Virus record (IMG/VR): IMGVR_UViG_3300043775_002633 | Span: 1 to 32,662 of that record | Length of the DNA stretch: 32,662 bases | Source of the DNA: a virus | Strand: one strand, 5' to 3' | Shown: positions 1 to 32,662 of the stretch, one piece after another | Numbering within the stretch: position 1 is the stretch's first letter | Layout of the letters: each line of letters starts with the position of its first letter | Made by a program: the position numbers and the translations under genes | Notes under the pieces: model-generated | The model's input: the letters and a program-made list of their open reading frames with translations, nothing else | Databases searched by the model: none | Told to the model about the DNA's origin: nothing

Positions 1-3000
1 AATTCTACTTTTGGTTATGTTGATGGGTGGAACCCAATAACAAATCAATTAAGAGCAGTATCAAAAGAAAATTTTATTCCAGGAGAGATTGTTGAAGGAT
101 TAACTTCAAAAACTCAAGGAATAGCAAGTTTAGTGGATACAACAGATTCATTTTTTAATTTAGACTCTTCATCATTAGTTAATAATGGATGGCAAACGAG
201 TGCTGGATTCTTAAATCTCAACTCCGAAAGAATTCAGGATAGTGATTTCTATCAAAATTTCTCATATTCAATTAAATCTTCAGTAAGTTATGATTCTTGG
301 AAAGATGCGGTTAGTACTTTAAATCATACAACTGGATTTAAAAAGTTTTCGGAATATCAATTAGAAACAAAAAATTCTAATTCTATGTCCATAGGAATTT
401 CTACAGAAAAAACTTATGTAGATGTTGTTGTAGATATAGTTGGATCTGCGGATTTGAATTGTGTAACAGATTTTGATTTAGTAAAAGAAAATTCTCTTTC
501 AATTTCCGAAAGATATTTTTCTGATGAAATCACATTTTCCAGTAGAATTCTAACTGATTATTTTGAATCTATTGGTAATAGAGTTTTATCAATTGATGAT
601 ATAAGTTCACAATTTAGCAGCAATCCAAGATTTACAAGATTTTCTGAAGTTCATAGATTTTCACTTTTTAATGCAAGAGCACAAAAATATGTTACTTTTG
701 TAAGTGATAGAAGATTTACTGGACAAAGACAATTAATGTTAGTTTCTTTGCTACATTCTAAAGGAGTTGGGTATCTTAATCAATATGCAAGATTAGAATC
801 TTCATATGATTTGGGGTCTTTCGACTTTTTTATTGAAGGAACTGAAGGAGTTCTAACCTTTAATCCAGTAAAATATTCGATTAATAATTATAATATTACT
901 ACATTATCATACAATCTAAAAGATTCAATGCTAGGAATTGGTACATCTAGTTTTGGAGATTTTGTAATAATAAAAACTAGTAGTGAATTTGTATCTTCTG
1001 GATCAACAAGCATTGTTGGAATTGGAACAACATATAATTCTGCAAAAGTTTTAGTTGAAATTGCAGGTTCTAATGGACAATATGAATTTGATGAACTTAA
1101 TATCGTACACGATGGAATTAACGTTGAATTATTGCAATATGGCCAAATTACAAATGATTCATTAAACCCATATTCTAGTTCTGGATTGGGAACTTATCAT
1201 CCCTATATTTCGGGATCAGAATTAAAAATTGATTTTTATCCAAATACAGGAATTGCAGTAACGATTAATACTTTCCAAACATTATTGGGAGGAACTTTTT
1301 TCGGAATTGATGCATATGATATGAAACACGCCGAACTTCAAGGTATTTCAACTTCAATATTATCATCTATATCCCCAACTGAAACTCCTATAATTGAATA
1401 TCTAAAAGATTACGATTGTTCATATTGTTTAATTCAAGTTGCTGATACTACAAATAATAGGTATCAATTATCTGAAATTGTTCTTTTGGACGATCAAACT
1501 GATGAAAACCCAGGTGAAACGTATATTCTTGAATTTGGAAACATTGAAACCAATTCTGGATTGGGAACTTTTGGATTCAGAAAAAATGGTTTAGTAACAG
1601 AACTTACTTTCACTCCATTACCAAATATTGATACTAGAATTGTTGGATTTTCTAACGCATTAAGACATCAAGATGATGAAAAAGATATATTATCACTTAA
1701 TAATGGAAGTATAGAAACAAATTATGGAACCTATTTTGGAACCGAGAGTGATATTAAACGTGATTTCCCTTTGAACCACAAAGGAAATCAAATTTTCAAA
1801 AGAGATTTTGACGGAAGTAGTCCGCTTATTGTAAACACTTCTTTGGATACTATCACTATTCCCAATCACTTTTTTGTTACTGGAGAAAAAATTACTTATA
1901 CAAATCCAGGTGCAGGAACAACTCAATCTATAGGTATAGGTACAACTGATTTTGGTGTTGGAATAGGAATTACTAATAAATTACCATCAACAGTTTATAT
2001 TGTGAAGGTTAATGAAAATACAATTAAATTGGCAAAAAGTGCAGAAGATGCTTTAAAATTCATACCAAAAATTTTAGATTTAACGTCTGTTGGAATAGGA
2101 ACTACTCATACATTTACTGCAAATAATCAAAATGCTAAAGCGATAATTGCAATTGATAATATTATACAATCACCAATTACATCAACAGCCCAAACAACAA
2201 TATTATCAAAAAATGTATTTACTACGGACGATTTGATATATGTTGCAGGAATAACTTCATTTTTTGGTGGAGACTTGATTAAGATTGGTAATGAAATTAT
2301 GAAAATTGAATCTGTTGGAGTGGCGAATACAAATATTTTTAGAGTTAGAAGACCTTGGATGGGAACGACTATTGCAGGATATTCAACGGGAACACTTGTT
2401 ACAAAAGTTGTAGGAAATTATAATATTATAGATAATACGCTAAATTTTTCAGAAGCTCCTTATGGAAATGTTCCCCTTTCAAATTCTACAGAAAGCCCAG
2501 ATGAAAGGGATTGGGTAGGGATAACAACTAGTTCCAAATTTCAAGGGAGAACATTCCTAAAATCTGGAATATCTGATAGTGCAAATGAGACATATTACAG
2601 AAATTATATATTTGATGATATTTCGGAACAGTTTAATGGAAAAACTAAATCATTTACTTTAAAATCAAATGGATCAAATACTTCTGACATTTCATCTGAA
2701 AATTCCATCATTTTAATTAATGACATTTTTCAAGGTCCAGGATTAACAAATAATTATTATCTTACAGAATCTATTGGGATAACGTCTATTACCTTCGTTG
2801 GTGGTGCAACGTCAATTGCATATGATGTTAATACTGCATCTATACCCGCTGGTGGTATAATTATTTCGGTTGGTTCTACTGAAGGTTTTGGATATCAACC
2901 TTTAGTATCTGCTGGTGGGACTGCGATTGTTTCTGGTTTGGGCACGATTTCATCTGTCAGCATTGGTAATAGTGGTTCTGGGTATAGATCTGGTCTTCAG

Positions 3001-5049
3001 ACAGTAAGAGTTGGTGTTGCAACATCAAGTACAGATACACTCTCAATACAATTCATTGGAACTGCAATTGTAAATAATGGGCACATTGTTGGAGTTTCAA
3101 TTACAAATCCAGGAACAGGATATACTTCTTCAAACCCACCATATGTAATAATCGATGATCCACTTTCTTATTCGGATCTGCCACTAATCTATAGTGCCGA
3201 TTCTTTATCTGGATTGGGAAGTCAGGCAACTATTGATGTGGTAGTTGGACAAGGGTCAAGTGTGATAGATTTTGAAATTAAAAATCTTGGATATGGATAT
3301 GGTCAGGGAGAAATACTTACAGTTTCTGTTGGTGGAACTGTTGGCATTCCTACAGATCCAACAAAAACTTTCAAAGAATTTCAAATTTCTATTCAAAAAA
3401 CTATTACTGATAAGTTTACTGGATGGTCAATCGGAGAACTTCAGGTTTTAGATACTCCTGAAAATTTATTTGATGGTTCTAGAACTATTTTCCCACTATT
3501 AGTTGCAGGATCATTGATTTCATTAAGATCTGCAATAGGATCAAACATTAATATTCAAGATAATCTTTTGGTATTTTTAAATGATGTATTACAAGTTCCT
3601 GGAATTGGGTTTGAATTTGCCGGTGGCAGTGTAATTACATTTACAGAACCTCCAAGAATTGGTGATACTTGTAAGATTATTTTTTATAAAGGAACTGGAT
3701 CAGTAGATGTCATCGAAAGAAATATTTTAGAAACTATTAAATCTGGCGATGAATTGACGATTGGTTATGATGCAATTTTAGGCCAAACCGAATTGTTACA
3801 AGAAACAGAAAGAACTGTCGATTTTCTAAAATCAGTAGATTTAGTTAAAACCTTACCTTACTATGGCCCAGGTTTATCAAATGATTCAAGATTAGTTAGA
3901 CCAGTTACTTGGTGTAGACAAACTGAAGATAAAATTATCAACGAGAAGGAAGTAGGAAAAGATAGGGAATTATATGAACCAATTATTAATCCTTTTGCAT
4001 ATATTATTAAATCTGTTGGCATTGGTTCAACAACAATTTATGTTGATAATTTGAAACCATTCTTTGACTCTCAAAATGAAAATGATGTTTCTTTAACTTT
4101 TCAAAAGAGTATAAAACTAATATCACAGGATCCTAAATCGGGTGCAATTGGAACTGCTATTGTTTCTGGAATGGGTACAATTTTATCTGTTGCTATTTCT
4201 GATGGTGGTGTTGGATATACAACTGCTACAGTTAGTTTCGGATCAACTATTGGAGTTAATACTTCAACTCAGGCATTTGGTTCTGCAATTATTAGTGCTG
4301 CTGGGACTGTGGCAGGAATCTCAATTACAAATCCAGGATCTGGATATACAAGTACAAATCCACCATCTGTCCTTATATCATCACCAACACCAATTATTGA
4401 AACTAATCAGGTTTCTTCATACTCCGGAGATTCTGGAATTATAGTTGGATTTGGAACAACGACACAAGATTCAATCGATAAATTTATTTTTGATTTGTAT
4501 ATTCCCGAAGATTCTTTCCTCAGAAATCAATCTTTAGTAGGAACTGCAATTACTATAAGTTCACTTAATGTTAATGATTATTTTGTAGTTTACGATTCAA
4601 ATGTTGGATTAGCATCAACATCAATAAAATCATTAGATTTTGATACTAATGTTATTGGTGTAGGCACTCAATTCATAGATAATGTCTATCAGGTTGATAG
4701 TATTTTTGTTACAGAAACTGATGTGGTTGGTATTGGTACAACTTTTGTAAAACGAATCTATACTAGAATTACTGGAATTGGAATAACTATAGATTTTAGT
4801 TCTACAAATATTACTTTTGATTCTGAAGTATTTAAATTTGATTCTCTTAAAACTTCTGGATCTGGGTATACTGGAATTATTACAACATCACCTTCTTTTG
4901 GTAATTTTAGTTGGGGTAAAATTGATTTAAAAAATAGAAGTGAAGAAAATCAATTTAATTTCTACGGAAATATGGGAATTGGTGGAATTACTACTTCGGC
5001 AGTAGTTCAAAGAACATCATCACTAAAATTCAGAAATTACATAGTCTAA
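1..5049 (+). CDS. Giant marine T4-like virion (baseplate-region) structural protein, 5' end missing
   Basis: The frame is open from base 1, so the gene starts upstream; the GTG at 133 is an internal Val codon, not a start. At least 1682 residues are present. No enzyme motif is visible. The protein is Gly/Ser/Thr/Ile-rich and looks all-beta. VGIGTT-type turns recur. Two roughly 83-residue segments (bases 2911-3162 and 4141-4389) each carry a GTAIVSG start and a SITNPG(T/S)GYT end. An IGNEIMKI...VRRPWMGT module lies at about 2200-2412. Large proteins of this kind are known from marine T4-like myoviruses as virion structural proteins. The position two to four genes upstream of gp8 suggests a baseplate wedge or baseplate-attached fibre role, perhaps filling the place of T4 gp7, but I see no clear gp7 similarity. 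It ends with a TAA that lies inside a late-promoter-like box. Confidence 0.8.
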   Translation, partial: NSTFGYVDGWNPITNQLRAVSKENFIPGEIVEGLTSKTQGIASLVDTTDSFFNLDSSSLVNNGWQTSAGFLNLNSERIQDSDFYQNFSYSIKSSVSYDSWKDAVSTLNHTTGFKKFSEYQLETKNSNSMSIGISTEKTYVDVVVDIVGSADLNCVTDFDLVKENSLSISERYFSDEITFSSRILTDYFESIGNRVLSIDDISSQFSSNPRFTRFSEVHRFSLFNARAQKYVTFVSDRRFTGQRQLMLVSLLHSKGVGYLNQYARLESSYDLGSFDFFIEGTEGVLTFNPVKYSINNYNITTLSYNLKDSMLGIGTSSFGDFVIIKTSSEFVSSGSTSIVGIGTTYNSAKVLVEIAGSNGQYEFDELNIVHDGINVELLQYGQITNDSLNPYSSSGLGTYHPYISGSELKIDFYPNTGIAVTINTFQTLLGGTFFGIDAYDMKHAELQGISTSILSSISPTETPIIEYLKDYDCSYCLIQVADTTNNRYQLSEIVLLDDQTDENPGETYILEFGNIETNSGLGTFGFRKNGLVTELTFTPLPNIDTRIVGFSNALRHQDDEKDILSLNNGSIETNYGTYFGTESDIKRDFPLNHKGNQIFKRDFDGSSPLIVNTSLDTITIPNHFFVTGEKITYTNPGAGTTQSIGIGTTDFGVGIGITNKLPSTVYIVKVNENTIKLAKSAEDALKFIPKILDLTSVGIGTTHTFTANNQNAKAIIAIDNIIQSPITSTAQTTILSKNVFTTDDLIYVAGITSFFGGDLIKIGNEIMKIESVGVANTNIFRVRRPWMGTTIAGYSTGTLVTKVVGNYNIIDNTLNFSEAPYGNVPLSNSTESPDERDWVGITTSSKFQGRTFLKSGISDSANETYYRNYIFDDISEQFNGKTKSFTLKSNGSNTSDISSENSIILINDIFQGPGLTNNYYLTESIGITSITFVGGATSIAYDVNTASIPAGGIIISVGSTEGFGYQPLVSAGGTAIVSGLGTISSVSIGNSGSGYRSGLQTVRVGVATSSTDTLSIQFIGTAIVNNGHIVGVSITNPGTGYTSSNPPYVIIDDPLSYSDLPLIYSADSLSGLGSQATIDVVVGQGSSVIDFEIKNLGYGYGQGEILTVSVGGTVGIPTDPTKTFKEFQISIQKTITDKFTGWSIGELQVLDTPENLFDGSRTIFPLLVAGSLISLRSAIGSNINIQDNLLVFLNDVLQVPGIGFEFAGGSVITFTEPPRIGDTCKIIFYKGTGSVDVIERNILETIKSGDELTIGYDAILGQTELLQETERTVDFLKSVDLVKTLPYYGPGLSNDSRLVRPVTWCRQTEDKIINEKEVGKDRELYEPIINPFAYIIKSVGIGSTTIYVDNLKPFFDSQNENDVSLTFQKSIKLISQDPKSGAIGTAIVSGMGTILSVAISDGGVGYTTATVSFGSTIGVNTSTQAFGSAIISAAGTVAGISITNPGSGYTSTNPPSVLISSPTPIIETNQVSSYSGDSGIIVGFGTTTQDSIDKFIFDLYIPEDSFLRNQSLVGTAITISSLNVNDYFVVYDSNVGLASTSIKSLDFDTNVIGVGTQFIDNVYQVDSIFVTETDVVGIGTTFVKRIYTRITGIGITIDFSSTNITFDSEVFKFDSLKTSGSGYTGIITTSPSFGNFSWGKIDLKNRSEENQFNFYGNMGIGGITTSAVVQRTSSLKFRNYIV
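2911..3162 (+). repeat. Internal GYT-type protein repeat, copy A
   Basis: Codes for a segment starting GGTAIVSGLGTISSVSI and ending VSITNPGTGYTSSNPPYVI. It pairs with the copy at 4141-4389, with the same order of a GTAIVSG.GTI start, a first GYxx turn, and a second SITNPGxGYT...NPP turn. It is a within-gene duplication of a small beta module that also occurs in other genes of the window. Confidence 0.8.
4141..4389 (+). repeat. Internal GYT-type protein repeat, copy B
   Basis: Codes for a segment starting GAIGTAIVSGMGTILSVAI and ending ISITNPGSGYTSTNPPSVL, matching copy A at 2911-3162 in length and motif order. The bases have diverged at many positions while the protein pattern is kept, so the duplication is not recent. 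Confidence 0.8.
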
Positions 5050-5052
5050 ATA
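5045..5052 (+). promoter_or_regulatory. Late-promoter-like box TCTAAATA
   Basis: One mismatch from the T4 late consensus TATAAATA, 22 bases before the ATG at 5075. The box contains the TAA stop of the preceding gene (5047-5049). Confidence 0.5.
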
Positions 5053-5074
5053 TTTCTACAATAAAGTCGCAGTA

Positions 5075-7846
5075 ATGGCAAGACTAGGAATAAACACTGG
5101 TGCTATAGGAAATGATGGAACGGGAGACTCCCTACGTGCTGCTGGCGGAAAAATCAATAGTAATTTTCTAGAACTTTATACTTATTTGGGTGCAGGAAGT
5201 ACTGACACACTTTCTGCACCTATCTGGGATAAGACAATTTCTGGTATTAACACATTAAGCAATGTTGGTATTGGCACAATTGATCCAAGATTTTCTTTAG
5301 AAGTTGGTTCGGTAGGTGCATCGGGAACTTCTTTGTGGGTTAATGGAGACGCAAGAATAACTGGAATTCTTACGGTTGGGACATCATCAATAACATTAGA
5401 TGGAACAAATAATACAATTACTGTTGGTTTAGGGGTAACTATTGACGGAAATTCTGGAGTTATAAATGCTTCTTCTATTAATTTAGGGGGTGCAACTTTA
5501 ACTGGAGCTGCAGTAACTTATATTACTGCAGGTTCTGGAATTTCTGTTGATCAATCAACTGGCAATGTTACGATTACTGCAACTGGTGGTGGGGGAGGTT
5601 CTCAAACTCTCAATGATACATTAGGACTTGGCAATACCTCAAGTTTTGGAATGAGTGTTGGAGTTGTAACTGCATCTTCATTTGTAAAGACTGGAGGAAC
5701 TTCAAGTCAATTTTTAAAGGCAGATGGATCTGTTGATACGTCTACATATGCAACAGAAACTTATGTTGGTTTAGCAACTACAGGATTATTAAGTTCTACT
5801 GGAAACGGATCTTCATTAACAGGAATTGTAACTTATATTGAAGCAGGTTCTGGAGTCTCTATAGACCAGAGTACTGGTAAAGTTACTATTACTAGTACAG
5901 GTGGAGGTGGTTCTGGAGAATCATATTGGGTATCAACAAACGCAGGAATTCATACACTTTCTAATGTTGGAATAGGAACCACAAATCCAACAAGCACCCT
6001 TACTGTTAATGGTAATGCATTAATTTCTGGAGTAGTTACTGCCACAACATTTGTAGGAAACTTTTCGGGATCTATCACAGATGCAACTAATCTTACTGGT
6101 GGAACAGCAAATGCATCATCATTGAATGTCTCTGGTATTACTACAATTTCTCAAGGAAGAATTCAAGCGGATGCTAGTTCTAACTTGAGATTTGGTAATC
6201 TACCTGCAGGTTCTGGAAGTGGAAGAAATATTGCAATTGGAGATCAAGTTCTTGCATCTTTGAGTGGAGGATCTGGTAGAAATATTGGTATTGGAGAACT
6301 TTCATACTATGATACAACTACTGGACAATATAACATTGGTATTGGTGAGAGAGCAGGACAGAAGGTTTCTACAGGTTCATATAATGTAATTCTTGGTGCT
6401 TATGATGGAAACTCTGGAAATCTAGACATCCGTACATCATCAAACAATGTAGTTATTGCTGATGGTCAAGGAAATATTCGTCAGTATATCAATTCAAGTG
6501 GCAATGTAGGTATCAAGACCACAATAGTTACAGAAGCACTCACAGTTGCTGGTGTTGTATCTGCGACTAGTTTCCATGGAACATTAAATGCAAGTCAATT
6601 AACTGGTGCCCTTCCAGCTATTGATGGATCTGCATTGATTAATGTAACTGGTTCTGGAAGTGGTGTTGTAGTTCGAGAAGATGGAACACCAGTTGGAACC
6701 GCTGGAACTATTGACTTTGGAAATAATGTCAGTGTTTCTTTTGCTTCAGGTATTGCCACTGTTTCTGGTGCAAGTTCAGTATCTGCTGCAACAACTGCTT
6801 ATGCACTTGCGGGAACTCCAAACCTTAATGTTGGAGTTGTTACTGCTTCCAGATTAATCAGTAATTCTTCAATTGGAATTGGCACTACAAATCCAAATGA
6901 AGAAATCCATATTTATGGCTCGGCTCCCGACATTCATATTCAATCTTCATCATCCACTGGTGCAGGACAACTTTATTTTACAAACAATTCTGGTGGAGTT
7001 GGATTCCTTGCAAAAGTTGGTTCTTCTTATAATAATATCAATTATCCCACAGTTTCTTCAAATTCACTCTCACTGTTTAATATTGATAATGCTCCATTAA
7101 TTTTAGGAACCAATGATTTAGAAAGATTTAGAATTGTAGGATCTGGAAATGCTGGATTTGGGACAACAAATCCAACATCAAAACTTACAGTTTCTGGTGA
7201 TACATTAGTTTCTGGTATAGTTACGGCATCATCATTCTCTGGATCTGGTTCAGGACTCACTAATCTACCAGCAGGACAATTGACGGGATCACTTCCTGCT
7301 ATTGATGGTTCTGCATTATTAAATGTTACCGCTGCGGGAACTGGAATCGCAATTAGAGATGATAATACTCCAGTTGGATCCGCAGTAACAGTTAATTTTG
7401 GAACTGGACTTGATGTTACATTTAATTCGGGTATTGCAACAATTACTGCTTCTGGCGGTTCTTTACAATCAAGAACCACAGTCACTGGAGTTACGACTTC
7501 AATAGTAAATAATGGAATTGGAAATACCAACATCACTGGATTTAAGTCATATGCTCTGATGAAAGTTGGTTTATCCACTGCAGGATGGTTAAGACTATAT
7601 ACTGATAGCACATCAAGATCAAATGATGCATCCAGAAGTGTTGGTATTGATCCATCACCTGGAAGTGGAGTGATTGCTGAAGTTGTTACAACAGGTATTT
7701 CAACAACTCAGATTATTTCTCCTTTTGTAATGGGCGGTAATTTAGATAATCCTGCTGATACCACAATTTATGCAGCAATCACAAATCTTTCTGGTTCTAC
7801 TCAAGCAATCACAGCAAACCTAACCATTCTTCAACTGGAGGCATAA
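5075..7846 (+). CDS. Repetitive trimeric-type tail/baseplate fibre protein
   Basis: This 923-residue protein starts MARLGINTGAIGNDGTGDSL, followed by a KINSNFLELYTYLG segment, a head seen on many marine T4-like virion proteins. The shaft repeats a (V/I)GIGTTNPTSTLTV-like unit about five times, a GSG(I/V)S(V/I)DQSTG(N/K)VTIT unit twice (5519-5598, 5834-5913), and a longer unit twice (about 6580-6775 and 7255-7455). A stretch near residues 405-470 (NIGIGERAGQKVSTGSYN) resembles the YadA-like head motif of trimeric adhesins. The last 125 residues, with a YALMKVGLSTAGWLRLYTDS start and LQLEA end, resemble the C-terminal domain of marine phage fibres, likely the distal or receptor-contact part. 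Role inferred: host recognition or baseplate fibre. No catalytic residues seen. Seven bases separate it from the next gene. Confidence 0.82.
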   Translation: MARLGINTGAIGNDGTGDSLRAAGGKINSNFLELYTYLGAGSTDTLSAPIWDKTISGINTLSNVGIGTIDPRFSLEVGSVGASGTSLWVNGDARITGILTVGTSSITLDGTNNTITVGLGVTIDGNSGVINASSINLGGATLTGAAVTYITAGSGISVDQSTGNVTITATGGGGGSQTLNDTLGLGNTSSFGMSVGVVTASSFVKTGGTSSQFLKADGSVDTSTYATETYVGLATTGLLSSTGNGSSLTGIVTYIEAGSGVSIDQSTGKVTITSTGGGGSGESYWVSTNAGIHTLSNVGIGTTNPTSTLTVNGNALISGVVTATTFVGNFSGSITDATNLTGGTANASSLNVSGITTISQGRIQADASSNLRFGNLPAGSGSGRNIAIGDQVLASLSGGSGRNIGIGELSYYDTTTGQYNIGIGERAGQKVSTGSYNVILGAYDGNSGNLDIRTSSNNVVIADGQGNIRQYINSSGNVGIKTTIVTEALTVAGVVSATSFHGTLNASQLTGALPAIDGSALINVTGSGSGVVVREDGTPVGTAGTIDFGNNVSVSFASGIATVSGASSVSAATTAYALAGTPNLNVGVVTASRLISNSSIGIGTTNPNEEIHIYGSAPDIHIQSSSSTGAGQLYFTNNSGGVGFLAKVGSSYNNINYPTVSSNSLSLFNIDNAPLILGTNDLERFRIVGSGNAGFGTTNPTSKLTVSGDTLVSGIVTASSFSGSGSGLTNLPAGQLTGSLPAIDGSALLNVTAAGTGIAIRDDNTPVGSAVTVNFGTGLDVTFNSGIATITASGGSLQSRTTVTGVTTSIVNNGIGNTNITGFKSYALMKVGLSTAGWLRLYTDSTSRSNDASRSVGIDPSPGSGVIAEVVTTGISTTQIISPFVMGGNLDNPADTTIYAAITNLSGSTQAITANLTILQLEA
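6580..6775 (+). repeat. Fibre shaft long repeat, copy 1
   Basis: Encodes SQLTGALPAIDGSALINVT, then a VVREDGTPVGTAG segment and a final SGIATVSG. It matches copy 2 near 7255-7455 (QLTGSLPAIDGSALLNVT, IRDDNTPVGSAV, SGIATITASG) in order and spacing. Confidence 0.8.
7255..7455 (+). repeat. Fibre shaft long repeat, copy 2
   Basis: Second copy of the LPAIDGSAL...TPVG...SGIAT unit described at 6580-6775, just before the C-terminal domain. Typical of fibres that change length by duplication of shaft units. Confidence 0.8.
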
Positions 7847-7853
7847 GTAACAA

Positions 7854-9281
7854 ATGGCAATTACAACAACTACAATTTCAAAATCAGCAGGATGGGCAAG
7901 AACTGATGTTGTTCTACAACTTGAAGAAGCATTTACTTGGTTAGGTTGGCACGGAGGAACTCAAACTGGCATTGTAACAGGTATTAGTGCTTATAGTGGT
8001 GGTGGAATAGTTGGAACTTCAAACACAGATTATTATGATGTTTTTCCTGCGACAACTACAGGTATCGGGACTGGAGCAAGTTTTGCTGTTTATAGAAATA
8101 ATGGGCCAGTAAATGCAATTTATGTTAATCGTCCTGGATATGGTTATACTGATGGAGAATATGTGACATTATCCGCAGAGGATATCGGTGGATCTGCAAA
8201 TGGTGCTACTGGAATTGGAATTACTGTTCAAGTTGCTGGTGGTGTTTCTCCAGTTGGATATGGATCTACCAATACCTTTTACGATAAAGATGTGACTGCA
8301 GGATCATTATATCCTTGGGGAGTTGTAAGACATACAATTCAGTCTAATAAAAACTTTGGAAATACTTATAGAGGATTTCAACCGACTTCGAATACTCAAA
8401 TGTATATAATGAGTGGATCTGGATTTCATCCTTGGGACACTACTAATACCTCTGACAGAGGAAATTCCTACAAAAATCGTTGGGCAGGGAATCAGTATTT
8501 TGATATACAGAATCAACCTATAGGCTCTAATTTAGAACTTTCCTCCTCTAGTCTTAATGGTGCAAATGTAGTTCAATCTATTACTTTTGCATCATCCAAT
8601 TCTTATCAGTTAGATTTAAACTTATATCGTTCTGGAATTGATCCAAACTTTGCCGTGTTTGCTTATAAACAACCAACTTTATCTTCTACAGATTTAAGTG
8701 ACAATAATTTTCAGGTGTTTTTCTTTCATAATTTTACGACACCTATTTGGGATTTAGATTATTTGTATCTTGGTGGAGCAACATTTATTACTCCAGATAC
8801 TAATCCATCAAGTTCTCCAGGAATTACATTTAATACTTATTTGCATCCAGATGCAGTACCTGGATATGGCAAAAGATCTGCTGAATGGGGTTATAGTTCT
8901 TCAGGATCTTCTATTTATAAAACTAGTGTTTATGAGTCTTCATCATATCCAAATAGTGTTATAGATGAAACAACACTTTATTATAGAACCGCAGCAAATT
9001 CTCTAGGTGGGCAAAGCGTAACAACTGACACATTAAATTCAAATACATTTTATAATGCAGTCATCAAAGGAATTCCACTTTCTACACAAATGATGCCAAT
9101 TCCTTATTACTTACCTGATGATTTTGTTCTTATTGATTTCCAAATCAATACTCCATCGGTGAATGTCCAACAAGGAGATACAATTACTATTAGTGGTTCC
9201 GAAGTTTATACTGTAATTACTGGTTCTTATAATCAAACCGCAACAACTCGTGGTATTGCATTCTGTGCGAGGACAGTCTGA
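7854..9281 (+). CDS. Marine T4-like virion structural protein, 475 aa, function unknown
   Basis: Starts MAITTTTISKSAGWARTDVV, followed by a Trp-rich TWLGWHGG segment. Residues about 70-125 carry a GASFAVY...NRPGYGYTDGEY module related to the GYT repeats elsewhere in the window. The rest is rich in Ser, Tyr, Asn and aromatics, with no signal peptide or membrane segment. The C-terminus (QGDTITISGSEVYTVI ... GIAFCARTV) resembles the ends of other marine phage virion proteins. It lies between the fibre gene and a 77-codon gene, and its TGA overlaps that gene's ATG by one base (TGATG), suggesting translational coupling. A minor baseplate or fibre-associated component is the likely role. I do not recognise a characterised homologue. 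Confidence 0.7.
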   Translation: MAITTTTISKSAGWARTDVVLQLEEAFTWLGWHGGTQTGIVTGISAYSGGGIVGTSNTDYYDVFPATTTGIGTGASFAVYRNNGPVNAIYVNRPGYGYTDGEYVTLSAEDIGGSANGATGIGITVQVAGGVSPVGYGSTNTFYDKDVTAGSLYPWGVVRHTIQSNKNFGNTYRGFQPTSNTQMYIMSGSGFHPWDTTNTSDRGNSYKNRWAGNQYFDIQNQPIGSNLELSSSSLNGANVVQSITFASSNSYQLDLNLYRSGIDPNFAVFAYKQPTLSSTDLSDNNFQVFFFHNFTTPIWDLDYLYLGGATFITPDTNPSSSPGITFNTYLHPDAVPGYGKRSAEWGYSSSGSSIYKTSVYESSSYPNSVIDETTLYYRTAANSLGGQSVTTDTLNSNTFYNAVIKGIPLSTQMMPIPYYLPDDFVLIDFQINTPSVNVQQGDTITISGSEVYTVITGSYNQTATTRGIAFCARTV

Positions 9282-9514
9282 TGGCAGATTATACCATTCC
9301 TGGATTAACTTCTGCAGTTGTTGGAATTGCATCTACAGTTGCATTTTTATCGCAGTCCCAAAATAGTGTAGATAATGTAACTGGAACTAATGGAACTATA
9401 TCTGCGGGTAATATTGATTTAAGTAATGATGTTACGGATACTGTTCCTGGATGGCTAACTGGAAGAAGGCCAGTAAGTGGTCAGGTATTTCCTCGTGGTG
9501 TTTATAATAAATAG
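9281..9514 (+). CDS. Small conserved virion-cluster protein, 77 aa
   Basis: Starts MADYTIPGLTSAVVGIAS and ends with a basic GRRPVSGQVFPRGVYNK tail. The ATG overlaps the stop of the upstream gene by one base (TGATG), so its translation is probably coupled. The N-terminal 25 residues are hydrophobic but short of a convincing membrane helix. The Arg/Pro/Gly tail, of the kind PRGVYN(K/R), is familiar from short proteins at this place in marine T4-like phages. Function is unknown; a small baseplate or fibre-associated component is a guess from position. Its TAG stop overlaps a late-promoter-like box upstream of gp8. Confidence 0.7.
   Translation: MADYTIPGLTSAVVGIASTVAFLSQSQNSVDNVTGTNGTISAGNIDLSNDVTDTVPGWLTGRRPVSGQVFPRGVYNK
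9506..9513 (+). promoter_or_regulatory. Late-promoter-like box AATAAATA before gp8
   Basis: One mismatch from TATAAATA, 20 bases before the gp8 ATG at 9534. It overlaps the TAG stop (9512-9514) of the 77-residue gene. Confidence 0.5.
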
Positions 9515-9533
9515 ATAATAAAAACTCTGTAAA

Positions 9534-11084
9534 ATGGCAGCAATTATAACTGATCAAATTAGAATATTGAATGCAAAGAATTTTGTCGCAGGAGTAAGTT
9601 CTTTCGGCAATTCATACTATTCTTTCGTTGGGTTACCAAATCCAACTGAAATTCAGTCTAATTGGGATACAAATCCACCAACACCAAAAGACTCTTTTGA
9701 CGAAGAGAATAGTTATTGGGATACTATGATTGCATTGAAGAAAATTAATGCGTCTGATGTGAGACAAGTTATTCAAAAAAGATTCTGGTCATCTGGAACA
9801 ACTTATGATATGTATAGACACGACTATAGTAGATCAAATACTGCTAAAGTGTCTGGTGCCACTAATTTGTATTCCGCATCTTTTTATGTAATAAACAGTG
9901 ATTATAGAGTTTATATTTGTTTGCAAAATGGTACTACTCCAGATACATCTAATGGGAAACCATCATTAGATGAACCAACATTTACAGATTTAGAACCAAG
10001 ATCTGCTGGAACAAGTGGAGATGGTTATATTTGGAAGTATCTTTATACATTAAAACCATCTGAAGTTGCAAAATTTGAAACTTCAGATTTTATTCCAGTT
10101 CCCGCAAATTGGGAAACTTCAACAGATAATGCTGCAGTAAGAAATAATGCGATAGATGGGTCAATTAAAATTGTAACTATTACAAATAGGGGAGTTGGGT
10201 TAGGAACGGCAAATAGAACTTATACTAGAGTTCCCATTAAAGGTGATGGTACTGGCGCTGAATGTACAATAATTATCAATAATGATCAAAAAGTTGAATC
10301 CATTATAGTTTCAAGACAAGGATCTGGATATACTTATGGAAATGTAGATTTAGTTTCTGGAAATGTCCCAACAGGAACAACTATACCAACTTTTGATGTA
10401 ATTATTTCACCTAAAGGTGGCCACGGTGCAGATATATATCGTGAACTTGGTGCATATAACGTTCTTCTTTATTCTAGAATTGAAAATGACAATCAAAATC
10501 CAGATTTTATAACAGGAAATCAAATTGCTAGAATTGGAATAGTTGAGAATCCAAGAGTAAGTTCTGGAAGTTTACTTACTTCAGATAAAGCAAGTGCTCT
10601 TTATGCGTTAAGACTTACGGGAACGGGATATAGTTCAGCATCTTTTACTGCAGATTCATATTTTACACAAACAGTTGCGACAGGGACTACTGCAGTAGGG
10701 AGAGTTGTTAGTTATGATCAAACCACAGGAGTTCTCAAATATTGGCAAGATCGTTCTCTTGCAGGATTTACTACCGTAGGCGCGGCAGTCACAAATCCAT
10801 CATACGGGTTTGATTTGACTGAATTTACAAGTTCTCCTGCAACTGGGGGAAGTTTAATGATTATACCTTCATCCGGATCAAATTTATCAATAAATACGTC
10901 ATTTTCGGGTATATCAACAGTAATAAATAATAGAATATATTATCTTGGTCAAGAATTTACAAATGGTATTGCTTCTCCTGAGGTTAAAAAATATTCAGGA
11001 AACATAATTTATGTGGACAATCGTCCGGCAATTACCAGATCCTCAAACCAAAAAGAAGATATTAAAGTCATTTTGCAGTTCTAA
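9534..11084 (+). CDS. gp8: Baseplate wedge protein gp8
   Basis: T4 gp8 is a dimeric wedge subunit of the baseplate. Two places match it well. One is the GDGYIWKYLYTLKPSE segment near residues 160-180 followed by IPVP (T4 has GDGYVWEYLF and IVVPWP). The other is the C-terminus, IIYVDNRPAITRSSNQKED, then IKVILQF (T4: MIYMENRPPI...EINILFTF). The N-terminal half has the expected IRILNAKNFV and YYSFVGLPNP segments. At 516 residues it is much longer than T4 gp8 (334). Part of the surplus is a GYT-type module at about residues 212-280 (TITNRGVGLG...RQGSGYTYG) and a TGTTAVGRVVSYDQTTG segment. Six bases separate it from the DUF4815-type gene, implying co-transcription. Confidence 0.92.
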   Translation: MAAIITDQIRILNAKNFVAGVSSFGNSYYSFVGLPNPTEIQSNWDTNPPTPKDSFDEENSYWDTMIALKKINASDVRQVIQKRFWSSGTTYDMYRHDYSRSNTAKVSGATNLYSASFYVINSDYRVYICLQNGTTPDTSNGKPSLDEPTFTDLEPRSAGTSGDGYIWKYLYTLKPSEVAKFETSDFIPVPANWETSTDNAAVRNNAIDGSIKIVTITNRGVGLGTANRTYTRVPIKGDGTGAECTIIINNDQKVESIIVSRQGSGYTYGNVDLVSGNVPTGTTIPTFDVIISPKGGHGADIYRELGAYNVLLYSRIENDNQNPDFITGNQIARIGIVENPRVSSGSLLTSDKASALYALRLTGTGYSSASFTADSYFTQTVATGTTAVGRVVSYDQTTGVLKYWQDRSLAGFTTVGAAVTNPSYGFDLTEFTSSPATGGSLMIIPSSGSNLSINTSFSGISTVINNRIYYLGQEFTNGIASPEVKKYSGNIIYVDNRPAITRSSNQKEDIKVILQF

Positions 11085-11090
11085 AGAATT

Positions 11091-14000
11091 ATGTCTCAAG
11101 AAACTAATCTTAATGTATCTCCATACTTTGATGATTTTGATGCTAATAATGACTATTATAAGGTTCTTTTTAAACCGGGTTATCCAGTACAAGCAAGAGA
11201 ACTAACAACTTTACAATCAATATTACAAAATCAAATTGAAAAATTTGGTCAGCACTTTTTTAAAGAGGGGGCCAAAGTAATTCCAGGTAATACTGGATAT
11301 ACTCAATTGTACTATGCAGTAGAACTTCAAAATACTTATCTAGGAATTCCTGTTTCTGCATATGCCGACCAATTAATAGGAACAAAAATAACAGGACAAA
11401 CTTCAGGAGTAACTGCAGTAGTTGATAAGATTTTACTACCAGCAGATTCTGAAAGAGGTAATTTAACATTGTATGTAAATTACTTAGCATCCAACACTCA
11501 AAATAACTCAACACAACAATTTGCCGATGGAGAACTTTTATCTTCCAATACGCAAATTACATCAGGTCTTCTTGGCAATTCTCTAATTTCTGTTGGACAA
11601 CCATTTGCATCTACGATTGCGCAAAATGCAACTTCAATTGGATCCGCATTTTCGATTACAAATGGAGTTTATTTTATACGAGGGCATTTTGTAACTGTTG
11701 AAAGTGAAACTTTAATTTTAGATCAATATTCAAATAAACCAAATTATAGAGTTGGTCTATTTGTCAATGAGGAAATTGTCACATCTGATCTTGATGAATC
11801 ACTAAATGATAATTCTCAGGGATTTAATAATTATTCTGCGCCAGGAGCAGATAGATTAAAAATCACAGTATCATTATTTAAAAAATCGTTAACTGATTTT
11901 GATGATGGAAGTTTTATTGAATTGGCAACAATTAAGGAAGGAATAATCCGTTCTCAACAAACAACTGGATATAATTCCATTACTGATGAATTGGCAAGAA
12001 GAACTTATGCAGAATCTGGAGACTATTATGTAATTCCGTTTGATGCTGCATTAAAAGAATCATTAAATGATAATTTAGGAAATAACGGCATCTTTAATGT
12101 AGGACAGTTTACTTATGGTGGATCTACTCCATCAAATGATTTATCCATTTATCAAATTTCTCCAGGTAAAGCATTTGTTAGAGGATACGAATGCGAAACA
12201 ATAAGTTCTACATTTTTAGATTGTCCCAAACCAAGAACAACTAAAACTTTAGAAAATCAATCATTAAATTACAATACCGGACCCACTTTTAAATTAAATA
12301 GAGTTTATGGATCTCCTAAAATAGGGATTGGAAATACTTACATATTAAGTCTTCGTGACTCAAGAGTTGGATCATCTCAAACTACATCTGCAGGAAAAGA
12401 AATTGGTGTAGCGAGAGTTTATGATTTTAGATTAGAATCGGGATCATATGACACATCCAATTCAAATTTGAATCAGTGGAATATTTCTTTGTATGACATT
12501 CAAACAATCACTGAAATTACTTTAAACGAGCCAATTACTCTTTCTGTTCCGACTTTTATTAGGGGTAAAAATAGTGGTGCTACCGCATTCATAAAAACTG
12601 CAGTTACGGCAGGAACTGCAGTTACTGTTTATGAAAAAACAGGAGATTTTATACTCAATGAGTCTTTTATTATTGATGGTATTGAAAATTCGAGGGTAGC
12701 AATTGCAATTACTTCATACGGAATTTCTGATGTAAAATCAGTATATGGAATTGTTGGTTCAGCATCAACTTTTTCCGCAGATACGGTTCAATCATTGGGA
12801 TTTAATGTCGGTATTGCTACAATCAGTACTTCATCCGGTGGGGTCAGTACTGTAACGAGCCCCAATTCACTATTTCCGGGAAAAATTGTCAAACTTGGTA
12901 ATTTAGTACAATATAGTGATCCCTCAAGTAGAGACCCAATCATTGCAAAAGTGGTAGGATTAGGAAATACAACAATTTCCATTACTGGTGTTACTGGAGT
13001 GTCTGGAATTTCTTCAGGATTTTTACCATCTTCAACTTTAAATGCAACTGATTTTAAAATTTTAACAACAAATTTAGAGACTTCAACAGACAATACTTTA
13101 TATACTAGACTTCCCAAAGTTAATATTTCTAATGTCGATTTGACAAACGCAGTTTTGGGAATTAGAACAGTATTTTCTGTCAATATTTCGGGAAATCAAA
13201 CTACAACGGTTACTGCAGGACCAAATGAAACATTTTTACCTTTTGATGAGGAAAGATATGCTTTAATTACATCAAGTGGACAAACTGAGGTTTTGACTTC
13301 AGATAAACTTCAAATCGATTCTACTGGATCCCAATTAGCAATTTATAATTTATCAACTTCTTCTGATACTGGTGCTACATTAATTGCAACTACTAGAAAA
13401 ATAAAACCAAAAGCAAAATTAAAAAGAAAAAATAAAGTAAATTCAATTATAGTAGATAAGTCAAAATATCAAGGATCTGGAATAGGTTCTACAACTTTAA
13501 ATGATGGATTGACTTATGGCAAATACCCATTTGGAACTAGAGTTCAAGATGAAATTATCTCTTTAAATACGTCAGATATTATAGAAATTCACGGAATTTT
13601 TGAATCTGCAAATACTTCAGATGCATCGGCACCAACATTAGATCTTTCCTCGATCAGTGGTCCAACTGCAACAACTTCAGATTTAATTGTTGGGGAAAGA
13701 TTAATAGGACAAACTAGCGGGGCTGTTGCCATCTTTACAGAAAAACTTAATGATACAAAAATATCTTTTATATACAAAAATCAAAATATATTTAAAGAAG
13801 GAGAAACTTTAAAATTTGAAGAATCTAAAATTCAATCTATTATACAAGCAATAGACTCTCCAAGTTTTGATGTATCGTCGAATTTTACTTTTACGAATGG
13901 GCAAGAATCTACTTTTTACGATTACGGAACGGTAAAAAGAAAATTTAATTTACAAGAACCAACTAAAAAATTAAAAATATATTTTTCTAATGGATATTAT

Positions 14001-17000
14001 GAATCTAATGATGATGGAGATATAACAACTGTAAATTCATATAATACTTTTGATTATGGAAAAGAAATACAAACAGTAAATGGAATAAGAAATTCTGATA
14101 TTATTGATATTAGACCAAAAACTTCTACTTATAATGTTATTGAAAATTCTCCATCACCATTAGAATTTTATGGAAGAACTTTTGATGTATCAGGAAATTC
14201 TGCTAAAAATATTTTAGCATCTGATGAATCTATTACAACCACATTTTCATTCTATCTTGGAAGAATTGATAGAATTTATTTGACTAAAGATGGAAAATTC
14301 CAGGTTAAGTATGGAGTTCCATCCGAAAGACCAGAAAAACCTGTTTCTATAGATGATGCATTAGAAATTGCAACTATAGATTTGCCAGCTTATTTGTATA
14401 ATACTACTCAGGCTACCATTCAATTCTTAGAACATAAGAGATATAGAATGGTTGATATTAAGCAATTGGAAAATAGAATTAAAAATCTTGAGTATTATAC
14501 TGCCCTTTCTTTACTCGAATCAAATACAGCAAATCTTTTTATTCCCGATGGAGACGGTTTAAATAGATTTAAGTCTGGTTTCTTTGTCGATAATTTTACA
14601 TCATTACTTGCACAAGAAGATTCAATTTTTTATAAAAATAGTATTGATATTGCAAACAAACAGTTAAGACCAAGACATTATACAAATTCTATCGATTTAA
14701 TTTCTGGCCCGGTAACAGGTGTAGATCCAACGGAAGATTTAGCATTTACCCCAATTGAAGGTATAAATGTTAGAAAGTCAAAAGATGTAGTTACATTAGA
14801 TTATGCGGAAGTTGAATGGTTAAAGCAATCATTTGCAACTAGATCTGAAAGTGTTACTCCTTTCTTAATTAGTTTTTGGCAGGGAACGTTAGAACTTACT
14901 CCAGCAACGGACACCTGGGTTGATACTGTAAGATTAGAAGCAAAAGTCATTCAAGCTGAGGGAAATTATGCGCAAACTCTTGCAAATGCTGTCAGAACAT
15001 TAAATGTAGATCCACAGACAGGATTTGCTCCTATAGTTTGGAATGCTTGGCAAACAAACTGGACTGGCCAAGAAGTTATTAACTCAACTAGAGTAAGAAC
15101 TGAAACTGAAACAGGATCAACTTTTGGTGTTGGTGGATGGATTAATGGTGGAAGTGGAGTTGCTCAACTTAGAAGAATCGAAACAACATCTGTTATTCAA
15201 GATAATTTAAGAGAAACTAGAGAAACTGGAGTTCAATCAAGAACTGGTTTAAGAACCATAGTAACTGAACAATTTGATAATACTTCTGTTGGTGATCGAG
15301 TCGTAAGTAGAAATCTCATTCCATATATGAGATCTAGAAATATTCAGTTTGTTTCTAAAAAACTTAAACCATTAACTCAAATTTATACTTTCTTTGATGG
15401 AGTTGATGTAACTAAATATTGTGTTCCAAAATTATTAGAAATTTCGATGATTTCTGGAACTTTTGAAGTTGGCGAAAAAGTATTAGGAATAATTCAAAAT
15501 ACAGGATTAAATCCAAGTATTGGGCAAGTTCTGACAAGAATCTCATTTAGAGTTGCACAGTCTAATCACAAAGAAGGTCCTTATAACGCAGCAACAATTA
15601 CTTATCCAAATAATCCATATACAGGACAAATCTTACAACCAACTTATTCGTCAACATCAAATATTTTGAATGTTGATACATTTTCACTTTCAAACCAACC
15701 ACAAGGAGAGTATAGTGGATGGGTAGAATCTGGAATGATATTAGTAGGTCAAACTAGTGGCGCACAAGCAACTATCACTAATGTGAGATTAGTTTCAGAT
15801 TTATCGGCAACATTGATTGGAAGTTTCTTTGTCCCAAATCCAAATACAAATATTCATCCAAAATTTGAAACTGGAACAAAAACATTTACCTTAGTAAACA
15901 ACAATTTAAATGATCAAAACGCTGCAACTACAATTGCTGAAGAAGGGTTTGTTTCAAGTGGAACTTTAGAGACAGTTCAAGAAAATATTATTTCAGTAAG
16001 AAATGCTAGAATTCAAAACAAACAAGAATTTGAAGAAAGGGCAGTATCTAGAACTACAGGAACTCAAGTTGTAGGTGGCACAACTTTGTCCCAATCGAGA
16101 AGAGATGTTTTGGTTGGTTGGTATGATCCCCTTGCCCAATCTTTCTTAGTTGATGATGAAACGGGAGTTTTCTTAACCAAATGTGAGGTTTTCTTCAAAT
16201 CTAAAGATGATATGGATATCCCTGTCACCTTCCAACTGAGAACGATGCAAAATGGATTCCCAACTCAAAGAATTCTTCCATTCTCAGAAATTACTTTAGA
16301 TCCTGGAGATATTCAAACATCTGCAGATGGATCTGTAGCTACTACGTTTAATTTTGATGCTCCAGTTTACTTAGAGGGTGGAAAAGAATATTGCATATGT
16401 CTTGCATCAAACTCAACTAAGTATAGTGTTTATATCTCAAGAATTGGCGAAAATGATCTTCTAACACAGACATTTATATCAAATCAACCATATCTTGGAT
16501 CTTTATTTAAGTCTCAAAATGCTTCAACTTGGGAAGCAAGTCAATGGGAAGATCTTAAATTTACTCTTTATAGAGCAGATTTCTTAAATTCCGGAACAGT
16601 TGATTTCTATAATCCAGAATTAAGTCGAGGAAATAAACAAATTCCAACATTAATGCCAAATTCTCTCAGTCTGATTTCTAAAAAAATTAGAGTTGGACTT
16701 GGATCAACAGTGCAAGATTCTGGACTAATCTTAGGAAATACTGTTATTCAGCAAGGCACTAATGCAACTGCAAATTATGTTGGATCTGCTGGGAGCGCAT
16801 CTGGAACTTTAACTGTAATTAATTCTGGAATTGGATATACTCCATCTAGTGGTGGATTATCAATTAATAACATCAATCTTGTTACAGTCACTGGTAGTGG
16901 TAAAAATGCAACAGCAAATGTAACTGTTTCTAATGGTGTTGCTATTGCTGCAACAATTACAAATGGTGGAGTTGGTTATCAAGTTGGTGATGTAGTTGGA

Positions 17001-18566
17001 ATTAGCACATTTGGTTCTGTTCCTGTTGGGAGGAACGCAAGATTTTCGATCGTTTCAATTGCAAGCACAAATCAATTAATACTTGATAATGTACAAGGCG
17101 ATTTTGTTGTTGGGGCAGCAAAAACAGTTCAATACATTAATAGTTCTGGTATAACGACAACTTTAAATTCTTCAACTGGTGGCGGTGTACTTATAAATTC
17201 TATAGAAACAATCAGTGATGGACTGCATATTAAAGTAAACCATCAAAATCATGGAATGTACTCCAGTGAAAATTATGTTACCATTTTCGATGCACAATCG
17301 GATATTAATCCAACAAAATTAAGCATTGCATACAATATAAACTCATCTGGATCAATTAGTGTTGATAACGCATCTAATTTTGCAACTTTTGAAAATGTTG
17401 GTGTTGGAACAACTAACCCGGGTTATCTATTAATAGGTGATGAAATTATCAAATATACTTCAGTTTCTGGTAATTTAATTGGTGGTGATATCTCTAGAGG
17501 GACAAATTCAATGAATTACCCAACAGGAACTCCAGTTTACAAATATGAGCTGGGAGGAGTCTCTTTAAAAAGAATTAATAAGACCCATTATTTAAATGAT
17601 GTTACTGTTTCAGATGCAATAACATTCGATTCTTATCATATAAAACTTGATATGGGAGATATGGGCCAAAATGGCATTGGTAGAACTGACGGTGTTGGTT
17701 ATCCGCAACTTTATATCAATCAAACTAAATCTGCTGGTGGATATAAAACTAAAGCAACACAAAATATGCCTTATGAAATAGTTACTCCTATTGTTCAGAA
17801 TTTAACAGTAAGAGGAACTTCTTTAAGTGCTTCCCTAAGAACAGTTACAGCATCAAGTATAAGTGGAAATGAAATTCCATTCATTGATAATGGATTTGAA
17901 ACTATTAGTATTGGAAAACCCAATTATTTGGATAGCACAAGAATAATATGTTCCAGAGTTAATGAAAATTTAAAATTATTAAATCTTCCCGGAAACAAAT
18001 CAATGAATCTTAGATTACAACTTGATACGGTAGATTCTAGACTAACTCCAGTTCTTGATACACAAAGAATAAGTACAATATTAACTTCAAACAGAGTTAA
18101 CAACGTTATTTCAAATTATGCAACTGATTCTAGAGTCAATACAGTTGATCAAGATCCCACCGCATTCCAATATATTTCAAAAGAAATTAATTTGGAAAAT
18201 GGAGCAAGTTCCATCAAAATTCTGTTAAATGCTCATATTAATCAGTATTGCGATATAAGAGCTTTATATGCTATTAGTGAAAAACCAAACTTCAATCCAG
18301 TTTTCATACCATTCCCAGGATATATGAATTTAAATACTAAAAATGAAATTATAAATTTTGCCGATAGTGACGGGAGATCTGATGTATTTGTAACCCCAAC
18401 TCAATCATTGGGATTTGAAACTTCTGAGATAGAATTCAAAGAATACTCATTCACTATAGATAAATTGCCATCATTTAAATCATATAGAATTAAATTAGTT
18501 CTAACATCAACAAATCAAGTTTATGTTCCAAGAATTAAAGATTTGAGAGTAATTGCTTTGGCATAA
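11091..18566 (+). CDS. Giant DUF4815-type baseplate/fibre structural protein
   Basis: This 2491-residue protein begins with an N-terminal domain (FDANNDYYKVLFKPGYPVQA, then RELTTLQSILQNQIEKFGQH) that I recognise as the DUF4815-type head of marine phage virion proteins. Three GQTSG modules occur near residues 103, 873 and 1553. A GYT-type pair lies near 1915-1975 and an IGDEIIKYT...ISRGTN module near 2090-2150. A middle region (DPLAQSFLVDDETGVFLTKC) and a C-terminal beta domain (residues about 2340-2491) complete it. No enzymatic motif, signal or membrane segment is seen. In T4 the interval between gp8 and gp13 holds gp9-gp12 (fibre socket, pin and short fibres). This single protein occupies that place, so it may supply baseplate-fibre connector functions. 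That replacement is inference. The ATG at 11091 follows gp8 by six bases. Confidence 0.85.
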   Translation: MSQETNLNVSPYFDDFDANNDYYKVLFKPGYPVQARELTTLQSILQNQIEKFGQHFFKEGAKVIPGNTGYTQLYYAVELQNTYLGIPVSAYADQLIGTKITGQTSGVTAVVDKILLPADSERGNLTLYVNYLASNTQNNSTQQFADGELLSSNTQITSGLLGNSLISVGQPFASTIAQNATSIGSAFSITNGVYFIRGHFVTVESETLILDQYSNKPNYRVGLFVNEEIVTSDLDESLNDNSQGFNNYSAPGADRLKITVSLFKKSLTDFDDGSFIELATIKEGIIRSQQTTGYNSITDELARRTYAESGDYYVIPFDAALKESLNDNLGNNGIFNVGQFTYGGSTPSNDLSIYQISPGKAFVRGYECETISSTFLDCPKPRTTKTLENQSLNYNTGPTFKLNRVYGSPKIGIGNTYILSLRDSRVGSSQTTSAGKEIGVARVYDFRLESGSYDTSNSNLNQWNISLYDIQTITEITLNEPITLSVPTFIRGKNSGATAFIKTAVTAGTAVTVYEKTGDFILNESFIIDGIENSRVAIAITSYGISDVKSVYGIVGSASTFSADTVQSLGFNVGIATISTSSGGVSTVTSPNSLFPGKIVKLGNLVQYSDPSSRDPIIAKVVGLGNTTISITGVTGVSGISSGFLPSSTLNATDFKILTTNLETSTDNTLYTRLPKVNISNVDLTNAVLGIRTVFSVNISGNQTTTVTAGPNETFLPFDEERYALITSSGQTEVLTSDKLQIDSTGSQLAIYNLSTSSDTGATLIATTRKIKPKAKLKRKNKVNSIIVDKSKYQGSGIGSTTLNDGLTYGKYPFGTRVQDEIISLNTSDIIEIHGIFESANTSDASAPTLDLSSISGPTATTSDLIVGERLIGQTSGAVAIFTEKLNDTKISFIYKNQNIFKEGETLKFEESKIQSIIQAIDSPSFDVSSNFTFTNGQESTFYDYGTVKRKFNLQEPTKKLKIYFSNGYYESNDDGDITTVNSYNTFDYGKEIQTVNGIRNSDIIDIRPKTSTYNVIENSPSPLEFYGRTFDVSGNSAKNILASDESITTTFSFYLGRIDRIYLTKDGKFQVKYGVPSERPEKPVSIDDALEIATIDLPAYLYNTTQATIQFLEHKRYRMVDIKQLENRIKNLEYYTALSLLESNTANLFIPDGDGLNRFKSGFFVDNFTSLLAQEDSIFYKNSIDIANKQLRPRHYTNSIDLISGPVTGVDPTEDLAFTPIEGINVRKSKDVVTLDYAEVEWLKQSFATRSESVTPFLISFWQGTLELTPATDTWVDTVRLEAKVIQAEGNYAQTLANAVRTLNVDPQTGFAPIVWNAWQTNWTGQEVINSTRVRTETETGSTFGVGGWINGGSGVAQLRRIETTSVIQDNLRETRETGVQSRTGLRTIVTEQFDNTSVGDRVVSRNLIPYMRSRNIQFVSKKLKPLTQIYTFFDGVDVTKYCVPKLLEISMISGTFEVGEKVLGIIQNTGLNPSIGQVLTRISFRVAQSNHKEGPYNAATITYPNNPYTGQILQPTYSSTSNILNVDTFSLSNQPQGEYSGWVESGMILVGQTSGAQATITNVRLVSDLSATLIGSFFVPNPNTNIHPKFETGTKTFTLVNNNLNDQNAATTIAEEGFVSSGTLETVQENIISVRNARIQNKQEFEERAVSRTTGTQVVGGTTLSQSRRDVLVGWYDPLAQSFLVDDETGVFLTKCEVFFKSKDDMDIPVTFQLRTMQNGFPTQRILPFSEITLDPGDIQTSADGSVATTFNFDAPVYLEGGKEYCICLASNSTKYSVYISRIGENDLLTQTFISNQPYLGSLFKSQNASTWEASQWEDLKFTLYRADFLNSGTVDFYNPELSRGNKQIPTLMPNSLSLISKKIRVGLGSTVQDSGLILGNTVIQQGTNATANYVGSAGSASGTLTVINSGIGYTPSSGGLSINNINLVTVTGSGKNATANVTVSNGVAIAATITNGGVGYQVGDVVGISTFGSVPVGRNARFSIVSIASTNQLILDNVQGDFVVGAAKTVQYINSSGITTTLNSSTGGGVLINSIETISDGLHIKVNHQNHGMYSSENYVTIFDAQSDINPTKLSIAYNINSSGSISVDNASNFATFENVGVGTTNPGYLLIGDEIIKYTSVSGNLIGGDISRGTNSMNYPTGTPVYKYELGGVSLKRINKTHYLNDVTVSDAITFDSYHIKLDMGDMGQNGIGRTDGVGYPQLYINQTKSAGGYKTKATQNMPYEIVTPIVQNLTVRGTSLSASLRTVTASSISGNEIPFIDNGFETISIGKPNYLDSTRIICSRVNENLKLLNLPGNKSMNLRLQLDTVDSRLTPVLDTQRISTILTSNRVNNVISNYATDSRVNTVDQDPTAFQYISKEINLENGASSIKILLNAHINQYCDIRALYAISEKPNFNPVFIPFPGYMNLNTKNEIINFADSDGRSDVFVTPTQSLGFETSEIEFKEYSFTIDKLPSFKSYRIKLVLTSTNQVYVPRIKDLRVIALA

Positions 18567-18572
18567 AATATT

Positions 18573-18797
18573 ATGGAATATTTAAAAGTTGAAGGATATT
18601 CGCATTTAGTAAGAGATAAATGCACAAATTCAATTATTAATACAAATATGTCAGAATATCAAGAATATATTTCTAGAAAAAATGCAAAAAATATGGAGAA
18701 TCAAAAAGTACAGAATTTAGAAAAAGATCTTGCTAATATGAAGGAAGATATTAATGAAATTAAAAATTTACTTCGGAGTTTAATAAATGAATCCTGA
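18573..18797 (+). CDS. Small coiled-coil protein, 74 aa
   Basis: Starts MEYLKVEGYSHLVRDKCTNS. The C-terminal half (residues about 38-72, QKVQNLEKDLANMKEDINEI and on) shows heptad-spaced Leu/Ile/Met and would form a short coiled coil. The N-terminal part, with HLVRD...SIINTN, resembles a short protein seen at the same place in marine T4-like phages. It lies six bases after the giant gene and overlaps the next small gene by 11 bases, a sign of coupled translation. Function is unknown; an assembly chaperone or a small structural partner of the neighbouring giant protein would fit, but nothing shows this directly. Confidence 0.75.
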   Translation: MEYLKVEGYSHLVRDKCTNSIINTNMSEYQEYISRKNAKNMENQKVQNLEKDLANMKEDINEIKNLLRSLINES

Positions 18798-18960
18798 TCA
18801 AATTAAGTTGGATGATTTATCTAAAAGTTTTGAATATACAAAATCTTGCATTGAAATAGATTGCATAGAAGATATTGAACAGATTAAAATAATCGCAAAA
18901 TCTTATATTAAATTATACTTAAAGCAACAAGAAGTTTTGAAAGACTTAATTAAACTATAA
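18787..18960 (+). CDS. Very small acidic/helical protein, 57 aa
   Basis: ATG at 18787, TAA at 18958-18960. The product begins MNPDQIKLDDLSKSFEYTK and ends with a helical segment SYIKLYLKQQEVLKDLIKL. It overlaps the upstream gene by 11 bases in another frame, which is common for genuine phage genes. The composition (Ile, Lys, Leu, Asp, two Cys) fits a soluble all-helical peptide. Short proteins with a similar SFEY...I(D/E)...AKSYIKLYL...QQEV pattern occur before gp13 in marine T4-like phages as far as I recall, which supports it being real. Function unknown. Its stop codon lies inside a perfect TATAAATA box. Confidence 0.7.
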   Translation: MNPDQIKLDDLSKSFEYTKSCIEIDCIEDIEQIKIIAKSYIKLYLKQQEVLKDLIKL

Positions 18961-18963
18961 ATA
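18956..18963 (+). promoter_or_regulatory. Consensus T4-type late promoter box TATAAATA before gp13
   Basis: Exact match to the T4 late -10 element recognised by sigma factor gp55. It ends 18 bases before the gp13 ATG and includes the TAA stop of the 57-residue gene. Confidence 0.75.
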
Positions 18964-18981
18964 TTTTAAAAAGTAGAAAAT

Positions 18982-19827
18982 ATGGCGCAACCATCTACTA
19001 GACAAGAATTGATTGATTATTGTAAAAGAAAATTGGGAGCTCCAGTTTTAGAAATTAACGTTGCAGATGAACAAATTGAGGATTTGGTCGATGATGCTAT
19101 TCAATTTTTTCAAGAAAGACATTTTGATGGAGTATATCCAACTTTTTATAAGTATAAATTAACACAGTTTGATATAGACAGAGGAAGGTCTAGGGGTGGA
19201 GATTCTGCAGTTGGACTTTCTACTATATCGGTTACAGCAAATATAGTCGGAACTGCAACTACATTTAAATATGAAGAAAATAGTAATTATTTACAAGTTC
19301 CACCAAATATTATAGGAGTAAATAAAATTTTCCATTTTGATGGATCAAATTCAATTACTCATAATATGTTTAGTGTTAAATATCAATTATTTTTAAATGA
19401 TATCTATTACTGGGGAGCAACAGAATTATTAAGCTATGCAATGGTTAAAACATATCTTGAAGACCTTGATTTTTTATTGACAACACAAAAGCAAATTAGA
19501 TTTAACAAAAGGCAAGATAGACTTTACTTGGATATAGATTGGGGATCAGTAAAATCTGGGCAATATATTATTATTGATTGTTACAGCACTCTTGACCCAA
19601 ATGATTATTCGAAAGTTTGGAATGATTCGTTTTTAAAACCATATTTAACCTCATTAATTAAACGTCAATGGGGGCAAAATATGATGAAATTTACTGGGGT
19701 TAAACTTCCTGGTGGAGTAGAACTTAATGGTAGACAAATGTATGATGATGCGCAGAGAGAAATTGATATTTTAATGGAAAAAATGTCAAATACTTATGAA
19801 CTTCCACCTTTTGATATGATAGGATGA
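18982..19827 (+). CDS. gp13: Neck protein gp13
   Basis: gp13 and gp14 close the capsid portal after packaging and provide the surface to which the tail binds. The N-terminus (MAQPSTRQELIDYCKRKLGA, then PVLEINVADEQIEDLVDDAI) is the characteristic start of gp13 in marine T4-like phages. A conserved FFQERHFDGVYPTFYKYKLT segment follows. The second half (LLSYAMVKTYLEDLDFLLT, RLYLDIDW, LIKRQWGQNMMKF) is also as expected. Length of 281 is near T4's 309. The gene stands at the head of a unit under a consensus late promoter, with gp14 four bases downstream. A short VGLSTISVTANIVG stretch in the first half is less conserved-looking. Confidence 0.93.
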   Translation: MAQPSTRQELIDYCKRKLGAPVLEINVADEQIEDLVDDAIQFFQERHFDGVYPTFYKYKLTQFDIDRGRSRGGDSAVGLSTISVTANIVGTATTFKYEENSNYLQVPPNIIGVNKIFHFDGSNSITHNMFSVKYQLFLNDIYYWGATELLSYAMVKTYLEDLDFLLTTQKQIRFNKRQDRLYLDIDWGSVKSGQYIIIDCYSTLDPNDYSKVWNDSFLKPYLTSLIKRQWGQNMMKFTGVKLPGGVELNGRQMYDDAQREIDILMEKMSNTYELPPFDMIG

Positions 19828-19831
19828 TAAG

Positions 19832-21247
19832 ATGCTCAATCCATTTTTTTTACAAGGATCCAAGGGGGAACAGGGATTAATACAGGATTTAATCAATGAA
19901 CAACTTCGTATGTATGGAGTTGAAATTTATTATTTGCCAAGAAAATATTTAACAGAAAAAAAAGTTCTAAGAGAAGTTATAGAATCTGCATTTGACGATG
20001 CATATCCATTAGAAGCTTATATTGAAAATTATGAGGGATATGGAGACAACACAACTATACTTTCAAAATTTGGTATTCAGGCATTAAATGAATTGTCTAT
20101 TACAATATCCAAAGAAAGATTTGAGACTTATATTTCACCATTAATCAAAGGAAAACCAAATATTAAATTATCAACGAGACCTAAAGAAGGAGATTTAATA
20201 TATTTTCCTTTAGGGGATAGATTATTTGAAGTAAAATTCGTAGAACACGAACAACCATTTTATCAATTACAAAAAACTTATGTATATACATTAAAATGCG
20301 AACTCTTTAGATATGAAGATGAAGTTATTGATACCGGTATTGAAGAAATAGATGATACAAATGTTGGTGGAGGAGTTACTGATAGTGGTATTGGTGGTGG
20401 TATTGCAGTTACTCAAATTCTTACGATGGTTGGTTTTGGATCAACAGCATCTGCAACAACCACACTGTTAAATGGTGGAGTTAGATATATTACAGTAACA
20501 AATAGAGGTGGTGGGTATTCAAGTACTCCAAATGTAGCAATATCTTCTGCGCCATATGGAGGATTAACGGCAAAGGCCATTGCATCTATGATTAGTGGTA
20601 TAGTAGTATGCAATGATAACGTAAATCCGCAAAATAAATCGGTTCAAAGTGTCCTTTTAACTAATCCTGGATATGGATATACTATAACTCCAGGAGTAAA
20701 GTTTATTGGTGGAGGTGGATCTGGTGCGAATGCAACAGCAACTATAGGAACTGGAATTATAGGACCTATTGTAGTTACTAATGCTGGATCTGGATATACA
20801 TATGCTCCAACTATAACATTTGTTGGAATTGCTTCAGTTTCTGCTGCAGCAACTGCAATTGTAAGTGCTGCAGGATCAATTACTGCAATTAGAATAACTA
20901 ATGCCGGACTAGGATATACTCAAGCACCATCAATAACAATATCATCACCATCGTTTGTTGGAATTGGAACTTATCAATATAATGAAATAATTACAGGAAG
21001 TATTAGTGGAGTCACTGCAAGAGTAAGATCTTGGAATTCTGTTACAAGTACTTTAGAAATTTCAAACGAAACTGGATCCTTCATAAGAGGAGAAAATATT
21101 GTAGGGTCTGCTTCTTCCGCATCATATGTTTTATCATCAATAGGTGATTATTTTATTGAAAATGCATATGCTGATAATTTAGATATAGAACTTGAGGCAG
21201 ACGGAATAGTAGATTTTACAGAATCAAATCCTTTTGGAATGCCATAA
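19832..21247 (+). CDS. gp14: Neck protein gp14 with a central repeat insertion
   Basis: Works with gp13 at the head-tail neck. The first 170 residues (NPFFLQGSKGEQGLIQDLIN, GVEIYYLPRKYLTEKKVLRE, KEGDLIYFPLGDRLFEVKFV) are typical gp14. The last 25 residues, ending IVDFTESNPFGMP, also look like the normal gp14 end. Between them lies a Gly/Thr-rich stretch (about residues 195-375) with four GYT-type repeats, followed by a GxxSG-type segment (GSISGVTARV). This makes the protein 471 residues against 256 in T4. The insertion is in frame and both ends of the family are kept, so it is a domain insertion and not a broken gene. The ATG at 19832 lies four bases after gp13. Its TAA lies inside a CATAAATA box. 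Confidence 0.92.
   Translation: MLNPFFLQGSKGEQGLIQDLINEQLRMYGVEIYYLPRKYLTEKKVLREVIESAFDDAYPLEAYIENYEGYGDNTTILSKFGIQALNELSITISKERFETYISPLIKGKPNIKLSTRPKEGDLIYFPLGDRLFEVKFVEHEQPFYQLQKTYVYTLKCELFRYEDEVIDTGIEEIDDTNVGGGVTDSGIGGGIAVTQILTMVGFGSTASATTTLLNGGVRYITVTNRGGGYSSTPNVAISSAPYGGLTAKAIASMISGIVVCNDNVNPQNKSVQSVLLTNPGYGYTITPGVKFIGGGGSGANATATIGTGIIGPIVVTNAGSGYTYAPTITFVGIASVSAAATAIVSAAGSITAIRITNAGLGYTQAPSITISSPSFVGIGTYQYNEIITGSISGVTARVRSWNSVTSTLEISNETGSFIRGENIVGSASSASYVLSSIGDYFIENAYADNLDIELEADGIVDFTESNPFGMP
20480..20955 (+). repeat. Four GYT-type protein repeats inside gp14
   Basis: Copies start near 20486 (YITVTNRGGGYSSTPNVAI), 20651 (VLLTNPGYGYTITPGVKFI), 20768 (IVVTNAGSGYTYAPTITFV) and 20888 (IRITNAGLGYTQAPSITIS). 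The shared pattern is xTNxGxGY(T/S)xxPxxxx. The spacings are 165, 117 and 120 bases, so the last three are nearly regular. Confidence 0.85.
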
Positions 21248-21250
21248 ATA
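21243..21250 (+). promoter_or_regulatory. Late-promoter-like box CATAAATA before gp15
   Basis: One mismatch from TATAAATA, 42 bases before the gp15 ATG, and it contains the TAA stop of gp14 (21245-21247). The 45-base gap after it has no other clear signal apart from a weak short inverted repeat (TAGTA...TACTA near 21268-21288). Confidence 0.5.
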
Positions 21251-21292
21251 TAATTTATATTTGAGTAAATAGTACTGTACGGAACTACTAAA

Positions 21293-22294
21293 ATGTTTGA
21301 GTATTTTTATAACGAAATTTTAAGAAAAACAGTCATATCTTTCGGATCTCTGTTTAATAACATATCAATCAAACATACCAACAATTCAAATGAAGTCATT
21401 GATGTTATAAAAGTTCCATTAGCTTATGGTCCAACTCAGAAATTTTTAGCAAGACTTGAGCAATCTCCAGATTTAAACAAACCAGTTCAAATTACATTAC
21501 CAAGAATGTCTTTTGAATTTACTGGATTGACTTATGATGCTTCAAGAAAGGTAACTACAACTCAATCATTTACTGTAAAGTCATCAACAGATGGATCTGT
21601 AGTTAAGAAAACTTATATGCCAGTTCCATACAATTTACAATTTGAATTGGCAATTATGGCAAAATTAAACGATGATGCTTTACAGATAGTTGAACAAATT
21701 TTACCATATTTTCAACCGTCTTATACTTTAACCATTGAACTTGTTGATGGAATTAATGAAAAAAGAGATATTCCTATAATTTTAGAAAATGTAACCTTTC
21801 AAGATGATTATGAAGGAAATTTTACAACTAGAAGAGTATTGATTTATACTTTAAGGTTTACCGCAAAAACGTATCTTTTTGGTCCAACTCAAACAGCAAC
21901 AAAAGATATTATCAAAAAATCTACGATCAGTTATATATCTGGAGATTCAACAACTACGCCAATCAGAGAAGTTATATATTCATCCGATGTACGTGCAATT
22001 AAAAATTATACGGGAATAGTCTTAACAAATCTCGCAAAAGATGTTACAACTGAAGATATTTTATTTGAAGTAAATGATGCTTCTACTATATCTGCAGACA
22101 CATATTTGGATATTGAAGGTGAGGAAATTTATGTCAAATTAAAAACTGGAAATGTTCTTACTGTGGATAGGGGAAGAGATAACACAACAATTACATCGCA
22201 TTTATCTGGAGCCGAAATAAAATCTATTACTACTACTGATAATACTTTAGTTGAATCCGGAGATGATTTTGGATTTGACGGTCAAACCGTATAA
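21293..22294 (+). CDS. gp15: Tail terminator / sheath stabilisation protein gp15
   Basis: gp15 caps the assembled tail tube and sheath and joins the tail to the neck. The start MFEYFYNEILRKTVISFGSL is close to T4 MFGYFYNSSFRRY. The core QIVEQILPYFQPSYT near residues 137-151 is almost identical to T4, and KRDIPIILENV follows the same pattern (T4 KRDIKIVLM). At 333 residues it is longer than T4 gp15 (272). The extra C-terminus (about residues 242-310) carries an IEGEEIYVK...LTVDRGRDNTT module that also occurs in two giant proteins of this window. gp16 starts four bases after its stop, so the two are co-transcribed. Confidence 0.95.
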   Translation: MFEYFYNEILRKTVISFGSLFNNISIKHTNNSNEVIDVIKVPLAYGPTQKFLARLEQSPDLNKPVQITLPRMSFEFTGLTYDASRKVTTTQSFTVKSSTDGSVVKKTYMPVPYNLQFELAIMAKLNDDALQIVEQILPYFQPSYTLTIELVDGINEKRDIPIILENVTFQDDYEGNFTTRRVLIYTLRFTAKTYLFGPTQTATKDIIKKSTISYISGDSTTTPIREVIYSSDVRAIKNYTGIVLTNLAKDVTTEDILFEVNDASTISADTYLDIEGEEIYVKLKTGNVLTVDRGRDNTTITSHLSGAEIKSITTTDNTLVESGDDFGFDGQTV

Positions 22295-22298
22295 AAAG

Positions 22299-22739
22299 AT
22301 GGCAAAAAAATTTGATAAACTAAATGACACGTTTAATGTTTCGGGTAAAATAATTTCTGCAAGCTCTGTAGAAAGTTCATTAGAATCTGAAATAGATAAA
22401 GTTTCATCCCCAATTAATGATATAAAAAAAGATTATGAATATACTAGAGGAAATTTATATTCATTGATTGAAAAAGGTCAAGAAGCAATCAATGGAATTT
22501 TAGAACTTGCACAAGAAAGTGAAATGCCAAGGGCATATGAAGTTGCTGGACAATTAATAAAAAGTGTAGCAGATGCAACAGACAAATTGATGGACCTTCA
22601 GAAAAAATTAAAAGATATTGAAGAAGAAAAAATAAGTAAAGGTCCAACCACCGTCAATAATGCACTTTTTGTTGGATCAACTGCAGATTTGGCAAAATTT
22701 TTAAAACAACAATCTCAAGGAAATGATGAAAACATTTAG
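22299..22739 (+). CDS. gp16: Terminase small subunit gp16
   Basis: The small terminase recognises concatemeric DNA and stimulates the gp17 motor. I choose the ATG at 22299 (MAKKFDKLNDTFN, 146 residues), four bases after the gp15 stop. An upstream in-frame ATG at 22251 would overlap gp15 by 44 bases and adds a sequence not expected for the family. The central part (DYEYTRGNLYSLIEKGQEAI, then LELAQESEMPRAYEVAGQLI) is helical and matches the coiled-coil oligomerisation core of T4-type gp16. The tail KGPTTVNNALFVGSTADLAK is characteristic of marine T4-like gp16. gp17 is not adjacent: two cationic genes lie between. Confidence 0.92.
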   Translation: MAKKFDKLNDTFNVSGKIISASSVESSLESEIDKVSSPINDIKKDYEYTRGNLYSLIEKGQEAINGILELAQESEMPRAYEVAGQLIKSVADATDKLMDLQKKLKDIEEEKISKGPTTVNNALFVGSTADLAKFLKQQSQGNDENI

Positions 22740-22860
22740 ACAGTTTCAAGAAGAGTGGAGTAATAAATATAAAAAGAGTATTAATTGCTCAAATCCAAAA
22801 GGATTTTCTCAACGTGCTTATTGTGCGGGAAGAAAAAGAGCAAAAAGTGAAAAAAATTAA
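22726..22860 (+). CDS. Small cationic protein with capsid-targeting-like start, 44 aa
   Basis: ATG at 22726, with an adjacent in-frame ATG at 22723; stop at 22858-22860. It overlaps the end of gp16 by 14-17 bases. The start MKTFRQFQEEW resembles the capsid-targeting sequence of T4 internal proteins IPI/IPII (MKTYQEFIAEA), which is removed by the prohead protease gp21 after Glu. The remainder holds a SINCSNPKGFSQRAYCAGRK block with two Cys and a strongly basic end (RKRAKSEKN), a short motif I recall from other marine phage proteins. It could therefore be a DNA-binding peptide packaged in the head. The gene is short, but its overlap, conserved-looking motifs and neighbours support it. The packaging role is inference. 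Confidence 0.7.
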   Translation: MKTFRQFQEEWSNKYKKSINCSNPKGFSQRAYCAGRKRAKSEKN

Positions 22861-22877
22861 ATTAACCCTAATGAATA

Positions 22878-24770
22878 ATGCCCAACCAAATCAAGACACA
22901 TAAAACAGTTGAACAAATTGCAAAAAAGCATCGTCTTGAGGTTGCTTTTATACAAAAGCAACTTGAAATGGGTGAACCAATTGAGCACGAGCATACTCAA
23001 GATCACGATTTAGCAAAAAACATTGCTCTTCAACATCTGGATGAAATTCCTGATTATTACACTCGTTTGAAAAAGATGGAAGCAGATGCTAAAAAACATC
23101 ATAAAAAATTTAAAGATGTTACTGAAGAAGGTCTTAGAGATTGGTTTGGAAAATCTAAATCAAAAGATGGAAAATCTGGATGGGTCAATGTTGTGACTGG
23201 TGGAACTTGTGCAAGTGATGAACCAAGAGAAGGAACTCCCAAATGTGTTTCTTCTACAAAAAGAGCAAGTATGAGTCCTGCGGAACGGCGTTCGGCAGCA
23301 AGAAGAAAAAAGGCAGCAGATCCAGAACAACAACAAAAAACAGGTGCTGCAAAACCAACATATGTTTCTACAGATAAACCTAAAAAGAAAATGAACGAAG
23401 AAACGGACAAAAAAGGTAAAGGTAGTGGCAAAAAAGATGCTTGCTACCATAAAGTAAAGTCTAGATATGATGTTTGGCCAAGTGCATATGCTTCTGGAGC
23501 ACTGGTTAAATGCCGTAAGGTTGGTGCTGCAAATTGGGGAACGAAATCAGAATCAACTATGAACGAAGAAGAAAGATATTGTCCCTTATGCGATAAAAGA
23601 GAAACAAGATCTGATTGTTCTTATGGTGGAAAAGCATGGGATAAAGTTTCTATAAAAGATCACGAATATTCAATGGTTCGTTCTGAACTTGAAACATTGA
23701 TGAATGCTGCACAAAGACTTAAGGCAAAAGTTGAAAATGGTGAGGGCAGTTTAGAAGCATGGGTTCAATCCAAAATTACCAAAGCAGCAGATTATATTGA
23801 TACTGCAGCAGATTATGTCGCAAGTGGAGAAATGGAGGAATCTGTAAGTCATACAATCAATCCCTCTGCACACAAAACTGCCCAAAAAAGAGAAAAAATT
23901 AGAAATATTGCAGTTAAAGGATCAACTGGTGGAGAGAGATCTGTTGCATCTTCAAAATTAGGAGCAACTGCAGAACTACCAACGATTAAAAAAGAAGAAA
24001 AACTGGTTAGTAAAATTAAAAATGAAATTCTTGATGAAAAGTGTTGGCCAGGATATAAGAAAAAAGGAATGAAGACGATGTTTGGTAAAAAATATCCAAA
24101 CTGTGTTAAAGCAGAGGAAAGTATTACTATCGAAGATGCTAATGGAAATACTTTTGCTGAAGTTGTAGATTTAATTAAACCGGAACCAATCAAAGGATTT
24201 AAATGCCAAATTGATGAAGTAACACGTCTCCAATCACAGTCAGGAAATATTATTGCAATTACTTTACTTTGGAGAGGAAAATATTACGGTATTAGAATGT
24301 TTTTTCCACAAATAAAAACTCCATCTCGTCAAGAAGTGAATGACGAAATTCAAAAAGTATATCCTGGGGCAAAGGTAGTATTTCACACAATTTCAGAATT
24401 TACTCCTGGACAACCTTTGATTCAAGCAGGATTTCAAGGAGGAAGTTCCGGAAAACTTGGTTTTAATAAAAACTATGTAAAACCTATGGGAGAAGAAGTT
24501 GAGATTAATGAAGATTGGCAAAGAGTCAATCGTCAAGATAAAACGGATGGTTTAAGTCCTGCTGCGGTTAAGGCATATCGTCGTGAAAATCCCGGATCAA
24601 AACTCCAAACTGCAGTAACCGAAAAGAACCCAACAGGAAAAAGAGCAAATCGTCGTAAATCATTTTGTAAACGTATGTCTGGAATGAAGTCCAAGTTAAC
24701 TTCCACTAAAACTGCAAGAGATCCAGATTCAAGAATTAATAAAGCACTTCGTCGTTGGAATTGTAACTGA
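22878..24770 (+). CDS. Cationic, Cys-rich mosaic protein between gp16 and gp17
   Basis: This 630-residue protein reads as a string of small modules joined by Lys/Glu-rich linkers. Residues 1-68: His-rich helical module (DLAKNIALQHLDEIPDYYTR). 80-165: GLRDWFGKSKSKDGKSGW, then CASDEP, PKCVSS and an Arg/Lys-rich helix. 186-220: CYHKVKSRYDVWPSAYASGA, then LVKCRK. 234-320: a CPLC...C zinc-knuckle-like segment followed by a helical part with SLEAWVQSKITKAADYIDTA. 388-412: CWPGYKKKGMKTMFGKKYPN, then CV. 415-516: an alpha/beta domain (LLWRGKYYGIRMFFPQIKTP). 582-629: KNPTGKRANRRKSFCKRMSG and an Arg-rich WNC end. These modules are familiar from marine phage and algal-virus proteins of unknown function. 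No enzyme site is seen. A packaged, DNA-bound head protein is my inference. Arg codons are often CGT in the basic tail. Confidence 0.8.
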   Translation: MPNQIKTHKTVEQIAKKHRLEVAFIQKQLEMGEPIEHEHTQDHDLAKNIALQHLDEIPDYYTRLKKMEADAKKHHKKFKDVTEEGLRDWFGKSKSKDGKSGWVNVVTGGTCASDEPREGTPKCVSSTKRASMSPAERRSAARRKKAADPEQQQKTGAAKPTYVSTDKPKKKMNEETDKKGKGSGKKDACYHKVKSRYDVWPSAYASGALVKCRKVGAANWGTKSESTMNEEERYCPLCDKRETRSDCSYGGKAWDKVSIKDHEYSMVRSELETLMNAAQRLKAKVENGEGSLEAWVQSKITKAADYIDTAADYVASGEMEESVSHTINPSAHKTAQKREKIRNIAVKGSTGGERSVASSKLGATAELPTIKKEEKLVSKIKNEILDEKCWPGYKKKGMKTMFGKKYPNCVKAEESITIEDANGNTFAEVVDLIKPEPIKGFKCQIDEVTRLQSQSGNIIAITLLWRGKYYGIRMFFPQIKTPSRQEVNDEIQKVYPGAKVVFHTISEFTPGQPLIQAGFQGGSSGKLGFNKNYVKPMGEEVEINEDWQRVNRQDKTDGLSPAAVKAYRRENPGSKLQTAVTEKNPTGKRANRRKSFCKRMSGMKSKLTSTKTARDPDSRINKALRRWNCN

Positions 24771-24785
24771 TAGGTAGGATTTATT

Positions 24786-26429
24786 ATGAGTGATGTATAT
24801 TTAGGTAATCCTCTTTTAAAGAAAGCAAATACTCCTATTGAATTTACACAAGAACAAATTATTGAATTTTTAAAGTGTAAAGATGATCCAGTATATTTTG
24901 CAAAAAATTATGTAAAAATTGTAACTCTCGATAAGGGATTGCAACCATTTCAAATGTATCCCTTTCAAGAGAAATTAGTTAACAATTTCCATAATCATAG
25001 ATTTAATATATGCAAGATGCCAAGACAGACTGGAAAGTCTACAACCGTGGTGTCATTTCTTCTACATTATGCAGTATTCAATGATAATGTAAATATCGGT
25101 ATTCTTGCTAACAAAGCCGCCACCGCAAGAGAACTTTTAGATCGTTTGCAAACTGCATATGAAAACCTACCAAAATGGATGCAACAGGGAATCATTTCTT
25201 GGAATAAGGGATCATTGGAATTGGAGAATGGAAGTAAAATCTTGGCTGCTTCTACTTCTGCTTCTGCGGTTCGTGGTATGTCTTTCAATATCCTCTTTTT
25301 GGACGAATTTGCGTTTGTTCCAAATCACATCGCAGATTCATTTTTTGCGTCGGTTTATCCTACAATTACTTCAGGTAAAAGTACAAAAGTAATTATTGTT
25401 TCTACCCCACACGGTATGAACCATTTTTACCGAATGTGGCATGATGCAGAAAAAGGTAAAAATGAATATTTATTTACAGATGTTCATTGGAGTGAAGTTC
25501 CAGGAAGAGATGAGGCATGGAAAGCACAAACTATTGCAAACACTTCTGAACAACAATTTAAAGTTGAGTTTGAATGTGAATTTTTAGGATCTGTTGACAC
25601 TTTAATTGCACCATCCAAACTAAGAAACCTTGTATACGATGCTCCTAAGACTCGCAGTGCTGGTCTAGATGTTTATGAAGATCCAATAGAAGAACATGAT
25701 TATCTCATCACTGTAGATGTTGCTAGGGGTGTTGGAAATGACTATTCAGCTTTTACTGTGATTGATATAACACAGTTTCCACATAAAGTTGTAGGAAAAT
25801 ATAGAAATAATGAAATCAAACCTATGCTTTTTCCGAGTATTATTGAGGAGATTGGAAAAAATTATAATGAGGCATATATTTTATGCGAAGTTAATGATGT
25901 TGGAGATCAAGTAGCTAGTATCCTTCAATACGATTTAGAATATAAAAATCTTCTCATGTGTTCTATGAGAGGAAGAGCAGGACAAATTGTAGGGCAAGGA
26001 TTTTCTGGAAAGAAAACTCAACTTGGAGTAAAAATGTCCAAGACGGTTAAAAAAGTTGGGTGCTTCAACCTTAAGACAATGATTGAGGAAGATAAGCTAT
26101 ATTTAAACGACTATGAGATAATATCCGAACTTACGACATTTATTCAAAAGCATAATTCATTTGAAGCTGAAGAAGGTTGTAATGATGATCTTGCAATGTG
26201 CTTAGTAATTTATGCATGGTTGGTTGCACAAGACTATTTTAAAGAGCTTACTGACCAAGATGTTAGAAAAAGATTATATGAAGAACAAAAAAATCAAATT
26301 GAACAAGATATGGCACCATTTGGATTCGTTTCTGATGGTATTGGTGAAAACAGTTTTGTTGATCAAGATGGAGATAGATGGTTTTTAGATGAATATGGGG
26401 ATCGTTCTTATATGTGGGAATATATGTAA
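24786..26429 (+). CDS. gp17: Terminase large subunit gp17
   Basis: ATP-driven DNA translocase and nuclease that packages DNA through the portal. The ATPase domain has the adenine-side QPFQMYPFQ at residues 53-61, Walker A PRQTGKST at 79-86, Walker B ILFLDEF at 169-175 with catalytic Glu174, and coupling motif STPHG at 206-210. The RNase H-like nuclease domain has ITVDVARG with Asp311, CEVNDVGD with Glu368, and a C-terminal NDDLAM with Asp467/468, corresponding to the T4 triad D401/E458/D542. Length of 547 is somewhat shorter than T4 (610). The start at 24786 follows a purine-rich GGTAGGATTT leader. It begins 15 bases after the mosaic gene, and a zinc-ribbon-like gene starts one base after its stop. 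Confidence 0.98.
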   Translation: MSDVYLGNPLLKKANTPIEFTQEQIIEFLKCKDDPVYFAKNYVKIVTLDKGLQPFQMYPFQEKLVNNFHNHRFNICKMPRQTGKSTTVVSFLLHYAVFNDNVNIGILANKAATARELLDRLQTAYENLPKWMQQGIISWNKGSLELENGSKILAASTSASAVRGMSFNILFLDEFAFVPNHIADSFFASVYPTITSGKSTKVIIVSTPHGMNHFYRMWHDAEKGKNEYLFTDVHWSEVPGRDEAWKAQTIANTSEQQFKVEFECEFLGSVDTLIAPSKLRNLVYDAPKTRSAGLDVYEDPIEEHDYLITVDVARGVGNDYSAFTVIDITQFPHKVVGKYRNNEIKPMLFPSIIEEIGKNYNEAYILCEVNDVGDQVASILQYDLEYKNLLMCSMRGRAGQIVGQGFSGKKTQLGVKMSKTVKKVGCFNLKTMIEEDKLYLNDYEIISELTTFIQKHNSFEAEEGCNDDLAMCLVIYAWLVAQDYFKELTDQDVRKRLYEEQKNQIEQDMAPFGFVSDGIGENSFVDQDGDRWFLDEYGDRSYMWEYM

Positions 26430-26430
26430 A

Positions 26431-26661
26431 ATGGAATTAGATAAACAAATAAAATTAGGACATTTATTATTAGTAGATAGAAAATGTAGAGTATGCAATG
26501 AAATAAAAAATTTAATAGATGGATTTTATCAAACACGTAAAGATAAGGGCAACGTATCATCATCATATTCTTATGAATGTAAAGAATGTACAATAAAAAG
26601 AATCATAAATTCTAAAAAAAATAATAAATTTATATGTAAATGGGAGTATCCTGACTGGTAA
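26431..26661 (+). CDS. Small zinc-ribbon-like protein, 76 aa
   Basis: I choose the ATG at 26431, one base after the gp17 stop. A longer reading from 26389 would overlap gp17 by 41 bases. The product has a CRVC pair near residue 21 and a CKEC pair near residue 50, spaced by KNLIDGFYQTRKDKGN and YSYE, followed by a Lys-rich tail ending FICKWEYPDW. C-x2-C...Y-x-C-x2-C arrangements of this sort occur in small phage proteins and at the N-terminus of endonuclease VII-type and HNH proteins, but there is no nuclease domain here. It is likely a zinc-binding nucleic-acid-binding peptide of unknown role. It is co-transcribed with gp17. Confidence 0.75.
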   Translation: MELDKQIKLGHLLLVDRKCRVCNEIKNLIDGFYQTRKDKGNVSSSYSYECKECTIKRIINSKKNNKFICKWEYPDW

Positions 26662-26701
26662 TTAATTCACGTCACATTTCCCCAGTGTAAAGTATATTTT
26701 T

Positions 26702-26709
26702 AATAAATA
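26702..26709 (+). promoter_or_regulatory. Late-promoter-like box AATAAATA before gp18
   Basis: One mismatch from TATAAATA, 35 bases before the gp18 ATG, in the longest intergenic gap of the window (26662-26744). A purine-rich GGAG ribosome-binding site lies at 26735-26738. I see no convincing hairpin terminator in the gap. Confidence 0.5.
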
Positions 26710-26744
26710 TTTTTTAGATAAACTGAGATTTAACGGAGAAAAAC

Positions 26745-28928
26745 ATGGCGACTCCTCAATTATCTCCTGGAGTATTAGTCAGAGAGGTTGATTTAACGGT
26801 AGGAAGAGCTGATAATGTTTTAGATAACATTGGTGCAATTGCAGGACCTTTTCCAATTGGACCTGTTGATCATCCAATTGACATAACAACAGAACAAGAT
26901 TTAATTAATGTATTTGGTAAACCAATTTCAACTGATTCGCAATATGAATATTGGATGAGTGCTTCATCATATCTTTCATATGGTGGTGTTTTAAAGGTTG
27001 TAAGAACTGGTGGATCAACCTTAAACAATGCCAATGCTGGAGTTTCAGTTGCTTCAACAACAAGTTTAAAAATTGACAATTACGATGATTATTTAAATAA
27101 TCACTCAGAAGGTACAAATTATACATACTCAGCAAAGAACCCAGGAAGTTGGGCAAATGGATTAAAAGTTTGTTTTATTGATGATTTAGCAGATCAAACA
27201 TTGGGGATTACCACAACCAGTCTCGTTGCTCTTGGAGTAACAGTTGGATATGGAGTTACGGTTTCTCTTTCCAATCAAGTAATTGCAGGATCTGGAAGTA
27301 CTTCCCTGTTTACTGGATACCTGAAAGGTATTATCACTGGAGTAACAACAGATTCAACAAACGGAAACAGTACAGTTGATGTAAAGATTTTTTCAAGAGT
27401 TTCCAGTACAGGAACTGAAACTCCAATTACTTATGCAGAAGGTTCTACTACTGCTGCATTTGCTGCATCAAGTACAATTAACTTTATTAACAATTCGGGA
27501 GCTCAATCTGGATCTGCAACCGTTGCTTCTATTTCTGATTGGTATGATAACCAAACTCTTGGTTTAACCAATACAACAATTTATTGGAAATCCATAGCAC
27601 CAAAACCAGTTTCTAATAGATATGTTCTTGATAGAAACGGCAAAAATGACGGATTGCATATAGTTGTCGTTGATGATCTTGGAACTATTACAGGAAATCA
27701 AGGAACGCTTATTGAAAAACATATAGGTCTTTCAAAAGCATTTGATTCAATTTCTGCAGTTAATTCTCCACAAAAAATTTGGTACAAACAGTATCTTGCT
27801 GATTTTTCTGCGCAAATTTACGCAGGTAATAATCCATCAAGTTCTGCAGATTCTTATTGGAACACTGCACCAAGAGCAACTGGATTTTCCGCGGCATTTA
27901 CTGCGGTTACAACTGCAGATGGACTTTGGGGACAAAATGCTCAAGGAATAACTTATAGTGCAATTGGTAATAAGACTTATGCATTAGGTGGTGGTGTTGA
28001 TTATTCTGCCTCTGGTGGAATGAAAGCAACTTTAGGGGACTTGATTACATCATACGAATTATTCTCAAATAAAGATGAAATTCAAGTTGATTATTTAATT
28101 ATGGGTCCAGGATTAGATTCGGAATCAGATTCTCAAGCAAAGGCAAATTATCTTATCTCTACGGCAGGAAATAGACAAGATTGTATTGCTTGCATTGGTC
28201 CTCATAGAGCAAATTTAATTGGAATTACAAATACTACTACACAAACTAATAACTTAATCAAGTATTTCAGTCCACTTTCATCTTCTTCATATGCAGTATT
28301 TGATAGTGGATATAAGTATACTTATGATAGATTTAATAATAAGTTTGTTTACATTCCTTGCAATGCTGATATTGCTGGTTTAATGACAAGAACGAATATT
28401 ATTTCATATCCTTGGTTCTCTCCAGCAGGTCAACAACGTGGAATTCTTAATAATGCAATTAAACTTGCATATAATCCAAACAAAGCACAAAGAGACCAAC
28501 TATATCCACTGAGAATTAATTCAATTGTAACTCAACCTGGTGTTGGAACTCTTCTTTTTGGAGATAAAACTGCTCTCACCTATGCATCTGCGTTTGATAG
28601 AATCAATGTTCGTCGTTTGTTCCTTACAATTGAACAGGCACTTCAAAGAGCTGCTCAGGCACAACTCTTTGAATTGAACGATGAACTTACAAGAGCAAAC
28701 TTTAAGAACATTGTTGAACCTTACCTCCGTGATGTTCAGGCAAAGAGAGGACTTTATGGATTCTTAGTTGTTTGTGATACATCAAACAATACTCCTGATG
28801 TGATTGATAATAATGAATTTAGAGCAGACATTTATCTGAAGCCTGCTAAGTCTATTAATTATGTAACACTTACTTTTGTTGCTACCCGCACTGGCATATC
28901 TTTTGAAGAAGTAGCCGGTACAGTTTGA
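26745..28928 (+). CDS. gp18: Contractile tail sheath protein gp18
   Basis: Major sheath subunit. It polymerises around the gp19 tube and contracts on infection. The start MATPQLSPGVLVREVDLTVG, followed by PFPIGPVDHPIDITTEQDL and a YGGVLKVVRTG strand, is typical of T4-type gp18. The conserved C-terminal core carries RINVRRLFLTIEQALQRAAQ, a NFKNIVEPYLRDVQAKRGLY segment, and a final IYLKPAKSINYVTLTFVATR. The 727 residues exceed T4's 659; the surplus probably lies in the surface domains of the first half (residues about 100-300), which are Ser/Thr/Gly-rich. It heads a unit with gp19 and has its own late-promoter-like box and a GGAG ribosome-binding site, fitting high expression. Confidence 0.97.
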   Translation: MATPQLSPGVLVREVDLTVGRADNVLDNIGAIAGPFPIGPVDHPIDITTEQDLINVFGKPISTDSQYEYWMSASSYLSYGGVLKVVRTGGSTLNNANAGVSVASTTSLKIDNYDDYLNNHSEGTNYTYSAKNPGSWANGLKVCFIDDLADQTLGITTTSLVALGVTVGYGVTVSLSNQVIAGSGSTSLFTGYLKGIITGVTTDSTNGNSTVDVKIFSRVSSTGTETPITYAEGSTTAAFAASSTINFINNSGAQSGSATVASISDWYDNQTLGLTNTTIYWKSIAPKPVSNRYVLDRNGKNDGLHIVVVDDLGTITGNQGTLIEKHIGLSKAFDSISAVNSPQKIWYKQYLADFSAQIYAGNNPSSSADSYWNTAPRATGFSAAFTAVTTADGLWGQNAQGITYSAIGNKTYALGGGVDYSASGGMKATLGDLITSYELFSNKDEIQVDYLIMGPGLDSESDSQAKANYLISTAGNRQDCIACIGPHRANLIGITNTTTQTNNLIKYFSPLSSSSYAVFDSGYKYTYDRFNNKFVYIPCNADIAGLMTRTNIISYPWFSPAGQQRGILNNAIKLAYNPNKAQRDQLYPLRINSIVTQPGVGTLLFGDKTALTYASAFDRINVRRLFLTIEQALQRAAQAQLFELNDELTRANFKNIVEPYLRDVQAKRGLYGFLVVCDTSNNTPDVIDNNEFRADIYLKPAKSINYVTLTFVATRTGISFEEVAGTV

Positions 28929-28945
28929 TTTAATTAAAACACAAC

Positions 28946-28953
28946 AAGGAGGA
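28946..28953 (+). promoter_or_regulatory. Strong Shine-Dalgarno AAGGAGGA before gp19
   Basis: A nearly full anti-16S match eight bases before the gp19 ATG, the strongest ribosome-binding site noticed in the window. It fits a tube protein needed in many copies without a separate promoter. Confidence 0.8.
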
Positions 28954-28960
28954 TCTAAAA

Positions 28961-29530
28961 ATGGCACACAGTATTCAAGATTTTAAAGCAGCACTCAAAG
29001 GTGGTGGTGCTCGCTCCAATCTATTTGAAGTTGTTTTAACTAACTTCCCAGGCGGGGCAGAGTTTGATGCTAATGAATTTTCGGTTTTATGTAAAGCAGC
29101 AAATTTACCTGCGTCAAATATTGCATCTATTGATGTTCCTTTTAGAGGAAGAACTTTTAAAGTAGCAGGGGATCGTACATTTGATCCTTGGACAATTACA
29201 GTTATTAATGATGAAGACTTTAAAATCAGAAAAGCAATGGAAGCTTGGATGCAATTTGTTGGTCAATATGCTGATGGAAGTGGTGCAACCAATCCAAATA
29301 GTTATATGGTTGATGCATTAGTCAGACAACTCAAAAGAAATCCAAGTGTCGTTGGTGGAAATAATGTTGTAGGAAGTGGTCTTGACGTTGCTGCGCAGTA
29401 TAAGTTCTATAGTATTTTCCCAACAACTATCTCCGCAATTGATCTTTCATATGATAGTGCGGACACAATTGAAGAATTTACCGTAGATTTCCAAGTACAA
29501 TACTGGTCACCATATACAGGTGAAAATTGA
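28961..29530 (+). CDS. gp19: Tail tube protein gp19
   Basis: Forms the hexameric-ring inner tube through which DNA passes. The start MAHSIQDFKAALKGGGARSN, then LFEVVLTNFPGG, KAANLPASNIASIDVPFRGR and TFKVAGDRTFDPWTITVIND are characteristic of T4-type tube proteins. The end, EEFTVDFQVQYWSPYTGEN, is also typical. Length of 189 is a little more than T4's 163. It follows gp18 by 32 bases, with no promoter box in the gap but a strong AAGGAGGA ribosome-binding site, so it is probably expressed from the gp18 transcript with boosted translation. Confidence 0.96.
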   Translation: MAHSIQDFKAALKGGGARSNLFEVVLTNFPGGAEFDANEFSVLCKAANLPASNIASIDVPFRGRTFKVAGDRTFDPWTITVINDEDFKIRKAMEAWMQFVGQYADGSGATNPNSYMVDALVRQLKRNPSVVGGNNVVGSGLDVAAQYKFYSIFPTTISAIDLSYDSADTIEEFTVDFQVQYWSPYTGEN

Positions 29531-29533
29531 TAG

Positions 29534-29541
29534 AATAAATA
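29534..29541 (+). promoter_or_regulatory. Late-promoter-like box AATAAATA before gp20
   Basis: One mismatch from TATAAATA, 26 bases before the gp20 ATG and three bases after the gp19 stop. Confidence 0.5.
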
Positions 29542-29567
29542 TATCAAGGATCAAAATAAAATAAATT

Positions 29568-31256
29568 ATGGCAAAGTTATTTGGATTTTCTATTGAAGAT
29601 AGTGAACCATTATCTCCGAGTGTAGTTTCTCCCGTTGCACCTAATAGTGAAGATGGGAGTGATTTTTATCTATCTAGTGGATTTTTTGGATCATACGTAG
29701 ATATTGAAGGCGTTTATAGAACCGAATTTGATTTAATTAAAAGATATCGTGAAATGTCGCTTCATCCAGAGTGTGATAGCGCCATTGAGGATATTGTTAA
29801 CGAAGCAATTGTAAGTGACACTAATGATAGTCCAGTATCAATTGAACTATCAAATTTGAATGCAAGTGATGCGATAAAGAAAAAAATTAGAGATGAATTT
29901 AGATATATTTTAGAACTATTGGATTTTGATAGAAAATCTCACGAAATCTACAGAAATTGGTATGTTGATGGAAGACTCTACTATCATAAAGTAATTGATT
30001 TAAAAAACCCACACGAAGGAATTAAAGAACTTCGTTACATAGATGCAATGAAAATGCGTTATGTGCGTCAACAAAGACAAACGGAAAAGGATAAAAAAAT
30101 TTATAGATTAGCGAATGTAAATATTGATGATCCAATGTCTTATGAATTTCCAGAAATTGAGGAATATTACGTTTATAATCCAAAAATGACTTATCCAACA
30201 ACCAACCCATCTTCTTTGGGTGGAACTGGAGGCATTAAGTTTTCAAAAGACTCTATTACATACTGTACTTCAGGTCTTGTAGATAGAAACAAAGGTTCAA
30301 CTCTTTCATATCTACACAAAGCAATTAAATCCCTCAATCAACTTCGTATGATTGAAGATAGTCTCGTCATTTATAGATTGTCTCGTGCTCCAGAAAGAAG
30401 AATTTTTTATATTGATGTTGGAAATCTACCAAAAGTAAAAGCAGAGCAATATCTCCGTGATGTAATGATGCGTTATAGAAATAAGATGGTCTATGACGCA
30501 AACACTGGAGAAATTCGTGACGATAAAAAATTTATGGCAATGCTTGAAGATTTTTGGCTTCCAAGAAGAGAAGGTGGTAGAGGCACTGAAATTTCCACTC
30601 TTCCTGGAGGACAAAATCTTGGAGAAATTACAGATATTGAATATTTTAAGAAAAAACTCTATCGTTCATTGAATGTTCCCCCATCAAGAATGGATGGAGA
30701 AGGTGGATTTAATCTTGGTCGTTCATCTGAAATTCTTCGTGATGAAGTTAAATTCAGTAAATTCGTTGCACGTTTAAGAAAAAGATTTTCTTATATGTTC
30801 AATGATATGTTAAAGACACAATTGATTTTAAAGAATATCATTACTCCAGAAGATTGGGAGATGATGGATGAACATATTCAGTATGATTTTCTTTATGATA
30901 ATCATTTTGCAGAACTTAAAGATGCTGAACTTTTAAATGAGAGATTGAGTATGGTTCAAGTTGCAGAACCATATGTCGGAAAATATTTTTCTCAAGATTA
31001 TGTGAGAAGAAAAATTCTTCGTCAAACTGATGAAGAAATTGTTGAGCAAGATAAAATTATTAAGAAAGAAATTAAAGATGGGGTGATTCCGGATCCAAAT
31101 GTTCCGGTAGATCCAACAACAGGAATGCCTTTAGGACCAGAAACATCACAGATGGATTTAGGTAAGCCAGTGATGGAGCCAAATCTTGATGCTGATGGTG
31201 CTGCAACAGAAGTAAATGCAAAAGTTGCAGAAATGCCCAAGGGTGGAGAGATATAA
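29568..31256 (+). CDS. gp20: Portal vertex protein gp20
   Basis: Dodecameric ring at one capsid vertex. It nucleates prohead assembly and is the channel for gp17-driven packaging. Recognisable T4-type portal segments are GVYRTEFDLIKRYREMSLHP with ECDSAIEDIVNEAIV (residues about 45-80), NWYVDGRLYYHKVIDLKNPH, RMIEDSLVIYRLSRAPERRI, and MAMLEDFWLPRREGGRGTEI with TLPGGQNLGEI. The C-terminal part has PPSRMDGEGGFNLGRSSEIL. Length of 562 is close to T4's 524; the excess is mostly the acidic Pro-rich tail after residue 490. The gene has its own late-promoter-like box. Its TAA lies inside a perfect TATAAATA box for the next gene. Confidence 0.97.
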   Translation: MAKLFGFSIEDSEPLSPSVVSPVAPNSEDGSDFYLSSGFFGSYVDIEGVYRTEFDLIKRYREMSLHPECDSAIEDIVNEAIVSDTNDSPVSIELSNLNASDAIKKKIRDEFRYILELLDFDRKSHEIYRNWYVDGRLYYHKVIDLKNPHEGIKELRYIDAMKMRYVRQQRQTEKDKKIYRLANVNIDDPMSYEFPEIEEYYVYNPKMTYPTTNPSSLGGTGGIKFSKDSITYCTSGLVDRNKGSTLSYLHKAIKSLNQLRMIEDSLVIYRLSRAPERRIFYIDVGNLPKVKAEQYLRDVMMRYRNKMVYDANTGEIRDDKKFMAMLEDFWLPRREGGRGTEISTLPGGQNLGEITDIEYFKKKLYRSLNVPPSRMDGEGGFNLGRSSEILRDEVKFSKFVARLRKRFSYMFNDMLKTQLILKNIITPEDWEMMDEHIQYDFLYDNHFAELKDAELLNERLSMVQVAEPYVGKYFSQDYVRRKILRQTDEEIVEQDKIIKKEIKDGVIPDPNVPVDPTTGMPLGPETSQMDLGKPVMEPNLDADGAATEVNAKVAEMPKGGEI

Positions 31257-31259
31257 ATA
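31252..31259 (+). promoter_or_regulatory. Consensus T4-type late promoter box TATAAATA after gp20
   Basis: Exact TATAAATA, 27 bases before the ATG at 31287. It contains the gp20 stop codon TAA (31254-31256). One of only two perfect boxes noticed at gene boundaries here. Confidence 0.75.
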
Positions 31260-31286
31260 AAAACGATTAACTAAAGGTATTAAAAA

Positions 31287-31463
31287 ATGGATGATCTTCT
31301 GGATATGATTGTTGCTGACGAATCACCGTCTCAAGTAAGTGATAAGATTAAAGAGCTTCTTTTTGCAAAGTCTGCAGAAAAAATTGATTCTTTTAGACCA
31401 GCAGTAGCAAATTCTATGTTTGATGTTGCAGATGAATATACATATGCAGATGAGGAAGAGTGA
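31287..31463 (+). CDS. Small acidic prohead core-like protein (gp67 position), 58 aa
   Basis: ATG at 31287, TGA at 31461-31463. The product starts MDDLLDMIVADESPSQVSDK, has a KELLFAKSAEKIDSFRPAVA middle and an acidic end (DEYTYADEEE). In T4 the gene directly after gp20 is 67, a small acidic prohead core component cleaved by gp21. Position, size and the acidic tail suit that role, and short proteins with a similar LLDMI.ADESPS...IKELLF.K.AEK pattern follow gp20 in marine T4-like phages. Direct similarity to T4 gp67 is not obvious to me, so I leave the symbol empty. It precedes the charged protein gene by three bases. Confidence 0.75.
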   Translation: MDDLLDMIVADESPSQVSDKIKELLFAKSAEKIDSFRPAVANSMFDVADEYTYADEEE

Positions 31464-31466
31464 TAG

Positions 31467-32375
31467 GTGGATGATTTTGGAGTTAAAATAGATTTATCAG
31501 ACTTTTTTTCTTCTATAAGTAACGAGAAGAAAAAGAAAAAGGAAGAATTTAACTCAATTGTTGGTGAATTAAATTTAAATATTATCTTTGAAGAAGTAAC
31601 TACTTTAAAAAAGAAAAATAAAATTAAAAAAAAGAAAGAAGAAAAGACTCTTGAATCTTTTGAAAATTGGTTGTATTCCACTAATGTAAAAGAACAACCA
31701 ATAGAGGAAGTTCAAGAAATTGTAGAAGAAGTCATTGAAGAAGTTCAGGAAATAGTAGACAATATAGTAGAGGAAAAAAAAGAAGGATCGACATTAATTG
31801 AAAAATCTTTAGGGATTCTTTCAGAACCTTCAAATACTAAAGTTCAAAATGATCCACTTACACCTTTGGATCAAAAGTTTGCAACACTTGACGATCTTCA
31901 AAAGCATTACAACTTATTCATAACAAGAATTCAACAACAACTTTCCACATTAGGTGGAAGTGGCGAAACTCATCTTGAGTTCCTTGATGATGTTGACAGA
32001 GATAGTGTAAAAAGAGACAATTATTTTCTCAAATACGATGCATCGATAAACAAATGGGTTGGTGATGATGGTGGTGGGGTTGGTATTACCAGCATTGTAT
32101 TCATAACTGGAGTTACTACCTATTATGCTGCAACAAGAGATGTTGATTATATTGGAGTCAGTGCTGATGTTCCAGTCACAATTGATTTACCAACTAACGC
32201 AGATCCAGGAAAACAAATTATTATAAAAGATGAGGGTAATAAAATATCTACATATAATATCACAGTTCGTGCTGGTATTGGGGCGAGTGTTGAAAATGAC
32301 ACTTCAGTTCTGATGAAAATCAATCACGAAAGTTTTACTTATTTTTACAATGGATATAACTGGTATATAATCTAA
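31467..32375 (+). CDS. Charged/coiled-coil virion protein with fibre-like C-terminal domain
   Basis: It starts at GTG 31467: an in-frame TAG sits immediately upstream and no usable ATG exists in the frame until near the end. A purine-rich GAGGAAGAG at 31452-31460 can serve as ribosome-binding site. Residues 1-75 are extremely Lys/Glu-rich (DLSDFFSSISNEKKKKKEEF). Residues 80-101 are two 11-residue EEVQEIV repeats. Residues about 135-170 hold KFATLDDLQKHYNLFITRIQ with QQLSTLGGSGE, a segment I recall from marine T4-like virion proteins. The end (YYAATRDVDYIGV, then TIDLPTNADPGKQIIIKDEG and FYNGYNWYII) is a phage fibre-type beta domain. Function unknown; it could be a core or scaffold-linked fibre or head decoration. 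Its stop overlaps the next ATG (TAATG). Confidence 0.78.
   Translation: MDDFGVKIDLSDFFSSISNEKKKKKEEFNSIVGELNLNIIFEEVTTLKKKNKIKKKKEEKTLESFENWLYSTNVKEQPIEEVQEIVEEVIEEVQEIVDNIVEEKKEGSTLIEKSLGILSEPSNTKVQNDPLTPLDQKFATLDDLQKHYNLFITRIQQQLSTLGGSGETHLEFLDDVDRDSVKRDNYFLKYDASINKWVGDDGGGVGITSIVFITGVTTYYAATRDVDYIGVSADVPVTIDLPTNADPGKQIIIKDEGNKISTYNITVRAGIGASVENDTSVLMKINHESFTYFYNGYNWYII
31704..31769 (+). repeat. Tandem 33-base (11-residue) repeat, two copies
   Basis: Copy 1 (31704-31736) codes EEVQEIVEEVI; copy 2 (31737-31769) codes EEVQEIVDNIV. The 11-residue period is a hendecad, the unit of right-handed coiled coils. The following EEKKE begins like a third copy but then departs. Confidence 0.85.
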
Positions 32376-32662
32376 TGTCTTTTAATCCCCTTCCACAACC
32401 AGCAACCGCAGTAGTTCTTACAGGCATATCTACTACACCAGTTTCTTTTGATAACCCATTTCCAGTATCTCTTGGAAGTTCAAATATTACAATTAATGGT
32501 GATGTGAGTATTGGAGCAACTGTGAATGTTGCAAGTTCCCCAGCAAATCCAGTCCATACTCATATCACCGAAGTTGGAACAACTGATATTCTAACTGTTC
32601 CTTATATGCCTGTTGGTATTGGGACTAATAATTTAAATCTCACATATCTTCCTGTTGGTATT
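32375..32662 (+). CDS. Beta-rich virion protein, 3' end missing
   Basis: ATG at 32375 overlaps the preceding TAA (TAATG), and the frame stays open for 96 codons to the window end. It starts MSFNPLPQPATAVVLTGIST, with FDNPFPVSLGSS and ITINGDVSIGATVNVAS. A YMPVGIGTNNLNLTY stretch is followed by a second LPVGI at the window edge, suggesting a short repeat. The composition (Val, Thr, Gly, Asn, Ile) is that of an exposed fibre or decoration protein. Coupling with the upstream charged protein suggests the two act together. No homologue is firmly recognised. Confidence 0.65.
   Translation, partial: MSFNPLPQPATAVVLTGISTTPVSFDNPFPVSLGSSNITINGDVSIGATVNVASSPANPVHTHITEVGTTDILTVPYMPVGIGTNNLNLTYLPVGI

Follow-up and report, generated by a model that had tools for sequence, protein, structure and literature searches.

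Genes between the two terminase subunits

The window, that is, the whole stretch of 32,662 nucleotides analysed here, is a fragment of a T4-like cyanophage from an uncultured IMG/VR record, and its nearest annotated relatives belong to the Kyanoviridae. In the ocean, T4-like cyanophages rank with the most abundant viruses. The genes for the small and large terminase subunits, gp16 and gp17, are separated in the window by two genes encoding a peptide of 44 residues (p44) and a modular basic protein of 630 residues (P630) (Table 1). This split, which the preliminary description had pointed out, is confirmed by the ORF coordinates and by family matches. The gp16 ORF (22251-22739) opens at a TTG codon at 22251, the likely start being an ATG at about 22299. 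The genes are tightly packed on the plus strand: the end of gp16 is overlapped by p44, 17 bases lie between p44 and P630, and 15 between P630 and gp17. Immediately 3' of gp17 there is an Endonuclease VII-like ORF (26389-26661), an arrangement common to many cyanophages, and the ORF at 31467-32375 after the portal gene, where T4-like phages have gp21 next, gives tail-fibre PHROG matches.

Table 1. Genes around the gp16-gp17 interval and the modules of P630, in window positions (CTS, capsid targeting sequence)
Feature	Position	Strand	Evidence and remarks
gp15, tail sheath stabiliser	21293..22294	+	PF16724 E=3.5e-83, phrog_227 E=3.5e-93; upstream context
gp16, terminase small subunit	22299..22739	+	PF11053 E=8.5e-9, phrog_445 E=3.3e-55
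p44, 44 aa	22726..22860	+	CTS-like start MKTFRQFQE, followed by the basic Cys peptide WSNKYKKSINCSNPKGFSQRAYCAGRKRAK
P630, 630-aa modular basic protein	22878..24770	+	T4-GC 119 family; phrog_727/3477
M1, DUF5661 (match at residues 12-68)	22878..23123	+	PF18905 E=8.2e-13; followed by candidate site VTE83|E
M2 (EEGLRDWFGK...TDKPKKKMN)	23124..23396	+	two Cys, basic; phrog_3477; followed by candidate site MNE174|E
M3 (KGSGKKDACYHKVKSRYDVWPSAYASGALVKCRKVGAANWG)	23397..23567	+	module Blast against relatives; ends at candidate site MNE230|E
M4a, CPLC...C zinc-ribbon-like stretch	23568..23654	+	module Blast against relatives
M4b, DHEYSM helical module, acidic	23655..23840	+	helices in model; ends at candidate site MEE321|S
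Linker	23841..24038	+	relatives lack it or vary here; ends at candidate site LDE387|K
M6 (KCWPGYKKKGMKTMFGKKYPNCVKAEE)	24039..24119	+	[LIVMF]xE at most 6 residues upstream in 30/30 aligned relatives
M7 and preceding stretch (SITIEDANG...)	24120..24452	+	candidate site IDE447|V; beta-beta-alpha-beta fold
M8, DUF6321, Arg-rich C-terminus	24510..24767	+	PF19846 E=9.6e-15; candidate site INE545|D
gp17, terminase large subunit	24786..26429	+	PF03237 E=3.1e-24, PF17289 E=9.4e-17; downstream context

The preliminary description contrasts the split with T4, where gp16 and gp17 are adjacent; a survey of 40 loci carrying both terminase genes adds a correction. The arrangement is not particular to the window genome, because all 40 loci have at least one P630 module between gp16 and gp17; separation of the two genes is thus the cyanophage norm. 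A multi-module relative of P630 occurs in 38 of these loci and a p44 homologue in 14. The gap ranges from 691 to 7212 nt with a median of 2263 and holds from one to about 12 ORFs in S-SM2, Bellamy, SynMITS9220M01, S-SRM01, S-T4, S-SKS1, S-SM1, Syn9 and others. A passage of PMC3037559, citing Millard 2009, describes the interval as a cyanophage hot-spot. Sullivan 2010 also names it as such and catalogues the P630 family as T4-GC 119.

Modules of P630 and candidate cleavage sites at their borders

P630 has a net charge of +36, a pI of 9.5 and 12 cysteines, and is a string of about eight small modules. Pfam recognises DUF5661 and DUF6321 alone, both domains of unknown function, while the whole protein matches phrog_727 (E=1.8e-101) and phrog_3477 (E=1.4e-83), for which PHROG assigns no function. 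NCBIfam and PADLOC searches returned nothing for P630 or p44, and P630 gave no significant match to the PDB by sequence. Homology extends over several modules in 54 non-redundant relatives, and when the eight window modules were searched against them by Blast, the modules were found to differ in order and number, M2 among those that change place and DUF6321 nearly always coming last. The earlier reading of P630 as separately recognisable modules is therefore borne out, since other phages hold the same units in different orders.

The exchange of units reaches beyond P630 itself. The p44 module is fused to the front of the P630 relative in S-SRM01, a Rosetta-stone fusion, and is embedded within the relative at locus L035, and in S-SKS1 the pieces of P630 are spread over separate ORFs. 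Relatives of M7 also occur as stand-alone ORFs headed by a CTS (start MKSFKQFLSES). A CTS-headed M7-like ORF was also observed in four related loci (L026, L032, L036 and L045) at about the place that corresponds to 31467-32375 of the window. In addition, the T7-like Prochlorococcus podovirus P-SCSP1a encodes DUF6321 alone, in a basic ORF of 84 residues (L106:5959-6213) directly 3' of the major capsid gene.

Structure prediction for the whole of P630 by AlphaFold was unusable as a global model (pLDDT 48.8, pTM 0.19), as would be expected if the modules are strung on disordered linkers; the shallowness of the alignment lowers confidence as well. When M7 was modelled by itself, the pLDDT was 71.9, with a core of about 83-90. 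Against the PDB this model retrieved nothing significant, and against a viral library it found P630 relatives and, weakly, a CTS-headed protein of S-T4 (E=2.2e-3).

The prohead protease gp21 of T4 cuts after L/I-x-E. P630 contains 13 sites of the form [LIVMF]xE, those at borders lying after residues 83, 174, 230, 321, 387, 447 and 545, and among the latter the strict L/I-x-E form is found at LDE387, IDE447 and INE545 only. The preliminary description had placed possible cuts at two MNEE stretches and at INE|D, and these positions are correct (after E174, E230 and E545). It held that the T4 consensus is only loosely met; in relatives the fit is closer, with borders such as IEE|A, VSE|A, LDE|K, LSE|K and IEE|G. 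The stretch before M7 in relatives reads IEE|A, VSE|A or VDE|A, with Glu at the same position in 32 of 32; that before M6 reads LDE|K or LSE|K, and that before M8 x-x-E|DWQ, where all 26 aligned relatives have Glu at -1. Furthermore, ILTE or LLTE is present at the expected place of prohead cleavage in the major capsid protein of each of S-SZBM1, S-CREM2 and Syn9.

Because the first borders had been drawn with the sequence in view, the test was repeated with borders set solely by the starts of Blast hits between rearranged relatives, and with rotation of the sites as the null. [LIVMF]xE occurred at 56 of 80 module N-borders (70%) against 26% under rotation (P=0.001), and strict [LI]xE at 27.5% against 9% (P=0.001), counts that are not independent because the sequences are related. 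The total of [LIVMF]xE was 676, compared with 464 +- 17 in shuffles. Enrichment was weaker at module C-borders (P=0.004) and absent there for [LI]xE. The strength of the pattern is that unrelated modules share it.

These borders bear on the principal alternative to processing, namely that P630 is packaged intact as a multi-domain DNA-binding or scaffold-core protein and that its [LIVMF]xE borders are non-working remnants of fused CTS-headed genes. Such genes do exist, since both M7 and p44 have relatives that stand alone behind a CTS, and CTS-like remnants are found inside relatives from S-T4 (AKSFEQFIGE), S-SM1 (LSFQDFQEK) and Syn9 (LTFQQFQEK). Moreover, Glu beside linkers is a common effect of composition, and Glu of any kind is itself enriched at the N-borders (75/80 versus 62%). 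The enrichment of hydrophobic-x-Glu nevertheless exceeds that of Glu alone, and the sites before M7 closely match the T4 gp21 rule, so we regard a P630 that stays intact as somewhat improbable.

Targeting motifs and virion proteins

Ten N-terminal residues of the internal protein IPIII are enough for packaging in T4; targeting depends on residues 4 and 7 of the CTS, and processing on residues 8 and 10. p44, with a net charge of +9 and a pI of 10.2, had no match in Pfam, PHROG, NCBIfam or PADLOC, and its homologues were found in 17 GenBank phage records, nearly all beginning MK[TS]FKQF[QR]E. The targeting residues, an aromatic at 4 and Phe at 7, are thus present both in the window (MKTFRQF) and in most homologues (MK[TS]FKQF), and the CTS-like start proposed for the small partner is conserved. 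Since position 8 is Gln rather than hydrophobic, and position 10, Glu in the window, varies among E, D, S and G across the family, p44 conforms to the T4 signal in its targeting residues, while its processing half is non-canonical. P630 itself begins with MPNQIKTHKTVEQ, which is not a CTS, and none of the family N-termini compared is a clear one.

A motif built from the published T4 residues, M..[FY]..F[LIVMF].E, heads four of the 219 ORFs of S-CREM2, and all four are among its 52 virion-detected proteins (P=0.0029), in a test that was not blind because N-termini had been seen before the motif was fixed. They are a SAM hydrolase, an APH-like kinase, ORF136 and a cytidylyltransferase; composition alone would give 0.02 matches. 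With position 4 relaxed, five of five were virion-detected (P=6.5e-4), while for a loose pattern the S-CREM2 result lacked significance (5 of 11 hits virion-detected, P=0.13). The motif was also checked in S-SZBM1, Syn9 and S-SCSM1. The virion-detected NMNAT of S-SCSM1 begins MKSFLQFLKEA, a match predicted beforehand, and the Syn9 cytidyltransferase begins MKKFSAFLSEA. In S-SZBM1 the strict pattern matched one annotated ORF (191), which was not virion-detected, and the virion-detected cytidylyltransferase carries a form shifted by one residue (MRFRQFIIEA). A Cas9-like virion protein carries the motif further in, near residue 19.

The virion-associated enzymes with the motif at or near their start comprise S-CREM2 ORFs 6, 12, 13, 14 and 154, S-SCSM1 ORF91 (L110:18820-20049), Syn9 gp184 and S-SZBM1_140. 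A small "virion protein" of S-SCSM1 (SSCSM1_93, L110:21627-21836) carries a CTS-like motif, KRTFKEFLEYIE, at its C-terminus and not at its N-terminus. Proteins resembling the N-arm of the major capsid protein (TGYTGG....GPVAGYDP.M) were seen as Syn9 gp190, S-CREM2 ORF160, SSCSM1_97, S-SM2_108 and L096:3976-4389, some of them virion-detected. On the strength of these N-termini, the motif could be the entry route of virion-associated cyanophage enzymes such as the SAM hydrolase, the Cas9-like nuclease, the kinase and the cytidylyltransferase/NMNAT. In a search of literature outside the subscription journals, "capsid targeting sequence" and "cyanophage" occurred together in a T4 review alone, so the connection appears to have been little noticed.

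Direct evidence on the P630 family comes from S-CREM2, where gp16 (ORF135), ORF136, ORF137 and gp17 (ORF138) follow one another and where mass spectrometry of CsCl-purified virions listed both ORF136 (24.1% coverage from 8 unique peptides) and ORF137 (4.1% from 4). ORF137 carries M7 and DUF6321, and its low coverage may reflect the few usable tryptic peptides of a Lys/Arg-rich protein; the authors of that study cautioned that proteins can co-purify in CsCl. ORF136 has a CTS (start MQTFSMFFSE) at the place equivalent to p44, yet it is a different basic protein, and the virion lists compared here contain no protein recognised as a homologue of p44. In S-SCSM1, ORF29 (M2, M3, M6, M4a, M7, M8; just 5' of gp17) is labelled "virion protein", and the CTS-headed ORF30 is not. 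The laboratory behind the record has published 45 virion proteins detected by mass spectrometry, and from the usage in the record we infer that the label denotes such detection. Among the 30 proteins detected in S-SZBM1 virions, the CTS-headed ORFs 191 and 192 of the interval, the latter with DUF6321, were absent. The P630 relatives of Syn9 and S-SM1 are annotated as hypothetical. Two proteins encoded between the terminase genes of S-SZBM1 and detected in its virions, S-SZBM1_190 and S-SZBM1_195, were considered as support and set aside, being unrelated to P630 and p44 by sequence.

The mixed detection record invites the explanation that p44 and P630 act inside the cell, late in infection, as accessory factors of packaging or DNA, such as terminase helpers or nucleoid proteins; they would be translated along with gp16 and gp17 and enter virion lists only as co-purifying contaminants. 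Their position beside the terminase genes and overlap with them, their high charge, the low peptide coverage in S-CREM2, the contamination caveat of its authors and the relatives in other phages that are undetected or unlabelled would all agree with this. Against it, the P630 family is in the virion lists of two different isolates, the adjoining terminase large subunit is absent from the S-CREM2 table and unlabelled as virion in S-SCSM1, and CTS-headed neighbours such as ORF136 of S-CREM2 are virion-detected; we therefore consider it unlikely. Still less probable is an external or a neck- or tail-associated structural role. In its favour, tail-fibre-like and decoration-like ORFs occupy the gap in other phages, some of them virion-detected (e.g. 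S-SZBM1_190 and _195). Against it, P630 shows no fibre or decoration similarity in Pfam or the PDB and is basic with disordered linkers.

A possible head-cargo system and its relation to known ones

The reading that we prefer, with a probability of roughly 0.5, is that the interval encodes a CTS-based head-cargo system in which P630 is a packaged polyprotein, probably cut by gp21. Together, p44 and P630 would be the cyanophage counterpart of the T4 internal proteins. The former, a small basic peptide with a T4-type CTS, would be carried into the prohead core. P630, a putative polyprotein of small, mostly basic modules with a candidate gp21-type site before each, some of which occur elsewhere as separate CTS-headed proteins, would be co-packaged, presence in virions being known from its relatives. 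To judge from the position of the motifs, gp21 probably cuts P630 at several border sites. The products would accompany the DNA inside the head and during delivery, and their likely roles are the coating or neutralising of DNA and early action against host functions.

A more specific form is offered tentatively. gp21 might divide P630 into at least seven small basic peptides that are delivered with the genome beside CTS-tagged enzymes (NMNAT, SAM hydrolase, kinase and possibly a Cas9-like nuclease), the modules being exchanged with stand-alone CTS genes. The proposal of the preliminary description, a packaged cassette that loads basic peptides into the head, thus stands in part: the detection of relatives in the virion data of S-CREM2 and S-SCSM1, the CTS-like start of p44 and the gp21-like sites speak for it, whereas P630 lacks an N-terminal CTS of its own. 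Several "regulatory" virion proteins of cyanophages have no known route into the head, and the CTS match provides a concrete and testable one. The P630 family would moreover be a modular polyprotein cargo, which is without counterpart in the T4 reviews consulted.

Among known systems, the T4 proteins IPI, IPII, IPIII and Alt are the nearest in kind: they too are small basic proteins with an N-terminal tag (aromatic at 4, Phe at 7), x-x-Glu processing sites, here candidates, and a place in the virion, here that of relatives. Unlike them, p44 and P630 are encoded between the terminase genes and show no sequence similarity beyond the tag, and P630 has many modules and repeated internal candidate sites without an N-terminal CTS. 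Giant phages, e.g. SPN3US, package head proteins with the DNA and process them by a prohead protease, according to passages of PMC5694885 and PMC10052503; the likeness lies in the many packaged and processed proteins, which in these passages are unrelated to P630. The DUF6321 ORF of P-SCSP1a resembles M8 alone, is Arg/Lys-rich and lies in a head gene cluster, but it belongs to a T7-like phage and has neither a CTS nor a polyprotein. The closest relatives are the members of T4-GC 119 (S-SM2_109, S-SM1_115; phrog_727/phrog_3477), catalogued as hypothetical or virion proteins only, for which the cited literature proposes no mechanism. P630 belongs to this family by homology and by position, and differs from the catalogued members in its additional N-terminal DUF5661.

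Follow-up and report, generated by a model that had tools for sequence, protein, structure and literature searches.

The window analysed here is the whole of IMG/VR virus record IMGVR_UViG_3300043775_002633 (32,662 bases), in which exactly one fibre neck was found. It lies in a 302-residue protein whose gene comes after the portal gene and a short ORF in the position of gp67, and is itself overlapped by the start of a gene that we call Y. The genes and signals at the locus are as follows.

29568–31256, + strand: portal protein gp20 (phrog_213, E 3.9e-227; Pfam PF07230, E 2.5e-193)
31287–31463, + strand: 58-aa ORF in the gp67 position (phrog_14164, E 9.7e-26; homology to T4 gp67 weak)
31452–31460, + strand: probable ribosome-binding site, purine-rich GAGGAAGAG, read from the sequence 7–15 nt upstream of the GTG
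31467–32375, + strand: candidate fibre-base gene, 302 aa, GTG start
32375–32662, + strand: start of protein Y (MSFNPLPQP...), overlapping the fibre-base stop codon by one base and cut by the window end

The frame comprises 302 codons and a stop, as the initial annotation of a GTG-started, 302-residue protein had it. The GTG is the sole usable start, because a TAG stop codon lies immediately 5' of it and the next in-frame candidates are TTG at codon 69, TTG at codon 134 and ATG at codon 283; the idea that the GTG goes unused and the C-terminal domain alone is made can thus be set aside. A GTG followed by a VDDFG/VDDLG beginning is kept in 13 of 41 extracted proteins, the window protein counted in. 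The sole profile common to the 58-aa ORF and T4 gp67 is phrog_683 (E 0.025 and E 0.0011, respectively). Searches with the 302-aa protein gave no Pfam match above the cut-off and found no solved structure by sequence (best E 1.3). Relatives, encoded at 40 loci in viral contigs in the initial search, divide the protein into five segments.

31467–31691, + strand: anchor segment, residues 1–75, repeated DFF-type motifs and Lys/Glu runs, with an equivalent segment in 40 of 40 relatives
31692–31802, + strand: Glu/Val/Ile coil, residues 76–112, a helix in the model, containing an 11-residue repeat (76–97)
31803–31976, + strand: conserved neck, residues 113–170, EPS..DPLTPLDQ.FATL..L..HY..F..RIQQQLST.GG.GE, 88% mean column identity
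31977–32063, + strand: LDD linker, residues 171–199, LEFLDDVDR..DNYFLKYDASINKWVG, common to long cyanophage fibres
32064–32372, + strand: tip of type 0a, residues 200–302, predicted XD1-fold adaptor domain (from VIA alignment of the model)

Column identities were computed on an alignment of 26 proteins, the window's included; besides the neck, they average 71% in residues 1–75, 58% in the coil (the least), 72% in the linker and 73% in the tip. The proposal that one protein unites a coil with a charged segment before it and a fibre-type domain behind it is thereby supported: the LDD motif corresponds to the virion-type motif that had been noted, the C-terminal beta domain is present, and relatives retain the N-terminal part. 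The first 75 residues, described earlier as nearly all Lys/Glu, contain 26 such residues (35%). What characterizes this segment is a short motif of the DLSDFF/LDSLF type, found in the window protein at residues 9–14 (DLSDFF) and 37–41 (LNIIF), of which 66 distinct relatives together have 137 copies (6.2 expected from shuffles), most of them two or three. Fibres that share the neck but are more distantly related start with KPSEYF or with LPSVEDFI, and LPSVEDFI occurs in them several times over. From their sequence and position, we infer that the DFF-type peptides may be docking peptides on the virion. The two 11-residue repeats reported for residues 76–97 are real (9 of 11 positions match in the protein and 25 of 33 in the DNA, and none of 5000 shuffles within residues 76–112 reached the score), and Tandem Repeats Finder, which listed A-rich short arrays only, did not report them. 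A lag-11 repeat of at least 7/11 is found in 8 of 72 distinct relatives and is absent in the other 64, so that the hendecad was rejected as a defining feature of the family.

The position of the gene had led to its being equated with T4 gp68, which it resembles in lying between gp67 and gp21 and in its charge. The likeness ends there: T4 gp68 matches phrog_1049, phrog_14114 and phrog_3503, none of which is matched by the window protein at E ≤ 1, whereas the window protein has a fibre neck and tip and its residues 9–217 (anchor, neck and linker) match the ‘tail fiber protein’ profile phrog_30742 (E 1.7e-24). The relationship with gp68 was rejected on this negative profile test. The same fibre profile is matched by the proteins of loci L032, L037, L080, L115 and L039. 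According to a section of one review, gp67 and gp68 are absent from all cyanophage genomes (PMC2984593).

In the window, the upstream side of the gp67–gp21 interval is seen, and the sequence ends before gp21 is reached; among close relatives, for example at L005, the fibre gene is followed by Y, then a DUF7243 gene, then gp21. In S-PM2, P-SSM2, S-CAM7 and Syn1, the ORF in the gp67 position has gp21 as its immediate downstream neighbour, while the gap is filled by different small proteins in S-SM2, S-B05, S-SCSM1 and S-SKS1 and by a differing protein in B23, and its gene content marks it as an insertion spot. Both the empty and the variously filled gaps would suit an unremarkable accessory gene that evolves fast and plays no part in adsorption, for example one for a minor decoration protein. 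We consider this highly improbable, given that the neck is conserved, that the pairing with Y described below is conserved and that the tips include types typical of fibres (collagen-like and BclA_C-like). As a separate observation, the DUF7243/phrog_682 protein (∼182 aa) lies directly before gp21 in many of these viruses (L005 7548–8096 and equivalents), and apparently also in S-B05 and B23.

A profile search with the neck retrieved at least 551 relatives in viral contigs, of which 80 were kept, against tblastn matches in 20 of 50,697 phage records; the neck family is therefore mainly uncultured. The same neck is found in the long fibres of S-SKS1, B23, S-H68 and SynMITS9220M01; in long fibres, it comes after a shaft of 300–500 aa. 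Exactly one neck was present in each of 23 large contigs, the largest measuring 248 kb. A separate search found a second neck (44% identical, in a 723-aa frame) in one of 20 records, the contig of L010, and one fibre per genome is therefore not universal.

The gene is not confined to the head operon. Among 109 parsed fibres (a set that leaves out L085, whose neck was not parsed, and five re-fetched duplicates), 55 lie between gp67 and gp21, 33 between gp16 and gp17, 9 near psbA and 12 elsewhere or at an undetermined place. These labels are rule-based (L033 was assigned to gp16–gp17 solely through a fragmentary neighbour match), and since several loci are near-identical contigs (e.g. L013–L018), the locus counts are not counts of independent events. 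The best anchor-neck tree shows no fewer than 7 exchanges between the two main slots. In the gp16–gp17 slot, locus L002 encodes a protein ∼91% identical to that of the window, and the neighbouring genes are 66–87% identical to the window's (gp13 87%, gp14 68%, gp15 78%, gp16 81%, next gene 66%), which is consistent with recent movement of the fibre gene. Two further contigs deserve mention on their own account: L123 (3047–4690) has the order gp67-fibre-Y-gp17 and L124 the order gp67-fibre-Y-DUF7243-gp21, and the two are 99.4% identical over 3041 bp before L123 departs, which may reflect recombination between the slots or an assembly chimera.

Since the gene is found in either slot, its place in the head operon is no guide to where the protein attaches. 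The earlier picture of a prohead anchor with an exposed fibre-like end rested on gene position, and the 33 of 109 copies at gp16–gp17 take away its support. In a more explicit version, the charged N-terminal part would join the prohead core and be removed by the gp21 protease, leaving a fibre attached to the head or portal. Besides the 55 copies between gp67 and gp21, this scheme draws on a capsid spike of Pseudomonas phage Pa223 with the same C-terminal fold (Z 9.6) and on the gp21 cleavage rule, L/I-X-E as given in one paper (PMC9026906): in 94 of 109 fibres, a gp21-type [LIV]xE immediately precedes the neck, by a pattern that requires a following proline. That proline (P121) is, however, invariant in 26 of 26 aligned proteins, 10 of 108 parsed necks have a residue other than Glu there (some of the ten being mis-parsed), and [LI]xE is not clearly enriched in residues 1–120 (7 versus 4.4 by shuffle, fraction 0.12). 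Moreover, cleavage before the neck would discard the 300–500-aa shaft of the long fibres, and no gp68 profile is matched. We therefore judge a prohead-linked protein to be quite unlikely.

Behind the neck, the C-terminal domain is exchanged. At E 1e-4, at least 9 tip groups follow the neck, among them collagen-like repeats (L115–L117) and a BclA_C-like tip (L037, under the Pfam cut-off). The proteins of L003 and L029 are 97% identical in the anchor, 91% in the coil and 95% in the neck versus 27% in the tip, and the tip type changes 19 times on an anchor-neck tree of 76 rows (reduced from 92 by dropping long-anchor rows and duplicates). All trees were quick searches with few strongly supported branches.

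An AlphaFold2 monomer model of the base was poor outside the tip (mean pLDDT 54), and its tip was usable (pLDDT about 75). With VIA-align, model residues 206–302 superimpose on residues 78–175 of CBA120 TSP4 (Z 12.0, rmsd 2.3, 94 residues), and the tip model also aligns to T4 gp10 (Z 10.4), T4 gp9 (Z 9.8), a CpaA complex (Z 9.5) and a StcE domain (Z 7.3). The window tip is thus predicted to have the XD1 fold of T4 gp9/gp10 and CBA120 TSP4. One account of TSP4 places its XD1 domain behind an anchor some eighty residues long and names gp9, gp10, CpaA and StcE as relatives; XD1 is described there as not fully understood in function and possibly a spacer, XD2 and XD3 as binding partners, and the XD1 fold as glycan-binding in CpaA and StcE (PMC8825819). 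XD2 and XD3 are absent from the window protein, whose C-terminal end is the XD1 domain.

The tip type predicts how the next protein begins. Two XD1-like tips can be told apart, 0a (that of the window, with a ...FYNGxNW-like end) and 0b (ending ...NGWRVV; no tblastn match among 50,697 phage records), and the start of Y lies no more than a few bases from the fibre stop codon. Pairing was scored at 80 of 109 loci, the other 29 being dropped for want of a closed end and at least 150 nt of following sequence. At 43 of 43 loci with tip 0a, the next gene encoded a Y that starts MS[YFH]NPxP[QD]P, and at 18 of 18 with tip 0b a Y that starts MSHLY (61 of 61 combined); neither N-terminus occurred within 1500 nt downstream, or up to the contig end, of 19 of 19 other tips. 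At 6 of the 61 paired loci, the adaptor is off the fibre, as a separate ORF of ∼130 aa beginning MAINFPNSP directly before Y, and the rule still holds. Such stand-alone adaptors, seen for instance at L032 (7799–8185) and L061 (2942–3337) as MAINFPNSP...WNGVQW next to a fibre with another tip, also occur directly before Y at the held-out loci L197, L198 and L224.

The held-out loci were fetched with a profile of each adaptor, and 57 of 157 were dropped because earlier loci already covered them; for each type, three left no room downstream. Where there was room, MSHLY came next after tip 0b in 65 of 65 cases and NPxPQP directly next after tip 0a in 28 of 29, giving 93 of 94 direct pairings in loci that are often closely related (50 distinct fibres for 0b and 25 for 0a). 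At the 29th 0a locus (L287), MSYNPLPQP comes at +690, behind an intervening ORF for a GIY-YIG-type endonuclease. An endonuclease ORF of this type (216 aa) sits exactly between the fibre gene and Y at L023, L103 and L287.

Beyond its first residues, Y does not follow the adaptor. All four Y-body clusters (50% identity) that have two or more members are found under both adaptor types (0b/0a counts of 34/11, 32/3, 3/12 and 6/3, leaving out Y proteins that are cut off or shorter than 300 aa), and identity between Y bodies with different N-termini reaches 80% across 395 residues. On the Y-body tree, which leaves out exact duplicates and in which four unrelated Y bodies form long branches, the adaptor type changes 9 times, at least 6 of these being forced by starred branches; on the anchor tree, it switches 9 times, with only 2 independent pairs on starred branches.

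Full copies of Y match phrog_1645 (virion structural protein; PHROGs category head and packaging), and Y is present in 177 of 50,697 phage records. In a model of Y (pLDDT 81, pTM 0.79), residues 25–241 align to GH16 beta-glucanases at Z about 17 (17.4 to one), and Foldseek matches also include legume-type lectins. Y would accordingly have an all-beta fold of the lectin/GH16 type, and a sugar-binding role is suggested by that fold. Y bodies such as that at L026 (6885–8102) carry a conserved DIEWLG stretch on the GH16-like fold that brings to mind the active-site motif of GH16 enzymes, although the first catalytic Glu appears to be missing; Y is possibly an inactive glucanase fold.

A third pairing was also seen. 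A Y beginning MAQWN is directly preceded by a protein of 102–109 aa, here termed X, in S-SRM01, S-RIM8, S-CREM1 and S-H38, that is, in all four of the cyanophage isolates examined, as well as in one contig (that of L084). In this contig, X and the MAQWN-type Y occupy the gp67–gp21 slot and a one-piece fibre the gp16–gp17 slot. Puniceispirillum phage HMO-2011 has a Y with yet another N-terminus and another neighbour, and when one Y body was searched in 14 large contigs, 6 matched, the non-matches including L005, whose Y body is unrelated. The N-terminal peptide of X resembles T4 capsid-targeting peptides, which hints at a link to head assembly. X is one of a series of small ORFs that begin with an MK[TS][FY]xxF[ILQ]xE-like sequence containing a gp21-type [LI]xE. 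Those in the gp16–gp17 interval were found at 22726–22860 of the window and at L290 3575, L291 3557, L293 3542, L294 3560 and L033 3119; their N-termini, too, resemble T4 capsid-targeting sequences, and these ORFs may mark internal head proteins of cyanophages.

The pairing could be read differently. If the window protein were a one-piece receptor-binding fibre, with the XD1 tip itself binding a host glycan, then Y would be an independent neighbour that tracks the tip as one recombination block. The glycan-binding XD1 folds of StcE and CpaA (Z 7.3 and, for the CpaA complex, 9.5), as described in part of the TSP4 account (PMC8825819), would fit such a role, and the tip/Y junction has no homology through which recombination could part the two, so that the match may be passive linkage. 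Pure linkage is disfavoured because adaptor ORFs are kept separately before Y when the fibre has gained another tip, because no adjoining Y is found without an adaptor (19 of 19 other tips lack such a Y downstream) and because a third partner, X, goes with a third N-terminus. A one-piece fibre is for these reasons unlikely.

Taken together, these data make it probable that the window protein is the anchor-shaft-adaptor base of a two-piece surface fibre that carries Y in a T4-like marine cyanophage, its gene being a fibre gene inserted in the head operon and no relative of gp68. In such a structure, (i) the short, repeated DFF-type peptides at the N-terminus would dock the base on the virion; (ii) the coil of variable length and the conserved neck would form a trimeric shaft, as helix prediction and homology to long fibres suggest; (iii) the C-terminal domain, of XD1 fold in the model, would serve as an adaptor that holds the N-terminal peptide of Y; and (iv) Y, encoded by the next, one-base-overlapping gene, would contact host sugars, as expected from its fold. 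The base would thus be exposed on the virion as a trimer, with its XD1 tip binding the N-terminus of Y. Relatives would have replaced the unit of adaptor and Y by long fused tips, yielding one-piece fibres, with the gene in either of the two operon slots.

We tentatively extend this reading, with rather less confidence than an even chance would warrant, to a plug-and-socket mode of adsorption in uncultured cyanophages. One lectin/GH16-fold Y would fit at least three bases (XD1 0a, XD1 0b and X) by exchanging its N-terminal plug alone, and the cassette of base and Y would hop between two slots and constitute a missing equivalent of gp10, gp12 or whiskers in T4-like cyanophages. According to part of a review, these phages are without recognizable wac, g10, g11, g12, g34, g35 and g37, and unknown substitutes are expected (PMC2984593). 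A base with a gp9/gp10-type domain and a lectin-fold partner is a concrete and testable candidate for such a substitute. The strict match between tip and partner N-terminus predicts which proteins bind each other, and thereby offers a simple sequence rule for reading the host-recognition cassettes of uncultured cyanophages. A literature search by title and start of abstract, with most subscription journals outside its scope, found no description of this gene arrangement.

Among known systems, the nearest in sequence are the long fibres of cyanophages (S-SKS1 SWZG_00030, B23 gp272, S-H68/S-B05 and SynMITS9220M01_093), which are 42–58% identical in neck and LDD linker and have a short aromatic N-terminal motif in common with the window protein; B23 gp272 even occupies the same operon slot, behind the portal gene and the gp67-position ORF. 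They differ in their longer coils and longer fused tips, and no adjoining XD1 tip or Y was seen with them. At the level of fold, the predicted XD1 domain of the window protein is shared with CBA120 TSP4 and T4 gp10 and gp9 (Z 9.8–12.0), yet it stands at the C-terminal end, without the XD2/XD3 jelly rolls, behind a different anchor and with a partner of lectin/GH16 fold. The window protein would work like the base of a branched tailspike complex, which carries a second spike protein. The Pa223 capsid spike (PDB 9ny6), on which our literature search found no publication, is a 294-residue chain with the fold of the window tip at its C-terminus (90 residues aligned at Z 9.6 and rmsd 2.9, with 9% identity).

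With T4 fibritin (wac), the window protein shares the plan of a conserved N-terminal attachment part, a coiled shaft and swapped-in alien C-terminal domains, as described in part of a study of that protein (PMC3797505). Swapped C-terminal domains on a conserved base indeed occur in the window family, and profile searches (as distinct from a direct comparison) gave no fibritin-named family among the PHROGs and Pfam matches of the window protein. In fibritin, swapping has ceased according to the same part of that study (PMC3797505), whereas in the window family it is recent, with 97% versus 27% identity in close relatives. The window protein may thus work like fibritin and the bases of branched tailspikes, a comparison that we draw as likeness and not as membership in either group. 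Modular phage fibres are already known, and the window system is a new variant of them.
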